Source: Peptoniphilus obesi ph1
GTDB lineage: Bacteria; Bacillota; Clostridia; Tissierellales; Peptoniphilaceae
Assembly (NCBI RefSeq): GCF_000311865.1
Contig: NZ_HE978580.1
Coordinates: 731,980 to 795,979 of the forward strand
DNA: 64,000 nt
Reading direction: 5' to 3'
Within the stretch, counting starts at the first letter, position 1; each line of letters opens with the position of its first letter. Both the position numbers and the translations under genes were made by a program. Positions 1 through 64,000 of this stretch are shown one piece after another. Below the pieces are notes generated by a model, which saw nothing but the letters and a program-made list of their open reading frames with translations, was not told the DNA's origin and did no database searches.

Positions 1-1564
1 CTTCATCCATCAATCTTAGTAGGGTTGGTTTTAAGCTTGAAGGAGATTGGAGGAGGTGTTTATAGGTTCCATTTAAATTTCCTGTTGATAGGTTTTTAAA
101 AAAATCAACTGCATCTTTTCCTATTTCATAATTTGATGTCATAAGGGATAAATCACAATATCCATTGGCTGTTTGTTCATTATAGTTTCCTGTTCCTATT
201 TGTGTTATGTAATTCCATGAATTTTTATCTTTTAAGGTTATTAAACAAATTTTAGAATGGACTTTAAAACCAGCCATGCCATATATAATGTTGCAGCCTG
301 CATCAAATAAAATTTTTGAATAATCAAGATTGTTTTGTTCATCAAATCTCGCCCTAAGTTCCATTAGGACTAAAACTTCCTTGCCATTTTCTGCAGCCCT
401 GCAAAGTAAATCTACTAATCTAGAGTTTTTTGCAAGTCTATATATTGTAATTTTTATACTAACAACTCTTGGATCTGTAGATGCTTGTTCTATTAATTTC
501 AAAAAAGAATCCATGCTGTCATAAGGATATGAAAGTAGATAATCTCTTTTATTTAATTTTTCTATAAGATCATCTGTAAATCCAAATTTTTGTCCAAGTT
601 TTGGCAAGTAATTGCTGTAAGAATTGTTCGCTATAAAGTCTTCACTTAGATAGTCCTTAAGTTCTGATACATAATCCATATCTAGTGGCGATTCGCTTTC
701 TATTATTTGTATTGGGTCTATATTTAATTCTTGGCAAATTAGTTTTTCAAATTTTTTCTTAGCTTTTTTATCGACTTCTACCCTAACCGCTTGTAATCTT
801 TTTCTTTTCTTAAGTATTTTTTTCATTTGTGACCTATAATCGACTTCATCATATAAAATCTCATCATCAATTGATAGGTCTGTGTTTCTTGTTACTCTTA
901 TTATTGTTTTTGATAATACTTTTGATTTAGGATAGCATTCTTCAACATATTCAAGGATTACTCTTGATGATCTAGTGTAATAATTACCTGTTGAACTAGG
1001 AAGCTTTATAATTTTTGAAATGAATTTTGGAACAGCAACTATTCCATAAGACATTGCATCTTCTTTTTCGAGTTCTAGTAAAATATATTCTGATCCATTT
1101 TCCATAAAAGGAATTGGTCTATGGCTATTGATTGTTATTGGGTTTAATATTGGCAACAAATACTCTTTAAAGTGTTTATAAAGAGCGCTCTTTTGTGCCT
1201 TGGAAAGTTCTCCGATTTCTAAATTATAATAGCCATTTTCCCTAAATTGTTTTTCTACTTTTTTAAATATTTGGTCTTTTTTGCCATAAAGGTCCATGCT
1301 TTGAATTGATTCAAAAATTAATTGCAATTGTTCTGCTGCTGTAAGACCACTCTTATTATCTTCTTGGCCTTCTTTTAGCATGCTCAAATCAGTGAGTCCA
1401 CCAACTCTTACCATCATAAATTCATCTAAGTTTGAACAAAATATTTGCAAAAATTTTAGTTTTTCAAAAAGTGGAACACTTTCATCCAAAGCTTCTTCCA
1501 TAACTCTTAAATTAAATTTAAGCCAGGATAATTCTCGGTTTTGCGTGTAACTATAATCAGTCAT
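1..1564 (-). CDS. ppk1: Polyphosphate kinase PPK1, C-terminus missing at window edge
   Basis: Makes inorganic polyphosphate reversibly from ATP. The first 521 codons are in the window; the family is usually about 690-720 residues, so roughly the last quarter lies beyond base 1. The N-terminus reads MTDYSYTQNRELSWLKFN, the usual PPK1 beginning, followed by FCSNLDEFMMVRVGGL. The catalytic phospho-histidine lies in YGMAGFKVHSKICLI (His436, bases 257-259), next to where E. coli PPK1 carries His435. The start is the ATG at 1562-1564 behind AAAGGAG, and it overlaps the ppx stop by 8 bases, so the two are translationally coupled. Identification is by motif; no frameshift seen. Confidence 0.95.
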   Translation of the reverse strand, partial: MTDYSYTQNRELSWLKFNLRVMEEALDESVPLFEKLKFLQIFCSNLDEFMMVRVGGLTDLSMLKEGQEDNKSGLTAAEQLQLIFESIQSMDLYGKKDQIFKKVEKQFRENGYYNLEIGELSKAQKSALYKHFKEYLLPILNPITINSHRPIPFMENGSEYILLELEKEDAMSYGIVAVPKFISKIIKLPSSTGNYYTRSSRVILEYVEECYPKSKVLSKTIIRVTRNTDLSIDDEILYDEVDYRSQMKKILKKRKRLQAVRVEVDKKAKKKFEKLICQELNIDPIQIIESESPLDMDYVSELKDYLSEDFIANNSYSNYLPKLGQKFGFTDDLIEKLNKRDYLLSYPYDSMDSFLKLIEQASTDPRVVSIKITIYRLAKNSRLVDLLCRAAENGKEVLVLMELRARFDEQNNLDYSKILFDAGCNIIYGMAGFKVHSKICLITLKDKNSWNYITQIGTGNYNEQTANGYCDLSLMTSNYEIGKDAVDFFKNLSTGNLNGTYKHLLQSPSSLKPTLLRLMDE

Positions 1565-2480
1565 AGTCTATCTCCTTTAGTTTAAGATTCAAATATCCTT
1601 CTCTTACACCATTTTTTGATATATCTATGTCCTTTATGTCTAAAAGTTTCAAAACTCTTCTTAAAATTAACATTCCCGTTACTTGGGTGTGTATACGTTC
1701 TGGAACTATTTGCAGTGTTTTCTTTAAAAGATTTGGGTCATTGTTTATAAAACCTAAAATAAGCTTTTCAAGTTCTTGATCACTCACATGCTTATTTGTA
1801 TCTTTTCCATAAAATTCTTGGGAAATATTTCCACTTGCACGTATAGTTCCACCAATTCCATAAAGTTTATCTACTTTTTCTATTTTTATTGGATATTCTT
1901 TCAAAAGTTTTGTAACTTGTTCTTCTATAATATAACTTTCTTCAAAGGTTGGAATTATTGATGCTACATTTTTCTTATAGATAGAAAGTGATCCTTCCGG
2001 AAGCGATATAGAATCTACATATTCACCGTCTTTTATATAAATAATTTCTGTAGAACCTCCACCTATATCAACAATATAGGCATCTTCTCCTTTTATATCC
2101 CTTTCCATCAAAAGTCCATGGTAGTCGCAAAAACCTTCCATCTTGCCACTAAGTAGGTCAAGTTTAAATGATGTTTCATCTTCTAATCTTTTGATAATAT
2201 CTTTTGAATTTTTAGCATTTCTTATTGCGGCTGTTGCAAATACAAAATAATCTTCTATTTCAAATTCATTCATGATTTTTTTGTACTTTTTAAGTATTTT
2301 TATTGCCTTATTGATACCAAAGTCGCTCATTATATCGTCTTCTACGTAAGAACTAAGACCAGCAAAAGTTTTTTTTGTTGAAATTGTCTTATATTTTTTC
2401 TTGTTCATCTTATAAATATTAAATCTTATTGTATTTGATCCAATATCTATAACTGCATATTTTCTTATTTCTATAGACAT
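1557..2480 (-). CDS. ppx: Exopolyphosphatase / guanosine pentaphosphatase (Ppx/GppA family)
   Basis: ASKHA-fold phosphatase that removes terminal phosphate from polyphosphate or pppGpp. The N-terminal phosphate loop is DIGSNTIRF (from residue 12) and the second is DIGGGSTE (138-145). Glu115 in LSGKMEG sits where the catalytic Glu of E. coli Ppx lies. At 307 residues it is the short bacterial form without the C-terminal HD-like domain of E. coli Ppx. It starts at an ATG behind GGAGGG and is the first gene of a ppx-ppk1 pair with overlapping ends. Substrate choice (polyP or pppGpp) cannot be settled from sequence; the ppk1 neighbour favours polyP. Confidence 0.92.
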   Translation of the reverse strand: MSIEIRKYAVIDIGSNTIRFNIYKMNKKKYKTISTKKTFAGLSSYVEDDIMSDFGINKAIKILKKYKKIMNEFEIEDYFVFATAAIRNAKNSKDIIKRLEDETSFKLDLLSGKMEGFCDYHGLLMERDIKGEDAYIVDIGGGSTEIIYIKDGEYVDSISLPEGSLSIYKKNVASIIPTFEESYIIEEQVTKLLKEYPIKIEKVDKLYGIGGTIRASGNISQEFYGKDTNKHVSDQELEKLILGFINNDPNLLKKTLQIVPERIHTQVTGMLILRRVLKLLDIKDIDISKNGVREGYLNLKLKEIDYD

Positions 2481-2535
2481 AAAGACCCTCCAGCTCCTCT
2501 TTTATATCATTTAATAGTAAAATTTATGTAAAATC

Positions 2536-3063
2536 TTAGCATAATTTGTGTTTAAGTTTCTTATTTATATATTTATCCATTAATATATCTGCTAATTTAT
2601 AACATATATATCCAAGAATTATGCCTCCTAATACATCTGTTGGAAAATGTACATATAAATATAATCTTGTTATTCCCATAATTATTGCAAAAACAAACAT
2701 AAATTTTCCGAATTTTTTCATATATTTATTTACTGTAAAGGCAGTTGCAAATGCAGAAAAAGTGTGGCCCGATGGAAAAGAATAGTCCTTTAGTTCTTTT
2801 ACTATAATATCTACATTATAGAGATCATAAGGTCTTATTCTTGCAAAAATTGGTTTTAAAAGTAAATTTCCAAGTAATAAACAAAATATAAGTGAAAGCA
2901 AGATATGAATGCCAAGTTGTCTGGTATCTTTTTTTATAAAAAAGAATAATCCAATAATAATAAAAACTATGCCGGCCTTTCCCATATAATTAAATGCCAT
3001 GGCAATTTTGTCAAAGATTGGATTTTGAAAATTAGAAATAAAATCAAGTATAGTTTTTTCCAT
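2536..3063 (-). CDS. PAP2-family membrane phosphatase
   Basis: Integral membrane lipid-phosphate phosphatase of the type-2 phosphatidic acid phosphatase family. The three family motifs are all present: K70-x6-R77-P78, P97-S-G-H100, and R133-x5-H139-x3-D143, where His100 and His139 are the expected catalytic histidines. About five or six hydrophobic segments fit the 175-residue length. Possible substrates are undecaprenyl pyrophosphate, phosphatidylglycerophosphate or phosphatidate; sequence alone does not choose. It is transcribed divergently from the ABC exporter and starts at ATG after AAAGGAG. The 55-base gap to ppx allows shared transcription. Confidence 0.9.
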   Translation of the reverse strand: MEKTILDFISNFQNPIFDKIAMAFNYMGKAGIVFIIIGLFFFIKKDTRQLGIHILLSLIFCLLLGNLLLKPIFARIRPYDLYNVDIIVKELKDYSFPSGHTFSAFATAFTVNKYMKKFGKFMFVFAIIMGITRLYLYVHFPTDVLGGIILGYICYKLADILMDKYINKKLKHKLC

Positions 3064-3176
3064 AATTACTCCTTTATATATTTTAAATAAGTTAAATTAA
3101 TAAATTATTTTTATATTTTATATAGTATATAATAAATACATCATATAAATTAAATCTAATTTAGAAAAGGTGAACT

Positions 3177-4922
3177 ATGCTTAAAAAAATTTTATCATAT
3201 GTAAAAGAATATAAAAAATATGCCCTGCTTTCACCTGTTTTTGTTGTTGTGGAAGTAATTATGGACATTATTATTCCCTATCTGATGAGCTTAATAATAG
3301 ATATGGGAATAGAGACTAAATCTCAAACTGCTATTTTAAAAATTGGCGGCCTTTTGATAATTTCTGTTCTTATCGCCCTTGGAACTGGAATTTTATCTGG
3401 CTATTTTGCCACAAAGGCATCAGCTGGTTTTGCGAAAAACTTAAGGCTTGGAATCTACAAAAAAATCCAATCTTTTGCCTTTAAAGATATTGAAGAATTT
3501 TCAACTGGTAGTCTTATGACCAGGATGTCAACAGATGTGCAAAATGTTCAAATGTCTTTTCAAATGTCGACAAGGCTGGCTATAAGATCTCCTCTTATGA
3601 TAGCTTTTTCTTTATTTATGGCACTTAGGATAAATAGGGGACTTGCTTTTAACTTTTTAATTATTTTTCCTATTATAGGTTTGGGTATAGCCTTCATATT
3701 TTTTAATGCCTACCCAATATTTAAAAAACTTTTTAAAATTATAGACAAGATGAACACTATTATCTCAGAAAACTTATCTGGAATAAGGGTAGTTAAAAAC
3801 TTCAACAAGATGGACCACGAAAGTGAAAAGTTTGATGAGACTGCCTATGATTTATATCTAAAAAGTAAAAGAGTTTCAAAACTTATGGCTCTGCAAAATC
3901 CTTTGATGCAATTTTGTATCTATATAGTTTCTTTGATTATTGCCTGGCTTGGAACCAAGTATATTTTAGTTGGATCTTTAAAAACTGGTCAGCTTTTAAG
4001 TATGCTTACTTACTCTTTCCAAATCCAAATATCACTTATGCTTTTATCTTTTGTCCTTATTCAAATTATTATTTCAGCAAACTCAGTGACCCGTATATAT
4101 GAAGTCTTAGATCATGAGACATCAATGTCTGAAAACAAAGATGGGATAAAAGATGTTAAAAATGGAGAAATTATTTTTGATAATGTTAATTTTTCTTATA
4201 TCGATGATGAAAATAAATGTGCTATAAAAAATATCAATTTAAAAATAAAATCTGGAGACAAGCTTGGAATAATAGGTGCTACTGGATCTGGTAAATCCTC
4301 TCTTGTTAGTTTAATTCCAAGACTTTATGATGTAAGTTCTGGATCTGTTAAGGTTGGTGGATTTGATGTAAAAGATTACAATCTAAAAGCCTTAAGAGAT
4401 AGTGTTTCTATGGTTTTACAGAAAAACCAACTTTTCTCCGGAACTGTAAAAGAAAATCTAAAGTGGGGCGATGAAAATGCTAGCGATCAAGAAATAATCC
4501 ATGCAGCAAAAATTGCCCAAGCCCACGATTTTATTATGGAAGCAGAAGATGGATATGACAGACCTGTTCAAAGAGGTGGAAGCAACTTCTCTGGTGGTCA
4601 AAGACAAAGGCTTTGTATAGCTAGGTCTTTACTAAAGGACCCAAAAATTCTCATCCTAGATGATTCAACATCTGCGCTTGATACGCAAACTGAAGCAAAT
4701 ATAATAAAAGAACTTAATAAAACTCGTCCTGATATGACAAGAATTATAATTTCTCAAAGAATCAAATCAATAAAAGATTCTGATTATATACTTGTCATGG
4801 ACAAGGGAGAAATCATTGATATAGGAAGTCATGAAGATCTTATTAAGACTAGTCCTATTTATAGAGAAATAAGTGAAACTCAAAGTGAAGGAGGAGATTT
4901 TGATGAGCCAAAAAAAGACTAA
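3177..4922 (+). CDS. ABC exporter half-transporter with degenerate ATPase site
   Basis: Type-IV ABC exporter subunit of 581 residues: six-helix membrane domain (about 1-310) then nucleotide-binding domain. Walker A is GATGSGKS (367-374), the signature FSGGQ (471-475) is intact, but Walker B is ILILD followed by Asp496 instead of the catalytic Glu, and the switch His is Gln527 (SQR for AHR). These are the signs of the degenerate-site partner of a heterodimeric exporter (as in TM287/288, BmrCD, LmrCD). The next gene is the partner; their ends overlap by 20 bases. Substrate unknown: drugs, lipids or peptides are all possible. Start is ATG behind AAAAGGTG. Confidence 0.93.
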   Translation: MLKKILSYVKEYKKYALLSPVFVVVEVIMDIIIPYLMSLIIDMGIETKSQTAILKIGGLLIISVLIALGTGILSGYFATKASAGFAKNLRLGIYKKIQSFAFKDIEEFSTGSLMTRMSTDVQNVQMSFQMSTRLAIRSPLMIAFSLFMALRINRGLAFNFLIIFPIIGLGIAFIFFNAYPIFKKLFKIIDKMNTIISENLSGIRVVKNFNKMDHESEKFDETAYDLYLKSKRVSKLMALQNPLMQFCIYIVSLIIAWLGTKYILVGSLKTGQLLSMLTYSFQIQISLMLLSFVLIQIIISANSVTRIYEVLDHETSMSENKDGIKDVKNGEIIFDNVNFSYIDDENKCAIKNINLKIKSGDKLGIIGATGSGKSSLVSLIPRLYDVSSGSVKVGGFDVKDYNLKALRDSVSMVLQKNQLFSGTVKENLKWGDENASDQEIIHAAKIAQAHDFIMEAEDGYDRPVQRGGSNFSGGQRQRLCIARSLLKDPKILILDDSTSALDTQTEANIIKELNKTRPDMTRIIISQRIKSIKDSDYILVMDKGEIIDIGSHEDLIKTSPIYREISETQSEGGDFDEPKKD

Positions 4923-6792
4923 AGCAAAAATCACATCTCCTGAAAATATTAAAGCTTTAAAAAAGATTATGAGCTTGTTTTTTAAAGAATCTAAGTTCAA
5001 ATTTATATTTATAGTTTTTCTTGTTTTATTTTCAGGTTTTGTCGGCATTCTTCCGTCTATATTTTTAAAAATACTAATAGATGAATATATTATTCCAATG
5101 ATGCAGATGGCTAATCCTAGTTTTGCTCCTTTATTTAAACTATTAAGTATTTTTGGTCTTATATATTTTGCAGGAGTTTCTGCAACTTTTATCTATTCAA
5201 GAATGATGATTAATATATCAGAAAATATATTAAAAGACCTAAGGTCAAATCTTTTTAGGCATATGGAATTTTTCCCAATATCTTATTTTGATAATAGGTC
5301 CCACGGAGATATTATGAGTGTTTATACAAATGATATTTCCACCCTGCAACAATTAATGACAAATACAATACCTGGTTTATTATCATCTATTGTTACTCTT
5401 GTCGCGGTTATTGTTGCCATGATAATAACATCTCCTGTCCTATTTATAGTAGTTATAGTTTCTGTAATAGTGCTTTTATATACTTTAAATAATGTTGGGG
5501 GTAAGTCATCAGAATATTATTTTAAATTGCAACAATCTCTAGGCAAGCAAAACGGCTTTGTCGAAGAAACTATCGACGGTCAAAAAGTAATCAAGGTCTT
5601 TTCTCATGAAGAAAATATTATAAAGGACTTCGAAAAAATTAATACTGAACTTGCAAAAAATACAACACTTGCAAATAGGTATTCTCTTTTCTTGCTTCCT
5701 ATTGTATTTAATATAGGAAACTTGCAATATGCTTTTCTTGCAATTATTGGAGGTCTATTTGCAATCAATGGATCTTTTGGCATAACAATTGGTACAATTG
5801 CATCCTATTTACAATTATCAAAAGTATTTTCCGGACCAATAAGAAATATATCTCAACAGATGAACATGGTTGCATCTGCACTTGGTGGATCCATTCGTAT
5901 CTTTGATATGTTGGATGTTGAAAAAGAAATTGATGATGGTTTTGTAGAACTTATATCTGCAAGATACGACCAAGATAATAATTTAGTAGAAGTCTTAGAA
6001 GAAAGTGAAGATTCTTTTAAGGCATGGAAAAATACAAAGACTGGTGAAATCAAAAAGTTGAGAGGAGAAATAATTTTTGACCATGTTTCTTTTTCATATG
6101 ATGGGAAAAATACAGTCCTTCACGATATTTCTATCCATGCAAAGCCTGGACAAAAAATCGCCCTTGTCGGAGAAACTGGTGCAGGAAAAACTACAATCAC
6201 AAATCTTTTAAATAGGTTTTATGAAATTGATTCTGGAAAAATAACTTATGATGGAATCGATATAAAAGATATTAAAAAGAAGGATTTAAGAAGCTCACTT
6301 GGCATAGTCCTTCAAGATATAAATTTATTTACTGGAAGCATAAATTATAACCTGGCTTATGGAGTTGGAAAAATAGACCAAGAAGAAATTATCGATTCAG
6401 CTAAAAAATCTCAAGCACATGATTTTATTTCTCTTTTACCAGATGGATATGACACAATGATATCTGGAACAAATTTAGATATTTCCCAAGGTCAAGCACA
6501 ACTTCTTTCCATAGCTAGAACAGAGATTTATGATCCGGCAGTCTTGATTTTAGATGAGGCAACATCTTCTATCGACTCTCGTACTGAGAAACTTGTTCAA
6601 GATTCTATGGACCAAGTTATGAAAGGAAGAACTAGTTTTGTAATTGCCCACAGGCTTTCAACTGTAAAAAACTCAGATGCCATAATAGTTTTATCTAAGG
6701 GTAGAATTATTGAAAGAGGAAATCACGAAGAACTTCTTGAACAAAAGGGAGTTTATTACAAGTTATATACTGGTGGATTTGAAGATAATTAA
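4903..6792 (+). CDS. ABC exporter half-transporter with catalytic Walker B
   Basis: Second half (629 residues) of the heterodimeric exporter. Walker A GETGAGKT (423-430), Walker B VLILD with catalytic Glu552, and switch His583 (AHRLST) are canonical, while the signature reads ISQGQ (527-531) instead of LSGGQ. This complements the upstream subunit: that subunit's intact FSGGQ pairs with this Walker A/B to form the working site, and the two altered halves form the dead site. An insertion of about 45 residues (345-390) precedes the nucleotide-binding domain. The longer frame opens at a GTG at 4873, but AAGGAGGAG (4888-4896) clearly serves the ATG at 4903. Confidence 0.94.
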   Translation: MSQKKTKAKITSPENIKALKKIMSLFFKESKFKFIFIVFLVLFSGFVGILPSIFLKILIDEYIIPMMQMANPSFAPLFKLLSIFGLIYFAGVSATFIYSRMMINISENILKDLRSNLFRHMEFFPISYFDNRSHGDIMSVYTNDISTLQQLMTNTIPGLLSSIVTLVAVIVAMIITSPVLFIVVIVSVIVLLYTLNNVGGKSSEYYFKLQQSLGKQNGFVEETIDGQKVIKVFSHEENIIKDFEKINTELAKNTTLANRYSLFLLPIVFNIGNLQYAFLAIIGGLFAINGSFGITIGTIASYLQLSKVFSGPIRNISQQMNMVASALGGSIRIFDMLDVEKEIDDGFVELISARYDQDNNLVEVLEESEDSFKAWKNTKTGEIKKLRGEIIFDHVSFSYDGKNTVLHDISIHAKPGQKIALVGETGAGKTTITNLLNRFYEIDSGKITYDGIDIKDIKKKDLRSSLGIVLQDINLFTGSINYNLAYGVGKIDQEEIIDSAKKSQAHDFISLLPDGYDTMISGTNLDISQGQAQLLSIARTEIYDPAVLILDEATSSIDSRTEKLVQDSMDQVMKGRTSFVIAHRLSTVKNSDAIIVLSKGRIIERGNHEELLEQKGVYYKLYTGGFEDN

Positions 6793-6803
6793 TTGGGTGA
6801 AAT

Positions 6804-7451
6804 ATGAATATAAAAACTCTTAATAATTTTAAAAAAATAATAATTTATTTGGCATTTTATATTATCTTAAGTGCCTTGATAGTATATTTTAATTTAAATA
6901 GAAGGTATTTAATTTTTAATCTGGGCTTAAGTTTTATAGCCTATATATTTTCAAACCTAGCCCTAATTAAAAAATACAAATTCTTGACACTATTTTCACT
7001 TTTGGCTTGCTTTGTCTTTTTTCCAAATGCTATTTATATGTTTACAGATTTTATCCATATAAAAACTGCTGAATTTTATCAAATTAACTCTGGAAAAGTC
7101 ATTTACAATATGGATTATATAAATTGGATAAAGCTTGCCCTAGATAATCTTATGATTTTACTCTCCTTAGTTTTGAGTTTTGAAACTTTTGTAAATATTC
7201 TAAAATCTCTACATTGCTATGGCTATAAGTTTGCAAGTTTTGTTTTACTTTTATTTTTTAGTTTGGTAAATGGTTTTGCAGTCTATATTGGAAGGTTTTT
7301 AAGGTTTAATTCTTGGGATATTTTTAAAATCCATAAGATTATGCTAGGTCTTATTAATAATCTGACTATAAACGACTATTATCTTTTGGGAACTTTTTGT
7401 CTCTTCCAATTTCTTGTGATTATTTTGTTTGCAAACCTAAAAAGTAATTAA
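6804..7451 (+). CDS. DUF1361 membrane protein
   Basis: Multi-pass membrane protein of 215 residues with about six or seven hydrophobic segments. The stretch VFFPNAIYMFTDFIHI (about 70-87) matches the conserved core of DUF1361 proteins (FFPNAPY.xTD.xHL). Function is unknown in the family. It starts 12 bases after the exporter stop, behind GGGTG, so is probably cotranscribed with it. A promoter-like sequence follows the gene, marking the end of this unit. Confidence 0.8.
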   Translation: MNIKTLNNFKKIIIYLAFYIILSALIVYFNLNRRYLIFNLGLSFIAYIFSNLALIKKYKFLTLFSLLACFVFFPNAIYMFTDFIHIKTAEFYQINSGKVIYNMDYINWIKLALDNLMILLSLVLSFETFVNILKSLHCYGYKFASFVLLLFFSLVNGFAVYIGRFLRFNSWDIFKIHKIMLGLINNLTINDYYLLGTFCLFQFLVIILFANLKSN

Positions 7452-7466
7452 TAGTCTCAATTATTT

Positions 7467-7494
7467 TTGATTTAGATGATATTAGTTATATAAT
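7467..7494 (+). promoter_or_regulatory. Sigma-A type promoter for PII-like/antiporter operon
   Basis: TTGATT (7467-7472), 16-base spacer, TATAAT (7489-7494), 26 bases before the TTG start of the PII-like gene. Good match to a vegetative promoter; seen in sequence only. Confidence 0.65.
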
Positions 7495-7520
7495 GTAGTT
7501 AAAAGATAGGGAGTGATTAT

Positions 7521-7865
7521 TTGGAAAAGAAAGAATTATTATTTATCATCTTAAATGACGAGGCTCATGTAGATGATCTTTTGATTGAACTTGATAAGGC
7601 TGGTATAAGGGGAGGAACTATACTCGATTCACAAGGTATGGCTCAAACTCTTGTAGAACATTCCATAGGCGTTTCTTATAAAAATTTAAGAACCATGCTT
7701 AGTGGTGGAAGACCTTACAATAAGACAATGTTCTTGCTGCTTGATGGCGATAGAGTTGAACTGGCAAAAGATTGCGTGAGAAAAGTTGTTGGAGATATTG
7801 ATGATGAAAATGTAGGCATAATGTTTACAGTGCCTGTTAGCAGTGTAGAAGGATTGACAAAATAA
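7521..7865 (+). CDS. PII-like small signalling protein, coupled to antiporter
   Basis: A 114-residue protein with PII/GlnB-like pattern: an N-terminal beta strand (ELLFIILND), a helix, the GIRGGTILDSQG turn, a central variable loop, and C-terminal DENVGIMFTVPVSSVEG strand region. No Tyr of a classical T-loop uridylylation site is evident, so it belongs with the PII-like proteins beside transporters rather than with GlnB. Start is TTG behind GGGAGTG. Its TAA overlaps the ATG of the antiporter gene by one base, so the pair is translationally coupled; by analogy with other transporter-linked PII-like proteins it probably binds a nucleotide and modulates the antiporter (inference). Confidence 0.7.
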   Translation: MEKKELLFIILNDEAHVDDLLIELDKAGIRGGTILDSQGMAQTLVEHSIGVSYKNLRTMLSGGRPYNKTMFLLLDGDRVELAKDCVRKVVGDIDDENVGIMFTVPVSSVEGLTK

Positions 7866-9043
7866 TGAGTATATTTTATGTAGCGATATTATTATTTAGT
7901 GGACTTATATTTGCCCGTATTTTTTCAAAAATTCATTTCCCAGAAGTTACAGGATTTTTGATTGCGGGTATTATTATAGGTCCTTCTGTGTTAGGAATAA
8001 TTTCCGAAGAAGGGGTTAAAAATCTTGAAATTATAAGTAGTGTGGCTCTTAGTTTTATAGCCTTTTCTATCGGAGCAGAGATGAAAATCTCAGTACTTAA
8101 AAATTTAGGCGAAAAAATTATATTAATAACAATATTTGAAGCTTTGACCGCTTTATTGGTTGTACTTCTTGGATGTCTATTTATATTTAAATATGACCTT
8201 CCATTTTCATTAAGTCTTGCGAGTATAGCTTGTGCAACAGCACCTGCTGCAACTCTTATGGTTATTAGACAATACAAGGCCAAGGGCGAAATGGTAGATA
8301 TTTTGCTACCAGTTGTTGCTCTTGATGATGCAGTTTGTATTATAGCTTTTGGTATTTGTTCTTCAATGGCTGTTAGTATTCTTCAAGGTGGAGACTTAAG
8401 TGTTTTCTCTATGTTTATTTATCCAATTATTGAAATACTAGAATCTATTGCCTTGGGGCTTGCTGGTGGTTTTGTTTTCGTTATTTTATCTAAAAAAATG
8501 AGAACAGATAATGAATTATTATCTTTTATAATTGCAGTTATTTTTATGTTATCAGCAGTCAGTGATATGCTTAATTTATCTGGACTATTAACTCTTATGT
8601 CAGCAAGTGTTTTAATTGCAAACCTAGGAGCTACTCCAAGAAGATATTTTGATATGGTTGATAGGATTACACCACCAATATTTATGTCATTTTTCGTAAT
8701 TTCTGGTGCCGATCTAAATCTTGCAGGTTTAAAAGCAGTTGGAGCAGTTGGCGTATTTTATATTCTTGCTAGGGCCCTTGGTAAATACCTTGGAGCTTTT
8801 ACAGCAGCAAAAATTTCAGGACTTTCAAAAAAGGTTCAAAATTATCTTGGACTTACTCTTATCCCACAAGCTGGGGTTGCAATTGGTTTGTCTTTAATTG
8901 CAAGTAGAGAAATTCCAGATCCGCACGGAGCAATGATAAGAACTATAATCCTTGGTGCTACTATTGTTTACGAACTTGTAGGACCACTTTTAGCTAAGTT
9001 TTCCCTAACAAAAACAGGTTGTATAGAGGTTCATAAAAATTAA
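7865..9043 (+). CDS. Cation/proton antiporter, CPA2-like
   Basis: Integral membrane Na+ or K+/H+ exchanger of 392 residues, about 12 hydrophobic segments, starting FYVAILLFSGLIFARIF and GFLIAGIIIGPSVLG, typical of the Kef/NapA (CPA2) family. The ion-binding segment reads PVVALDDAVCIIAFG with the paired Asp residues expected in electrogenic members. It lacks the C-terminal RCK/TrkA domain of KefB/C, so regulation may come from the separate PII-like protein encoded just upstream. Start ATG overlaps the upstream stop (TAATG). Confidence 0.88.
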   Translation: MSIFYVAILLFSGLIFARIFSKIHFPEVTGFLIAGIIIGPSVLGIISEEGVKNLEIISSVALSFIAFSIGAEMKISVLKNLGEKIILITIFEALTALLVVLLGCLFIFKYDLPFSLSLASIACATAPAATLMVIRQYKAKGEMVDILLPVVALDDAVCIIAFGICSSMAVSILQGGDLSVFSMFIYPIIEILESIALGLAGGFVFVILSKKMRTDNELLSFIIAVIFMLSAVSDMLNLSGLLTLMSASVLIANLGATPRRYFDMVDRITPPIFMSFFVISGADLNLAGLKAVGAVGVFYILARALGKYLGAFTAAKISGLSKKVQNYLGLTLIPQAGVAIGLSLIASREIPDPHGAMIRTIILGATIVYELVGPLLAKFSLTKTGCIEVHKN

Positions 9044-9046
9044 AAT

Positions 9047-9712
9047 ATGAGAAGTAAAAATATTATTGAATCAATGAGAATTGGAGCTATCCTCGCAATA
9101 GCAGGTGGCTTTATGGATACTTATTCCTATTTGGTTAGAGACCATGTTTTTGCAAATGCTCAAACGGGAAATATAATTTTACTTGGAATTAATTTATCTG
9201 AAAAGAACTTTTCTCAAGCTATCAATTATTTATTTCCAATTCTTGCTTTTATTTTAGGTGTCGCCTTTGCAGATTTAATTAAGTTTAAGATAGGTGAAAA
9301 AAATATTGTTAATTGGAGACAAATTTCTCTTTTGATAGAAGCTTTGGTTTTATTTTTTGTCGCTTTTATTCCGACAAGCTTAAACCTACTTGCAAATTCT
9401 CTTACTTCATTTTCCTGCGCTATGCAGGTTGAAAGTTTTAGACAAATTCATGGAAATAGTATAGCAACAACCATGTGCATAGGTAACCTCAGATCTGCAA
9501 CTTCACATATTTGTTTGTATTTTTACGAAGAAGATTTTTCAAATGCAAAGAGAGGATTTATCTACTACTCAATTATTTTATTTTTTATACTAGGAGCAAT
9601 AATTGGAAAGTTCTTTATTGAGCTTTTGGGACAAAAATCAATAATTGTATGCTCGATCATACTTATTATTGCAGATCTTATTATCCATATTAATAACAAA
9701 AGTTTAGAATAA
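9047..9712 (+). CDS. DUF1275 (YoaK-like) membrane protein
   Basis: Membrane protein of 221 residues with about six hydrophobic segments. The beginning, GAILAIAGGFMDTYSYLVRDHVFANAQTGN, and the later SFRQIHGNSIATTMCIGNLRSA match the conserved DUF1275/YoaK pattern (GG.DA.xY.....F....TGN and TGN.xS). The function of the family is not established. It starts three bases after the antiporter stop with only a weak Shine-Dalgarno, consistent with coupling, and is followed by a terminator. Confidence 0.85.
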   Translation: MRSKNIIESMRIGAILAIAGGFMDTYSYLVRDHVFANAQTGNIILLGINLSEKNFSQAINYLFPILAFILGVAFADLIKFKIGEKNIVNWRQISLLIEALVLFFVAFIPTSLNLLANSLTSFSCAMQVESFRQIHGNSIATTMCIGNLRSATSHICLYFYEEDFSNAKRGFIYYSIILFFILGAIIGKFFIELLGQKSIIVCSIILIIADLIIHINNKSLE

Positions 9713-9721
9713 AATTTATTT

Positions 9722-9755
9722 AAATAGGATACATTTCTTTGTATCCTATTTTTAT
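9722..9755 (+). terminator. Intrinsic terminator after DUF1275 gene
   Basis: A 12-bp stem (9722-9733 with 9740-9751, loop 9734-9739) followed by a T-rich tail; ends the antiporter operon. Confidence 0.85.
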
Positions 9756-9777
9756 TAAAATTAAATCTGATAAAAAT

Positions 9778-9825
9778 AAAAAATAGTAACTTACAAGAAT
9801 TTTAATCTTACAAGTTACTATTTTT
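9778..9825 (-). terminator. Intrinsic terminator after rlmH
   Basis: On the minus strand, two bases past the rlmH stop: stem arms 9812-9825 and 9778-9792, extended by partial pairing inside the loop, with an AT-rich tail at 9770-9780. Convergent with the preceding terminator. Confidence 0.75.
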
Positions 9826-9826
9826 C

Positions 9827-10303
9827 TTATTTATGGTAGGGGAAATTATTTATTATCCTAAAGGCTCTGTAAATTTGCTCTAGTAATATCAATCTCATAA
9901 GCTGGTGTGGAAAGGTCATGTCTGAAAATGATAATCTAAAATCAGACTTTTTTAAAATTTCATCAGAAAGACCTAAAGATCCCCCGATTATAAAATTAAT
10001 ATCAGATATTCCATCTAACATAAGATTATCTAGCTTGTCTGCAAATTTTATAGAGTCCATTTTTTTGCCCTTGATATCTAAGGCTATATTATAAAAACCA
10101 TCCAGATAAGGCTCAATCCTGGATCCTTCCTTATCCAGAACCAGGTCAATTTCTTTTTGAGATGCATTTTCCTTAGTCTTTTCATCTGCAAGTTCAATTA
10201 TTTGTAGCTTGCAGTGAGCAGACAATCTTTTTTCAAATTCTTTTATCCCTTGTTTTATATAATTTTCCTTAATTTTACCAACTGCAATTATATTTATATT
10301 CAT
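9827..10303 (-). CDS. rlmH: 23S rRNA pseudouridine-1915 N3-methyltransferase
   Basis: SPOUT-class methyltransferase that methylates pseudouridine 1915 in helix 69 of 23S rRNA on the 70S ribosome. At 158 residues it has the family length. The knot region FIIGGSLGLSDEILKKSDFRLSFSDMTFPHQLMRLILLEQIYRAFRII with C-terminal PYHK is diagnostic. The ATG overlaps the TGA of the upstream isochorismatase-family gene by four bases (ATGA), so translation is coupled. Confidence 0.97.
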   Translation of the reverse strand: MNINIIAVGKIKENYIKQGIKEFEKRLSAHCKLQIIELADEKTKENASQKEIDLVLDKEGSRIEPYLDGFYNIALDIKGKKMDSIKFADKLDNLMLDGISDINFIIGGSLGLSDEILKKSDFRLSFSDMTFPHQLMRLILLEQIYRAFRIINNFPYHK

Positions 10304-10851
10304 ATAAAGTTAATTCCCATATCTTTAAGTTCTTCAATATTTTTCTTGTGATCTTCATAGTCTACATAAGCTATGCCATCCAAAAATACGGATACATTTT
10401 TATTGTTTTTTTTCAGTTCAAGAATAGTTTCTCTTACACAGTATTCACTGGCAAAGCCACAAACTATAAACTCATCGCTGTCTATTTCATATATGGCTTG
10501 CTTATCTTTATTTTTTGCAAAGTAAGCAGAATATTCTTCCACTTCATCATCAAGACCTTTTTTATATTCATTTTCTTCATTCGGTCTTAGTTTTTCATCT
10601 TCTATTTTTTGAAATTCAGCTGATAATTCTGCTCCTTCTTCAGAAGCGACGCAGTGATCAGGCCATATTCCACCATTTCTTTTAAAAGATTTATTTTCTT
10701 TGCTGTGCCAATCCATTGAATAAACTGCCCTATCAGTTTTTTTATCATTTAAAAATTCTACAATGTTTTTTAGGGCATTTTCTGAATTTTGGCAGGCAAG
10801 TGATCCATCTATAAAATCATTTTGTGCATCTACAACTACTAAAGTTTTCAT
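10300..10851 (-). CDS. Isochorismatase-family hydrolase, nicotinamidase-like
   Basis: Cysteine hydrolase of 183 residues. DAQNDF (8-13), DWH (47-49), GGIWPDHC (60-67) and GFASEYCVRET near the C-terminus give the catalytic Asp, the metal ligands Asp47, His49 and His66 by analogy with archaeal nicotinamidase, and the nucleophilic Cys. The overall pattern resembles PncA, which deamidates nicotinamide in NAD salvage, but a His usually found four residues after DWH is Asn here, so another amide substrate is possible. Coupled to rlmH by ATGA; one base separates it from tpx upstream. Confidence 0.8.
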   Translation of the reverse strand: MKTLVVVDAQNDFIDGSLACQNSENALKNIVEFLNDKKTDRAVYSMDWHSKENKSFKRNGGIWPDHCVASEEGAELSAEFQKIEDEKLRPNEENEYKKGLDDEVEEYSAYFAKNKDKQAIYEIDSDEFIVCGFASEYCVRETILELKKNNKNVSVFLDGIAYVDYEDHKKNIEELKDMGINFI

Positions 10852-10852
10852 T

Positions 10853-11353
10853 TTATTTAAGTTTTTTCACCGCTTCTATTGCTTTTTCAAAGTCAACTTC
10901 ATTAGTCACTTCTTCAACATATTCTACATAGGAAATATTTCCTTCTTTATCTACTACGACAACTCCTCTTGCTAAAAGCATAAGTTCTTTCATCAAGAAA
11001 CCATATTTTTCGCCAAATTCGTGGTCCTTGTAGTCAGATATAATCATAGAATTATCTATTCCTTCTGTTGCACAAAATCTTTTTTGAGCAAATGGAAGGT
11101 CGTTTGAAATTGTAACAACTACTACATCATCACCAAGTTTTGTTGCATCTTCATTAAAAGTTCTTGCTTGTAATGAGCAAACTCCTGTATCAATTGATGG
11201 AACTACAGAATAAACAAGGATTTTTCCCTTATAATCTTCTGAATTAAATTCTGATAAATCATTTTTTACTGCCTTAAAAGGTTTTGCCTTTTCGCCTACT
11301 TTTACTTGACTACCTACAAGTGTTACTGGTTCTTTGTTAAATTTTATATTCAA
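10853..11353 (-). CDS. tpx: Thiol peroxidase (atypical 2-Cys peroxiredoxin)
   Basis: Reduces peroxides using thioredoxin. With the start used here the protein is 166 residues; peroxidatic Cys59 lies in PSIDTGVCSLQ and resolving Cys94 in KRFCATEG, matching E. coli Tpx (168 residues, Cys61 and Cys95). The frame stays open to 11422, but GGAGGAATAGAT precedes a TTG at 11351-11353 and the homologous N-terminus begins there, so the upstream 23 codons are probably not translated. First gene of a tpx-nicotinamidase-rlmH run; expected to protect this anaerobe from peroxide. Confidence 0.94.
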   Translation of the reverse strand: MNIKFNKEPVTLVGSQVKVGEKAKPFKAVKNDLSEFNSEDYKGKILVYSVVPSIDTGVCSLQARTFNEDATKLGDDVVVVTISNDLPFAQKRFCATEGIDNSMIISDYKDHEFGEKYGFLMKELMLLARGVVVVDKEGNISYVEYVEEVTNEVDFEKAIEAVKKLK

Positions 11354-11461
11354 ATCTATTCCTCCATTCATTTTCTTATTTAAAATAATAAAATTATTTA
11401 CTATCATTATATTGATATCCAAAATAAACTACAATTAACTATTATTCTTAGCCCATAATGA

Positions 11462-11467
11462 TATAAT
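11462..11467 (+). promoter_or_regulatory. Possible -10 box for ATP-grasp gene
   Basis: TATAAT located 31 bases before the ATG; no convincing -35 hexamer at normal spacing, so this is tentative. Confidence 0.35.
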
Positions 11468-11498
11468 ATTTTTATCAAAGACTGGAGGAAAACTATTA

Positions 11499-12671
11499 AT
11501 GAAATATAAAAACAAGGCTGTAGTTCTTGGAACTAACTACTACATAGGTTTATCTGTTGTTAGAAATCTAGGAAGAGCTGGAGTTCATGTTGTAACTGTT
11601 GACTATGAGGACCACAACTACGGAGTTTCAAAGTATGTTAAGGAAAGACTGATTGGCCCTCACTATAAAAATCAAGAAAAAGAATTTGTTAAATTTTTAA
11701 TAGATTATGCTAAAAAACAAGATGAAAAACCTGTCCTTTTTCCTACTGCTGATCTTTATGTTGAATTTATGGAAGATAATTTCGATGAATTAAAAGAATA
11801 TTATCTGTGGCCAAACGATAAAAAGGGTCTTTACAGAGAATTGATGGACAAGCAAAGCCTGCTTAAATATACAAAACCACTTGGCATAAAAACTCCTGAA
11901 ATTATTGGCATGGACGAAGAAAATCTTTATCAAAGAGTTACAGAAGAGCTTGGCTATCCTTGTATAGTAAAACCAAAGGACTCTATGCCTTTTGTAAACA
12001 AGTATAGGTCCAAGGTCTTTATGATTAAAGATGAAAATATGCTAAAAGAAAAAATTGAAATGTGCAAAAGAGACGGCCAAGATGTATTTGTTCAAAGGAT
12101 AATTAAGGGACCAGAAACAAATTGTTATTCTTTTGATATGTATATGAACAAAGACAAGGAAGTTGTTTCATATATGACAACTCACAAGATCAGACAATGG
12201 CCTATTAATTTTGGTGCTTCAACTTATGCTAAACAATATTATGTCAAAGAACTTTATGATATTTGTGTTCCACTTTTTAAGAGTGTTGGATACAGAGGAT
12301 TTGCAGAGGTTGAACTTAAAAGAGATGAAAAGACTGGAACAATTTATTTGGTTGAGGTCAATGTAAGATTTGTAAACTTTACAGAACTTCAATGTCATAT
12401 GAAGATGAACACTCCAATGATGTATTTTAAAGATTCTATTGGAAGACCTTTTTCCGGACCAAAGATTACAGAAAATAAGGATGTATATTGGAAATATAAA
12501 TACGAAGACCTTCCAGCTATTAGACAATATGTAAAAACTGGACAATATAGTGTCCTAGATGTTATAAAAGATTACCGTTTTAAAAAAGTATCTTCAACTT
12601 GGGCTTGGGATGATCCAGGTCCTGGATTTAAATTTTTTAATTGGGCAATCTTTCATAGATTTAAAAGATAA
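11499..12671 (+). CDS. ATP-grasp carboxylate-amine ligase
   Basis: A 390-residue ATP-grasp enzyme: N-terminal pre-ATP-grasp Rossmann-like part (VVLGTNYYIGLSVVRNLGRAGVHVVTVD), then LGYPCIVKPKDS (ATP-binding lysine) around residue 155-165, DVFVQRIIKGPE, and the metal-binding GFAEVELKRDEKTGTIYLVEVNVRFVNF around 268-295, where Glu and Asn coordinate Mg. Such enzymes join a carboxylate to an amine through an acyl-phosphate. The layout resembles D-aspartate ligase and poorly characterised surface-polymer ligases; the substrate is not decidable here. It stands alone between a -10-like box and a bidirectional terminator. Start follows TGGAGGAAA. Confidence 0.8.
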   Translation: MKYKNKAVVLGTNYYIGLSVVRNLGRAGVHVVTVDYEDHNYGVSKYVKERLIGPHYKNQEKEFVKFLIDYAKKQDEKPVLFPTADLYVEFMEDNFDELKEYYLWPNDKKGLYRELMDKQSLLKYTKPLGIKTPEIIGMDEENLYQRVTEELGYPCIVKPKDSMPFVNKYRSKVFMIKDENMLKEKIEMCKRDGQDVFVQRIIKGPETNCYSFDMYMNKDKEVVSYMTTHKIRQWPINFGASTYAKQYYVKELYDICVPLFKSVGYRGFAEVELKRDEKTGTIYLVEVNVRFVNFTELQCHMKMNTPMMYFKDSIGRPFSGPKITENKDVYWKYKYEDLPAIRQYVKTGQYSVLDVIKDYRFKKVSSTWAWDDPGPGFKFFNWAIFHRFKR

Positions 12672-12680
12672 GATTTTAAT

Positions 12681-12727
12681 AAAAAATACCCTAGACATAG
12701 ATTTTTTCTATACTAGGGTATTTTATT
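12681..12727. terminator. Bidirectional terminator
   Basis: Stem 12685-12694 with 12713-12722, flanked by an A-run on the left and a T-run on the right, so it can stop both the ATP-grasp gene and the convergent minus-strand operon. Confidence 0.85.
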
Positions 12728-12733
12728 TAGATT

Positions 12734-12997
12734 TTATATAACGCCTCTAAATTTAAACAAGGCATATAATGGAATCAAAACTAAATAAGCTATTACAAGT
12801 TTTTTTAATAATTCCTTGCTTTCAAGCTTGGCATAGATAAGGCTAACTAGTATGACAAGTCCAAAAAGAATATTTTTTATCAAATCAACATTTCCTTTAA
12901 GGCTTGCATCGACCTTATCTCCTGATGTAAAAAACTGAAATATTACAAAGACAGATACTGTTATGATTAAAAGTTTTTGTAAAGTTTCCTTTTTCAT
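12734..12997 (-). CDS. Small membrane protein of unknown function
   Basis: 87 residues with three hydrophobic stretches (about 9-24, 40-58 and 66-82) and positively charged ends. I do not recognise a family. It begins one base after the aminotransferase stop, with AAGAAG as a modest ribosome site, so is the last gene of the aminotransferase unit. The tight spacing and normal composition favour a real gene. Confidence 0.6.
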   Translation of the reverse strand: MKKETLQKLLIITVSVFVIFQFFTSGDKVDASLKGNVDLIKNILFGLVILVSLIYAKLESKELLKKLVIAYLVLIPLYALFKFRGVI

Positions 12998-12998
12998 A

Positions 12999-14192
12999 TT
13001 AATTCTTCTTATTGTATTCTTCTAAAGCCACTTTCAAAAGATTTATGGTCTTTGGAATTTCATCTACATTTACAACATAGGCTATTCTTGCATGTTTTTT
13101 GCCTATTTCATTGTTGTAATAGAATCCATTTCCTGGAGCTATCATAACTGTTTCATTGTCGATAGAAAAATCTGTTAAAAGCCATTTAGCAAATTCTTCA
13201 GCATCATCAACTGGTAGCTCTGGCATAACATAAAAGGCACCTTCTGGTTTATAAACTTTTATACCATCTATCTTTGCAAGTTCTTTAAGAATTGTATCTC
13301 TTCTTTCTTGGAATTGTTCTTTTACATCATTAAAATATTTGTCGTTTACTCTATAAAGAGCTGCTGCTCCAATTTGATCAACTGTTGATACTGCAAGTCT
13401 TGATGTTGCAAGTTTAACAAGCTCTTTGTAAACTTCTTTGTTCTTTGTAGATACTGATCCAATTCTTGCTCCGCAAGCTCCAAATCTCTTAGAGATTGAA
13501 TCAACTAAGATCAACCTATCTTGAATTTCTTCTATTTCTCCAAATGAGAAGAAATCATGATTATCAAAGGCAAATTCTCTATAAACTTCATCTGCAATAA
13601 TATATAAATCATAATCTATTGCAATTTGTGCAATAAGTCTTACTTCTTCTTCTGTATATACAACACCAGTTGGATTAGAAGGATTAGAAAGTAAAATTGC
13701 CTTAGTTCTATCATCAATATTTTCAACTATTTTTTCATAGCTAGGAAGTCTGTATCCATTATCTACAAAAGTATCAAAGGCTCTTGCTCCAATTGCACAT
13801 TGTCTAAAGCCTGTGTAATAGTTTGAGTAGAAAGGATTTGATGTAAGTATATTGTCTCCTTGATCTGTGATTGTTGTAAAAGCAAATATTAAAGCTTCAC
13901 TCGCTCCGTTTGTTATTACAATCTCATCAGGATTTATGTCTATATTTTTTTCTTTATAATAATTTGATATCTCATTTCTTAAGTCTTCTCTGCCTTTTGA
14001 AGGAGCATATGGCAATACATGACTATCTATATTTGCTATTGCCTTGAAAAATTCTTCAGGCACACTAGTATCTGGTGCTCCTATGTTTAAATGATATATC
14101 TTTTTTCCATCTTTTTTTGCTTTTTCAGCGTATGGTCCAAGAACCCTTGTAGCTGAATAAGGAATTTCCTTAACTCTTACTGAAACATCCAT
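12999..14192 (-). CDS. Pyridoxal-phosphate aminotransferase, class I/II
   Basis: Fold-type I aminotransferase of 397 residues, AspC/AlaT-like group. ITNGASEALIFAF is the phosphate-binding region, LLSNPSNPTGVVY is the NPxNPTG motif, ADEVYREF carries the cofactor Asp, and VDSISKRFGACGARIGS carries the Schiff-base Lys. The frame opens at a GTG at 14201, but that GTG is part of the GAGGTG ribosome site; the ATG at 14190-14192 is the real start (MDVSVRVKEIPYSATRVLGP). It follows the dnaC-like gene by 10 bases. Amino-acid specificity is undetermined. Confidence 0.9.
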   Translation of the reverse strand: MDVSVRVKEIPYSATRVLGPYAEKAKKDGKKIYHLNIGAPDTSVPEEFFKAIANIDSHVLPYAPSKGREDLRNEISNYYKEKNIDINPDEIVITNGASEALIFAFTTITDQGDNILTSNPFYSNYYTGFRQCAIGARAFDTFVDNGYRLPSYEKIVENIDDRTKAILLSNPSNPTGVVYTEEEVRLIAQIAIDYDLYIIADEVYREFAFDNHDFFSFGEIEEIQDRLILVDSISKRFGACGARIGSVSTKNKEVYKELVKLATSRLAVSTVDQIGAAALYRVNDKYFNDVKEQFQERRDTILKELAKIDGIKVYKPEGAFYVMPELPVDDAEEFAKWLLTDFSIDNETVMIAPGNGFYYNNEIGKKHARIAYVVNVDEIPKTINLLKVALEEYNKKN

Positions 14193-14202
14193 AATTTTCA
14201 CC

Positions 14203-15174
14203 TCAATTAATTTTTAATCTTAAATCTTCTCCAAAAAATTTTAGTGGATAGAATCTTTGAAAAACTCTTGAAAAAACTCTGTCCGTATAAGTTTGTGATA
14301 ATTCTTTTGGCGATAGATTTGTAGATATAAGTGTTTTTCTTCCTCTTAAAATTCTAGTATTTACTATATTAAATATTTCTGATGTTGTAAATGAATTTGA
14401 CATTTCAATCCCAAGATCATCAATTATTAATAAGTCACATGAAAATAATAAATCATATTTGCTCTGATTTAAATCATTTCTTCTAAATTTTCTATCTTCT
14501 AGCACATCAAGCAGGTTAAAGGCTGTTTGGTAAACAACTCCCTTGTTCTCATTGATTAAATAATTTGCTATACAATTTAAAAGAAAAGTTTTGCCTTGGC
14601 CAGTTGGCCCATAAAAAAGCAGGTTCATATCATTTTTTTCATCAAATGTATCAAGGAATTTTTTTACTGCTTTTAGTATCATATTCATATTTTGCCGCGG
14701 TGATATTCCTTCTTTTTCATTTTTTTCATCTGAAAATATATTTAAATCAAATGTATCGAAGTTTTCCTTGCTTAAAACGTAGGAAATGTTAGAAATTTCA
14801 AATAATTCTTGACTCAGTTTTTTCTTTAAGCAGGAACACCTTGTACCATCTTCTAAGTAGCCAGTATCTTTACAGGCATCGCAATTATAGTGCATTTCTA
14901 AATAATCTTTTGGATAATTGTTTTCTTCAAGTAGTTTTTCTTTTTCTTCTTTAAGCTCATAAATATCCTGGTTAATCTTTAATAATTTTTGGCTAGATGG
15001 TGCATTTATTTGTTCTCTTGCTGCAGAAATAGCAAGTTTAATTATAAGAGAATCTATTTTTTTTATTTTAGGTATTTTGTCATAAATAAGATTTTGTCTT
15101 TCTTCAAGCTGCAATTTGTTTAAATCCTGCTGCTTTTCATAATCTTTTTCTATTTCTCTAAAGATTTCTTTCAT
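14203..15174 (-). CDS. DnaC/DnaI-like helicase loader ATPase
   Basis: AAA+ ATPase of 323 residues that would load the replicative helicase. An N-terminal coiled region is followed by a probable zinc-binding segment, NCDACKDTGYLEDGTRCSCLKK (around 95-116), then Walker A FYGPTGQGKT, Walker B LLIIDDLG, and sensor-like STNLSPKELSQTYTDRVFSR. This is the Firmicute DnaI arrangement (zinc N-terminus plus AAA+). The start follows AAGGTGAT, four bases after the DnaD-domain gene, forming a primosome pair. Confidence 0.9.
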   Translation of the reverse strand: MKEIFREIEKDYEKQQDLNKLQLEERQNLIYDKIPKIKKIDSLIIKLAISAAREQINAPSSQKLLKINQDIYELKEEKEKLLEENNYPKDYLEMHYNCDACKDTGYLEDGTRCSCLKKKLSQELFEISNISYVLSKENFDTFDLNIFSDEKNEKEGISPRQNMNMILKAVKKFLDTFDEKNDMNLLFYGPTGQGKTFLLNCIANYLINENKGVVYQTAFNLLDVLEDRKFRRNDLNQSKYDLLFSCDLLIIDDLGIEMSNSFTTSEIFNIVNTRILRGRKTLISTNLSPKELSQTYTDRVFSRVFQRFYPLKFFGEDLRLKIN

Positions 15175-15178
15175 TTTA

Positions 15179-16186
15179 TCACCTTAGTTTTTTAAAAAAA
15201 GCATCTCTTTTTTTCTTGGCTAATTCTTCTAAGTCTTCTTCTGTTAAATCGTCTGTTTGTTGTTTAAAGTTATGAAATTTAGTTTTTCTATAATTTCTAG
15301 TTTTCCTATCTTTATCTTCAATGTCCTCTAATTTTTCTATGCCCTTTTCGTGCCAAGATTTTAAAATCTTATCCACATATCCAAGGTTTGGGTTGTTAAT
15401 ATTTATACACCTTTTGCAGGCTGCCATAACAAGGTCCATAGAGAAATTTAATTCATCAAACCAATAATTTACAGTATCAAAATCCGTATGATTGAAAGCC
15501 TTGTTTGATATGCCAATTGCATCTTTTACCTTCATAAACCTATAGTAGTTTTTATCATGTTCTATATATGATCTTTCTATATCTTCTCTGGTCCTTATGT
15601 TTCTTTCAGACCAATTTCTAACAACTGCCTCAACATATTGAATAGAATCTTTTTTCATTCTCTCTGTTGAATACCAAAAAGCTTCTTCTATTATTTCTGT
15701 TGGCATATTGTAGGTATCTCTCCAGCTAGCTATATCCTGTTTTTGAGCTATGCTAAGTCTGCCTCTCATATAATAATCAGCTATAGACAATAGATTTGCA
15801 ATCTTTTTATCATCTAGGATTTCATTTCTGTCAACTTCTTTGTTTTCAGTATTTTTAGCTGCATAGATATTTTCTATATAGAGTTGTTTTAAGCTTAAAA
15901 ATATTATATTAAAACTTCCATCTTCTTGGTATTCTTTTTTTATTACTCCTACCTTTTCCCAATAATCCCAGGCTCTTAAAAGATCTGACTCTATAAGTCC
16001 TAAGAGGTCTGCAATTACATTAAAATCAAAAGACTTTAGGCCTCCTGATTCTTTGGCAAATTTATAGCCCAAAAGGTAGATTTTTACAAAATTTCCATCA
16101 GCTTGAGGCATGTAGTCATTTAAAAATATATTTTCTACAGGAGTATCTCCCATATCCATTGTCATCTGTTCTAATTTGAAATACAT
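15179..16186 (-). CDS. DnaD/DnaB-domain primosome protein
   Basis: 335 residues with a winged-helix N-terminus (MPQADGNFVKIYLLGYKFAKESGG..., DLLGLIESDLLRAWDYWEKVGVI) and two DnaD_DnaB_II type modules (YYMRGRLSIAQKQDIASWRD and INNPNLGYVDKILKSWHEKGI). Such proteins recruit the helicase loader to origins and restart sites in Firmicutes. The following gene is the DnaC/DnaI-like loader, supporting the role. The ATG follows GAGGTGG, and the gene overlaps the upstream acetyltransferase by 16 bases. Confidence 0.9.
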   Translation of the reverse strand: MYFKLEQMTMDMGDTPVENIFLNDYMPQADGNFVKIYLLGYKFAKESGGLKSFDFNVIADLLGLIESDLLRAWDYWEKVGVIKKEYQEDGSFNIIFLSLKQLYIENIYAAKNTENKEVDRNEILDDKKIANLLSIADYYMRGRLSIAQKQDIASWRDTYNMPTEIIEEAFWYSTERMKKDSIQYVEAVVRNWSERNIRTREDIERSYIEHDKNYYRFMKVKDAIGISNKAFNHTDFDTVNYWFDELNFSMDLVMAACKRCININNPNLGYVDKILKSWHEKGIEKLEDIEDKDRKTRNYRKTKFHNFKQQTDDLTEEDLEELAKKKRDAFFKKLR

Positions 16187-16767
16187 TTTACCACCTCGTT
16201 AAAAGTATCCTTTTCAAGATACATCTTATAGCAATAGAAAAAGGGTTTGCCAAATAAGATAAAGAAATCATCCTTATTTTCTAAATATTCTAAATCATCT
16301 TCTTCTGGCTCTGGATTTATATAGGCTTGGAAATAGCTTGAATATTCTTCAAAGGCAAAAGTTTTATAGAGATTTAGAGCTCTTTTATTAAATTTTGCAA
16401 CTCTTAGATATAATTTTTTAAAATTCCACTTGTTAAAAAATACATCAAGCATTGTAAGAAGTGTCTCCTTGCCATAACCTTGAGAAAGGTAGGCAGGATC
16501 AAAAACTATACCAAGAACTGCAGTTTTTAACAATTTGTTGATATTTTTAAATGATATATAGCCAATCGCCTTATCTCCTAAAAAGATTGAATAATACTTG
16601 CAAAAAGCCTTGTTTTTCCATTTATACCAAGCTAGGATATCTTCGTCACTTTCTTCAAAAAAATTATAGTCATAGTAGAGATTGCTCTTGTGCTTAGACC
16701 AGTTTTTAAAATCATAAACATCACTAAGTTGCATTGGCGAAAATCTGAGTCTTTTACTATTTATCAT
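16171..16767 (-). CDS. GNAT N-acetyltransferase
   Basis: 198 residues, RimJ/RimL-type GNAT: an N-terminal RLRFSPMQLSDVYDFKNW, the acetyl-CoA loop GIVFDPAYLSQGYGKETLLTML (around residue 90-110), and LYLRVAKFNKRALNLYKTFAFEEY, which is the classic ...N.RAI.LY.KxGF motif. Substrate unknown. It starts behind AAGGTG and runs 16 bases into the DnaD-domain gene, so it heads the primosome unit. Confidence 0.85.
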   Translation of the reverse strand: MINSKRLRFSPMQLSDVYDFKNWSKHKSNLYYDYNFFEESDEDILAWYKWKNKAFCKYYSIFLGDKAIGYISFKNINKLLKTAVLGIVFDPAYLSQGYGKETLLTMLDVFFNKWNFKKLYLRVAKFNKRALNLYKTFAFEEYSSYFQAYINPEPEEDDLEYLENKDDFFILFGKPFFYCYKMYLEKDTFNEVVKCISN

Positions 16768-16779
16768 ATTTGCACCTTA

Positions 16780-16812
16780 TAAAAAAGACAAAGAGACTTA
16801 ATAAGCCTCTTT
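16780..16812 (-). terminator. Terminator after MATE gene
   Basis: On the minus strand a stem of arms 16801-16812 and 16790-16800 overlaps the last codons of the MATE gene and is followed by a T-run at 16781-16786; separates it from the acetyltransferase operon. Confidence 0.75.
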
Positions 16813-18168
16813 GAAACTACTCCTCCAATTACCAAATTTAAAATATAATACATTTAGTAAAAGAGTTGTCGTCCAAGATATTGGATAAGATAAAAATACA
16901 ACATCTATCTTGAACCAAATATTAAGAGCTACAAAGATCCAAACAAGTCTTAATATACACATAGAAAAAACTGATATCACCATAGGGGGAACTGCATAGC
17001 CTGCCCCTCTTACAAAGCCTCCTAAGATCTCACTAATACCAAATATAAAGTATCCCGCTGATAAATATCTAAAGGCTGTTGCTCCAACTTCTATAACATC
17101 TGGCTCATTACTAAATATGCTCATAAGTTCTATTATAAAAACCCTTCCCAAAACAGACAAGGTTATACTTACTACTAAAGATAGGGCTATAGATAATCTT
17201 ACCCCTGATTTTAATCTCTCTACTTTTCCTGCTCCTATATTTTGTCCAGAAAAGGTTGTTGCTGCAAGTGAAAGAGCATTCAAGGACATAAATATAAATC
17301 CATCAAGTCTTTCTTGAGCTGCATAGCCTGCAATAGCTGATGCACCAAAAAGGTTTACCTTAGATTGAATTATAACATTTGAAAAAGAGATAACACTTGA
17401 TTGGACACCTGTTGGTATTCCTATTTGAAAAATTCTAACCATTATATGTTTATGGAATTTAATTTGTTTTAAATCAAGCTTAAATTCTCTTTCTGATTTC
17501 ATTAAGTTGTAAGTTACTAATATAGCAGATACAGTTTGTGCAACAAGTGTAGCTATACCTACTCCAAGAACTGATAGCTTAAATATAATTACAAAAACTA
17601 AGTCTAGAATTATATTTATTGCTGCTGCTACGCACAAAAAGTTAAAAGGTCTTCTAGAGTCTCCAATAGATCTTAGAATACCTGATCCCATATTAAAAAC
17701 CAAAATCGGTGTCATTCCTAAAAATAAAATTCTCATATATACAGTAGCATGTGTAAGAATTTCATCTGGAGTGTTTAGAAAACCAAGTATTGTCGGTGCG
17801 ACTAAGACACCTATAATCGATATAATTATACCTCCGACAATAGCAATAGCATAAGAAGTGTGAACAGCATCTTGGATTTCTTCTCTGTCTCCCTTTCCAT
17901 AGACTTGAGCCACAACTACCGATGCACCAGTTGTTAAACCTAAAAATAATCCTATTAGTAAATTCGATAAAGCACCCGATGCTCCAACTGCAGCCATAGG
18001 GTTTTTGCCTGCAAATTTACCAACAATCATAAGGTCGGCAGTATTATAAAATTGTTGTAGTAAACTAGATAATAAAAGTGGTATAGAAAATATTACAAGA
18101 CCTTGTAAAATTGAACCTTCGGTTAAATTTACTTCGCCACTGCTTGCTTTTTTTAATTTGACTTTCAT
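16798..18168 (-). CDS. MATE-family efflux transporter
   Basis: Twelve-helix Na+ or H+ coupled multidrug/organic-cation exporter of 456 residues. FSIPLLLSSLLQQFYNTADLMIVGKFAGKNPMAAVGASG at the N-terminus is the MATE family pattern, repeated in the second half (IPTGVQSSVISFSNVIIQSKVNLFGASAIAGYAAQERLD). The frame opens eight codons earlier at 18192, but GGAGGTG lies just before the ATG at 18166-18168. A single-gene unit. Substrate not predictable. Confidence 0.93.
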   Translation of the reverse strand: MKVKLKKASSGEVNLTEGSILQGLVIFSIPLLLSSLLQQFYNTADLMIVGKFAGKNPMAAVGASGALSNLLIGLFLGLTTGASVVVAQVYGKGDREEIQDAVHTSYAIAIVGGIIISIIGVLVAPTILGFLNTPDEILTHATVYMRILFLGMTPILVFNMGSGILRSIGDSRRPFNFLCVAAAINIILDLVFVIIFKLSVLGVGIATLVAQTVSAILVTYNLMKSEREFKLDLKQIKFHKHIMVRIFQIGIPTGVQSSVISFSNVIIQSKVNLFGASAIAGYAAQERLDGFIFMSLNALSLAATTFSGQNIGAGKVERLKSGVRLSIALSLVVSITLSVLGRVFIIELMSIFSNEPDVIEVGATAFRYLSAGYFIFGISEILGGFVRGAGYAVPPMVISVFSMCILRLVWIFVALNIWFKIDVVFLSYPISWTTTLLLNVLYFKFGNWRSSFKEAY

Positions 18169-18280
18169 TAACACACCTCCAAAACTATTCATCTATATAT
18201 CTTATCAAATAAAGTGGTAAAATTTCTATTTTTTAATAAAATTTTCCCTCAAGTATACAATATTTAGCTTAAATATATAC

Positions 18281-18286
18281 TATAAT
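18281..18286 (+). promoter_or_regulatory. Possible -10 box for lipoprotein gene
   Basis: TATAAT 44 bases before the start codon in an AT-rich leader; the -35 position (around 18258-18263) is a poor match. Tentative. Confidence 0.35.
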
Positions 18287-18330
18287 ATAATTAATATAGT
18301 ACAAAAATTTTACATAATATAGGAGAAAAA

Positions 18331-19386
18331 ATGAAAAAATTAAAAATTATTTTTACAATCTTAATTATCAGCTTGCTTTGTGCTTGTTCTAGTTCAAATA
18401 ACCAAGCAACAAATCAAGAAAAAAAAGTAGTTGAAGAAAAAGTATTTTATTCAAGCTTAGACGGCAAAGAAGTCAAAGAAGAAGACCTTGATAGACCAAT
18501 TTTTGCAATTATGTTTGATAACCACCCAGATGCAAGACCTCAATCAAGCATAGAAGATGCAGAAATAATCTATGAATATAAAGTTGAAGGAGAATTTACA
18601 AGATTTTTGGGTCTTTTCCAAAGAAATGAAGCTAGTGTTATAGGACCGATAAGGTCTGCTAGACCTTATTTTGTAAACACAGCAAAAGAATATGATGCAA
18701 TTTATGTTCACTGGGGTGGTTCAGAAGCTGGCTATGACCAAATAAAAGTAGATGGGGTAAATGATATAGACGGTATAGCCTACGAAGGCTCAACTTTTTA
18801 TAGAAATAAGGAAGTTAATAAAAAAAGACCTCATGATGGTTATTCATCTTATGACTTATTGTTTGATAGGGCAAAAGAATTGTCTTACCTAGATGGTATA
18901 AAAAATGGTGAATATTTTAAATTTGATACTAACAAGGACCTAGCAGATTTAAAGAAACAAATGCAAGATACTCCTTGTGATGATTTAAAAATTAATTTCT
19001 TCCCTAGCTACAATACAGACTTTGTATATGATAAGGAAAAAGGAATGTATCTTGTTGTAGTTAATGGGGAAAATTTAATCGATGAAGCTAGCAATAATGA
19101 TATTTTTGCAAGTAACATAATTGTACAATTTGCAAATTCAAAGGTTGCTGGACCAAATGGAACTTTAAAAATTGATAATATTGGACAAGGCAGCGGAAAA
19201 CTTATAAGTGATGGAAAGATTATAGATATAAAATGGGAAAAAGCTGATGAAAATTCAAAAACAAAATTTTATACTCTAGATGATAAGGAAATCATACTTA
19301 AGCCAGGTAAAACTTTTATAGAAACAACAGATGCAGAAGAAGATCTTGAAATTCTACCTCTTAGCCCTGACCAAAAAGAAGAATAA
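18331..19386 (+). CDS. DUF3048 lipoprotein (YerB-like)
   Basis: 351 residues with a lipoprotein signal: MKK, hydrophobic stretch, LLCAC with lipidated Cys19, so it is anchored outside the membrane. The mature part carries PIFAIMFDNHPDARPQSSIEDAEIIYEYKVEGEFTRFLGLFQ and GPIRSARPYFV, diagnostic of DUF3048, and a C-terminal DUF3048_C-like domain ending in KPGKTFIETT. The molecular function of YerB is not established; cell-envelope roles have been suggested. Start ATG follows AGGAGAAA. Monocistronic, ended by a strong terminator. Confidence 0.9.
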   Translation: MKKLKIIFTILIISLLCACSSSNNQATNQEKKVVEEKVFYSSLDGKEVKEEDLDRPIFAIMFDNHPDARPQSSIEDAEIIYEYKVEGEFTRFLGLFQRNEASVIGPIRSARPYFVNTAKEYDAIYVHWGGSEAGYDQIKVDGVNDIDGIAYEGSTFYRNKEVNKKRPHDGYSSYDLLFDRAKELSYLDGIKNGEYFKFDTNKDLADLKKQMQDTPCDDLKINFFPSYNTDFVYDKEKGMYLVVVNGENLIDEASNNDIFASNIIVQFANSKVAGPNGTLKIDNIGQGSGKLISDGKIIDIKWEKADENSKTKFYTLDDKEIILKPGKTFIETTDAEEDLEILPLSPDQKEE

Positions 19387-19463
19387 GTTGATTTCTGAAT
19401 ATAAAAAATATAGCAAGACTTTTATAAATCAGCTTGCTATATAAGTTAGAAATTTTAAATTAA

Positions 19464-19498
19464 GAAACCGGTATAGAAAAAATCTATACCGGTTTTAT
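19464..19498. terminator. Bidirectional terminator
   Basis: Perfect 13-bp stem (19465-19477 with 19483-19495), five-base A loop, T-rich after on the plus strand and on the minus strand preceded by the coaX-like stop. Lies between convergent genes. Confidence 0.88.
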
Positions 19499-20274
19499 TA
19501 TTTATTCTTGTTTATCTTATAGATAATATTTAATCCCTTTAGGTTTAAATTCTTATCAATTATTATTTTGTGATTAGTTTTCTTTGTTATAAGCTCTGCC
19601 TGACTACCTGTTGCTATTATATTTATCTCGTCTTTGTCAAAGCCTGTTTCACTTATAATTTTGTCTAAATTTCCATCGAAAATACTAAGATAGGAATTTA
19701 TAAGACCAGATTGAATAGCTTTTACTGTTGTATTTCCAACAACATCTTTTGTATATTCAATATCTACTTGAGGAAGTTTAGCAGAAAAATTTACGAGTGC
19801 ATTTTTTGCCAAATTAATTCCTGGAAATATTAATCCGCCCTTAAATTCTTTTCTATCTGTTATAAAATCAAATGTCATTATATGGTCAAGATTTGTAACA
19901 ATTGCAGGTCCTCCATACAGGTTAACTGCTGCGACTGCATTGACTATTCGGTCTGATCCTACTTCTTTTGGATTTTCACACTTAATGTTTAGACCAGTTT
20001 TTAATCCCACTCCAACCATATGAGCATCTATATTCAGATATTTTTTCAAAGTATTTTTCATAGTTAAGCCAAGTTCTGGCACGACTGATGAAATAATTAC
20101 ATCTTTTATACTAGATTTAGAAAAATCTTCTTCTAATAGAAGTTTCATAAGTATATATATTTCATCTTCTGAACTATTTATATCACTTTTTATTTTATAA
20201 GAATTTAATAATTTATCTTTATCAAAGATTCCAAAAAAAATATTTTTATTCGTTATGTTGACTGCTAGTAACAC
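19498..20274 (-). CDS. coaX: Type III pantothenate kinase homologue with altered catalytic motifs
   Basis: 258-residue ASKHA-fold protein clearly homologous to CoaX, which phosphorylates pantothenate at the first step of CoA synthesis. The pantothenate-side motif GSDRIVNAVAAVNLYGGP (catalytic Asp kept) and GGLIFPGINLA are conserved. However the PHOSPHATE-1 motif (normally DxGNTxxxxG) reads VNITNKNIFFG, and PHOSPHATE-2 (normally VDFGTATTFD) reads TNLDHIMTFD, so both metal/phosphate-binding aspartates are Asn. It may be inactive, use a different mechanism or be regulatory. Start GTG behind AGAGGT overlaps the ECF gene by 29 bases. Confidence 0.85.
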   Translation of the reverse strand: MLLAVNITNKNIFFGIFDKDKLLNSYKIKSDINSSEDEIYILMKLLLEEDFSKSSIKDVIISSVVPELGLTMKNTLKKYLNIDAHMVGVGLKTGLNIKCENPKEVGSDRIVNAVAAVNLYGGPAIVTNLDHIMTFDFITDRKEFKGGLIFPGINLAKNALVNFSAKLPQVDIEYTKDVVGNTTVKAIQSGLINSYLSIFDGNLDKIISETGFDKDEINIIATGSQAELITKKTNHKIIIDKNLNLKGLNIIYKINKNK

Positions 20275-21016
20275 TCTTACCTCTACTTAAATTTACAGCG
20301 TTTACAACAGCTGTTGTAATTATTACACTTATTATCGCCTCAGGTATACCTGATGTGACAACAACACTCATTACTGCTGCGCCTGCTTCTTCTAGTGGTC
20401 TTCCTACTATTTCTGCGTATTTAGCAGCATATAGAAAATAAATCCCACCCATTACAAAAATTGTATTGGTCATTGAACCTACAAATGCTCCAAGAGTTAT
20501 AGCAAGGTTTGAATCTTTTCTGTTTAATAGATATACCATTACTATTGCAATTATTAAAAGCACTACGTTAAGTGATATAGCTAAAACTGTAGATTCTCCT
20601 GAGCTTATGTTTTTAAATAATAAATAGCAAAGTAAAGCTATTATTACTGCCCAAACTCCATAAGATAATTTTTTTGATTTTTGATAATCAATCTTGCTTG
20701 CTGCCTTGTAAACGTAGTAAGAAAATAAACCAATCAATATTCTTGGTAGAATTGATATTAATGGATTATAAAATACTACTGATATAGGTGTTGGTCTTGT
20801 TATTGCATTAAAAAGACTGGATAAACCAAAAATTAAACCTACTGCCATACCTACCACTGGTCCTTCAAGTATAGCCCCAATAATTACTGGGATGTGCATT
20901 GTAGTTGCACTAATAAAGCCTAGTGGTATAAATCCTAGTGGAGTCAATCCAAGTACAACTGTGATTGCTCCTAGCATTGATGCGATAACTAACTTTCTGT
21001 TTTTTTGTTTATTCAT
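20246..21016 (-). CDS. ECF transporter S component, probable vitamin uptake
   Basis: Substrate-binding membrane subunit (256 residues, about six helices) of an energy-coupling-factor importer. KLVIASMLGAITVVLG, then TTMHIPVIIGAILEGPVVGMAVGLIFGLSSLFNAIT is the S-component signature. The shared ECF ATPase/T module is not in this window. Its 3' end overlaps the pantothenate-kinase homologue by 29 bases, which suggests pantothenate as substrate; this is inference from context. The frame is open to 21058 but AGGAGGT positions the start at the ATG ending at 21016. Confidence 0.85.
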   Translation of the reverse strand: MNKQKNRKLVIASMLGAITVVLGLTPLGFIPLGFISATTMHIPVIIGAILEGPVVGMAVGLIFGLSSLFNAITRPTPISVVFYNPLISILPRILIGLFSYYVYKAASKIDYQKSKKLSYGVWAVIIALLCYLLFKNISSGESTVLAISLNVVLLIIAIVMVYLLNRKDSNLAITLGAFVGSMTNTIFVMGGIYFLYAAKYAEIVGRPLEEAGAAVMSVVVTSGIPEAIISVIITTAVVNAVNLSRGKSVTSSQHNE

Positions 21017-21073
21017 TTTTACCTCCTGATAGAGTTCTTTTAAAAAGATACCCTTCAATATAAACTACGTTTT

Positions 21074-22039
21074 TTATTTTATATCATTATAGGAGATAAG
21101 TCCATAAGAAGAATTAGAAGAATATATAGCATTTGCTATAGCTCTTGATACGGCCTTTGCAGCTAGTGATCCAACTAAGGATATATCTGCATCTACTTTA
21201 TTTGTTGCCATAGAAAAAATTGTATCGCCATCAAACATTGTATGAACAGGTATTATACTTCTTGCATAGCCATCATGGGCCATTTGAGCTACCTTGTTTG
21301 CATTTGCCTTAGTTAGTCTTGCATTGGTTGCGACAATTGATATTGTTGTGTTTGTGGACCTGTTAAAGGCATTATAATCACTATTTTTTTCTTCATATAA
21401 TTTCATTGTATCTAAAAACTTTTTATTTTCTTTATCATAAGGAGCTGCAATTAATTTTCCTGCTTCGTGGTCAAATATATCTCCAAAAGCATTAAGACTT
21501 GTTATAGCTGCAACTTTTAAATCCCCAAGGCTAATAGATGCTTGGCCCAGTCCTGATTTTATAGCATAATCATTGCCAAGAATTTTTGCTACACTTGCTC
21601 CTGTTCCTGCTCCAACAAGTCCCATTGACTTGTCTTCATTTTTTGCATTTTTTGCAGCTTCATATCCCATTTTAAAATCTGGTCTTACAAATGGATTTCC
21701 AACAGATAAATCAAAAATAACTGCCCCAACAACTATTGGAACCTTGCAAACTGTAACATCCATTCCTATATCTTTTTCTTCTAGATATTTCATAACCCCT
21801 GATGCTGCATCAAGTCCGTAGGCTGATCCACCAGCTAGCATTACTCCATGCACTTTTTCTACTAGGTTTTCTGCTTTTAATAAATCAGTCTCTCTTGTTC
21901 CTGGAGCTGATCCTCTTACATCAACTCCGCAAACTGCTCCTTCTTCACAAACAGCAAGGCTAACACCTGTAAGGGCACTATCATCTGTATAGTGCCCTAA
22001 TTTTATCCCTTCTATATCTGTTAAATAACCTGAATACAT
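21074..22039 (-). CDS. P1-family peptidase (DmpA/NylC-like aminopeptidase)
   Basis: N-terminal-nucleophile hydrolase of 321 residues made as a precursor that cuts itself in two. GVDVRGSAPGTRETDLL, VHGVMLAGGSAYGLDAASGVM and VGAGTGASVAK are family motifs. The expected autoproteolysis site is N230|T231 in STNTTISIVATNA, leaving Thr231 as nucleophile. Members act as beta-peptidyl or D-aminopeptidases, or amidases. It follows the DJ-1 gene with a one-base TAATG overlap, so translation is coupled. Confidence 0.9.
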   Translation of the reverse strand: MYSGYLTDIEGIKLGHYTDDSALTGVSLAVCEEGAVCGVDVRGSAPGTRETDLLKAENLVEKVHGVMLAGGSAYGLDAASGVMKYLEEKDIGMDVTVCKVPIVVGAVIFDLSVGNPFVRPDFKMGYEAAKNAKNEDKSMGLVGAGTGASVAKILGNDYAIKSGLGQASISLGDLKVAAITSLNAFGDIFDHEAGKLIAAPYDKENKKFLDTMKLYEEKNSDYNAFNRSTNTTISIVATNARLTKANANKVAQMAHDGYARSIIPVHTMFDGDTIFSMATNKVDADISLVGSLAAKAVSRAIANAIYSSNSSYGLISYNDIK

Positions 22040-22623
22040 TATTTTATTTTACCTTCCTTTATAAAATCTACTAAGTTTACAAATAAAGTAGATTTTTTAA
22101 CTTCTTCTGCCACACCTTCACCCTTAAATAATTTAATTAATTCAAAAGCAAGAACTTGGGCAAAGGATGGTCCCATAGCTGTAATCATATTTTCATCAAA
22201 AACTACTGGCTCATCTAGTCTATCTTGTACTGATAAGTTTTGTTCAAATCCTGGAAAACAAGTAAATTTTTTATTTTTTAATAACTCAGCCTTATCTAAA
22301 ACTATTGGACCTGCACAAATTGCAGCAACGTATTTATCTTCTTTTAGATACATTTCAGCTGCTTCGACAATTTTTTCATCTTTTGCAAGATTTGTTGCAC
22401 CTGGAAGTCCACCAGGAATATAAAGTCCCTTGTAATCTTCAAAATTAATTTCGATAAAAGTCTTATCAGCTAGAACTTTTACTCCATGAGCTGATTTAAC
22501 AACATTGTTATCAGATATACTTACTAGATCAACATCTAGTTCTGCCCTTCTTAAATAATCAGCAACTGTAAGTGCCTCTATATCTTCAAATCCATCTGCT
22601 AATAATATTAATAGATCTTTCAT
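22039..22623 (-). CDS. DJ-1/PfpI-family protein
   Basis: 194 residues with the class-I glutamine-amidotransferase-like fold of the DJ-1/ThiJ/PfpI group: DGFEDIEALT (10-19), GLYIPGGLPGATNLA, and the nucleophile elbow AAICAGP with Cys103. Reported roles in the family include glyoxalase, deglycase and chaperone activities, none proven here. The start is the ATG at 22621-22623 after GAGAGGGGAT rather than the open frame from 22668. It lies between proC and the P1 peptidase in one minus-strand run. Confidence 0.9.
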   Translation of the reverse strand: MKDLLILLADGFEDIEALTVADYLRRAELDVDLVSISDNNVVKSAHGVKVLADKTFIEINFEDYKGLYIPGGLPGATNLAKDEKIVEAAEMYLKEDKYVAAICAGPIVLDKAELLKNKKFTCFPGFEQNLSVQDRLDEPVVFDENMITAMGPSFAQVLAFELIKLFKGEGVAEEVKKSTLFVNLVDFIKEGKIK

Positions 22624-22636
22624 ATGTAATCCCCTC

Positions 22637-23419
22637 TCACATTTTTCTATACTTATCAGAAACTGCATCTATTGCATCCATTATAGCCGCCCTAAATCCA
22701 TGATTTTCTAAGCTTTTTAAACCTTCTATTGAAGTTCCTGCAGGAGAAGTAACATCGTCTTTTAATTTTGCTGGATGATCTTTTGTTTTTAGTAAAAGTT
22801 CAGCAGAACCCTTAACTGTTTGAGCTATATATTCATAGCTATCTTTTCTTTTCATACCATTTTTTACAGCAGCATCAGATGCAGCCTCTATAAACATATA
22901 AATATAAGTTGGTAAAGAGCCACAAATTGCTGTAAAAGCAGCAAAATTATCTTCTGGAAGTTTAGCAACCTTGCCAAAATAAGAAAATATTTCTAATATG
23001 TCATCAGTTTCCTCTTTGCTTACCTTATCATTTGGACAAATTGCACTCATAGCTTCTTTAACAAGTGCAGGTGTATTAGACATGCTCATTACATACTTCC
23101 TGTTAGGATAAATTTCTTCAAGCTTATTCATTGTATACCCTGCAGCTATGGAAATAATAACAGAATCTTCATTTAAATAATCATAAATTTCACTTGCTAT
23201 TAGTGGATAATTTATTGGTTTTACACAAACTATTATATATTTTGCTTCTTGTGCAAGTTTTGCATTTGATTCTGCTATCTCAACATTTTTATACTTCCTA
23301 TATTTTTGTAAAACACCTTTCGATCTATTTGATATTATTATTTCTTTATCACTATCTATCAAAGACTCTGTAATTGCTGCTCCTATATTTCCTATTCCAA
23401 TTATTCCTATTTTATCCAT
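22637..23419 (-). CDS. proC: Pyrroline-5-carboxylate reductase
   Basis: NAD(P)H-dependent reduction of P5C to L-proline. 260 residues: Rossmann loop GIIGIGNIGAAI (from residue 5), CVKPINYP, ISIAAGYTMNKLEEI, MSNTPALVKEAMSAIC, and the C-terminal dimer/active-site region VTSPAGTSIEGLKSLENHGFRAAIMDAI, all diagnostic. The ATG ending at 23419 follows GGGGGA; four extra codons upstream are probably untranslated. In this genome it can complete conversion of hydroxyproline to proline using P5C made by the HypD enzyme encoded 4 kb away on the same strand. Confidence 0.96.
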   Translation of the reverse strand: MDKIGIIGIGNIGAAITESLIDSDKEIIISNRSKGVLQKYRKYKNVEIAESNAKLAQEAKYIIVCVKPINYPLIASEIYDYLNEDSVIISIAAGYTMNKLEEIYPNRKYVMSMSNTPALVKEAMSAICPNDKVSKEETDDILEIFSYFGKVAKLPEDNFAAFTAICGSLPTYIYMFIEAASDAAVKNGMKRKDSYEYIAQTVKGSAELLLKTKDHPAKLKDDVTSPAGTSIEGLKSLENHGFRAAIMDAIDAVSDKYRKM

Positions 23420-23529
23420 TCTATCCCCCATAAGACTTATTTTTTAGCTATTCTTACACCTTATTATATATAATAATATGCTTTTTTAAAATAATTTAAT
23501 GTGATATATTGGTTGTAGTTGGTGGTTAG

Positions 23530-24096
23530 ATGAAGAAAATATCGTATTTAGATTTATTTATTACTTTTTTTAAAATTAATTCAGTAACCTTTGGCGGAGG
23601 CTATACAATTGTTACTGTTGTAAAAGATGTTTTTGTTAATCAAAAAAAAATATTAGACAATGATGAGATGATTGATATACTTGCCCTTGCGCAAGGTGGA
23701 CCAGGAGCAATGGCAATCTCAACATCAATCTTAACAGGTTACAGATTAAGAGGCCCTATTGGTGCCCTAGTAGCACTACTTGCCTCAGCTCTTCCATGTC
23801 TTATAATACTATCCTTAGTGGCAATTTTTTATAGCAAGTTCAGACAAAACTTTTTTGTAAGTTCAGCACTTGATGGCATATCTGGTATGGTTTCAGCTGC
23901 ACTTTTACTTACTGTTTTTAATATGGGGAAAAATTCTTATAAAAAATATCCAATATTTACTGTAATAATGGTCCTTTTAATTTTCATTTTAGGATATTTC
24001 CTAAATGTTAAAACTTCCTACTTAATAATTTTATGTGCACTTTCAGGTATTATAGTATTTTATATAGCAAATAGGGGTAACAAAAATGTTGACTGA
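23530..24096 (+). CDS. Chromate-type transporter, first half
   Basis: 188-residue single-domain CHR protein with about six helices. It has FGGGYTIVTVVKDVFV, then LALAQGGPGAMAISTSILTGYRLRGPIGALVALLASALPCLIIL, the CHR-domain motifs. Short CHR proteins work as pairs of oppositely oriented halves; the second half follows with an 11-base overlap. In anaerobes the natural substrate is often unclear, so chromate resistance is not assured. Starts at ATG after GGTGG, divergent from proC. Confidence 0.9.
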   Translation: MKKISYLDLFITFFKINSVTFGGGYTIVTVVKDVFVNQKKILDNDEMIDILALAQGGPGAMAISTSILTGYRLRGPIGALVALLASALPCLIILSLVAIFYSKFRQNFFVSSALDGISGMVSAALLLTVFNMGKNSYKKYPIFTVIMVLLIFILGYFLNVKTSYLIILCALSGIIVFYIANRGNKNVD

Positions 24097-24655
24097 ATTA
24101 TTTAATCTGTATCTTATATTTTTAAAAATTGGAGCACTTTCCTTTGGTGGAGGTTATGCATCAATTCCACTAATTGAAAAGTACATAGTTGAGCAAAATG
24201 GATGGATAACAAGGCTTGAATTTCGTGATTTAGTTTCTATATCACAAATGACACCAGGTCCTATTGCAATAAATTCTGCAACCTTTGTTGGACAAAAAGT
24301 TAACGGGCTAATTGGTTCTATTGTTGCAACTCTTGGCTTTGTAACTCCTCAACTAATACTTATGATGCTTCTTGGATATTTTTTATTTACAAAAAATAAA
24401 AAGTTTAAGGTCCTAGACTGGATGTTAAATGGAATAAAGGCAGGTATAGTTTCTTTAATATTTATTTCTGCTATCGACCTTATAAAGACCAGTGTTTTCC
24501 CAAAGGGTTTTGCTCTAAATTCTATAAATATATCTGCCCTAATATGCTTTTTGCTTGGTATAATTATGTATATGAAAAAATTTAGTCTATTTAGGATGAT
24601 ATTTACTGGAATAGTTTTGGGTATAGTTTTGAACTTAGCTTTTATTTATATTTAG
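24086..24655 (+). CDS. Chromate-type transporter, second half
   Basis: 189-residue partner of the preceding CHR protein: FGGGYASIPLIEKYIVEQNGWI and ISQMTPGPIAINSATFVGQKVNGLIGSIVATLGFVTPQLILM. Starts inside the first gene's last codons behind GGGGTAA, so the two are made in equal amounts. Together they correspond to a full-length ChrA exporter. Substrate undecided (chromate or another oxyanion). Confidence 0.9.
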   Translation: MLTELFNLYLIFLKIGALSFGGGYASIPLIEKYIVEQNGWITRLEFRDLVSISQMTPGPIAINSATFVGQKVNGLIGSIVATLGFVTPQLILMMLLGYFLFTKNKKFKVLDWMLNGIKAGIVSLIFISAIDLIKTSVFPKGFALNSINISALICFLLGIIMYMKKFSLFRMIFTGIVLGIVLNLAFIYI

Positions 24656-24664
24656 GAGGAAGAT

Positions 24665-25540
24665 ATGTGGACAAGAGAAGTTTTAAAAAATAATGCTAAA
24701 GAATTTTTAAGAAAATATTTAAAAGTTGCAGTCCTAGTATGCCTTGTATACTTTGGACTTTCATCAATTTTTTCTACAGACTCAAGTTTTGTTACAATTA
24801 GAGAAAAAAATTCATATATACAAGAATATGAAGAAGAAAACAATGTTAAGTTTTCAGTAAGTCTTTATAATAATCAATTTTTACAAAGTGCAAAAAATGT
24901 ATTTACTAAGGATGATATAGTTTTAAGTGATTGGATGTTAGGTCAACATACCTTCTTATTATCCAAAAAAGCTTTTGCTGTTGTTTCTGTTATCTTTGCA
25001 CTAGTGAATATATTTATTATGCTGCCGATGTCTGTCGGGCTAAAAAGATTTTTTATTAGGGGCTATAAATATGATGTTAAGTTTAATTATTTATTTTCTC
25101 CTTTTAAAGATGGAACTTGGAATAAGATTGTTGGAAAATTATTTTTAAAAAATATATATTTATTTCTATGGACCCTACTTTTGATAATTCCAGGAATTGT
25201 TAAATCCTACCAATATTATTTTGTAGAATATATTTTAGCAGAAAATCCAGAAATGCCTTTATCTGATGCAATACAAATCAGTAAAGAAATGACCGATGAT
25301 GATAAATTCAGTATTTTTGCACTAGAGATATCATTCTTTGGTTGGGCACTGCTTGCATCTTTATTATTAAATCTTGGTTTTATATTACTTAACCCTTATA
25401 CCGAAGCAACTTATTCTTCTCTTTATATAACTAAGAAGGAAATAATTAGAGAAAGATATGAAAATCTTGGTGGTTTTGTAGATCCTTTCTACACAGAAAA
25501 TTATGCAGATTATTATGTTGAACATTTTCAAGAAGTTTAA
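24665..25540 (+). CDS. DUF975 membrane protein
   Basis: 291-residue membrane protein with about four to five helices. GLKRFFIRGYKYDVKFNYLFSPF, FLWTLLLIIPGIVKSYQYYFVEYILAENPEMPLSDAIQISKEMT and NPYTEATYSSLYI are the DUF975 pattern. Function unknown; the family is common in Firmicutes. A long N-terminal extracytoplasmic loop (about 40-95) is present. Starts ten bases after the CHR pair behind TAGGAGGAAG, so probably cotranscribed. Confidence 0.85.
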   Translation: MWTREVLKNNAKEFLRKYLKVAVLVCLVYFGLSSIFSTDSSFVTIREKNSYIQEYEEENNVKFSVSLYNNQFLQSAKNVFTKDDIVLSDWMLGQHTFLLSKKAFAVVSVIFALVNIFIMLPMSVGLKRFFIRGYKYDVKFNYLFSPFKDGTWNKIVGKLFLKNIYLFLWTLLLIIPGIVKSYQYYFVEYILAENPEMPLSDAIQISKEMTDDDKFSIFALEISFFGWALLASLLLNLGFILLNPYTEATYSSLYITKKEIIRERYENLGGFVDPFYTENYADYYVEHFQEV

Positions 25541-25643
25541 TAAAATTATTTAATTTGTAAGTAAAATAGATTTTTATTAATACTATTTGTGAATTTTATA
25601 CTTTAAAAAATAAAATACATTTAAATAGAATTTTAATCACAAA

Positions 25644-25678
25644 AAGGGAGATAGTAAAAACTATCCCCCTTATTTTTA
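25644..25678. terminator. Bidirectional terminator
   Basis: Stem 25644-25654 with 25661-25671 (one mismatch), T-rich on the plus side and an A-run (T-run on minus) on the left; lies between convergent DUF975 and symporter genes. Confidence 0.8.
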
Positions 25679-25684
25679 TCTTAA

Positions 25685-27184
25685 TTATTTATTTTTATTT
25701 TCTTCTATTCTCTTCTTATTTATGTCTTTCCACATTTCAACATCTACGCCCTTCCAAGAAAGTCTGTCAGGATCATAGTAAGGATCTATACCTTTTTTCA
25801 TTTGTTCATCATAATCTTTGTAAAGACTTATAGATTTTGATGATAGCATCATAACAACTAACATATTTACCCAAGTACAAGTTCCAAGAGCAAGGTCTGA
25901 TAAGTCCCAAGCTACTGAAGATTCTATATTACCCCAGATAAAGATAAGTATTGGCATACCTATTCTCATTATCCAAGTTACAACTTTTCTTGTAGATTTT
26001 TGAGATTCTTTTTGGAATAGGTACATTGCTGCTGTTTCTGCTTCGTAGTAGTAAGAAATTAAGCAAGTAAATGAGAATAAAGCAAGCATTATAGCTATGA
26101 ATATGTGTGATAGATTTCCAAGTACAGTTTGTGTTGCAAGTTGAACAAATATTACACCATTTGTTCCAGCTTCTGCAAGTGCTGCAAGTTCTGCAGAACC
26201 AGATCCTACATAACCAAAAGAAGTATTGAAACAATCAGTAAGTAACATCATAAGTCCTGATGCTGTACAAACTATAACTGTATCTAACCAAACACCTGCT
26301 GCATTTGCCATACCTTGTTTAACAGGGTGAGTTGTTTCAGCTGCAGCTGCTGTTGGAGAAGATTCTCCCATACCAGATGCACTTGAGAATGTTCCTCTCT
26401 TTATACCTTGTTGAATTATAACACCAATTGTTCCACCAAAGATTGCATTTTTAGCAAAGGCATGAGTTACAACATCATATAAAACACCTGGAAGAATTTT
26501 TATATTAACAATAAGAATTATAATAGTTACAATTAAGTACACTGTTACCATAAATGGAACTATAAGAGATGCAACTTGTGAAATTCTCTTAACCCCACCA
26601 ATTACTACTATTGCCATTACAATAGCTATAATTAATGCACTAACCCACATTTCTACGCCAAGAGCATTATTAAATCCATCACAAATTGTATATGTAGCTG
26701 CTGCTGGCATAAATGCAGATGTTCCTATCATAAATATAAGAGCCATAAATGCCCCATATTTTTTCCAACCAAGTCCTCTTTCTGCACAGTAAGGACCTCC
26801 ACCACGGTATTGACCGTCTATTCTTGTTTTATATAAAACTCCAAGAGTACACTCAGTAAAACAAACTGCTGAGTTAGTCATACCTGCTACTATCATCCAG
26901 AATAGGGCTCCTGGTCCACCGTAATAAATTGCTACTGCAACACCGGCGACGTTTCCTGTCCCTACACGCATTGCCATGGTTGTACAAAATGATGCAAAGG
27001 CTGATATACCAGAGTCTGAATCTCCTGGTTCAAAAATTCTGCTCCACATATCTTTTTGTTTTCTAAATTGAAAACCGCCCATTCTAATAGTCAAATAAAG
27101 ACCAGAACCAACTATCATTATTAGCATCGCAGGACCCCAAATAAATCCATTTAATGATCCAACAATTTTTACTAATGAATCCAT
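25685..27184 (-). CDS. Na+/alanine-type amino-acid symporter (AGCS)
   Basis: 499-residue sodium:amino-acid symporter of the alanine/glycine:cation family, about 11 helices. GPAMLIMIVGSGLYLTIRMGGFQFR, MRVGTGNVAGVAVAIYYGGPGALFWM and ASGMGESSPTAAAAETTHPVKQGMANAAG are diagnostic. It lies directly after the hydroxyproline dehydratase gene on the same strand, separated by a hairpin, so uptake of proline, hydroxyproline or alanine to feed that pathway is plausible but unproven. Start ATG follows AAGGAGGT. Confidence 0.92.
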   Translation of the reverse strand: MDSLVKIVGSLNGFIWGPAMLIMIVGSGLYLTIRMGGFQFRKQKDMWSRIFEPGDSDSGISAFASFCTTMAMRVGTGNVAGVAVAIYYGGPGALFWMIVAGMTNSAVCFTECTLGVLYKTRIDGQYRGGGPYCAERGLGWKKYGAFMALIFMIGTSAFMPAAATYTICDGFNNALGVEMWVSALIIAIVMAIVVIGGVKRISQVASLIVPFMVTVYLIVTIIILIVNIKILPGVLYDVVTHAFAKNAIFGGTIGVIIQQGIKRGTFSSASGMGESSPTAAAAETTHPVKQGMANAAGVWLDTVIVCTASGLMMLLTDCFNTSFGYVGSGSAELAALAEAGTNGVIFVQLATQTVLGNLSHIFIAIMLALFSFTCLISYYYEAETAAMYLFQKESQKSTRKVVTWIMRIGMPILIFIWGNIESSVAWDLSDLALGTCTWVNMLVVMMLSSKSISLYKDYDEQMKKGIDPYYDPDRLSWKGVDVEMWKDINKKRIEENKNK

Positions 27185-27224
27185 AATTTACCTCCTTGTG
27201 AATTAAAAATTTATGTATATTTAA

Positions 27225-27252
27225 TAATAGGGAAGATTTAACTTCCCTATTA
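27225..27252 (-). terminator. Hairpin between hypD and symporter gene
   Basis: Perfect 11-bp stem (27242-27252 with 27225-27235), six-base loop; the downstream tail on the minus strand is only moderately T-rich, so it may be a partial terminator or an mRNA-stability element. Confidence 0.6.
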
Positions 27253-27279
27253 ATTAAACACTATTTATTAAACTATGTC

Positions 27280-29643
27280 TTAATTAAAATTTTGTTCTGT
27301 TCTAGCTATTATTTCATCTTGAAGTGGTTTATCAATGTTATTGAAATAATCACTATATCCAGCAACTCTTACTATTAAGTTTTTATAATTTTCTGGATGC
27401 TTTTGAGCATCTTTTAAAGTATCTCTGCTTACTACGTTGTATTGGATATGGTGTCCGCCTAGTTTGAAATAGGCTCTTACTAAACCAGTCATACCATCAA
27501 GTCCTTTTTCACCATATGCTACAGATGGAGTGAATTTTTGATTTAGTAGACATCCACCAGTTCTTGATTGGTCCATCTTTGCACAAGATTTAACAACTGC
27601 TGTAGGTCCATTCGTATCTGCTCCCTTTGATGGAGAAATACCATCGTTAAGTGGTAGACCTTTCTTCCTTCCTTGAGGAGATGCTCCCATTACCTTACCA
27701 AAATAAACGTGGCATGTTGTTGGTAGCATATTGATTCTGTGTTTTCCACCTCTGCCAGCAGGTCTTCCTGTTACTTCGTCATAATACATATTGAATATAT
27801 TAGTTGTAATATCATCTGCATAGTCATCATCATTACCAAATTTTGGTGTTCTGTTTGCTACAAGATGATATAAATCGTCATATCCTTCAAAGTTATTATC
27901 TAAGGCTTTTAGAAGATCATCCATAGTGAATTTTTTATTATCAAAGATATTGTATTTAATAGCTGATAAGTCATCAGTTATATTACCAATTCCAACTCCT
28001 TGGATGTAGGTAATATTGTATCTTGCTCCACCTTGGTTGTAGTCCATACCTTTTTTAATACAGTCATCAATAATAACTGATAAGAATGGTGCTTGCATAT
28101 ATTTATAGAATATGCCAGAAATAATATTATTTCCTTTAACTTTTATATCTATAAAGTGATGCATTTGTTTCTTGTAGGCATCTAATAATTCTTCATAGCT
28201 TGTGAAGTCTCTTGGATCTCCAGTTTCTAATCCGATCATCTTGCCAGTATATGGATCTCTTCCGTTATTTAGTGTTATTTCTAATACTTTTGGTAGGTTG
28301 AAATAACCTGTTAAGATGTATGCTTCTTTACCAAAGGCTCCAGTTTCTGTACATCCACTAGTACCTCCGTCTCTTGCATCTTCTATTGATTTTCCAGCAT
28401 TTAGAAGCTCTTTTATGATTGTGTCTGCATTAAATATTGATGGTCTTCCTGTACCTACTCTTGTTACATCCACAGCTCTTCTTAAGAATTTTTCAGGAGT
28501 TTTTTCACTAATTTGAACGTTACTACCTGGTTGTAAAATTCTCATTTCTTCAACTATATCAAGAAGCATGTAGGAAAGATCGTTTACTCCATCTTCTCCA
28601 TTTGTTTTTAGTCCACCTATATTAAGTGTACAGAAATCGAAGTAAGTTCCTGATTCTTCAAGTGTTACTCCAACTTTTGGAGGAGCTGGGTTATTATTAA
28701 ATTTAATCCATAAACATTCTAAGAATTCTTTAGCTTCTTCTTCAGTAATTTTTCCTTCTTCTAAATCTTTTTTATAGAAAGGATACCAATGTTGGTCAAG
28801 TCTACCTGGGTTAAATGAATCCCAAGGGTTCATTTCAGATACTACTCCAAGGTGAACAAACCAATACATTTGTATAGCTTCTCTAAATGTTCTTGGTGCA
28901 TTTTCTGGTACCCAATCACAAATTTCAGCAATTTCTAAGAGTTCTTTCTTTCTTTTTTCATTGCTTTCTTTTTCTGCCATTTGTCTAGCTAGTTCAGCAT
29001 GTCTTTTACCTTGGATTATCATAGCATCGCAAGATATTAACATTGCTCTTAGATTTTCTCTTTTATCAAAGGCTTTTGGATCATTTAAAAAGTCTAGTTT
29101 ATCAATTTCATCTTGAATATCCTTTTTAAAGTCTTTCATACCTTTTTCATAGATTTTTTTGTCTCCTGCTGTATGTCCTGGTCCTCTTTGTTCCATAAAT
29201 TCAGTCCACATTCCAGCTTCATAACAATCAATCCACTCTTGGTCTAATTCATTAAACATCTTATATCTTGTAGATTTATTTTCCCAATAAGGAATGATTT
29301 CTTTTTCTTGAATTTCATATGCTGATTCTGGAACTTTAAATGGTACTTTGTGTCTATCATTCATTAGATGATAGTCTTCTAGGGTGTGACAGCATAGTTC
29401 TGGGAAAGTTGATGTTGCAAGTGGTGCTTCTCCTCTTTCTCCAACAATTAATTCATCTTCGCCAATATATAGCGTTTTTTCTTGCATCAATTCTTTAAAA
29501 GAAAGTGCTCTAAGTTCTGGGTATGATACAGATCCTAAATATTTCTTATAAGCTCTTGTTACTATTTGAGCTCTTTCCATTGAAATATATGGAGTTGTAT
29601 TTATACTCTTTTCTTCTAACCTTTTTATTCTATCAGTTTTCAT
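27280..29643 (-). CDS. hypD: Glycyl-radical trans-4-hydroxy-L-proline dehydratase
   Basis: 787-residue glycyl-radical enzyme that dehydrates trans-4-hydroxyproline to pyrroline-5-carboxylate. The thiyl site GTSGCTETG has Cys431 and Glu433, and the radical site RVAGYSDYFNN has Gly762. Compared from memory with Clostridioides difficile HypD (789 residues), sequence runs throughout in step with a constant offset of three, including TEFMEQRxPGHT, the MNxWDxF region and LTGYxNxPKxLELTLNNG. This separates it from pyruvate formate-lyase and choline or glycerol GREs, where these segments differ. Activated by the radical-SAM enzyme encoded immediately upstream. Start ATG follows GGAGTG. The family is oxygen-sensitive. 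Confidence 0.92.
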   Translation of the reverse strand: MKTDRIKRLEEKSINTTPYISMERAQIVTRAYKKYLGSVSYPELRALSFKELMQEKTLYIGEDELIVGERGEAPLATSTFPELCCHTLEDYHLMNDRHKVPFKVPESAYEIQEKEIIPYWENKSTRYKMFNELDQEWIDCYEAGMWTEFMEQRGPGHTAGDKKIYEKGMKDFKKDIQDEIDKLDFLNDPKAFDKRENLRAMLISCDAMIIQGKRHAELARQMAEKESNEKRKKELLEIAEICDWVPENAPRTFREAIQMYWFVHLGVVSEMNPWDSFNPGRLDQHWYPFYKKDLEEGKITEEEAKEFLECLWIKFNNNPAPPKVGVTLEESGTYFDFCTLNIGGLKTNGEDGVNDLSYMLLDIVEEMRILQPGSNVQISEKTPEKFLRRAVDVTRVGTGRPSIFNADTIIKELLNAGKSIEDARDGGTSGCTETGAFGKEAYILTGYFNLPKVLEITLNNGRDPYTGKMIGLETGDPRDFTSYEELLDAYKKQMHHFIDIKVKGNNIISGIFYKYMQAPFLSVIIDDCIKKGMDYNQGGARYNITYIQGVGIGNITDDLSAIKYNIFDNKKFTMDDLLKALDNNFEGYDDLYHLVANRTPKFGNDDDYADDITTNIFNMYYDEVTGRPAGRGGKHRINMLPTTCHVYFGKVMGASPQGRKKGLPLNDGISPSKGADTNGPTAVVKSCAKMDQSRTGGCLLNQKFTPSVAYGEKGLDGMTGLVRAYFKLGGHHIQYNVVSRDTLKDAQKHPENYKNLIVRVAGYSDYFNNIDKPLQDEIIARTEQNFN

Positions 29644-29653
29644 ATAATCACTC

Positions 29654-30579
29654 CTACCCCCCTATAACAGTTAAATATTTGTTTCTTTCGAATTTTGCTT
29701 TTATGTCTTTTAATTTATTATCATCAGGTTTTTCTTCACCACTCATTTTATATTCTAAATTTAATCTTTGGTATTTTTCTCTACCCATTTTGTGGTAAGG
29801 AAGAAGATTTACCTGTTGTATGTTTTTTAAATCCTTTATAAAATCAAGTATTAAATCTATATCTTGGTCGCTATCGTTAATTCCTTCTAACAATATTAAC
29901 CTTAAAAAGATTTTTCCTTTTTTCCTTCTAATTCTTGGTCTAATTTTTTTAGATTATCAAGTATAAGACCATTATCAAGTCCTGTATACTTTTTATGTTT
30001 TTCTCTATCCATCATTTTTAAATCATATAGATAGTAGTCTACATAATCTGTAGTTTTTTGTATGTTTTCCCAAAAAGTCATTCCACTTGTATCAACTGCT
30101 ACGCTTATATCTTTATTTTTTGATTCTTTTATAAGCTCTAGTAAAAATTCAGTTTGGTTAAATGGTTCTCCTCCTGAAAATGTAACTCCACCTTCTGTGG
30201 TTTCGTAAAAGACTTTATCTTTTTCTATTTCCTTCATAACTTCTTCAAGACTTTTTACTTCTCCAACAATTTCTATTGCATCAGTTGGACAATAATATGC
30301 ACATTGTCCTTCAAAGTTACACTTATTTTTAAGATATATAAGCTCTTTTTCATTTTTTATTTTAAAAGCTGAGTTAGGGCAAACTTCAACGCATTTACCA
30401 CATAGAGTACATTTACTAGAGTTAATCATCAATTGAACTTTATTAGAAAGGCTTTCTGGATTATGACACCACCAGCATCTCAAAGGACAACCTTTAAAAA
30501 ATACTGTTGTTCTTATTCCTGGTCCGTCATGTATAGAAAATTTTTGTATATTAAATATTGTTCCTTGCATTTTTTCCAT
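29654..30579 (-). CDS. hypE: Radical-SAM glycyl-radical activase (HypE-like), -1 frameshift inside
   Basis: Installs the glycyl radical on HypD using S-adenosylmethionine. Frame 1 (from 30579) gives residues 1-221: the cluster motif CPLRCWWC (Cys31, 35, 38), two ferredoxin-like cysteine sets (57-67 and 87-97), and TFSGGEPF. It then stops at TAA (29902-29904). The missing C-terminus (KIFLRLILLEGINDS... to LTVIGG, stop at 29654) continues in the -1 frame. Joining them after codon 221 gives about 308 residues, a normal activase length. The switch falls exactly at A_AAA_AAG, so it is either programmed -1 frameshifting, a one-base loss in a homopolymer, or a sequencing error. Start follows AAGGAG. 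Confidence 0.85.
29917..29923 (-). other. Slippery heptamer A_AAA_AAG in activase gene
   Basis: On the minus strand codons 219-221 read GGA AAA AAG, giving the classical -1 heptamer in the correct phase (the heptamer used by E. coli dnaX). A purine-rich GAAGGA lies directly upstream. No strong downstream stem-loop is visible, which weakens the programmed-shift reading. Confidence 0.6.
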
Positions 30580-30693
30580 AATTTACTCCTTAATATTGTC
30601 TTAACTGCTTAATTTAGATGATTTATAGTATTATCCAAAAAAATCAATATCATTAATATACAGTTTTAGTTATTTAATAAAATAAAGTTGTAT

Positions 30694-30751
30694 TATCAAA
30701 TAATAGCAAAAATATATCATTTTGTTAATACATTTTTGCTATTATTTGATA
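30694..30751. repeat. Perfect 20-bp inverted repeat upstream of hypE
   Basis: Arms 30694-30713 and 30732-30751 are exact reverse complements around an 18-base spacer. It sits between the pruA terminator and the hypE promoter region. It could be an operator or a second transcript-end hairpin. Confidence 0.75.
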
Positions 30752-30780
30752 AAAAGAGAGAATATTACATTCCCTCTTTT
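30752..30780 (-). terminator. Terminator after pruA
   Basis: Stem 30769-30780 with 30752-30763 (one mismatch) followed on the minus strand by a T-run formed by the A-run at 30751-30755; 39 bases past the pruA stop. Confidence 0.75.
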
Positions 30781-30818
30781 ATCAAGTATATTATTCAAAT
30801 AAAATATTATTAAAATTC

Positions 30819-32414
30819 TTATTTGATAAATTCTTCCTTAACTACTCTAGGGCTTACCCATCTATACATATTGTTAATTGCTCCTGCTTTGTCGTTTGTT
30901 CCTGATAATCTTGCTCCACCAAATGGTTGTTGTCCAACAACAGCTCCTGTTGGTCTAACATTTATATAGAAGTTACCAGCTGCATCTTCAAGCATATCTG
31001 TTGCTTTGTTGATTGCATATCTACATTCTGCAAATATTGAGCCAGTAAGTCCATATGGAGATGTTTCATCAGCAAGTTTTAGAACTTCTTCATATTTATC
31101 GTCATCATATAGATAAACAGTTAAAACAGGTCCAAAAATTTCTTCTTCCATAGTTTTGAAATGAGGATCTTTTGTAAGAATTATTGTTGGGTCAATAAAG
31201 AATCCTTTTTCATCGCTATAATTTCCACCGTATATAATTTCTGCATCAGCTGAATCTTTTGCATATTTTATATAATCAGTGATGCTATTGTAAGCTGATT
31301 GATCTATTACAGCTCCCATAAATGTATCAAATTCTTCAACTGATCCAACTTTAACCTTCTTCATATCTTCGAATAAAGCTTCTTTTACATCTTCCCACAT
31401 TGATTTAGGAATATATGCCCTAGATGCAGCTGAACATTTTTGTCCTTGATATTCAAAAGCTCCATCTCTTAAAGCTCTAACTAAAAGTTTTATATCAGCA
31501 GTTTTATGAGCTATAACGAAGTTTTTACCACCAGTTTCTCCAACTAGACGTGGGAAAGTTTTATAGTTTTTAATATTTTCTCCAACAGTCTTAAACATAG
31601 TTTGGAAAGTATCTGTTGATCCTGTAAAGTGGATTCCAGCTAAATGTTCATTTGTTAATATTGGTTCTCCAATTTCTCCAGATCTACCTGGTAAGAAGTT
31701 AATTACTCCTTTTGGTAGTCCTGCTTCTTCTAACATTTGATATACAATATAGTTTGAATAAACTGCTGAAGAAGATGGTTTCCAAAGAACAACATTACCT
31801 GCCATAGCTGGTGCAGTTGGTAAGTTTAGACAAATTGATGTAAAGTTAAAAGGTGTTACTGCAAATATAAAACCTTCAAGCGGTCTAAAACTTTGTCTAT
31901 TCCAAGTTGTGTCTGTGTTAAGTGGTTGAGTTGCATAAATTTGAGATAATAAAGAAGCATTAGATTTTAAGAAATCTACAAGTTCTGCTGCTGAGTCAAT
32001 TTCTGCTTGTTTGTAAGTTTTTGATTGAGAAAGCATAGTTGCTGCATTTAATTTATTTCTCCATGGACCAGCTGCAAGTGCTGCTGCTCTTAAGAAAATA
32101 GAAACTCTATCATCCCAATCAAGTTTAGCCCAAGCCTTTCTTGCTTCAATAGCTTTTTCAATTGCTTTTTCGGCATCTTCTTTGCTTGCAAGATGATATT
32201 TACCAATTACTTTTTTATTATCGTGAGGTATTACCATATCTTGAGTATTACCTGTGAAAACTTTTTCCCCACCAATAATAAGAGGCACTTCTAAAAATTC
32301 TTCTTTTAATTTTTTATATTCTGCCATTAAATCTTTGTATTCTTTGCTATCTTTTGTGTAAGTGATAACCTTTTCATTCTTAAAAGGTATAACTTTTGCT
32401 GCAATATTTTTCAT
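30819..32414 (-). CDS. pruA: L-glutamate gamma-semialdehyde (P5C) dehydrogenase
   Basis: NAD(P)+-dependent aldehyde dehydrogenase oxidising P5C/glutamate semialdehyde to glutamate. 531 residues; PFNFTSICLNLPTAPAMAGNVVLWKPS (cofactor-binding), LVGETGGKNF (general-base Glu293), GAFEYQGQKCSAASRAYIP (nucleophile Cys327), and EIFGPVLTVYLY are in order and match the P5CDH subgroup. With HypD upstream in the pathway it sends hydroxyproline carbon to glutamate. The frame opens at a TTG at 32426, but ATG ending at 32414 with GAGG six bases before is a better start. Nearly overlaps the Lrp gene. Confidence 0.92.
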   Translation of the reverse strand: MKNIAAKVIPFKNEKVITYTKDSKEYKDLMAEYKKLKEEFLEVPLIIGGEKVFTGNTQDMVIPHDNKKVIGKYHLASKEDAEKAIEKAIEARKAWAKLDWDDRVSIFLRAAALAAGPWRNKLNAATMLSQSKTYKQAEIDSAAELVDFLKSNASLLSQIYATQPLNTDTTWNRQSFRPLEGFIFAVTPFNFTSICLNLPTAPAMAGNVVLWKPSSSAVYSNYIVYQMLEEAGLPKGVINFLPGRSGEIGEPILTNEHLAGIHFTGSTDTFQTMFKTVGENIKNYKTFPRLVGETGGKNFVIAHKTADIKLLVRALRDGAFEYQGQKCSAASRAYIPKSMWEDVKEALFEDMKKVKVGSVEEFDTFMGAVIDQSAYNSITDYIKYAKDSADAEIIYGGNYSDEKGFFIDPTIILTKDPHFKTMEEEIFGPVLTVYLYDDDKYEEVLKLADETSPYGLTGSIFAECRYAINKATDMLEDAAGNFYINVRPTGAVVGQQPFGGARLSGTNDKAGAINNMYRWVSPRVVKEEFIK

Positions 32415-32422
32415 TTCCTGCC

Positions 32423-32902
32423 TCAATCCTCCATTTTCTCAAAAATATATTCTTCTTTTAGTTCATTGTCTTCTTCTTGCATAACAACCATAGTATCTGT
32501 TTCAATAAGACCATCCAGTTTTAAGATTTCATCGTGGAATATCCTTAGATTTTCTGTAGATGAAACAAAAAGTTTAACTATTATACACTTCTGACCAGTT
32601 ATCCTGTAGGCTTTTTTTACATATATGCCTTCTCTTGATAAATCCAATATACTCTGTATGCAAGAGTTGTAATCAAGAGTATGTATATTTACTAAAACAA
32701 AAGCTTCTATGCCAAATCCTAGTTTAGAATAATCTATATCAGCTGTGTATCCATTAATTATTCCATTTTTTTCAAGTTTATTAATTCTTTGATGAATTGC
32801 TGGTCTTGAATAACTAAGTTCATTAGCAAGAGATTGGTGAGTTTTTCTGCCATCAATTAATAATTTGTTTATTATTCTTAAACTCATCCGATCAAATTTC
32901 AT
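32423..32902 (-). CDS. Lrp/AsnC-family transcriptional regulator
   Basis: 159 residues: winged-helix DNA-binding domain (DRMSLRIINKLLIDGRKTHQSLANELSYSRPAIHQRINKLEKNGIINGYTADIDYSKLG) and a RAM ligand-binding domain (VLVNIHTLDYNSCIQSILDL...AYRITGQKCIIVKLFV). Lrp-type proteins sense amino acids. It is directly upstream of pruA and probably controls it, hypED and itself, with proline, P5C or hydroxyproline as possible ligands (inference). Start is the ATG ending at 32902 behind GAAAGAAGTGA; the longer frame to 32968 is not favoured. Confidence 0.9.
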   Translation of the reverse strand: MKFDRMSLRIINKLLIDGRKTHQSLANELSYSRPAIHQRINKLEKNGIINGYTADIDYSKLGFGIEAFVLVNIHTLDYNSCIQSILDLSREGIYVKKAYRITGQKCIIVKLFVSSTENLRIFHDEILKLDGLIETDTMVVMQEEDNELKEEYIFEKMED

Positions 32903-33280
32903 AATATCACTTCTTTCAAATATTTTAACATATAGTAACTTATTTTTCAATATTTCGAATAAATACATCGAATAGTAACTATTTTTTTAATTTTTTATCA
33001 TTTTTATATATTTTTATCTTATTAAATCTAAAAATTGATAAATTGATTACGCTTTTGTAATTTTATTAAATTAATTTAATAAAATTAATACTATCTGTAA
33101 TTTATTTTTTATATACCTTTTATTAAGTAGCTTTAAACCAAAATTAATTTTATAATTTAATAATTGTAAAATTAAATTAAACAACTATATAAATACATTA
33201 AATTCTGAAACTTTTTATATAATAACTTGTCATAATTTTATAATTATTCAATAAATTAAAATATAAAATTTATTTTAGGC
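32903..33280. other. Non-coding AT-rich region upstream of lrp
   Basis: About 380 bases with no credible gene. It should hold the lrp-pruA promoter. The clearest structure is a perfect 30-bp palindrome at 33058-33087, made only of A and T. No promoter hexamers could be assigned with confidence. Confidence 0.6.
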
Positions 33281-33305
33281 AAAAAAAAAGACCCTTAGGT
33301 CTTTT
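33281..33305 (-). terminator. Terminator of the gyrA-sigB-like run
   Basis: Stem 33298-33305 with 33286-33293, CTTA loop, followed on the minus strand by a run of T. It overlaps the stop codon of the PsiE-like gene and marks the end of the long leftward cluster from dnaA. Confidence 0.85.
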
Positions 33306-33939
33306 AATCTTTTGATGATACGGCAACTTCTTCTATAAGTCCACCATTAATTTTTATTATTGTATATATATACTTATCATCTTCTATCAGTTCATCTTCT
33401 TTTAAATCTCTAGCTTCATTTTCAAATAGATTAGAAACAAGTCCACCCAATGTGTGGAATCCCTTATCATCTATTTGCAAATTGTAAAGCATATTTATTT
33501 CTTCAATTTTTGATACTGCAGAAAATATTTTATTACTATCTTGATTTAAGTATTCTACAGTTGAACTTTTTAATAAAAACTTTCTTGTTATAAATAATAT
33601 GGTTATAGCTATTACTCCTATTAATATATCTGTCATACTTTGTGATTGGATAAGTAGTTTTCTAGATATAACAAGTGTGATTAAATAAACAATTGTAGAA
33701 TCTGTTTGTGTTACTAAAAGTAGTATAAACTCCATGGCTATAACTAGCATCATAATATGTGCTAACAAATCATTAAATAGCTTTATTGAGACCTCTTTTG
33801 ATGATCCAAGTATATCTATATAATAATGTATTATATCTGGAATTGATATTAATATTGCTATTATAAGCATGATTGATATTAGGATTTCAAATAAATGTAT
33901 TAATTTACTTAGGAATAGCAGGTACTTTTTTCTATTCAT
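33304..33939 (-). CDS. PsiE-like membrane protein with CorC/HlyC-type C-terminal domain
   Basis: 211 residues. Four hydrophobic segments in residues about 10-130 (ILISIMLIIAILISIPDIIHYYIDIL, HIMMLVIAMEFILLLV, VYLITLVISRKLLI, ILIGVIAITILFITRKFLL) resemble the phosphate-starvation PsiE fold. The C-terminus (about 155-208: YNLQIDDKGFHTLGGLVSNLFE...IIKINGGLIEEVAVS) looks like the transporter-associated domain found at the end of CorC/HlyC proteins. Function unknown. It begins 12 bases after the sigma-factor gene, behind AAAGGAGAAG, and is the last gene before the terminator, so may be a target or a modulator of that system. Confidence 0.7.
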   Translation of the reverse strand: MNRKKYLLFLSKLIHLFEILISIMLIIAILISIPDIIHYYIDILGSSKEVSIKLFNDLLAHIMMLVIAMEFILLLVTQTDSTIVYLITLVISRKLLIQSQSMTDILIGVIAITILFITRKFLLKSSTVEYLNQDSNKIFSAVSKIEEINMLYNLQIDDKGFHTLGGLVSNLFENEARDLKEDELIEDDKYIYTIIKINGGLIEEVAVSSKD

Positions 33940-33950
33940 CTTCTTCTCCT

Positions 33951-34739
33951 TTATCCTTCCAAAGATCTTTTCATTTCCTTTCTCATTTTTGTAAGCACTA
34001 TTTTTTCTATTCTAGATACTGTCATCTGAGATATATCAAGTTTTTCTGCTATTGATATCTGTGTGCTGTTATTGAAATATCTTTCGATTAATATTGTTTT
34101 TTCTACTTCATTAAGATTAGCCATAGATTTTTGTAGAAATTCTTTTAATTCAATTTTATCGAAGTATTTTTCTTCTACTCCTATTAAATCCCCTAGATTA
34201 ATTTCTTTATCTTCTCCATTAAGATCATAAACAACATCTAATGATTGAGGTGAATATACTTTTGATGCTTCTAGAGTTTCTAGAATTTCTTCTGGACTTG
34301 TGTTTAAATATTCTGCTATTTCATTTACTGTCGGTGATTTTTGTTGGGTTTGAGATAAATGAATTCTTGCATTATTGATTTTTTTTGAAAGATCTTGAAT
34401 TCTTCTTGGAACTCTAATTGTCCAACCCTTATCTCTGAAGTATTTTTTTATTTCACCTATTATAGTCGGAGTAGCAAAAGAAGAAAATTCATAACCTTTT
34501 GACAGATCGTATCTTTCAATTGCATATATTAAACCAATTGATGCTACTTGGTATATGTCATCATAGTCTATACCTCTTCCTGCATATTTTTTAGATAATA
34601 TTTCTGCTATATATAGGTGCTCTTTTATTAAAATATCTCTTATTTCATTGTCTTTTGTCTCAGCATATTCTTTGAAGAGTTCTTTTCTTTCTTCCTTGCT
34701 AAGTTTTCTGTTTAAACTATGATATTGTTCTAAGTTCAT
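33951..34739 (-). CDS. SigB/SigF-type RNA polymerase sigma factor
   Basis: 262-residue group-3 sigma-70 factor. Region 2: LIKEHLYIAEILSKKYAGRGIDYDDIYQVASIGLIYAIERYD and FSSFATPTIIGEIKKYFRDKGWTIRVPRRIQDL; region 3: TVNEIAEYLNTSPEEILETLEA; region 4.2: TQISIAEKLDISQMTVSRIEKIVL. The IRVPR segment and length fit the SigB/SigF/SigG class controlled by partner switching. It follows an anti-anti-sigma and an anti-sigma gene in the order rsbV-rsbW-sigB (or spoIIAA-AB-AC). General stress response is the likelier role because no sporulation genes are seen here. Confidence 0.9.
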   Translation of the reverse strand: MNLEQYHSLNRKLSKEERKELFKEYAETKDNEIRDILIKEHLYIAEILSKKYAGRGIDYDDIYQVASIGLIYAIERYDLSKGYEFSSFATPTIIGEIKKYFRDKGWTIRVPRRIQDLSKKINNARIHLSQTQQKSPTVNEIAEYLNTSPEEILETLEASKVYSPQSLDVVYDLNGEDKEINLGDLIGVEEKYFDKIELKEFLQKSMANLNEVEKTILIERYFNNSTQISIAEKLDISQMTVSRIEKIVLTKMRKEMKRSLEG

Positions 34740-34749
34740 TTTATCTTTC

Positions 34750-35097
34750 CTATAATTCTACTATTATTGATAATTTTTCATCTTCCAGACTACTTTTGTC
34801 TACCAAGCAATCAATAATTGTCAATGATAGTGATAGTTCGTCATCTTCGTCTATATCTTTTTTACAAATTTTTCCTATTTCAATTTCAAATTTGTCTTCA
34901 TCAATGCAAAATTTCACATCAATTTCGTCTTCACATTTTAATTTTAAAGCAATGTTTAAACATTCAGAAAGTGCAATTTTAAAATCTTCTATTTTTTCTA
35001 TATCAAAATCTAGATTTGTAAGCAGTCCAGATAAAAATAATCTTATTGAAGAAAAATATTTTGCATTTGATGGAATTTTTAGTTCTATAATCTCCAT
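34750..35097 (-). CDS. RsbW/SpoIIAB-like anti-sigma factor without ATP-binding motifs
   Basis: 115 residues aligned by order and by KIPSNAKYFSSIRLFLSGLLTNLDFDIEKIEDFKIALSECLNIAL to the GHKL-fold anti-sigma kinases. The kinase motifs are lost: the N-box should have Asn four residues after Glu45 but position 49 is Ile; the DNGxG box is replaced around 73-80 (EIGKICKK); and the GLGL segment reads LSLSL (about 88-92). Therefore ATP binding and phosphorylation of the RsbV-like partner are unlikely. It may still bind the sigma factor. One base separates it from the upstream gene. Confidence 0.8.
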   Translation of the reverse strand: MEIIELKIPSNAKYFSSIRLFLSGLLTNLDFDIEKIEDFKIALSECLNIALKLKCEDEIDVKFCIDEDKFEIEIGKICKKDIDEDDELSLSLTIIDCLVDKSSLEDEKLSIIVEL

Positions 35098-35098
35098 A

Positions 35099-35404
35099 TT
35101 AATCCCTCATTTCAAAAATACTATCTAGTTTTGTTATAGAAAATAACTTCATAATATTCTTTTTAATATTTACTAGGGCTATTTTATGATCATTTTTTTC
35201 TATTTCATTCAATATATACATTAAAGCTCCTAAACCTGTTGAATCAATATATTCAAGTTCTTTTCCATCTATTAAAATATTCTTTTTATATTCATTATAT
35301 TTATTTAATGTATCTTTTTTAAAATCTTCTGTTGTGTAAAGATCAAGTTCACCTTTTGGATATATAACAAGTTCATCTTTATTTTCATAAGAAACTTCAA
35401 ACAT
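35099..35404 (-). CDS. STAS-domain anti-anti-sigma factor (RsbV/SpoIIAA-like)
   Basis: 101-residue STAS domain: LVIYPKGELDLYTTEDFKKD, then the loop EYIDSTGLGALMYIL with phosphorylatable Ser55, as in RsbV. In partner switching the unphosphorylated form sequesters the anti-sigma factor. Here the Ser is kept although the cognate kinase next door looks dead. It starts behind AGGAGGATT, ten bases after gyrA, so probably shares the gyrase transcript. Confidence 0.9.
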   Translation of the reverse strand: MFEVSYENKDELVIYPKGELDLYTTEDFKKDTLNKYNEYKKNILIDGKELEYIDSTGLGALMYILNEIEKNDHKIALVNIKKNIMKLFSITKLDSIFEMRD

Positions 35405-35413
35405 AGAATCCTC

Positions 35414-37834
35414 CTAGTCTCCAATATACTTAGCAATAGCTACTACTTTTGAATCTTTTATATTCATAAGTTTAACTCCTGATGTAGCTCTTCCCATTTT
35501 TGATATTTGATCAACTCTTATTCTTATTATGATTCCACCTGATGTAATAATCATAATGTCATCATCTTTATCTACTACCTTAGCTGCTACAAGATTGCCA
35601 GTTTTCTTATTTGGTCTGTAGGTAATTATTCCTGAACCGGCTCTTCCTTGGGTCCTATATTCTTCAAGTGCTGTTATTTTTCCAAATCCTCCTTCTGATA
35701 TTACTAAGAAGTATTTATTATCTTCAGCTATATCACAGCCTACAAGCTCATCATCACTATCAAGTTTTATAGCTGTAACACCCATGGAATTTCTTCCTGT
35801 GCTTCTTACATCTTTTTCAGAGAACCTAATACTTTTACCTTTTTTAGTTGCAAGTATTAAATCTTCTTCTCCATTTGTAAGTCTTGATGATATTATTCTA
35901 TCACCTTCTTTAAGTTTCATAGAAATAATACCATTTTTTCTTATATTTTTATAATCTTCAAAAGATGTTTTCTTAACTATTCCATTTTTAGTTGCCATCA
36001 ATACATAAAGATTTGGATCAAAATCTTTTACATGTATAATTGATTCTATTTGCTCATCTGATGATAAGTTTAATAAATTAACAACCGCCATTCCCCTAGC
36101 TTGCCTTGAACTTTCTGGTATTTCATAAGCTTTTAGAGTGTAAACTTTTCCAAGATTTGTGAAAAATAATATTGAATCATGGCTTGATGTTACAAATAAA
36201 TCACATACAAAGTCCCCATCTTTTGTTGACAAGGCTTGAATTCCTCTTCCACCTCTTTTTTGAGGTTTATATGTTCCTTCTGGCATTCTTTTTATATAAC
36301 CTGATTTTGTAAGTGTTACTACAACATCTTCTTCTTTTATTACATCTTCTATATCTATTTCTGATTCAGATGGTCTTATAACAGTTCTTCTTAAATCTGA
36401 ATACTTATCTTTTATTTCATTTAGTTCATCTTTAATTATGCTCATAAGTAGACCATGATCTTCTAATATACTTCTAAGATATTTTATTGTTTCTTCTAGT
36501 TCTTTAAATTCATCTTCTAGTTTTTCTCTTTCCAAACCAGTTAATCTTTTAATTCTCATATCAAGAATTGCTTGGCCTTGGATATCTGTTAAACCAAATT
36601 CTTCAGTAAATTTTTGTTTTGCATCTTTATCATCTTGAGATGATCTTACAATTTTAATTATTCTGTCTATATTATCAATTGCAACTAAAAGACCTTCAAC
36701 TATATGAGCTCTTTTTTCTGATTTATCAAGATCAAATTTTGTTCTTCTTGTTACTACTTCTATTTGATGATCAACATAGTGAGATATTAATTTTTTAAGG
36801 CTTAATACTTTCGGAACACCATTAACTAGTGCAAGATTTATTACACCAAATGTTATTTGCATTTGAGTTTCTTTATATAATTTATTTAAAACTATATTAG
36901 CATGTGCATCTTTTTTTAAATCAATTACAATTCTAATTCCTTTTCTTGTTGATTCATCTCTAATTGAACTTATTCCATCAATTACCTTATCTCTAACAAG
37001 TTGAGCAATTTTTATAACCAAGTTTGATTTATTTACTTGGTAAGGAATTTCTTTTATTATTATTCTTTGTCTTTTCTTAAATTCTTCAATTTCTGCAACT
37101 GCTCTTATTTGGATTTTACCCCTGCCTGTTTCATAGGCTTTTTTTATTCCTTGCTTGCCCATTATATATGCGCCTGTTGGAAAATCTGGTCCTTTTATAT
37201 ATTGCATCAATTCTTCAGTGCTTATATCTTCGTTGTCTATGTAGGCATTTACTCCTTCAATTACCTCTTTTAAATTGTGAGGAGGCATATTTGTTGCCAT
37301 ACCTACTGCAATACCAGCAGATCCATTTACAAGTAAATTTGGAAATCTTGAAGGTAGTACTGTTGGTTCAAAATCTTCTTCATCAAAGTTTGGAACCATA
37401 TCAACGGTATCTTTATTTATATCCCTTAACATTTCAAGACATAGTCTTGTCATCTTAAGCTCTGTATAACGCATGGCTGCTGCTCCATAGCCATCAATAT
37501 TACCAAAGTTACCTTGACCATCAACAAGAGGATATCTTGTATTAAATGGTTGAGCAAGCCTTACTGTAGCATCATATATTGAGGAGTCACCATGAGGGTG
37601 AAATTTACTCATTACATCTCCTACAAGTCTTGCAGATTTTCTATAAGGTCCTCCTGGGTTAAGTCCTACAACCTGCATACCATATATTATTCTTCTATGT
37701 ACAGGTTTTAGACCATCTCGTACATCTGGAAGTGCACGAGATACAATTACACTCATGGAATAATCAAGATAAGAATCTCTCATCTTTTTGGAAAGATTTA
37801 CATTTACTATTCCACTGTTATTAAATTCGTCCAT
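35414..37834 (-). CDS. gyrA: DNA gyrase subunit A
   Basis: 806-residue breakage-reunion subunit of gyrase. DYSMSVIVSRALPDVRDGLKPVHRRI, catalytic Tyr123 in AAMRYTELKM, and a C-terminal wrapping domain with the GyrA-box-like QKRGGRGIQAL (QRRGGKG in E. coli). The quinolone-determining positions equivalent to E. coli Ser83 and Asp87 are Ser84 and Asp88, the susceptible residues. Starts behind GGAGGAAG nine bases after gyrB. Downstream genes are the sigma-factor partner-switch set. Confidence 0.97.
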   Translation of the reverse strand: MDEFNNSGIVNVNLSKKMRDSYLDYSMSVIVSRALPDVRDGLKPVHRRIIYGMQVVGLNPGGPYRKSARLVGDVMSKFHPHGDSSIYDATVRLAQPFNTRYPLVDGQGNFGNIDGYGAAAMRYTELKMTRLCLEMLRDINKDTVDMVPNFDEEDFEPTVLPSRFPNLLVNGSAGIAVGMATNMPPHNLKEVIEGVNAYIDNEDISTEELMQYIKGPDFPTGAYIMGKQGIKKAYETGRGKIQIRAVAEIEEFKKRQRIIIKEIPYQVNKSNLVIKIAQLVRDKVIDGISSIRDESTRKGIRIVIDLKKDAHANIVLNKLYKETQMQITFGVINLALVNGVPKVLSLKKLISHYVDHQIEVVTRRTKFDLDKSEKRAHIVEGLLVAIDNIDRIIKIVRSSQDDKDAKQKFTEEFGLTDIQGQAILDMRIKRLTGLEREKLEDEFKELEETIKYLRSILEDHGLLMSIIKDELNEIKDKYSDLRRTVIRPSESEIDIEDVIKEEDVVVTLTKSGYIKRMPEGTYKPQKRGGRGIQALSTKDGDFVCDLFVTSSHDSILFFTNLGKVYTLKAYEIPESSRQARGMAVVNLLNLSSDEQIESIIHVKDFDPNLYVLMATKNGIVKKTSFEDYKNIRKNGIISMKLKEGDRIISSRLTNGEEDLILATKKGKSIRFSEKDVRSTGRNSMGVTAIKLDSDDELVGCDIAEDNKYFLVISEGGFGKITALEEYRTQGRAGSGIITYRPNKKTGNLVAAKVVDKDDDIMIITSGGIIIRIRVDQISKMGRATSGVKLMNIKDSKVVAIAKYIGD

Positions 37835-37843
37835 ATCTTCCTC

Positions 37844-39763
37844 CTATGCATCTATATAATCTACATATAAAGCATTTTCTTGAATGAATTCTCTTCTTGG
37901 TTCAACTTCTGAACCCATAAGCATAGAGAAAGTTTCATCAGCATATACTAAGTCTTCTATTTCTATTTTTAAAAGAATTCTGTGGTCCGGATTCATTGTT
38001 GTCTCCCAAAGTTCTTCTGGGTTCATTTCACCAAGACCCTTGTATCTTTTAATTTCATATTTTGAATCTTTTTTAAGTTCTTTAAGAGCCAATTTTAATT
38101 CTTTGTCATCATAACAATATCTAACAACTTTATTTCTTTGAATTATTCCATAAAGTGGTGGCTTTGCAACATACACATGTCCTTTTTCTATTAACTCTCT
38201 CATATATCTAAATAAGAAGGTTAATAATAATGTCATTATATGGGCCCCATCTATATCGGCATCTGTCATGATAATTATTTTATTATATCTCAATTTTTCT
38301 ATATCAAACTCTTCGCCTATACCTGCTCCAAAAGCTGTTATCATAGCTTTTATTTCATTTGAATTAAGCATTTTATCAAGTCTTGCTTTTTCAACATTCA
38401 TTATCTTACCTCTTAGAGGAAGTATAGCTTGAAAAACAGAATCTCTTGCATCTATTGCAGATCCACCTGCTGAGTCACCTTCTACTAAGAAGATTTCTGT
38501 TGTTTCATTATCTTTATTTTGACAATCTGCAAGTTTTCCAGGAAGTGCTGTTGAATCTAAAACATTTCTTTTTCTTGATAAGTCTCTTGCCTTCCTTGCT
38601 GCTTCTCTTGCGCGCCTTGCAGATAAGGCTTTGTTAAGTATAATTTTTCCAATTTTTGGATTTTCTTCTAGGAAACTTTCTAGATGTTCAGTTATTACAG
38701 AATCAACAACTCCTCTAGTTTCTGAATTTCCAAGTTTTGCTTTTGTTTGTCCTTCAAATTGAGGATTTGGAAGTTTTACAGAAATTACAGCAGTAAGTCC
38801 CTCTCTTACATCATCTCCAGAAAGATTTTCTTCTTTTTCTTTTATTATATTATACTTTCTTCCATAATCATTGATTGTCCTTGTTAAAGAGCTTCTAAAT
38901 CCTGAAAGATGAGTACCACCTTCTTCAGTATTTATATTATTTGCAAAAGTAAGAACTGTTTCTGAATAAGAATCAGTATATTGTAAAGCAACTTCAACTT
39001 TTGTATTTTCTTTAAATACATCTATATAAACAATTTCATCATGAATTGGTTTTTTCTTTTTATTTATAAATTCAACAAAAGACTTAATTCCACCTTCATA
39101 GTAGTAGACTTCTCTTTTGTCATGTCTTTCGTCTATAAATTCAATTTTTATACCCTTATTCAAAAATGCCATTTCTCTAAATCTTTTTGATAGAGTTTCA
39201 AAATTAAATTCAGTTGTTTCAAATATTTCAGCATCTGGTTTAAAATAAATTTTTGTACCAGTTTCAACTTTTTCTAAATCTCCAAGAACTTTAAGATCTG
39301 ATATTGCCTTTCCTCTTGAAAATTCTTGTTCATAAATTTTTCCGTTTCTTTTTATAGTAGCTACAAGATGTTCTGAAAGAGCATTTACAACTGACACCCC
39401 AACTCCGTGCAAACCACCTGATACAGAGTAGGCTTTGTTATTAAATTTACCACCTGCATGCAGTATTGTAAGTACAGTTTCAACTGTGCTTTTCTTTGTC
39501 TTAGGATGTATTTCAACTGGTATACCTGATCCATTATCAGTTACACTTACCGAACCATCCTTATAAATTTTTACTATAATATGGTCACATATTCCAGCAA
39601 GAGCCTCATCAATAGAGTTATCCATAACTTCATAAACCAAATGATGAAGTCCTCTTTCTCCTGTGGAACCAATATACATTCCGGGTCTTTTTCTTACAGG
39701 ATCAAGACCTGTTAATACTTGAATATCCTCAGCACCATAGTGTCTGTCATTATTCTTAGTCAT
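37844..39763 (-). CDS. gyrB: DNA gyrase subunit B
   Basis: 639-residue ATPase subunit. GHKL ATP site: DNSIDEALAGICDHI and VTDNGSGIPVEIH, then GGLHGVGVSVVNALS; TOPRIM: EIFLVEGDSAGGSA, ILPLRGKIMNVEKARLDKM and MTDADIDGAHI; C-terminal YKGLGEMNPEELWETTM. Start ATG behind TAGGAGAAT. Follows recF by nine bases in the dnaA-dnaN-recF-gyrB-gyrA order typical of Firmicute origins. Confidence 0.98.
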   Translation of the reverse strand: MTKNNDRHYGAEDIQVLTGLDPVRKRPGMYIGSTGERGLHHLVYEVMDNSIDEALAGICDHIIVKIYKDGSVSVTDNGSGIPVEIHPKTKKSTVETVLTILHAGGKFNNKAYSVSGGLHGVGVSVVNALSEHLVATIKRNGKIYEQEFSRGKAISDLKVLGDLEKVETGTKIYFKPDAEIFETTEFNFETLSKRFREMAFLNKGIKIEFIDERHDKREVYYYEGGIKSFVEFINKKKKPIHDEIVYIDVFKENTKVEVALQYTDSYSETVLTFANNINTEEGGTHLSGFRSSLTRTINDYGRKYNIIKEKEENLSGDDVREGLTAVISVKLPNPQFEGQTKAKLGNSETRGVVDSVITEHLESFLEENPKIGKIILNKALSARRAREAARKARDLSRKRNVLDSTALPGKLADCQNKDNETTEIFLVEGDSAGGSAIDARDSVFQAILPLRGKIMNVEKARLDKMLNSNEIKAMITAFGAGIGEEFDIEKLRYNKIIIMTDADIDGAHIMTLLLTFLFRYMRELIEKGHVYVAKPPLYGIIQRNKVVRYCYDDKELKLALKELKKDSKYEIKRYKGLGEMNPEELWETTMNPDHRILLKIEIEDLVYADETFSMLMGSEVEPRREFIQENALYVDYIDA

Positions 39764-39772
39764 TATATTCTC

Positions 39773-40861
39773 CTAATCTATACTTATAATCCTATTTTCT
39801 TTTACCTCATAAAAGTCTCCATCTAAAAGATTGGAACTTTCTAGGTCATAGTCTGTAGAGCTTATAAATGTTTGAATATCACCTATACTTTTGATTAAGT
39901 AAGACGACCTATTTTTATCAAGTTCTGAAAAAACATCATCTAATAAAAGTATGGGTTCACTTTTTTTATTTTCTTTAATTAAATCTATCTCTGCTAATTT
40001 CAAAGATAGGATAATTGTCCTTATTTCACCTTGAGAAGCATACAATTTTGATGAAAGATTATTTATTTTAAAATCTATATCATCCCTATGAATCCCAATT
40101 GTAGTATATTTTTTTGATATATCGTCCTCATAAGCATCATCTAATTTCTTTAAAAATAACCTAGATAAATCAAGGTCTAATTTTGAAATTGGTATTGTAC
40201 TTAAATAGGTTATTTTAAATTTATCTCCACCTGAAATTCTATAAAAATGATTTATACAGTATTTTTCAAGTTTTCTCAAAGTGCTAATTCTTTTTTTTAA
40301 TATTTTCGATCCATATTCTGCCAATTGATAGTTGTATACTTCAAGAAGATCTTTGCTTAAATTTTGTTTTAGTAATTTATTTCTTTGAAATATTATTTTT
40401 CTATATACAGATAAATTATATTCATAAACTGGATCAATAATTGAAATTAAATCATCTATATATCTTCTTCTGTAGTTTGGATATTGTTTTACTAAATTAA
40501 TATCTGCAGGAGAAAAAATCACACAGGATAGGTCTTTTTTGTAATTTCTTAAAGTTTTTTCTTCAGAATTTATCTTATATATATTCTTATCAAACCTATT
40601 AATTTGAATTTCAAGATTATCCTCATATGAAAAATTTTCTATTTTAGCAAAAAGTTCTGATTTATTTTTATCTATCATTATATTATCTGTATCTTTAGTG
40701 TTTCTAAATGATTTTCCATTTAATAGTGTATAGATTGAGTCTAGAAAATTAGTTTTTCCTGCTGCATTTTTTCCAAAAAATAAATTTAGATTGCTTTTTA
40801 CTTCAAAATTTAAATTTTCATAATTTCTGAAATTAATAAGTTTTAAATCCAGTATTTTCAT
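39773..40861 (-). CDS. recF: DNA replication and repair protein RecF
   Basis: SMC-like ATPase (362 residues) helping RecA loading at single-strand gaps. Walker A GKNAAGKTN (30-38), signature region YASQGEIRTIILSLKLAEI, Walker B PILLLDDVFSELD, and the RecF hallmark VIFSPADINLVKQYPNYRRRYIDDLIS. Start ATG lies three bases after the S4 gene with little Shine-Dalgarno, so is probably coupled. Confidence 0.97.
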   Translation of the reverse strand: MKILDLKLINFRNYENLNFEVKSNLNLFFGKNAAGKTNFLDSIYTLLNGKSFRNTKDTDNIMIDKNKSELFAKIENFSYEDNLEIQINRFDKNIYKINSEEKTLRNYKKDLSCVIFSPADINLVKQYPNYRRRYIDDLISIIDPVYEYNLSVYRKIIFQRNKLLKQNLSKDLLEVYNYQLAEYGSKILKKRISTLRKLEKYCINHFYRISGGDKFKITYLSTIPISKLDLDLSRLFLKKLDDAYEDDISKKYTTIGIHRDDIDFKINNLSSKLYASQGEIRTIILSLKLAEIDLIKENKKSEPILLLDDVFSELDKNRSSYLIKSIGDIQTFISSTDYDLESSNLLDGDFYEVKENRIISID

Positions 40862-40863
40862 AA

Positions 40864-41052
40864 CTAGTAGATATACTCTTTACCGTCTATTGTGATCCTA
40901 TCTCCTTTTGAGAGTTTTTTTCCCCTTCTTGTTTCAATTTCTCCATTTAATTTTACCTGGCCTGATTGGATCAACATTTTTGCTTCTCCACCACTTTGAC
41001 AAATATTTTCTAATTTTAAGAAATCTCCTAATTTAATTGTATCTTCTTTCAT
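40864..41052 (-). CDS. S4-domain RNA-binding protein (YaaA/RlbA-like)
   Basis: 62-residue stand-alone S4 domain: IKLGDFLKLENICQSGGEAKMLIQSGQVKLNGEIETRRGKKLSKGD. This small gene lies between dnaN and recF in most Firmicutes, as here. It probably binds structured RNA, perhaps ribosomal; exact function is unsettled. Starts behind TTAGGTGATT. Confidence 0.93.
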   Translation of the reverse strand: MKEDTIKLGDFLKLENICQSGGEAKMLIQSGQVKLNGEIETRRGKKLSKGDRITIDGKEYIY

Positions 41053-41060
41053 AAAATCAC

Positions 41061-42155
41061 CTAATTAGCTAGTCTTACAGGAAGAACTAGGTATATATAG
41101 TCCTTATCATCTTCTTCTTTTATTATGCAAGGATTAACTGAATCTGTAAAATTAAGCTCAATTTTTTCACTTGTCATATTTCTTATACCTTCAAGTAGAT
41201 ATTTTGAGTTAAAAGCAATTTTTAAATCATGATCATTATTTTCAGATTCAACATTTTCTTCAACTGATCCAATTTCAGAATTTGATGATATAAGAATACT
41301 ATTTTCACAAACTTCTAGCTTTATAAGATTTGCTCTTTCTTCTTTTGCTAAAAGTGAAGCTCTTTCAAGTGCATTTTGAAATTCTTCTCTATTTGTATTA
41401 CAAATAAAGCTATGGTCATTTCTGATTAATCCTTCATAGTTAAAGAATTCACCGCTTATTCTTGTTGAATAAACTTCTGTATTTTTTAGTACAAATTTTA
41501 TTTGATTGTCATTAACAACTATTTCAACAAATTCTTCATCTTCTATAATTTTTACAATTTCATTTAGGGCTCTTGCTGGTATAATTGCTGATATTTCTTT
41601 ATCTGTTTCATTTTTTATACTTTTAAGTGCCATCCTGAATCCATCAAGTGCTACAAAACTAATTGATCCTGATTCAACATTCATAAATACACCTGTGAAA
41701 TTTTTTCTTGTTTCGTCTAAAGAAACTGCAAATGAAGTTTTTCTTATAGCATCTATAAAGCTTTCAGAATTGATTTTTATAGATGATTCATCATCTATAT
41801 CAGGTAAATTAGGAAATTCATTTGCATTTTGTACTTGAATATTAAAATTAGATCTTTCTGCTTTTATATTCATATTGTAGTTTTGAACGCTGATATCTAA
41901 TGTATCATCTGTTAATTTTCTAATTATTTCTCCAAATAGTCTTGCATTTACTACGCAAGAACCTTCTTCATTTATTATTGTAGAAAGATTTGTTTTTATA
42001 GATAGTTTTTCATCGGAAGAAATAAGTGTTAACATATTATCTTTTGCTATTAACAATATTCCTTCAAGTATTTGCATGGTTGTTCTTGTTGAAATAGCTT
42101 TTTGAACTATAGAAATATGTTTAGCTAAATCTTTTCTATTTATTTTTAATTTCAT
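41061..42155 (-). CDS. dnaN: DNA polymerase III beta sliding clamp
   Basis: 364-residue clamp. MKLKINRKDLAKHISIVQKAISTRTTMQILEGILL is the usual start and the C-terminal YIYLVLPVRL the usual end of a beta subunit. Three repeated clamp domains fit the length. Starts behind GGGAGGAAA. Separated from dnaA by a 148-base gap that contains origin-like sequence. Confidence 0.97.
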   Translation of the reverse strand: MKLKINRKDLAKHISIVQKAISTRTTMQILEGILLIAKDNMLTLISSDEKLSIKTNLSTIINEEGSCVVNARLFGEIIRKLTDDTLDISVQNYNMNIKAERSNFNIQVQNANEFPNLPDIDDESSIKINSESFIDAIRKTSFAVSLDETRKNFTGVFMNVESGSISFVALDGFRMALKSIKNETDKEISAIIPARALNEIVKIIEDEEFVEIVVNDNQIKFVLKNTEVYSTRISGEFFNYEGLIRNDHSFICNTNREEFQNALERASLLAKEERANLIKLEVCENSILISSNSEIGSVEENVESENNDHDLKIAFNSKYLLEGIRNMTSEKIELNFTDSVNPCIIKEEDDKDYIYLVLPVRLAN

Positions 42156-42303
42156 TTTTTCCTCCCTATATATAGTTTAGATAGATTAATAATAGTAGTA
42201 AGGACTGTGAATTTGTAGATAAGTTGTCTAAATATTCAAATATAGTATTTATTTTAAATAACATATTGTGGATAACTTTTATATTTATTAAAACTTATAA
42301 ACA
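42156..42303. other. dnaA-dnaN gap: DnaA boxes and DnaA-trio-like repeats
   Basis: Contains an exact DnaA box TGTGGATAA at 42267-42275, a one-mismatch box TGTAGATAA at 42214-42222, then a small G/C patch (42202-42206) and TAA/TAG triplets at 42187-42203, followed by AT-rich sequence. This order (boxes, GC patch, triplets, AT-rich) is like the basal unwinding element described for Bacillus subtilis. Suggests a bipartite origin around dnaA. Confidence 0.55.
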
Positions 42304-43644
42304 TTAATTTTCTATTTCCTTAATAATATTATTGATTTTTATCTTTAAAGAAGTATGTTTTTTCATTTCTTCTATTACTTTTTTCTCAGCATGTAAAACT
42401 GTTGTATGGTCTCTGCCACCAAACTCATTACCTACTTGAGGAAGCGATAGACCTATTAGTTGTCTTGTTATATACATGGCAACTTGTCTAGCAAAGGCTA
42501 TATTTTTTGTTCTTTTTCTAGAGTCCATTTCGCTAATGCTGATATTGTAATGCTTACAGACTACTTCCTTTATTGTTTCTACATCAATAGGTTTTTCTTC
42601 TTCTTTTTTACTATATATGTCTTTTAATATAATAGCTGCATTTTCAGCTGTCATAGGATTGGATGTAAGTTTTGAATACGCCATTATTCTAGATAAAGAG
42701 CCTTCTAGTTCTCTTATATTAGATTTTACATTTTCAGCTATATAATTTATAACATCATCGCTTACATTGTATCCCTCAGAATCAGCTTTTGACCTAAGTA
42801 TAGCTATTCTGGTTTCAAGATCTGGAGCTGATATATCTACTACAAGCCCCCAGGCAAATCTTGATATTAGTCTTTCCTCAAGTGATTTTATTTCTTGAGG
42901 AGGTTTATCAGATGTCAGTACAATCTGTTTATTTTGACCATGAAGTTCATTAAAAGTATGAAAAAATTCTTCCATAGTTCTGTCTTTATCTGCAATAAAT
43001 TGAATATCGTCTATTAAGAGTAAATCAACTTTCCTATATTTATTTCTAAATTTTTCATTTTGATTTGTTTTAATAGAATTAATTAGTTCATTTGTAAATT
43101 GCTCACTAGTTACATATAAAATTTTCTTTTCTTCATCTAAGTTATGGACATAGTGACCTACTGCTTGCATTAAATGCGTCTTTCCTAGTCCAACACCTCC
43201 ATATATAAATAATGGATTTGAATGAGCCTCAGATGGATCTTCATTATTTTCAGCAACAGAAAGAGCTGCTGCATGAGCAAATTCATTACTTTTGCCAACA
43301 ACAAAATTTTCAAATGTATATTTTGGATTTAGCCTTGTTTTTGGTCTATATTCAGGCTTTTGTACGTTTGGAGTGATTTCATCTTCAGTTAATATTACTA
43401 CTTCGAAATCTTCATTCATTACTTGCTTAATACATTTTTTAATTATTCTTAGTTGAGATGGATTGTTAGTGAGTCTTGCTTTAATAAAGTCTATTGGAAC
43501 GGTTACATAAAAAATATTTTTTTCATAATTTATTTCTTTTAACTTCATATCTTTAAACCAGGTGTCAAAAGAAACAGAGGTTATGGATTGCATCTGAATT
43601 TTTTGCATAATTTCTTTCCAAATATCATTTAATTCTCGATCCAT
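42304..43644 (-). CDS. dnaA: Chromosomal replication initiator DnaA
   Basis: 446 residues in the four usual domains: N-terminal helicase-interacting part (1-85), short linker, AAA+ (from about 105) with Walker A GGVGLGKT (149-156), Walker B LLLIDDIQF, arginine-finger region LEERLISRFAWGL, and domain IV with the DnaA-box-binding signature GGRDHTTVLHAEKKV. It starts the leftward origin cluster behind AATAGGAGGAA. DnaA boxes lie in its upstream region, consistent with autoregulation. Confidence 0.99.
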   Translation of the reverse strand: MDRELNDIWKEIMQKIQMQSITSVSFDTWFKDMKLKEINYEKNIFYVTVPIDFIKARLTNNPSQLRIIKKCIKQVMNEDFEVVILTEDEITPNVQKPEYRPKTRLNPKYTFENFVVGKSNEFAHAAALSVAENNEDPSEAHSNPLFIYGGVGLGKTHLMQAVGHYVHNLDEEKKILYVTSEQFTNELINSIKTNQNEKFRNKYRKVDLLLIDDIQFIADKDRTMEEFFHTFNELHGQNKQIVLTSDKPPQEIKSLEERLISRFAWGLVVDISAPDLETRIAILRSKADSEGYNVSDDVINYIAENVKSNIRELEGSLSRIMAYSKLTSNPMTAENAAIILKDIYSKKEEEKPIDVETIKEVVCKHYNISISEMDSRKRTKNIAFARQVAMYITRQLIGLSLPQVGNEFGGRDHTTVLHAEKKVIEEMKKHTSLKIKINNIIKEIEN

Positions 43645-44028
43645 AAATTCCTCCTATTTATTAACAAGAATAAATTGTTAATAAAATTCTATGTATAAAT
43701 ATATTAACAATATTTAATAACAAGTGGATAAGTTTTTAATTAATATAAATATTGTGGATAACTAATAGATATAAATAACTATTTAACAATAATTTTTATA
43801 AAAATATAAAACTATACACAAATTATTAACATAATGTGGATAATTTTATTTATTAACATTTTATATTTTTATTCACAAGTTCTTTTAATAATACAAGTAC
43901 ATTTTAACAAATAAATAATAACTTATCAACAAGCTCAAATGTGTTAATATAAATATATATAGCTATTTTTTTATAAATCTTAAATAAATAAATTATTTAT
44001 ATAAATATTTCTTAAAATTTCAAAATTC
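43645..44028. other. Probable chromosome replication origin (oriC), dnaA-rpmH gap
   Basis: Gap of 446 bases between divergent dnaA and rpmH; bases 44029-44057 hold the rpmH promoter. Exact DnaA boxes (TTATNCACA) lie at 43753-43761, 43835-43843 (both reverse) and 43869-43877 (forward). One-mismatch boxes are at 43723-43731, 43812-43820 and 43923-43931. A strongly AT-only stretch at about 43945-44025 is a possible unwinding region. Gene order rnpA-rpmH-oriC-dnaA-dnaN supports it. Confidence 0.88.
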
Positions 44029-44057
44029 TTGACTTTTAGCCGATATTTCAATATAAT
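44029..44057 (+). promoter_or_regulatory. Strong promoter for rpmH-rnpA operon
   Basis: TTGACT (44029-44034), 17-base spacer, TATAAT (44052-44057); 33 bases before the rpmH start. Close to the vegetative consensus. Confidence 0.88.
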
Positions 44058-44090
44058 TTGCTAGATAACTAATGAAAGTAGGTGAAAAAA

Positions 44091-44225
44091 ATGAAAAGAA
44101 CTTATCAACCTAAAAATAGACAAAGAAAAAGAGAACATGGTTTTAGAGCTAGAATGAGAACTAAATCTGGAAGAGCTGTATTAAAAAGAAGAAGAGCTAA
44201 AGGAAGAAAGATTCTTTCTGCTTAA
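44091..44225 (+). CDS. rpmH: 50S ribosomal protein L34
   Basis: 44 residues, [18 protein letters not shown]...[21 protein letters not shown], a full-length L34 with its usual basic composition. Starts behind TAGGTG. First gene of the rightward origin operon rpmH-rnpA-yidD-yidC-jag, driven by the strong promoter just upstream. Confidence 0.99.
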
Positions 44226-44233
44226 TAATTATA

Positions 44234-44569
44234 ATGAGGGATTGTTATTTAAAGAAAAACATTGATTTTCAAAGAGTATACAAAAAAAGAAATATAACTG
44301 GAAATAGAAATATTACTGCTTTTTATAAAAAAAATAATTTAGATAATAAAAGACTTGGCTTTACTATAACTAAAAAAGTTGGTAATGCTGTTACTAGAAA
44401 TAGGCTAAAAAGACAATTTAAAGATATATATTATAATAATTTTAATTTATTAAAAGATGGATATGATTATGTCTTTGTTATAAAAAAATCCTGCCTTGAT
44501 CTTTCATACAAGGAACTTGAAGCTAGTTTTGGACATATTTGCCGAAAATTAAATAAGGTGATTAAGTGA
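44234..44569 (+). CDS. rnpA: Ribonuclease P protein component
   Basis: 111-residue protein cofactor of RNase P, which matures tRNA 5' ends. [13 protein letters not shown] near the N-terminus and [29 protein letters not shown] (the RNR motif region) are diagnostic. The ATG lies eight bases after rpmH with no clear Shine-Dalgarno, so expression probably depends on coupling to rpmH. Its stop overlaps the yidD GTG by four bases. Confidence 0.97.
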
Positions 44570-44781
44570 GAAAAATAGCTATATTATTAATTAATTTTTA
44601 TCAAAAAGTAATATCTAGATATATTTTTGTAGGAGCTCATTGTAGGTTTTATCCTACATGCTCTGAGTATGCCAAAGAAGCTTATGAAAAATATAATTTT
44701 TTTAAAGCAACATTCTTAACTATCAAAAGAATCTTAAAATGTCATCCTTTTCACAAGGGTGGATACGATCCTCTAAAATAA
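44566..44781 (+). CDS. yidD: Membrane protein insertion efficiency factor YidD
   Basis: 71 residues: [59 protein letters not shown], the complete family pattern with its three Cys. Helps YidC-dependent insertion. GTG start overlaps rnpA (GTGA) behind AAGGTG. Confidence 0.96.
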
Positions 44782-44792
44782 GGAGGCATATA

Positions 44793-45515
44793 TTGCTAAG
44801 TGGAATTAGTAAGCTTTTGGGATCTTTTTTAAAATTTATTTATGATTTTATGGTACAAGCATTCCCAAATGAACCTGAAAGTATTTCCTTTTTTGCACTC
44901 TCAATAATTATTGCTACTGTAATCATTAGAGTTGCGGTTTTACCTGTAAATATTTCTATGATGAAAAATCAAAAGAAAATGGCTGAACTGCAACCTGAAA
45001 TCGAAAAGTTACAAAGAAAGTATAAAAATGATCCTCAAACCTTAGCTGTTAAGCAACAAAAGCTTTATAAGGAAGCAAATTATAATATTTTTGCTGGTTG
45101 CTTACCTATGATTATACAAATGGTTGTATTGATTGCTTTTTATAGGGTCTTTTTAGAACCTGCAAAGTATGCTTTTACTGACAAGGCATTTTTTGAAAGT
45201 ATAAATAAAAACTTTTTTTATTTAAAAAATCTTGAATTTAAAGATACTACAATGATTCTTCCAGCAATGGCTGGTATCACTACATTTATTACATCATATC
45301 TTAGCTCAAAGAATCCTGCTAACCAAGGAAACCAACAAGCAAATTCTATGATGAAATCTATGACAATAATGATGCCACTTCTTATATTCTGGATGAGTAG
45401 AAATTTTCAAGCAGGTCTTGCTTTATACTGGGTTGTAGGAAACATTGTTTCAATAATTCAACAATTGATTACTAATGCAATTATTGCTAAGGATGTATCG
45501 GAGGAAGTAAAATGA
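44793..45515 (+). CDS. yidC: YidC/Oxa1/SpoIIIJ membrane protein insertase
   Basis: 240 residues, about five helices, Gram-positive short form. FFALSIIIATVIIRVAVLPVNISMMKNQKKMAELQPEIEKLQRKYK is the conserved helix with the positively charged groove (Arg in IIRVAVLP), then GCLPMIIQMVVLIAFYRVF and ALYWVVGNIVSIIQQ. No lipobox is present. The frame is open from 44739, inside yidD, but AGGAGG (44781-44786) points to the TTG at 44793. Ends in an ATGA overlap with jag. Confidence 0.94.
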   Translation: MLSGISKLLGSFLKFIYDFMVQAFPNEPESISFFALSIIIATVIIRVAVLPVNISMMKNQKKMAELQPEIEKLQRKYKNDPQTLAVKQQKLYKEANYNIFAGCLPMIIQMVVLIAFYRVFLEPAKYAFTDKAFFESINKNFFYLKNLEFKDTTMILPAMAGITTFITSYLSSKNPANQGNQQANSMMKSMTIMMPLLIFWMSRNFQAGLALYWVVGNIVSIIQQLITNAIIAKDVSEEVK

Positions 45516-46351
45516 GTTATGTAATCAAAAGAGCAAAAACTGTAGATGAAGCTGTAAGAGAGGCTCTAAAAGAATTAAATTTAGAAAAAGACCAGGTAAA
45601 GATTGAGGTTATAGAAGAACCTTCAAAAGGTTTTTTAGGACTAATCGGTTCTAAAGAAGCAACTGTTAAAGTTTCTAAAAAAGAAGATACTTCAGAAATT
45701 TTAAGACAAATTCTAGATGATTCTTATACAGAGAAGAGCCAAGAAATTCCTGTAAGGGAAACAGAATTAGAAAATAAAGAAAATTATATAGATAATACTA
45801 GCGAAAGTGTAGAATTTTTCGAAGAAAAAATTGAAATTGAAGAAGAAATTATAGAAGAAAGTTCTAACAAAAATTCAGAAGAAATAGACCAAAGAATTGA
45901 TGAAATTATTCACGAATTTCTAGGAAAAATCCTTGATGAACTTGATATAGAATATGATTTGGTTATTGAAAAAGTTGAAAATCAAATCAACATAGAAATC
46001 AAGGGCGATGAAAAGAAACTTGGCATTGTTATAGGAAAAAGAGGAGTAACTCTTGATTCTATTCAATATATTTTGAGTTTACTTATAAATAAAGTTTCTG
46101 ATTCATATATAAGAGTTCTTCTTGATTCTTCTAATTATAGACAAAGAAGAAGAGAAACACTTAAAGAGTTAGCTGAAAAAATGGCTGCTAAAGTTCTTTC
46201 TACAAACAGATCTATAAGACTTGAGCCAATGAGTGCTCTTGATAGAAAAATAATACACGAAGCTTTACAAGACTATAAAGGAGTAATAACCCATTCTGAG
46301 GGTAGAGATCCTTATAGAAAAGTTGTAATCCAAAAGGAAAGAAAATATTAA
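45512..46351 (+). CDS. jag: RNA-binding protein KhpB (Jag/EloR)
   Basis: 279 residues: Jag-N domain (YVIKRAKTVDEAVREALKELNLEKDQVKIEVIEEPSKGFLGLIGSKEATVKV), a long acidic Glu-rich linker (about 60-130), a KH domain (IVIGKRGVTLDSIQYILSLLINKV) and an R3H domain (RSIRLEPMSALDRKIIHEALQDYKGVITHSEGRDPYRKVVI). Binds RNA, in partners with KhpA, and affects cell division/elongation in streptococci. Four-base overlap with yidC. Confidence 0.95.
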   Translation: MSYVIKRAKTVDEAVREALKELNLEKDQVKIEVIEEPSKGFLGLIGSKEATVKVSKKEDTSEILRQILDDSYTEKSQEIPVRETELENKENYIDNTSESVEFFEEKIEIEEEIIEESSNKNSEEIDQRIDEIIHEFLGKILDELDIEYDLVIEKVENQINIEIKGDEKKLGIVIGKRGVTLDSIQYILSLLINKVSDSYIRVLLDSSNYRQRRRETLKELAEKMAAKVLSTNRSIRLEPMSALDRKIIHEALQDYKGVITHSEGRDPYRKVVIQKERKY

Positions 46352-46360
46352 AATTTATCA

Positions 46361-46392
46361 AAAGGACTATCTAAAATAGATAGTCTTTTTTT
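46361..46392 (+). terminator. Terminator after jag
   Basis: Stem 46361-46373 with 46377-46389 (one bulge), followed by eight or more T. Ends the rpmH-jag operon. Confidence 0.9.
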
Positions 46393-46409
46393 TATTTGTG
46401 AATATATAT

Positions 46410-46415
46410 TATAAT
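46410..46415 (+). promoter_or_regulatory. Possible -10 box for xpaC-telA
   Basis: TATAAT 47 bases before the start; the -35 position is only T-rich. Tentative. Confidence 0.4.
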
Positions 46416-46461
46416 GATAATTAGCAGCTTATAGTAATTATAAAATTACAAGGAGGGAAAA

Positions 46462-47508
46462 ATGACTCCAAAAAAAGATGTAGAAGATCAGTTGGATCAA
46501 TTTTTAGAAAGTGAACAATTTTATAAAATAAAAAATATAGCTGGAAATCTTGTAAAATTATCCGTAGATAAGCTTGATAATTTTGTAGAAGGAATGAAAG
46601 AAAAAAGACAAAAAAAATTACCAGTTATAAAGAATGAAAATATAGTTACTAGTAATAAAAAAGATTTAGCATATTATAAATTTTTATCTACAATATTCAC
46701 TATATTTATTTGGTTAAATGTATTTATTGCTTTGTTAACTTTAGCAGGATTTTTAATATCCCAAGAGATAGAAGCTTTAAAAGTAGTATTATTCTTTTTC
46801 TTGCCTATTATTTTATTATTTTATTTTGGAAACACTTACAGCAAAAAAAAGTCAAAGCAACTAATAAGATATAAAAAATATTTAAATGCTTTTGGAAATG
46901 CATCTGTTGCGACTCTTGAAAACTTGGCGATATCGGCAAATACCGATAAAGATACAGCCTTAAAAGATTTACAACATTTCATAAATAATAACTATCTTAA
47001 GGAAGCAAGACTTGTGGAAAATAATCAAATTTTAATATTAGATAATAAAAGTTATGTAGACTATAAAAATTATCTTAAAATTTCTGATTTAAATGAAGCT
47101 AGTGATAAAGATTCAAATTACATTACAAAGCTTATTTATTACAAGCAAAATTTAAAAAGCCCAATGAAAGACTATGCAAGTGAGCTTTTAGAGATAATAT
47201 CTAAATTTAAATCAAATGTGGATAAAGATCTAAATAAGTCATCATATGAAAAATTTAGGTCTTATTATATACCAGAAACTATAAATTTATTTGACCAATA
47301 CAGTAAAATAGAAAATTCTAAGATAAAAACTAATGATGAAATCGAAGTAAAAAAAGAAATCGAAGCTTCATTAAAGGATATAATATCTGGTTTAAAAAAA
47401 TTACTTGAGGCTACTTTTGAGATGAATTATATAAATATTAAGTCTGATATATCTGTTTTAAAATCAATGCTTAAAAATGATGGATATATAGACGAAGATT
47501 TTAATTAG
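46462..47508 (+). CDS. XpaC-like membrane protein (5-bromo-4-chloroindolyl phosphate hydrolysis family)
   Basis: 348 residues. Two adjacent hydrophobic segments (about 70-98 and 103-123) are followed by LIRYKKYLNAFGNASVATLENLAISANTDKDTALKDLQHFINNNYLKEARLV, a winged-helix-like region typical of XpaC proteins, and a helical C-terminus. Despite the historical family name no phosphatase motif is visible. It is followed after 14 bases by telA, the usual Firmicute pair (B. subtilis xpaC-yaaN), suggesting joint function. Start behind ACAAGGAGGG. Confidence 0.8.
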   Translation: MTPKKDVEDQLDQFLESEQFYKIKNIAGNLVKLSVDKLDNFVEGMKEKRQKKLPVIKNENIVTSNKKDLAYYKFLSTIFTIFIWLNVFIALLTLAGFLISQEIEALKVVLFFFLPIILLFYFGNTYSKKKSKQLIRYKKYLNAFGNASVATLENLAISANTDKDTALKDLQHFINNNYLKEARLVENNQILILDNKSYVDYKNYLKISDLNEASDKDSNYITKLIYYKQNLKSPMKDYASELLEIISKFKSNVDKDLNKSSYEKFRSYYIPETINLFDQYSKIENSKIKTNDEIEVKKEIEASLKDIISGLKKLLEATFEMNYINIKSDISVLKSMLKNDGYIDEDFN

Positions 47509-47522
47509 GAGAGTATTATTAA

Positions 47523-48647
47523 ATGGATAAAGATATAAAATTAACTCTTGGAAATGAAAATAATGAAGAAGTAAAAAATCTTAATTTGCTAGAAAATTAT
47601 CAAATTGAAGAAAAAGAAGAGATTAATGAAGAAATTGAATTATCAGAAGAAGAAAGAAAACAAATAGAAGATTTTTCTAAAAAAATAAACTTAAATGATT
47701 CTTCAAATGTTCTTGAATATGGTTCGGCAGCTCAAAAAAAGATAGCAAACTTTTCTGAAAGCACTTTAAACAAGGTAAGAAGTAAAGATATTGGAGAAGC
47801 TGGTGAGCTTTTAAACAATGTTTTATTGAGTCTAAAAAATTTTGATGTATCTGAAAAAGATAAGGGTTTGTTTTCATTTTTTAAGAAAAGTTCCAACAAG
47901 ATAAACAGTCTTATGGCAAAATATAATAAGGTTGAAGACAGCATAGAAGAAGTAAAAGACCAGCTGATCAGCCACCAACTAAGGCTTATGAAAGATATAT
48001 CAACTCTTGATTATATGTATGATTTAAATAGAGATTATTATAAAGAATTAATAATGTATATAAAGGCTGGCGAGTTGAAATTAAAAGAAGCAAGAGAAGT
48101 TGAACTTGTAAAATTAAAAGCAGATTTTGAAAAAAGCAAAAATCCAGTCGATGCACAAAAAGTTAATGATTATACAAATATGATAAATAGGTTTGAGAAA
48201 AAACTTCATGATCTAGAAATCACAAGAACTATCGCCCTACAAATGGCACCACAAATTAGGATGGTCCAAGCTTCTAATACTTTGATGGTTCAAAAGATTC
48301 AATCGACAATAGTTCATACTATACCTCTTTGGAAATCACAAATGGTTTTAGCTCTTGGCTCAGAACATTCGCTTGAAGCAGCTAGGGTGCAAAAAGAGGT
48401 TAGCGATTATACAAATGAACTTTTAAAGAAAAATGCTGATACTATAAAGCAAGCTACGATTGAAACGGCCAAGGAATCTGAAAGAGCAATAGTTGATATA
48501 GAAACTATAAAATACACTAATCAAGCTTTAATAGATGCCCTTACAGAGGTCAGAAATATACAAATCGAAGGAAGTAAAAGAAGAGAAGAAGCAAGTAATG
48601 AGCTTTTAAAAATAGAAAAAAATTTAAAGAATTCATTAATGGGCTAA
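47523..48647 (+). CDS. TelA-family protein (toxic anion resistance family)
   Basis: 374 residues, almost wholly helical. Family regions include IEDFSKKINLNDSSNVLEYGSAAQKKIANFSESTLNKVRSKD and ALQMAPQIRMVQASNTLMVQKIQSTIVHTIPLWKSQMVLALG, which match TelA/YaaN. Linked in some bacteria to tellurite or antibiotic tolerance but generally of unknown mechanism. Probably cotranscribed with the XpaC-like gene, as AGGAG lies at the junction. Ended by a hairpin terminator. Confidence 0.9.
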   Translation: MDKDIKLTLGNENNEEVKNLNLLENYQIEEKEEINEEIELSEEERKQIEDFSKKINLNDSSNVLEYGSAAQKKIANFSESTLNKVRSKDIGEAGELLNNVLLSLKNFDVSEKDKGLFSFFKKSSNKINSLMAKYNKVEDSIEEVKDQLISHQLRLMKDISTLDYMYDLNRDYYKELIMYIKAGELKLKEAREVELVKLKADFEKSKNPVDAQKVNDYTNMINRFEKKLHDLEITRTIALQMAPQIRMVQASNTLMVQKIQSTIVHTIPLWKSQMVLALGSEHSLEAARVQKEVSDYTNELLKKNADTIKQATIETAKESERAIVDIETIKYTNQALIDALTEVRNIQIEGSKRREEASNELLKIEKNLKNSLMG

Positions 48648-48662
48648 TGGCTTAATATTAAT

Positions 48663-48697
48663 AAAGCATCTAAGTTTGAAATTAGGTGCTTTTTAGT
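48663..48697 (+). terminator. Terminator after telA
   Basis: Stem 48663-48673 with 48682-48692 (one mismatch), then T-run. Confidence 0.85.
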
Positions 48698-48759
48698 TTA
48701 TTTTCTTTTATTTATGCTTAAATTGGTATATCATAGTAGATTAGGAAAAAGGTGAAAAA

Positions 48760-50139
48760 ATGTATGATAATGAAACTATAGCAGCTATTTCAACTGCTAA
48801 TGGAGAAGCAGGTATAGGAATAGTCCGTATTAGTGGGGACGATTCTGTAAAAATTGCAGATAAAATTTTTAAATCTGTTTCTAAAAAAAGTTTATTTGAT
48901 ATAGAAAATAGAAAAATGGCTTATGGACACATTTATGATGGAGACAAATTAGTTGATGAAGTATTAATAGTAAAAATGCTTGCTCCACATACTTATACCA
49001 GAGAAGATGTTGTTGAAATATATTGCCACGGCGGAATTATTTCTGTAAGAAAAATCTTAAATCTTTTACTAGATAAGGGGGCTATTCTTGCAGAAAGAGG
49101 AGAATTTACAAAAAGAGCCTTTTTAAATGGAAGGTTAGACCTTACTCAGGCTGAGGCTGTAATAGATATAATAAAATCAAAATCAGACCTATCTTATGAT
49201 ATGAGTATAAAACAGTTAGAAGGTTCTTTAAAAGGAAAATTAGATGAGGTTAAAGAAAATTTAATCTCTATAAGTTCTCTAATAGTTGCAAACATTGATT
49301 TTCCTGAAGATGAAATAGAAGAAGCAACCTTTGATAAGCTCAGATCTTACACAGAAGATGCTTTAGAAATAGTAGAAAAATTGCTTGAAAATTCCAATAG
49401 AGGAATGCTACTTCGTGATGGAATAAATACTATAATTTTAGGAAAACCAAATGTTGGAAAATCAACACTTTTAAACAAACTTTTAAGGTTTGATAAAGCA
49501 ATAGTAACAGATGTTGCAGGAACAACAAGGGATATAATTAGTGATTATATAAATCTAGACGGCATCTTGCTTAAATTAACAGATACTGCAGGCATAAGAG
49601 ATACTAAAGATTTAGTTGAAAAGATAGGCGTAGACAGAGCAAAATCTGAAATTGATAGTGCAGATCTTATAATTGCAATTTTTGATGGATCTAGAAAAAT
49701 TGATCAAGATGATTATGAAATTATTGATCTTATAAAAAACAAAAAATCAATTATTATATTTAATAAAGATGACTTAGACCAGGCTGTGAGCGAGGAAGAA
49801 ATAGAAAAACTTATAGATGGAAAAGATTATTTAAGAACTTCCATGCAGGATGCTCAAGATATATCAAAAATAGAAAGTATTATTAAAGATATGTTTTTTG
49901 AGGGAGAAATATCAACTACAAGCGATGTATATGTTAACAATGTAAGACATATAAGAGCCTTGGAAACAACAAAAAAAGCTTTATTAGATGTTATAGAAGA
50001 TATAAACAATGAAATGTTTTTAGACTTAATGGAAGTTAATGTTAATAATGCCTTAATGTCTCTTGGAGAAATAACAGGAGAAACAAATACAGAAGACATT
50101 TTAGACAGAGTATTTAGTGAATTTTGTATAGGAAAGTAG
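48760..50139 (+). CDS. mnmE: tRNA modification GTPase MnmE
   Basis: 459 residues. With MnmG it adds the carboxymethylaminomethyl group to wobble uridine 34 of certain tRNAs. N-terminal folate-binding part ([46 protein letters not shown]), GTPase domain ([25 protein letters not shown]) and the catalytic C-terminal FCIGK. Starts behind AAAGGTG. First gene of mnmE-mnmG-rsmG. Confidence 0.98.
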
Positions 50140-50147
50140 GAATTTTT

Positions 50148-52058
50148 TTGGAAGTAAAAAGATATATACAAGGAGACTATGATGTTGTAGTTGTAGGAGC
50201 GGGCCATGCTGGAAGTGAAGCTGCTCTTGCTAGTGCTAGAATGGGTTTAAAAACTGCCCTATTATGCATAAATTTAGATTCAATATCAGCAATGAGTTGT
50301 AATCCTAATATTGGTGGCACTGGAAAAGGCCATTTAGTTAGAGAAATTGATGCTCTTGGCGGAGAAATGGCAAAAGTTATAGACCAAACCTTTATTCAAT
50401 CTAGGATGTTAAATACATCAAAGGGTCCAGCTGTCCATTCACTTAGAGTGCAAGCAGATAAAAGAAAATATCATGAAGTAATGAAGAGAGTTTTGGAAAA
50501 TCAAGAAAATCTCTACTTGCATGAAGCAGAAGCTACAGACATGATTGTTGAAGATAATAAAATTAAAGCAGTTGTTACTCAAACAGGAGCTATCTACAAT
50601 ACAAAAGCCTTGGTATTAGCAACAGGAACTTATTTAAGAGGAAGAATTTATATTGGAGAATTAAATTATTCTTCTGGACCACAAGGATTTAGACCAGCAA
50701 ATACTCTTTCATCTTCTCTAGAAAATGAAGGTTTTAGTTTGATGAGATTAAAGACAGGAACGCCTGCTAGGGTTTTAAAGTCTTCTATAAATTATGAAGG
50801 AATGGAAGTTCAAAAGGGTGATCCTGAAGTTATACCATTTTCATTTGAAAATATAGATAAGGATTTAAATAAAGACCAAGAAGATTGCTATCTAACATAC
50901 ACGACACAAGAGTGTCATCAAATAATTAGGGATAATTTAAATAGGTCTGCCTTATATCTTGGAGACATAGAAGGAGTGGGACCAAGATACTGCCCTTCTA
51001 TAGAAGATAAGGTTGTTAGGTTTAGTGATAAAAATTCTCACCAAGTTTTCATTGAACCAGAAGGCTTAACTACTGATGAAATGTATATACAAGGAGTTAG
51101 CTCATCTCTTCCAGAAGAAATTCAAGCAAAATTCTACAAACATATAGAAGGTTTAGAAAATGCAAAAATTTTAAGGCCAGCCTATGCAATAGAATATGAT
51201 GCAATCGATGCAACATCTTTAAAAATAAATCTTGAACACATGACAATTAGCGGATTATTTTTTGCAGGACAAATAAATGGATCTTCCGGATATGAAGAAG
51301 CTGCCGCGCAAGGAATTGTTGCTGGAATAAATGCAGCTTTAAAAGTTCAAAATAAAGAAGCTTTAGTTTTAAAAAGATCAGAAGCCTACATTGGAGTATT
51401 AATAGATGATTTAGTAACAAAAGGAACAAAAGAACCTTACAGGATGATGACATCAAGAGCTGAATACAGGCTAACTTTAAGACAAGACAATGCTGATTTA
51501 AGGCTAACAGATATAGGAAGAAAAGTAGGTCTTGTTGATGACAAAAGATATGAAGCTTATTTATATAGAAAAGAAAATATAGAAAAAGAATTAAAAAGAT
51601 TAGAAAAGGTTAAAGTTAATCCTAGTGAAGAAAATAATAAATTAATTGAAGAATTAGGATCAACTAAAATAAATAAGACCCTATCTTTAAAGGAATTAAT
51701 TAGAAGGCCAGAACTCAATTATGAAAAAGTTAAACAATTCGATCCAGAAAGAAAAGAATTAAGAAAAGATATAATTGATACGGTTGAGATTGAAATAAAA
51801 TATGAAGGATATATTAAAAAACAACAAATACAGATAAATCAATTTAAAAAACTTGAAAATAAAAAATTAGATCCACACATGGATTATTCTCATATAGATG
51901 GACTAAGACTTGAAGCTAGAGAAAAGCTAGCAGAAATCAAACCTGAATCTTTAGGTCAAGCATCGAGAATCACAGGTGTTTCACCTGCTGATATAAATGT
52001 ACTTTTAATATACCTGGAACAACAAAGGAGAAAGAATGAGCCTGAAAGAACAAATTGA
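50148..52058 (+). CDS. mnmG: tRNA U34 carboxymethylaminomethyl synthase, FAD subunit MnmG
   Basis: 636 residues with this start. FAD site [23 protein letters not shown], then [23 protein letters not shown], and [21 protein letters not shown] are MnmG signatures. The frame stays open from a TTG at 50124 inside mnmE; the TTG at 50148 with AGGA six bases upstream gives the normal N-terminus ([16 protein letters not shown]). The end overlaps rsmG by 23 bases. Confidence 0.96.
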
Positions 52059-52731
52059 GGAATTTGGACTAGACTCCTCATGTTACGAAAAGCTAGAAAG
52101 ATATAAAGAAATATTATTAGACTATAATGAAAAAGTAAATCTTACATCTATAACAGATAGTGATGAAGTAAATATAAAACATTTTTTAGATTCACTTTCA
52201 CTTTTTAAAACAAATTATTTAATTGGTAATAAAAAAATAATAGATATAGGAAGTGGAGCAGGATTTCCTGGCATGGTCATAAAAATATATAATCCAGATT
52301 TAAAATTAAGCCTAGTGGATTCTTTAAATAAGAGAATTAAATTTCTAGATAAAGTTAAAGAAGAATTAGACTTAGAAGGTATAGAAAATTTACATGCTAG
52401 GGCTGAAGAATTAGCAAGAAATAAAGATTACAGAGAAAACTTTGATATAGCAACATCAAGAGCAGTTGCTAATTTAGCAACCCTTTGTGAATATTGTCTG
52501 CCTTTTGTAAAAGTTGGTGGATATTTTATAGCCATGAAAGGACCAGGCTACAAAGAAGAATTAGAAGAAGCTAAATCTGCAATAGAAATTTTAGGATCAA
52601 GCTTAAAAGAAGTAATTGAAATTAAACTACCAGACGATATAGAGCATTATTTATTAATAATAAAAAAAGAAAGAACAATGAGCTCTAAATATCCAAGGAC
52701 TGGTGGAAAACCAAGAAGTAAACCTTTATAA
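52036..52731 (+). CDS. rsmG: 16S rRNA G527 N7-methyltransferase
   Basis: 231 residues. SAM-binding [16 protein letters not shown], upstream [14 protein letters not shown], and [29 protein letters not shown] are characteristic of RsmG/GidB. Starts behind AAGGAGAAAG within the mnmG end. C-terminal tail is basic ([11 protein letters not shown]). Followed immediately by a parS-like palindrome that also acts as terminator. Confidence 0.97.
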
Positions 52732-52752
52732 ATAATGAATTTAGAGAATAAA

Positions 52753-52768
52753 TGCTCCACGTGGAGCA
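52753..52768. promoter_or_regulatory. parS: parS-like centromere site 1, also terminator stem
   Basis: TGCTCCACGTGGAGCA, a perfect 16-bp palindrome with the CACGTG core of ParB-binding parS (consensus TGTTTCACGTGAAACA). The third base of each half is C/G instead of T/A. On the plus strand it forms a hairpin with a following T-run (52774-52779), so it can also end rsmG transcription. Confidence 0.85.
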
Positions 52769-52818
52769 TTTATTTTTTTGCATTAATATATATTAATTAG
52801 TATAATATTAATGTCAAA

Positions 52819-52834
52819 TGCTCCACGTAGAGCA
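52819..52834. promoter_or_regulatory. parS: parS-like centromere site 2
   Basis: TGCTCCACGTAGAGCA, one mismatch from site 1, 38 bases before the parA start. Likely second ParB-binding site and possible autoregulatory operator. Confidence 0.8.
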
Positions 52835-52871
52835 TTCTTATTGTATGTTTTATTTTTGTTTGGAGGAAAGC

Positions 52872-53618
52872 ATGGGAAAAATCATTAGTGTATTTAATCA
52901 AAAGGGTGGAGTTGGGAAAACCACAACAGTTGTAAATCTATCAGCAGCGCTTTCTAAGAAAAAGCAAAAAATACTAGTAGTTGACTTAGATCCTCAAGCC
53001 AACACCACTTCAGCCATATTTGAGGATAAAGAAAAAAATATTTATGACCTTCTTATCAATGATGAAGTTTTATTTTATCCTACAAGAAATAAAAATATAG
53101 ATATAATACCATCTTCAAATGAACTTGCCGGTGCAGAAATAGAGTTGTCAACTCGTGATAATTGGCAGTACTTATTAAAGAATATTCTCGACCAAATAAA
53201 AGAAAATTATGATTATATAATAATTGATGCTCCACCATCTTTAGGAGTTCTATCTATGATAGCTTTAACCAGCTCAGATAGTATCATAATTCCAGTTCAA
53301 TCTGAGTACTATGCCCTAGAAGGCGTAGGACAATTAATGAATACTATCACTATGGTTAAAGACAATTTCAATCCAAATTTAAAAATAGAAGGAGTTTTAC
53401 TCTGCATGTATGATGCGAGAACAAAGCTATCTTCAAATGTGAAAAAAGAAGTTGTGGAATTCTTTGGAGATTTAGTTTATCAAACAGATATTCCTAGAAA
53501 TATCAGATTAGCAGAAGCACCAAGTTTTGGAATGGATATATTTGAATATGATAAATTTTCAAGAGGAGCAAGAGCTTATAGTAAGCTTGCAAAAGAGTTT
53601 TTAAGTAGGAATAGGTGA
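52872..53618 (+). CDS. parA: Chromosome-partitioning ATPase ParA/Soj
   Basis: 248-residue deviant Walker ATPase: KGGVGKTTTVVNLSAAL near the N-terminus, LVVDLDPQANTT, DYIIIDAPPSLG, and IPVQSEYYALEGVGQL. With ParB and parS it segregates new origins and modulates DnaA. The frame is open from 52818 through parS site 2, but GGAGGAAAG directly precedes the ATG at 52872, so parS lies outside the coding region. parB follows after four bases. Confidence 0.96.
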   Translation: MGKIISVFNQKGGVGKTTTVVNLSAALSKKKQKILVVDLDPQANTTSAIFEDKEKNIYDLLINDEVLFYPTRNKNIDIIPSSNELAGAEIELSTRDNWQYLLKNILDQIKENYDYIIIDAPPSLGVLSMIALTSSDSIIIPVQSEYYALEGVGQLMNTITMVKDNFNPNLKIEGVLLCMYDARTKLSSNVKKEVVEFFGDLVYQTDIPRNIRLAEAPSFGMDIFEYDKFSRGARAYSKLAKEFLSRNR

Positions 53619-53622
53619 ACTT

Positions 53623-54489
53623 ATGAAAAAGACGACAGGACTAGGTAGAGGAATAAATAACTTTATAAAAGATTCAAGTGCTGTTGAGAAATTATTAAAA
53701 CAAGAAGATAATAGCAATTTAGAAGATCTTAATATAGAAGATATTAATCCAAATGAAGAGCAAGCTAGAAAGCACTTTGATGAGCAAGCAATTAAAGAAC
53801 TTGCAGAGTCTATTAAAGAGCACGGACTTATACAACCTATAATTGTAAGAAAAGATGGAGATAAATATACAATTATAGCTGGAGAAAGAAGGTATCGTGC
53901 GGCCAAAAGCATAAATTTAAAAACAATACCAGCTATTATAAAAGATATAAGCGAAGAAAATGCTGATAAGATATCTTTAATAGAAAATATACAAAGACAA
54001 GATTTAAATTCAATCGAAGAGGCTCAAGGTTATAAGAGAGTTCTTGACTTATATGATATGACTCAGGAAGAACTATCTAAAACAATTGGAAAAAGTAGGC
54101 AATATATAGGAAATACTATAAGACTTTTAAAATTAGATGAAAGGGTTATAGAATATATGGAAAAAGGCCTGCTCACAACATCTCATGGTAAACTTCTTCT
54201 CTCTATAAAAAATAAAGATGAGCAATATAAGCAAGCAAAAAAAATTGTCGAATCCGGAAAAACAGTTAAACAAACAAGGGCCAGCTTTGATAATAAAAAG
54301 AAAGACAAAAAAGAAGGCAATATATTTATGGACAGGGCCATGAGGGATTTATCAGATGCTCTTGGAACAAAAGTAGTTTTTAACGATAGGGGCAAGAAAA
54401 AGAATATAGTAATAGAATATTATAATGATGATGATTTACAAAGAATATACGAAAAGATAATTGGTAGTGATATAGATGAAATATTATAA
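53623..54489 (+). CDS. parB: Chromosome-partitioning protein ParB/Spo0J
   Basis: 288 residues. N-terminal CTPase/ParB-N domain with GLIQPIIVRKDGDKYTIIAGERRYRAAK and ENIQRQDLNSIEEAQGYKRV; central helix-turn-helix EELSKTIGKSRQYIGNTIRLLKL; short C-terminal dimerisation part ending IYEKIIGSDIDEIL. The family binds parS and slides as a CTP-loaded clamp. Starts behind AATAGGTGAA, and its last 14 bases overlap the PhzF-like gene. Confidence 0.96.
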   Translation: MKKTTGLGRGINNFIKDSSAVEKLLKQEDNSNLEDLNIEDINPNEEQARKHFDEQAIKELAESIKEHGLIQPIIVRKDGDKYTIIAGERRYRAAKSINLKTIPAIIKDISEENADKISLIENIQRQDLNSIEEAQGYKRVLDLYDMTQEELSKTIGKSRQYIGNTIRLLKLDERVIEYMEKGLLTTSHGKLLLSIKNKDEQYKQAKKIVESGKTVKQTRASFDNKKKDKKEGNIFMDRAMRDLSDALGTKVVFNDRGKKKNIVIEYYNDDDLQRIYEKIIGSDIDEIL

Positions 54490-55339
54490 TGTATATTTTG
54501 TAAATGTATATTCAGATGAAGCTTTGCAAGGGCTAAATGTAGCCACTGTTTTGATGCCTGATAAGATATCTAAAGATAAAATTAAAAAGATAGCGAAAAA
54601 TCTTAACCAGGCTAGTTTGGTATTTTTGACAAAACTGGATTCTGAGATATATGAAGCTTATTATTACTGTTACGATGAAGAAGTGAATTTTTCATCCTAT
54701 GCTACAATTGGACTTTTTTATACACTAGCAGATAAGGGATATATACAAGCTTTAGAAAATGGTAAGAAAGAAATAATACTTCACACCAAGTATGGCAAAG
54801 TTTATGTCGAATTAAATTATATAAATTATGAAATCGATAGTGTTTATATAAGATTTTCAGTTAAACAAGTTGATGCAAAACTAAACAGTGAAGAATTAAT
54901 CAGGGCATTTAATATCGATAAGTCTGGATTAGCAGGACTTAGCCATATCAAAGCTTATAAAGATAATATATCAAGTCCGTCAATTCTAATTGAATTTGAA
55001 AACAAAGAAAGTTTACAGGGGATTGTTCCGAATTTAGAAATAATAAAAGAAATTTCTAATAGGGAAAATGTAAATTTAATTAATTTAGTATCTATAACTG
55101 GCGAGAATGAAATAGAACAAAGAAGTTTTAAAATAAGCAATGATATTTATGAAGTATATGATTTAAAAGCTTCAATTTATAGTTTTTTATTTTACCTTTC
55201 AAAAGAAGGCAGGATAAATTTTGATAAAGAAATAAGAGTTAATAAAGATATAGTCTTTAGCCTAAGCAGCCTAGAAGATGGAACTATAAGAATAGGCGGT
55301 AAGGCTCATGTATATCTAAGTGGTGTTTTAAGCATATAG
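54476..55339 (+). CDS. PhzF-fold protein lacking the catalytic Glu
   Basis: 287 residues with the diaminopimelate-epimerase-like fold of PhzF: YFVNVYSDEALQGLNVATVL at the start, then a helix ending NLNQASLVFL, EVNFSSYATIGLFYTLADKG, and GGKAHVYLSGVL at the C-terminus. In PhzF the helix ends in NLSETxF with catalytic Glu45; here position 45 is Gln. The next motif CGHAT reads SSYAT (Tyr75 for His). Isomerase activity is therefore unlikely. The ATG lies inside parB (14-base overlap), which ties its synthesis to ParB. Role unknown; could be a binding protein. Confidence 0.75.
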   Translation: MKYYNVYFVNVYSDEALQGLNVATVLMPDKISKDKIKKIAKNLNQASLVFLTKLDSEIYEAYYYCYDEEVNFSSYATIGLFYTLADKGYIQALENGKKEIILHTKYGKVYVELNYINYEIDSVYIRFSVKQVDAKLNSEELIRAFNIDKSGLAGLSHIKAYKDNISSPSILIEFENKESLQGIVPNLEIIKEISNRENVNLINLVSITGENEIEQRSFKISNDIYEVYDLKASIYSFLFYLSKEGRINFDKEIRVNKDIVFSLSSLEDGTIRIGGKAHVYLSGVLSI

Positions 55340-55341
55340 GG

Positions 55342-55773
55342 GTGTTTAAAATTAGTAGCAGAAAGAATAAGAAAAGTAAGGGAAGATTATTTGTGCTTTT
55401 CTTTTTTATACTATTATTGCTTCTTTCATATAAAGTGCTTTCTAATAGAAATAAAATATTTAATTTTGAACAAAAAAATGTATCTTACATTGAGTTAATT
55501 CAATATAATGTCGACACAATGACAAATATAAATAATCCTGCAAAAGTTAAGGAAATTTTATTAATACTTAACTCTTTAAAAGGAGAAAGAGTTGAAGTAG
55601 ATAATAGTGAGATACAAGCTTTAAATTTTATAAATGTTTATGATAAAAGTTCTAACAGTATTGGAATAGCAAAATCTGATAAATTTATTAGAATTAAAAA
55701 TAATTGGTATAAATTAGATAGTTCAAGCAGTAAAAAATTTGATAGTATATTTGAAAAATATGATAAAAAGTAA
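55342..55773 (+). CDS. Single-pass membrane protein of unknown function
   Basis: 143 residues: very basic N-terminus (RKNKKSKGR), one membrane helix (about 16-31, LFVLFFFILLLLLSYKVL), then an extracellular domain of about 110 residues with YIELIQYNVDTMTNINNPAKVKEILLILNSLKG and a WYKL segment near the end. I do not recognise a family. The GTG used here lies two bases after the PhzF-like stop; the AGGGG that should serve as ribosome site overlaps it, so the start is uncertain. Last gene of the par operon before a terminator. Confidence 0.65.
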   Translation: MFKISSRKNKKSKGRLFVLFFFILLLLLSYKVLSNRNKIFNFEQKNVSYIELIQYNVDTMTNINNPAKVKEILLILNSLKGERVEVDNSEIQALNFINVYDKSSNSIGIAKSDKFIRIKNNWYKLDSSSSKKFDSIFEKYDKK

Positions 55774-55777
55774 ATAA

Positions 55778-55818
55778 AATAGATAAGGAGTAGTAAAAAA
55801 CTACTCCTTGTCTATTTT
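55778..55818. terminator. Bidirectional terminator
   Basis: Near-perfect 16-bp stem (about 55779-55794 with 55800-55815), T-run on the plus side and T-rich on the minus side; overlaps the end of the ureohydrolase gene. Confidence 0.88.
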
Positions 55819-56838
55819 TTTATTTCTTCTTTTATTATTCATTTCTATAATATTAGCGACCTTGGTAACAACTGTAAATATAAGCAAGGAAGCAAGAGAT
55901 GCAGTTGTTGAGTCCTTGTCAAAACGAGGAGATACTTCACAAATATCAAAACTAACTGCCTTGTCATGGGATAGAATGTGTTTTATTAAAACAATTGCAG
56001 TTTCTGGATCAACGCCAAGAGGAGTAGGTGCAGAAACGCCTGGAGCAAAGGCTGTAGAGAAAACATCAGAACAAATTGTTATATAAACATGGTCCACTCC
56101 ACTTATAAATTCATCTATTTGTTCAAAAAGAGATGGAATAGAAGAATTTACAGTTTCTCTTGAAAGAATATACTTTATACCATTTTCTTTTGCATAATTA
56201 AATAAGCTTTTTGTATTAGAATGCTTTTGAATACCGATGACCATAAAATTAAAATCTTCATCATTTTCTAAATTTAAATCATGTATTTGCCTAAACATGG
56301 TGCCTGATGTTCCACCATTTTCCTTGTAAGGTCTAGTATCAAAATGAGCATCAAAGCTAATAATTCCAATATTTTCTTTTTTAGGATGGAAATTCTTGAA
56401 AAGTCCCTTGTAGTGACCAAAAGCAGTTTCATGTCCACCGCCAAGGACTATAGGAAACATATTAAGCTCTAAAACCCTATTAACAGCCTCAGAAAGGCAA
56501 TCTTGAGCCTGATCGAGAGTAAGACCATAAGTAACTATATTTCCTGCATCAAATAATTTTATATCTTGTGAAAATTGGCAAGGTAAATTTGAAAGCTCAC
56601 GTCTGATGCTTTCTGGTCCCATAGCTGCACCAACCCTGCCCTTGTTAAGTCCTATGCCATGATCACATTCAAATCCAATAAAGGCAAAGGCAAATTTACC
56701 ATCAAAAGCTTTTAAACTTGTGTCATTTAAATCTATAATTTTTATCCATTGATGCCATCTCAAAGAATCAAAATCTGTGGATGAATCAACTCTACCTGTC
56801 CAAGTGTGGGCAGATTCAACTTCATAATTTTTTAGCAA
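55801..56838 (-). CDS. Ureohydrolase-family enzyme, formimidoylglutamase-like
   Basis: 345 residues of the arginase/agmatinase/HutG fold. The Mn2+ motifs are GGGHETAFGHYKGL, ISFDAHFDTRP and ICSDVFSTAFAPGVSAPTPLGVDP. The N-terminal HTWTGRVD and the GxxGAAMGPESIRREL segment point to formimidoylglutamase (last step of one histidine-degradation route, giving glutamate and formamide) more than to arginase. No other hut gene is in the window. Start is a TTG behind AGAGGTGG at a six-base spacing. Confidence 0.85.
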   Translation of the reverse strand: MLKNYEVESAHTWTGRVDSSTDFDSLRWHQWIKIIDLNDTSLKAFDGKFAFAFIGFECDHGIGLNKGRVGAAMGPESIRRELSNLPCQFSQDIKLFDAGNIVTYGLTLDQAQDCLSEAVNRVLELNMFPIVLGGGHETAFGHYKGLFKNFHPKKENIGIISFDAHFDTRPYKENGGTSGTMFRQIHDLNLENDEDFNFMVIGIQKHSNTKSLFNYAKENGIKYILSRETVNSSIPSLFEQIDEFISGVDHVYITICSDVFSTAFAPGVSAPTPLGVDPETAIVLIKHILSHDKAVSFDICEVSPRFDKDSTTASLASLLIFTVVTKVANIIEMNNKRRNKKIDKE

Positions 56839-57046
56839 TTATAACCACCTCTAGTTTAATATAAAGAATTTATACTATATATTATTATACCCATTTAATA
56901 TTTTTGATAATAAGGTGTATAATAATATACTATAAAATATATCAAAGATATAGATAAAATTTGTACAAATTGTTTATCCTGGATAAATTCGGGATAAATA
57001 TTAATATGTAAGACTTAATATCTATATTTTTATGGGAGGGAAAAAT

Positions 57047-57376
57047 ATGATAAGTTTATTATTAAAGGTGTTAGCTTCTGCAGTAGCAGTATTTGTAGCA
57101 GCATTCTTAGCACCAGGAATGGAAGTAACAAATTTTTCAGCTGCAATATCAGCTGCAATAGCAATGGGGATCATTGACTGGGCAATTTTAAAATTTACAG
57201 GATATGATGGATCACCAAAAGGAAAAGGTGCTATTGGATTTATAACAGCAGCTGTTGTTATTTATTTAACAGGCGTTATTGTAGATGGATTTACAGTAAG
57301 CATTATTGGAGCACTTATCGGTGCTGCAGTTCTTGGTATTGTTGATATGATTATACCAGGAGAAAGAACTTACTAA
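57047..57376 (+). CDS. Holin-fold small membrane protein (phage holin 4_2 family)
   Basis: 109 residues, four hydrophobic helices rich in Ala and Gly. VLASAVAVFVAAFLAPGMEVTNFSAAISAAIAMGIIDW and ...TGVIVDGFTVSIIGALIGAAVLGIVDMII match the family. Chromosomal copies are widespread and are not evidence for prophage; role unknown. GGGAGGG precedes the ATG at 57047; five extra codons upstream are probably untranslated. Monocistronic. Confidence 0.82.
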   Translation: MISLLLKVLASAVAVFVAAFLAPGMEVTNFSAAISAAIAMGIIDWAILKFTGYDGSPKGKGAIGFITAAVVIYLTGVIVDGFTVSIIGALIGAAVLGIVDMIIPGERTY

Positions 57377-57396
57377 TAATTTTATATTTTTAGAAT

Positions 57397-57421
57397 AAAA
57401 GAGCCTTTGGGCTCTTTTTAT
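57397..57421 (+). terminator. Terminator after holin-fold gene
   Basis: Stem 57397-57405 with 57410-57418, four-base loop, T-run. Confidence 0.88.
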
Positions 57422-57830
57422 TTTGTCTAAAGTTATCAACAAGGAGTAAAAATATGTGGATAACTTTACAGTTTTAAATTTAATTTATATAATTAGAGGG
57501 ATTAAAGCTATTCTTTAACTCTGTTTTAGGCAATGATAGACCTATCTAACTTATTTTATAAGAAGATTGATAAGAAAAGATATCCACATTAACAAATAAT
57601 CTGTGGATATCTTTTCTTATTTTTAATTAAATTTTCTATATTATCTATTTTTATTTTAAACTTCCCTAATATTAAAATTATTTTAAATTTCAAATCAAAT
57701 ATTATCGTCTAAATAAGTTTATTTTTCTTTAAATTTTAAAGGCAAATCGAATTATTAATTTGATTGTTGGATTTAAAAACAAGTTATCGAAATTAATTTG
57801 TTTATAAATTATTTTTTATATAATTTATCC
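57422..57830. other. Non-coding region with DnaA-box-like sequences
   Basis: About 410 bases without a credible gene. The left part holds TTATCAACA (57433-57441, one mismatch from a DnaA box) and TGTGGATAA (57455-57463, exact), themselves inside an 8-bp inverted repeat, and then the 19-bp inverted repeat at 57570-57620. The right part (57630-57830) is AT-rich and featureless. Confidence 0.6.
57570..57620. repeat. Perfect 19-bp inverted repeat containing ATCCACA/TGTGGAT
   Basis: Arms 57570-57588 and 57602-57620 are exact reverse complements with a 13-base spacer. Each arm ends in a sequence one base away from a DnaA box (ATATCCACA). A T-run follows on the plus strand, so it could also be a transcription terminator. 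Confidence 0.75.
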
Positions 57831-59399
57831 TTAGTCTGTTTTATTTTGGAAAGAGCCTGAACTTATCCAACCTTCGTAGGACTTGCCATCTTCTGGGTCT
57901 TGAGTTTTTACCCTGCACCAAATTCTTTCTATCCCCTCAATTTTTGTATTAACAATATAAACTTCAGTATCAACAGGAAGTTTTTTTATTAATTTTGCTT
58001 TTAAGGAAGGTTCTTCTCTTAAATTGGCATTATCACTGACTACAACTTGAAAAGTGTTGATTAAAGATTCGGCCTTGTCATTTATATCGGCTCTGTTTTT
58101 TGCCATTTCATAATCTTCGTTGTATTTTTCGTCGTCTATATATTTATTTCTATTGTATTTTAAAAGAGAATCCCTGAGAGTTTGAGCCTTGGCTGATTCA
58201 TCAACTACAGATAAATATTCATCGAGCAAGTAAATTGCACTGTTGTAGTTTTTGTAGTCTATATGATTTTGTGCTTGGTTTAAGATAAGACTTTCAATTT
58301 CTGTAATCTGACTTTGAGATTTTTGGTAGTTCGACTTATCTTCTGGGATAACTTTTTTAAAATATTTAATAGCTTCTATATATTCATAGTTAGAAAACAT
58401 TTCAAGACCATTTTTATAATCAAGCTCAGATTGGATCAACTTATTAGTTTTATCTATAAATGGCGTGATCTCGTATTTATCATTGTATTTTAAGTCTGTT
58501 AAATTCTTTAAGGCTTTTTCATATTGACCATTTTCTATATAGACTTGAGCATTTTCAAACTTTTTCTTGTCACTGTAATCATTTAAAAAATTAAATGAAA
58601 ATATAATAAGAGTAACGGCAAGAAGTCCTAAAATTGCATAAAGACTTACTTTAAAAGTTTTTGATCTCGCCTTAGCTTCTTCATTTGTCAAATCATTTAT
58701 CCTACTTTTTTCTAGGGTTTTTGTATCTGGTGCAATTTTTACCATCTGAGTTTGGGTTAGCTGATTTAGGGCTTTTTTGTCTTTTTTATTTATAGTTCCA
58801 GATTCATTCATCAAATTTAAAAGTTTTAGATTAATTAAGGGTTCTGTTAAATTTGATAAAACAAAGTCTTTATTCCTTGAACACTTTTTACATTCATATT
58901 GGTCTTTTGCATTGAAGGCACCACAAACACATCTCCAGCCGTTGGGAGTATTTTCTCCGTAGGCAATAAATTGTTCTCCGAAAGTTTCTTTTAATTTTTT
59001 TATCTTGCTTTCAGAAATTATTGGTAATAAAAATTTATATTTATTTGAATAGACAACATTTTTAGAGTCTTCGAGATATATTTCAGTAATTTTTATAGAA
59101 ATAAACCTGGCTGATTTATATTTTTCATCAATTTTAATTGATTTTAAATAGAATATTTGACCAGCCTGTATATTTAAGTTTTTAATTTCATATATTACTG
59201 AGTTTCCATTAAAAAGTGGATTGTAGTTTTCATCATAAAAGACAACTGAAAAGTTGACCCCTGTTACAGCTTGCTCACCTAAATTTAAAAGATCAACAGC
59301 TATTCCTAAATCATTTGTAAGTTCTGCTCTTATAATCTGCAAATCGTCTTTTGGGTCTAGATAGACGATTGTCGGTAGAGTATTAAAGATTCCGCTCAT
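57831..59399 (-). CDS. Zinc-ribbon, TM, TPR-like and SH3b multidomain protein
   Basis: 522 residues, not recognised as a named family. N-terminal beta-rich domain (about 1-125), a compact zinc-ribbon candidate with Cys158, 160, 171 and 174 (WRCVCGAFNAKDQYECKKC; numbering from the first in-frame TTG), one membrane helix (about 251-272), helical repeats of TPR character (285-425), and a C-terminal bacterial SH3 domain (VVVSDNANLREEPSLKAKLIKKLPVDTEVYIV...GWISSGSF). This predicts a cytoplasmic N-half and an outside C-half that may bind cell wall. The ATG at 59397-59399 follows GGAGGAAG. Confidence 0.8.
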   Translation of the reverse strand: MSGIFNTLPTIVYLDPKDDLQIIRAELTNDLGIAVDLLNLGEQAVTGVNFSVVFYDENYNPLFNGNSVIYEIKNLNIQAGQIFYLKSIKIDEKYKSARFISIKITEIYLEDSKNVVYSNKYKFLLPIISESKIKKLKETFGEQFIAYGENTPNGWRCVCGAFNAKDQYECKKCSRNKDFVLSNLTEPLINLKLLNLMNESGTINKKDKKALNQLTQTQMVKIAPDTKTLEKSRINDLTNEEAKARSKTFKVSLYAILGLLAVTLIIFSFNFLNDYSDKKKFENAQVYIENGQYEKALKNLTDLKYNDKYEITPFIDKTNKLIQSELDYKNGLEMFSNYEYIEAIKYFKKVIPEDKSNYQKSQSQITEIESLILNQAQNHIDYKNYNSAIYLLDEYLSVVDESAKAQTLRDSLLKYNRNKYIDDEKYNEDYEMAKNRADINDKAESLINTFQVVVSDNANLREEPSLKAKLIKKLPVDTEVYIVNTKIEGIERIWCRVKTQDPEDGKSYEGWISSGSFQNKTD

Positions 59400-59479
59400 C
59401 AATCTTCCTCCTTAAGTAGATTATAGTTCAATAATTTATATAAATGTATACAAAGTTATTTAAATATTAGTATAAATAA

Positions 59480-60553
59480 TTAATTAAAATATTCTTCTAT
59501 ATGGTCTAGTAATTTTTTATTTTCTTTAGCATTTAATATGCAAAATCTAAAATATTTTTCATCAAGATTATTAAAATTTGAACAATCTCTAATTACCATA
59601 GCCTTAGTTAAAAGATAATCTCTTAGATCTTTTGCTTTTTTGTCGTTTAAAATCTTGCATAAAATAAAGTTTCCATAAGATTTGTAGTATTTTATATCTT
59701 TTATCTTATCCAATCTAGAAAAAATTTCTTGTCTCTGCTCGCTTATAAAATCAAAAACACTTTTTCTATATTCCTTATCTGCAAAAGATTTTTCTGCAAG
59801 GATTGCTGCTAGGATATTTATATTCCAAAGCATTTGTTTATTTGAAATTAGGTCTTTTAAATTTTTGGATGAGTTTATAGAATAACCAAGTCTTATACCA
59901 GGCATAGCAAAAAACTTACTAAGGCCTCTTAGTACAATTAAATTTTCGTATTTTTTGCAAAGACTGCTGGCAGAAAACTTTTCTTGGTCTGTAAATTCTA
60001 TATAGGTTTCGTCTATTAGGATTTTGCACCTTGTGTTTGTTAATAATTTTTCTATTTGGTCTTTGTCTAAGATTGTTCCTGTTGGATTGTTTGGGTTGGC
60101 AAAGATAAATAGTTCTATATTAAACCTGTTTATTATACTTATTAATTTATCTAAATCAATTTCAAAATTATTTTCTTCTAGCAAATTATAATAAAATATT
60201 TTAGAAGATATTTTATTTAATTCATTTTCATATTCAGAATAGCAAGGAGATAGGATCAAAGAATTCATAGGATTGATCAGTTTAATGTAATTGATTAAGC
60301 CTTCTGTTGTTCCATTAAATAATAAAAGGTCATCCATGTCTAAGTTTATATAGTCTGCTATTTCTTTTTTTAAATTTATATAATCAGTATCAGGATAAGA
60401 ACTTATTAGTTCCATGTGGTCTATTAGATACTGTTTTGCCGTCTCGCTTGGTCCAAGTGGATTTATATTAGATGAAAAGTCTACAATATCTTCTATATCA
60501 AAACCGTAAACTCTTGATATTTCGAAAATATTTGCTCCGTGTTTGTTTTTCAT
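59480..60553 (-). CDS. CobD/HisC-like pyridoxal-phosphate aminotransferase
   Basis: 357 residues, fold-type I. KHGANIFEISRVYGFDIEDIVDFSSNINPLGPS is the signature beginning of threonine-phosphate decarboxylase (CobD), and FANPNNPTG, LIDETYIEF and RGLSKFFAMPGIRLGYSIN (Schiff-base Lys) complete the site. CobD makes the aminopropanol arm of cobalamin, yet no other cobalamin gene is in the window. Histidinol-phosphate aminotransferase is the alternative. Starts behind AAGGAAG, divergent from the threonine-aldolase-like gene. Confidence 0.82.
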   Translation of the reverse strand: MKNKHGANIFEISRVYGFDIEDIVDFSSNINPLGPSETAKQYLIDHMELISSYPDTDYINLKKEIADYINLDMDDLLLFNGTTEGLINYIKLINPMNSLILSPCYSEYENELNKISSKIFYYNLLEENNFEIDLDKLISIINRFNIELFIFANPNNPTGTILDKDQIEKLLTNTRCKILIDETYIEFTDQEKFSASSLCKKYENLIVLRGLSKFFAMPGIRLGYSINSSKNLKDLISNKQMLWNINILAAILAEKSFADKEYRKSVFDFISEQRQEIFSRLDKIKDIKYYKSYGNFILCKILNDKKAKDLRDYLLTKAMVIRDCSNFNNLDEKYFRFCILNAKENKKLLDHIEEYFN

Positions 60554-60644
60554 TTGGCACTTCCTTTTACTAATTTTATAATATATATTAATTATATCAT
60601 TAAGATGAAAGGTTAATTTATTAAGATTTATATAGGGTGGTAAT

Positions 60645-61655
60645 ATGAATATTTTTGTGAATGATTATAATGATTTGGCACATGAAAAAGTTTTAGAAAA
60701 GTTAAATATTGTAAATAAAAAGGGAAATTTAGGTTATGGCTACGATGATTATACAAAAAAAGCCAAAGAACTTATAAAAAGAGATTTAAAAAATGAAAAT
60801 GTAGAAATTGAATTTCTAGCTGGTGGAACAATAGCAAATATAATAGCAGTTACAGCAAACTTATTTCCATATGAAGGAATAATAGCTGCAAATAGTGGAC
60901 ATATCAACGCTCATGAAGCTGGATCTATAGAAGCTACTGGCAAAAAAATCGAAACAATTTATTCAAAAGATGGGAAAATTTATGCAGACGAGCTTGAATT
61001 ATTTTTAGATAAATTTTCTGAAGAGCATACAATTTCACCAAAGATAGTTTATATTTCCCAAACTACTGAAATGGGAACTGTATATACTTATGATGAGATA
61101 AAAAACATATATGATGTTTGTCTAGAATATGGTGTTTATCTATACATAGACGGGGCTAGGATGGCTGTTGGTCTTGCTGCATCTGATATTGAAGTTTCAG
61201 ACCTTGTAAATATTTGTGATATGTTTACCCTAGGAGGAACAAAAAACGGAGCCCTTTATGGCGAAGCTCTAGTTATTGTTAGTGATGAACTAAAGCAAAA
61301 TGTAAGAAGGTATATGAAACAAAGAGGGGCAACCATTGCAAAGGGTTTTGTCTTTGGAGCTCAATTTATTGGCCTATTTGAAGATGGTTTATATTATGAA
61401 CTTGGCAAAAAATCTTATGAAATGAGTAGATATTTAGCCGATAGATTAAAGGAAGTAGACCTTGATTTTTATCAAGAGCCAGAAAGCAACCAGATATTTC
61501 TCCTATTAGATAGAGAATGGATAGATAAACTTTTAAAAAATAATTTGTTTGAAATTATGGACTATAATGATGAGAAAAAAATTATTAGACTAGTTACAAG
61601 TTACAGAACTAGCAAGGAAGAAATAGATAGTTTAATAGAAGATATAAAAAGATAA
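60645..61655 (+). CDS. Threonine-aldolase-family PLP enzyme
   Basis: 336 residues, beta-eliminating lyase/low-specificity L-threonine aldolase family (L-threonine or allo-threonine to glycine and acetaldehyde). FLAGGTIANIIAVTANLFPYEGIIAANSGHINAHEAGSIEATGKKI, the DGARMAVGLAAS segment (cofactor Asp, Arg) and FTLGGTKNGALYGEALV with the Schiff-base Lys are in the family order. Starts behind AGGGTGG. Confidence 0.88.
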   Translation: MNIFVNDYNDLAHEKVLEKLNIVNKKGNLGYGYDDYTKKAKELIKRDLKNENVEIEFLAGGTIANIIAVTANLFPYEGIIAANSGHINAHEAGSIEATGKKIETIYSKDGKIYADELELFLDKFSEEHTISPKIVYISQTTEMGTVYTYDEIKNIYDVCLEYGVYLYIDGARMAVGLAASDIEVSDLVNICDMFTLGGTKNGALYGEALVIVSDELKQNVRRYMKQRGATIAKGFVFGAQFIGLFEDGLYYELGKKSYEMSRYLADRLKEVDLDFYQEPESNQIFLLLDREWIDKLLKNNLFEIMDYNDEKKIIRLVTSYRTSKEEIDSLIEDIKR

Positions 61656-61680
61656 AAGAGCCTTTATTTAGGCTCTTTTA
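61653..61680. terminator. Bidirectional terminator
   Basis: Ten-bp stem (61653-61662 with 61671-61680), flanked by A-run and T-run, lying across both convergent stop codons. Confidence 0.88.
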
Positions 61681-62557
61681 AAAATTTATATATATATTCA
61701 TAGACTTTAATATTGTCTGTTTCGTTTAAGATTTCATGTCTCATATTTTCAAAAAACTTAATTGATAGGTTTTTATATCCAAGCTCTTGGTAAAGCTTAT
61801 AGACCTTCTTAACTCCCTTGGTCTTATCGCCAACGCTATCTAGTGCGCCTGATACAAACAAGATATCAGTGTCCTTATTTGTATTTTTAATTAGATTCTT
61901 GTCTTTAATTTTTTCTAAAAGACAAGCAAGATGATAATAGGCATTATTGGTAAAAGGACTTTGGCAAAGCTCATCTTTTTTCCAATTCTCAACATTCTTT
62001 TTATTATTGCTAATCCAAGAATGATTAGGAGGAGTTTTTAGCTGGTATATACCAATAGTTCTTAGGAATATAAGCTTAGATCTTTGTTCTTCTCCTAGTA
62101 TCTTAGAAAAAAGTCTAGATAAATTTTTTAGAAGCTGTATGTCAAAATTTGATACATAGCCTGTTCCCATAATTACAGCTTTTTCTGTGTCATATTTAGT
62201 TAAAAAGTAGCGTAAGATAAAAGAGCCCATGGAGTGGCCGAGATAGTAAATTGGAAGATCATATTTATCTTTTAAATAATCACTCAAGTGATGCATATCT
62301 GAAATTATATATTCTAAAACATCGCCTTCTCCGAAATACCCGAGTTTTCTTGCACTTGCGCCGTGGCCAAGATGGTTATTTCCTGCAACTATAATATTTT
62401 TGCTATTTAAATATTTTGCAAAATCATCATACCTATCCATGTGTTCAGACATGCCGTGGGCAATTTGCAATATAAATTTAGGTTTTTCACAGTCCCAAAT
62501 TCTTGCATAAATCTTATCTTTTTTATTGCTGGACATATAGTCTATGCTATAGCTCAT
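61664..62557 (-). CDS. Alpha/beta hydrolase, lysophospholipase-like
   Basis: 297 residues. FILQIAHGMSEHMDRYDDFAKYL and GNNHLGHGAS are the monoacylglycerol-lipase/lysophospholipase pattern; YYLGHSMGSF is the nucleophile elbow (Ser); VSGALDSVG holds the probable acid and RHEILNE the His. Cytoplasmic by lack of signal peptide. The ATG at 62555-62557 follows AGGAG; a TTG one codon earlier is possible. Natural ester unknown. Confidence 0.88.
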   Translation of the reverse strand: MSYSIDYMSSNKKDKIYARIWDCEKPKFILQIAHGMSEHMDRYDDFAKYLNSKNIIVAGNNHLGHGASARKLGYFGEGDVLEYIISDMHHLSDYLKDKYDLPIYYLGHSMGSFILRYFLTKYDTEKAVIMGTGYVSNFDIQLLKNLSRLFSKILGEEQRSKLIFLRTIGIYQLKTPPNHSWISNNKKNVENWKKDELCQSPFTNNAYYHLACLLEKIKDKNLIKNTNKDTDILFVSGALDSVGDKTKGVKKVYKLYQELGYKNLSIKFFENMRHEILNETDNIKVYEYIYKFLKEPK

Positions 62558-62593
62558 CAAATCAGCTCCTAAAATTCTATTTGTAATTTAAAT

Positions 62594-62624
62594 ATAAAAA
62601 AGAGGATTTAAAATTTTAAATCCA
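62594..62624 (-). terminator. Terminator after surE
   Basis: Perfect 20-bp palindrome at 62604-62623 followed on the minus strand by TCTTTTTT (62596-62603). Separates surE from the hydrolase gene. Confidence 0.75.
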
Positions 62625-62660
62625 TCTTAATTACTATATTATATTATTTTTTAGTTAAAT

Positions 62661-63407
62661 TTAGAAAAATTTACTAAGTTTTTCTATTTCTTCCATGTTA
62701 TTAAGGTCATAAATCAGTGGTGTAACTGTTGCATAGCCTTTTTCTAGATAAAGTCTGTCGCTTTTATCAATATCACTTGATGGTTTTCTCATTGTTAGGC
62801 TTAGGGCAAGTCCATTTTCAGTTTCTTCTGCCTTATATTGGTCCATTACAGAACCTCCAACTCTACAAACCTTTATTCCTTTTACTTCTTCGTAAGAAAG
62901 TTTTGGAACGTTTATATTTAAAACTTCAACCCTATCTGTCTTATCATGTAATTTATTAAAAACGTCAATAGCAATCTTAGCAGCTGCTTTAAATTGAGTT
63001 TGATCTCTTGCATATTCTGCTGATACAGCAATTGAATTTAAACCAAATACATTGGCTTCTACTGCTGCAGATACGGTTCCTGAATATAGGATATCCATCC
63101 CAGCATTGTAACCTAGATTTACACCTGAAAAACAATAGTCAAAATAATCATGACCAAACACATGCAAGGCTGCTCTTACAGAGTCGGCTGGTGTTCCAGA
63201 AACACTGTAACAAGGGCAATCTATGCCTTTTATTTTAACCTTATTAAAGTTTAATTTTTCAGTAAGTGTTATAGAGTGGCTCTTGCCTGAATTTTCAAAT
63301 TCTGGAGCAACCATAATTACCTCATGATTTTCTTTAATAAGTGCTTTTGCCATTGCCTTTATGCCAGGTGCAAAAAATCCATCATCATTCGTAAGAAGTA
63401 TTTTCAT
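62661..63407 (-). CDS. surE: 5'/3'-nucleotidase SurE
   Basis: 248 residues. Metal site ILLTNDDGFFAPGI (the Asp-Asp pair), APEFENSGKSHSITL, CYSVSGTPADSVRAAL, SGVNLGYNAGMDILYSGTVSAAVEA: all SurE signatures. Dephosphorylates nucleoside monophosphates, and may process short polyphosphate. Starts behind TAGGAGGAAA, nine bases after the MBL gene, hence a shared transcript. Confidence 0.97.
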   Translation of the reverse strand: MKILLTNDDGFFAPGIKAMAKALIKENHEVIMVAPEFENSGKSHSITLTEKLNFNKVKIKGIDCPCYSVSGTPADSVRAALHVFGHDYFDYCFSGVNLGYNAGMDILYSGTVSAAVEANVFGLNSIAVSAEYARDQTQFKAAAKIAIDVFNKLHDKTDRVEVLNINVPKLSYEEVKGIKVCRVGGSVMDQYKAEETENGLALSLTMRKPSSDIDKSDRLYLEKGYATVTPLIYDLNNMEEIEKLSKFF

Positions 63408-63415
63408 TTTTCCTC

Positions 63416-64000
63416 CTATAATTCATACATTTTAGAAGTAGCGTCTTTTGGAGAAACCTCCATTATATAATCAATTCCCTCTTTAATATTATTTTCATCT
63501 AGACTGTCTCTAATAGTCCTAGCTGCAAGTTTCGGGTCATTGTTATCCTTTGAAAGATGTGCAAGCATTACAATTTCATTTTTTTTATTTAGTAATTTTT
63601 TTAAAATTTCTGCAGCATTATCATTTGACAAGTGACCAAAATTTGACATTATTCTTTGCTTAGTTGACCATGGATAAATGCCATTGATAAGCATATCTTT
63701 ATCGTGATTTGCTTCTATATAATAAAGATTTGAGTCTTTCATCTTTTCAAGAATATTTTGATCAACTATGCCTGTGTCGGTAACAAGAGATATTTTTTTA
63801 TCTCCAATGATATTATAACAAGAACCATCTACACAATCGTGAAAGCTCTTTATAGGTTCTATATAAAGGTCTTTGAAAGTAAAGGACCTATCATTTTCAA
63901 AAAAATATAAATTTTCAGACTTTATATCTTTTGTTATTTTTTGCATTGCCTGGTAGCTTTCTTGTGTAGTAAAGACTTTTAGATTATGCCTTCTAGATAA
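63416..64000 (-). CDS. WalJ/YycJ-type MBL-fold hydrolase, N-terminus missing at window edge
   Basis: The last 194 residues of a metallo-beta-lactamase-fold hydrolase; the frame remains open to base 64000, so the gene begins outside the window. An internal ATG at 63944-63946 is not the start, because LSRRHNLKVFTTQESYQAM before it continues the family's pattern. SFHDCVDGSCYNI, LVTDTG and ANHDKDMLINGIYP ... GHLSNDNAAEIL are typical of YycJ/WalJ proteins, which are linked to cell-wall and DNA-repair control in Firmicutes. Confidence 0.88.
   Translation of the reverse strand, partial: LSRRHNLKVFTTQESYQAMQKITKDIKSENLYFFENDRSFTFKDLYIEPIKSFHDCVDGSCYNIIGDKKISLVTDTGIVDQNILEKMKDSNLYYIEANHDKDMLINGIYPWSTKQRIMSNFGHLSNDNAAEILKKLLNKKNEIVMLAHLSKDNNDPKLAARTIRDSLDENNIKEGIDYIMEVSPKDATSKMYEL

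Follow-up and report, generated by a model that had tools for sequence, protein, structure and literature searches.

In the textbook partner switch, the clamp that binds the sigma factor and the kinase that phosphorylates its antagonist are one and the same protein, and sigma binding depends on adenine nucleotide. Positions 34750 to 35404 of the stretch analysed here (64,000 nucleotides from Peptoniphilus obesi ph1, hereafter the window) raise the question of how such a switch might operate when its RsbW-like member has lost its ATP site. A preliminary description of the locus had offered two answers: either another kinase phosphorylates Ser55 of the RsbV-like partner, or the system works by ATP-independent binding only. 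The open reading frames are as that description gave them, and are listed here with their neighbours and with two further genes of the same genome (G000).

33304-33939, minus strand: membrane protein with a C-terminal CorC_HlyC domain, 211 residues (Pfam CorC_HlyC, 6e-7)

33951-34739, minus strand: SigB/SigF/SigG-type sigma factor, presumed target of W, 262 residues (TIGR02980, 260 bits, above the cut-off)

34750-35097, minus strand: W, putative RsbW-like anti-sigma factor without an ATP site, 115 residues (NCBIfam RsbW, 1.2e-14, N-terminal half)

35099-35404, minus strand: STAS anti-sigma antagonist, RsbV-like, 101 residues (Pfam STAS, 3.7e-17)

35414-37834, minus strand: gyrA, immediately upstream of the STAS gene, with a gap of 9 nt

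G000:C4:113987-114373, minus strand, outside the window: K, single-domain GHKL/HATPase, 130 residues, with the motifs ELMVNSLFHGN, DEGNG and GRGL

G000:C3, about 289.3 kb: PAS-SpoIIE PP2C phosphatase, 372 residues (PF07228, 8.6e-30)

The run gyrA, STAS, W, sigma, CorC_HlyC lies entirely on the minus strand, its genes separated by 1 to 11 nt, and the W gene has the placement of an rsbW, between rsbV-like and sigB-like genes. The association with gyrA is common, as this gene falls within the fetched stretch at 166 of 191 module loci. The sigma gene is followed in the run by that of the CorC_HlyC membrane protein, which accompanies the module at many family loci and might serve the switch as a sensor or target. 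In a scan of the whole window, SigB-like promoters did not clearly outnumber those in shuffled sequence.

The ATP site of W was assessed by motif scoring on an alignment of W proteins, with the intact RsbW of C. difficile as reference and 73 distinct sequences from the family of the window's genome. The family sample covers 130 genomes in 39 genera and most likely represents Peptoniphilaceae; a query with a single protein placed two Anaerococcus records among the relatives. In the W of the window, the N-box Asn, the G1 motif and the G2 motif are all absent. Across the family, G1 (DxG) and G2 (GxG) are absent from 73/73 sequences and the N-box Asn from 71/73, and 134 of 150 distinct W sequences have none of the three. 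There is an Asn nearby in the window's W, N48, and it stands at +3 from E45, with the N-box position at +4. Two other residues have been kept without exception, namely R19 and E45, each present in 150/150 distinct W sequences including 73/73 from the family. These correspond to Arg20 and Glu46 of SpoIIAB, in which Arg20 serves in binding both sigma and the antagonist, Glu46 is the catalytic base and Asn50 chelates Mg (PMC10345196). The statement in the preliminary description that W lacks all ATP-binding motifs thus stands for the N-box Asn, G1 and G2, but has to be qualified for the Glu46 equivalent, which remains.

Judged by these motifs, W can no longer bind ATP, and it lacks what it would need to be itself the kinase of its antagonist. 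RsbW models match W at residues 2-75 only, with hmmscan scores of 54.1 and 52.0 bits that fall below both curated cut-offs (145 bits for NF003144, 155 bits for TIGR01924). As both the score and the ATP motifs fall short of RsbW, annotation of W as an RsbW kinase is inappropriate. A structure predicted by AlphaFold2 from an alignment of only three sequences (pLDDT 64) was searched with Foldseek, and this low-confidence model retrieved RsbW (6m36) first, at an E value of 5.5e-5, and UsfX (8jzt) next, with TM scores of 0.4-0.5.

A frameshift or misread of W was considered and ruled out, as homologues of about the same short length occur in 129/130 family genomes and dN/dS between close pairs is 0.03-0.18, which indicates purifying selection. 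This selection, together with retention of the R19 and E45 equivalents, argues that W is neither a misread nor a pseudogene. It had been suggested that homologues with intact motifs in relatives would point to a misread here. Such homologues do exist, in families f8, f11 and f13 of the order and in C. difficile, but they do not carry that implication; the shared absence of G1 and G2 from every W sequence of the window's family speaks for gradual loss.

If W does not phosphorylate the STAS protein, is there still a phosphorylation cycle? The acceptor Ser55 is kept, as previously described, and sits in the motif YIDSTGLG, and a Ser is found at this position in 116/116 distinct STAS homologues. 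In C. difficile, the RsbV protein is phosphorylated at Ser57 within the matching motif, YIDpSTGLG (PMC8730811). In the window's genome a single STAS protein exceeds the cut-off, and exactly one per genome is found in 129/130 members of the family, with a PP2C over the cut-off in 128/130. A STAS protein with an invariant acceptor Ser and a SpoIIE-type phosphatase is the pairing seen in SigB-type systems. One could instead imagine that W, the STAS protein and the sigma factor switch through affinity or concentration, with Ser55 never phosphorylated; the absence of an ATP site from W itself would suit this, and mycobacteria do have an antagonist, RsfA, that is under redox control (PMC7693655). 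We consider it very unlikely, because it leaves unexplained an invariant Ser and the retention, in nearly all genomes, of both a SpoIIE-type PP2C and an ATP-competent GHKL protein. With these three retained together, a phosphorylation cycle is far likelier than binding alone, and the second of the two original answers is disfavoured.

The first answer fares better. Searching the window's genome for another RsbW/RsbT-like kinase, as had been proposed, points to K, the one single-domain HATPase in that genome with all motifs. K is present in 129/130 family genomes. Order-wide, both W and K are found in 244/249 genomes; the five without K by search may reflect assembly gaps. In two of the K-less genomes (G199, G200), W is degenerate and the Ser is kept, and SpoIIAB is the only clear ATP-competent single-domain HATPase. 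All of ExxxNxxxH, DxGxG and GxG are kept by K in 121/121 distinct sequences sampled. By contrast, the column of SpoIIAB Arg20 holds Arg in 57/57 sampled W, RsbW and SpoIIAB sequences versus only 6/46 for K. At the level of sequence motifs, then, the loss is reciprocal, affecting the ATP site in W and the sigma-binding Arg in K.

We also asked how far K extends and where it belongs. In a class sample of 391 genomes, K was matched in 86 at E <= 1e-16, and scores separate the groups, at 102 bits or less outside the order and 121 bits or more for order members. A recent duplication of W as the origin of K was rejected, since the branch between K and the W/RsbW/SpoIIAB sequences has support values of 0.997 (W side) and 0.85 (K side). 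This branch leaves the K proteins of the order together with those encoded in operons in other Clostridia (see below), although nodes on their side are only moderately or weakly supported and the alignment is short. SpoIIAB proteins of spore-forming relatives have intact motifs and form their own clade.

K and the module are unlinked in the window's genome, and in the window's genus K adjoins a radical SAM protein. Its neighbours across 100 stretches from the order include a TypA/BipA-like GTPase in 60, an EngB-like protein in 33 and a Lon-like protein in 27. This surrounding of typA, engB and lon would suit a different reading, in which a kinase of another type, such as the Hanks-type PASTA kinase PrkC, phosphorylates Ser55 and the substrate of K is unrelated; a PrkC-like kinase and a PrpC-like phosphatase are indeed encoded in the window's genome (L007). 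Outside the order, however, the picture is different. We fetched 28 weaker K homologues, of which 26 loci were evaluable for W, and at 23 of these the genes run co-directionally as STAS-W-sigma-K with K in fourth place, a few having the STAS gene at the end of the fetched stretch or past it. The three evaluable loci without the operon have the lowest K scores, 76 bits or less; the remaining two of the 28 comprise one sigma-K pair with W beyond the stretch and one locus cut by a contig end. The W proteins of these operons lack the Asn and G1 in 22/22 distinct sequences, and G2 in 20. Besides this linkage, STAS proteins are phosphorylated by kinases of the GHKL class, to which K belongs, and K has a single potential STAS substrate in the genome. 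We therefore regard phosphorylation of Ser55 by a PrkC-type enzyme as unlikely, and favour K, which is ATP-competent, near-universal in the order and operon-linked elsewhere in Clostridia, as the other kinase that had been postulated.

Two related observations were made at other loci. The PASTA kinase and its phosphatase lie in an rlmN-prpC-prkC-like run (L007, G000:C1, about 63-66 kb). At L347 and L348 (G570 and G506), a Clostridia HATPase gene is followed directly by a STAS gene, with W and sigma not in the stretch.

Taken together, the motif, synteny and distribution data probably describe a split partner switch acting on a SigB-type sigma factor, in which W is a nucleotide-independent anti-sigma factor, K phosphorylates the STAS protein and the PP2C dephosphorylates it. 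The binding, kinase and phosphatase activities are all ones that we infer. The part of W surrounding Arg19 would bind either sigma or the STAS protein in its unphosphorylated form, and W would phosphorylate nothing. Ser55 of the STAS protein would be phosphorylated by K. The PAS-SpoIIE PP2C, once activated by its own sensor, would strip the phosphate from the STAS protein, which could then capture W and so free the sigma factor, and K would reset the switch. A rival reading is that W has given up the anti-sigma role and acts as a scaffold or antagonist, with K or another protein holding sigma; M. smegmatis provides a precedent in RsbW3, an RsbW homologue with an antagonist role (PMC7693655). 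Against this, the W gene directly precedes the sigma gene, the Arg with the sigma-binding role in SpoIIAB is invariant in W and rare in K, and the 130 family genomes yielded no further W-like protein (G103 has one split match). Such a role for W is in our view the least probable of the alternatives, marginally behind switching by binding alone.

The closest known parallel to the proposed split switch is the mycobacterial SigF switch, where anti-sigma factor and kinase are likewise two separate HATPase-family proteins. In M. smegmatis, RsbW1 is solely an anti-SigF factor, and RsbW2, which does not bind SigF, is alone in phosphorylating Ser63 of RsfB (PMC7693655). RsbW1 has no kinase activity, as we propose for W. 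In our alignment the N-box Asn, DxG and GLG are missing from UsfX, the M. tuberculosis homologue of RsbW1, just as they are from W. The kinase RsbW2 keeps N, G1 and G2, as does K. By sequence, K has the features expected of the kinase in a split of the mycobacterial kind, being a separate HATPase with these motifs intact and mostly without the sigma-binding Arg. The two systems differ in gene order, antagonist number and phylum, the present one having one STAS protein and a K that is either fourth after sigma (other Clostridia) or unlinked (the window's order). The division of labour itself is thus already known from mycobacteria, and by analogy the clostridial arrangement would be a variant of it.

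Comparison with the SigB switch of Bacillus, Listeria and C. difficile (RsbV, RsbW, SigB and the PP2C RsbU, RsbP or RsbZ) reveals the same STAS-W-sigma gene order, the same acceptor Ser motif and a SpoIIE-class PP2C with an N-terminal sensor. However, RsbW in those species combines the anti-sigma and kinase functions, has an intact ATP site (L350, L351) and measures about 135-160 residues, whereas W has no such site and only 115 residues. The SpoIIAA/SpoIIAB/SigmaF system shares fold and logic with the present one, but SpoIIAB combines the sigma-binding Arg20 and an ATP-dependent kinase, so that sigma binding and phosphorylation reside in one protein; here they appear to be distributed over two.

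Because K also occurs in genomes with an intact W (G147, G148, G152 and G157), it did not arise as a replacement for W, and there is no strict anti-correlation between K and intact W in the order, as the 244 K-bearing genomes include ones with intact W. Intact W proteins are found in C. difficile, Acetoanaerobium and Listeria, and within the order in families f8 (2/3), f11 and f13. The other families present intermediate states: f15, f16 and most of f18 have W without G1 and G2 but with the Asn, and f12 has a half-lost site. In the window's family the ATP site is almost fully lost. This gradation fits a scenario in which the ATP site of W came under relaxed selection once K was available. In f12, the two half-lost proteins (L229 and L232, from G156 and G155) belong to a single genus, one W having the Asn without the G1 Asp and the other the Asp without the Asn, as if the site were decaying now.

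On a broader scale, we tentatively suggest, at slightly less than an even chance, that an operon of STAS protein, ATP-free anti-sigma factor, SigB-like sigma factor and dedicated kinase is a widespread Clostridia architecture, with sigma binding independent of ATP and ADP, and that in the window's order K has become unlinked and W is at varied stages of decay. In such a system K and W would compete for the unphosphorylated STAS protein, and this competition, not a self-terminating W-STAS complex, would set the switch.

If the split holds, a large group of anaerobes apparently divides between two proteins the jobs that the textbook switch gives to one. A literature search that covered few subscription journals found neither the four-gene operon in Clostridia nor anti-sigma factors in Peptoniphilaceae, nor published work on anti-sigma control in this group at large. 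Generic names such as 'ATP-binding protein' conceal the split, and the C. difficile record gives that name to an intact W. As each genome has one STAS protein, one anti-sigma factor, one kinase and one phosphatase, the wiring can be tested without interference from paralogues. The order also spans intact to lost ATP sites, so the dismantling of a bifunctional signalling enzyme can be studied within it.

Elsewhere in the window, a glycyl-radical-enzyme activase (29654-30579, minus strand) seems to be divided between two frames (30579-29902 and 29893-29654), suggesting a frameshift or an error in sequencing; it adjoins a pyruvate-formate-lyase-like gene at 27280-29643.
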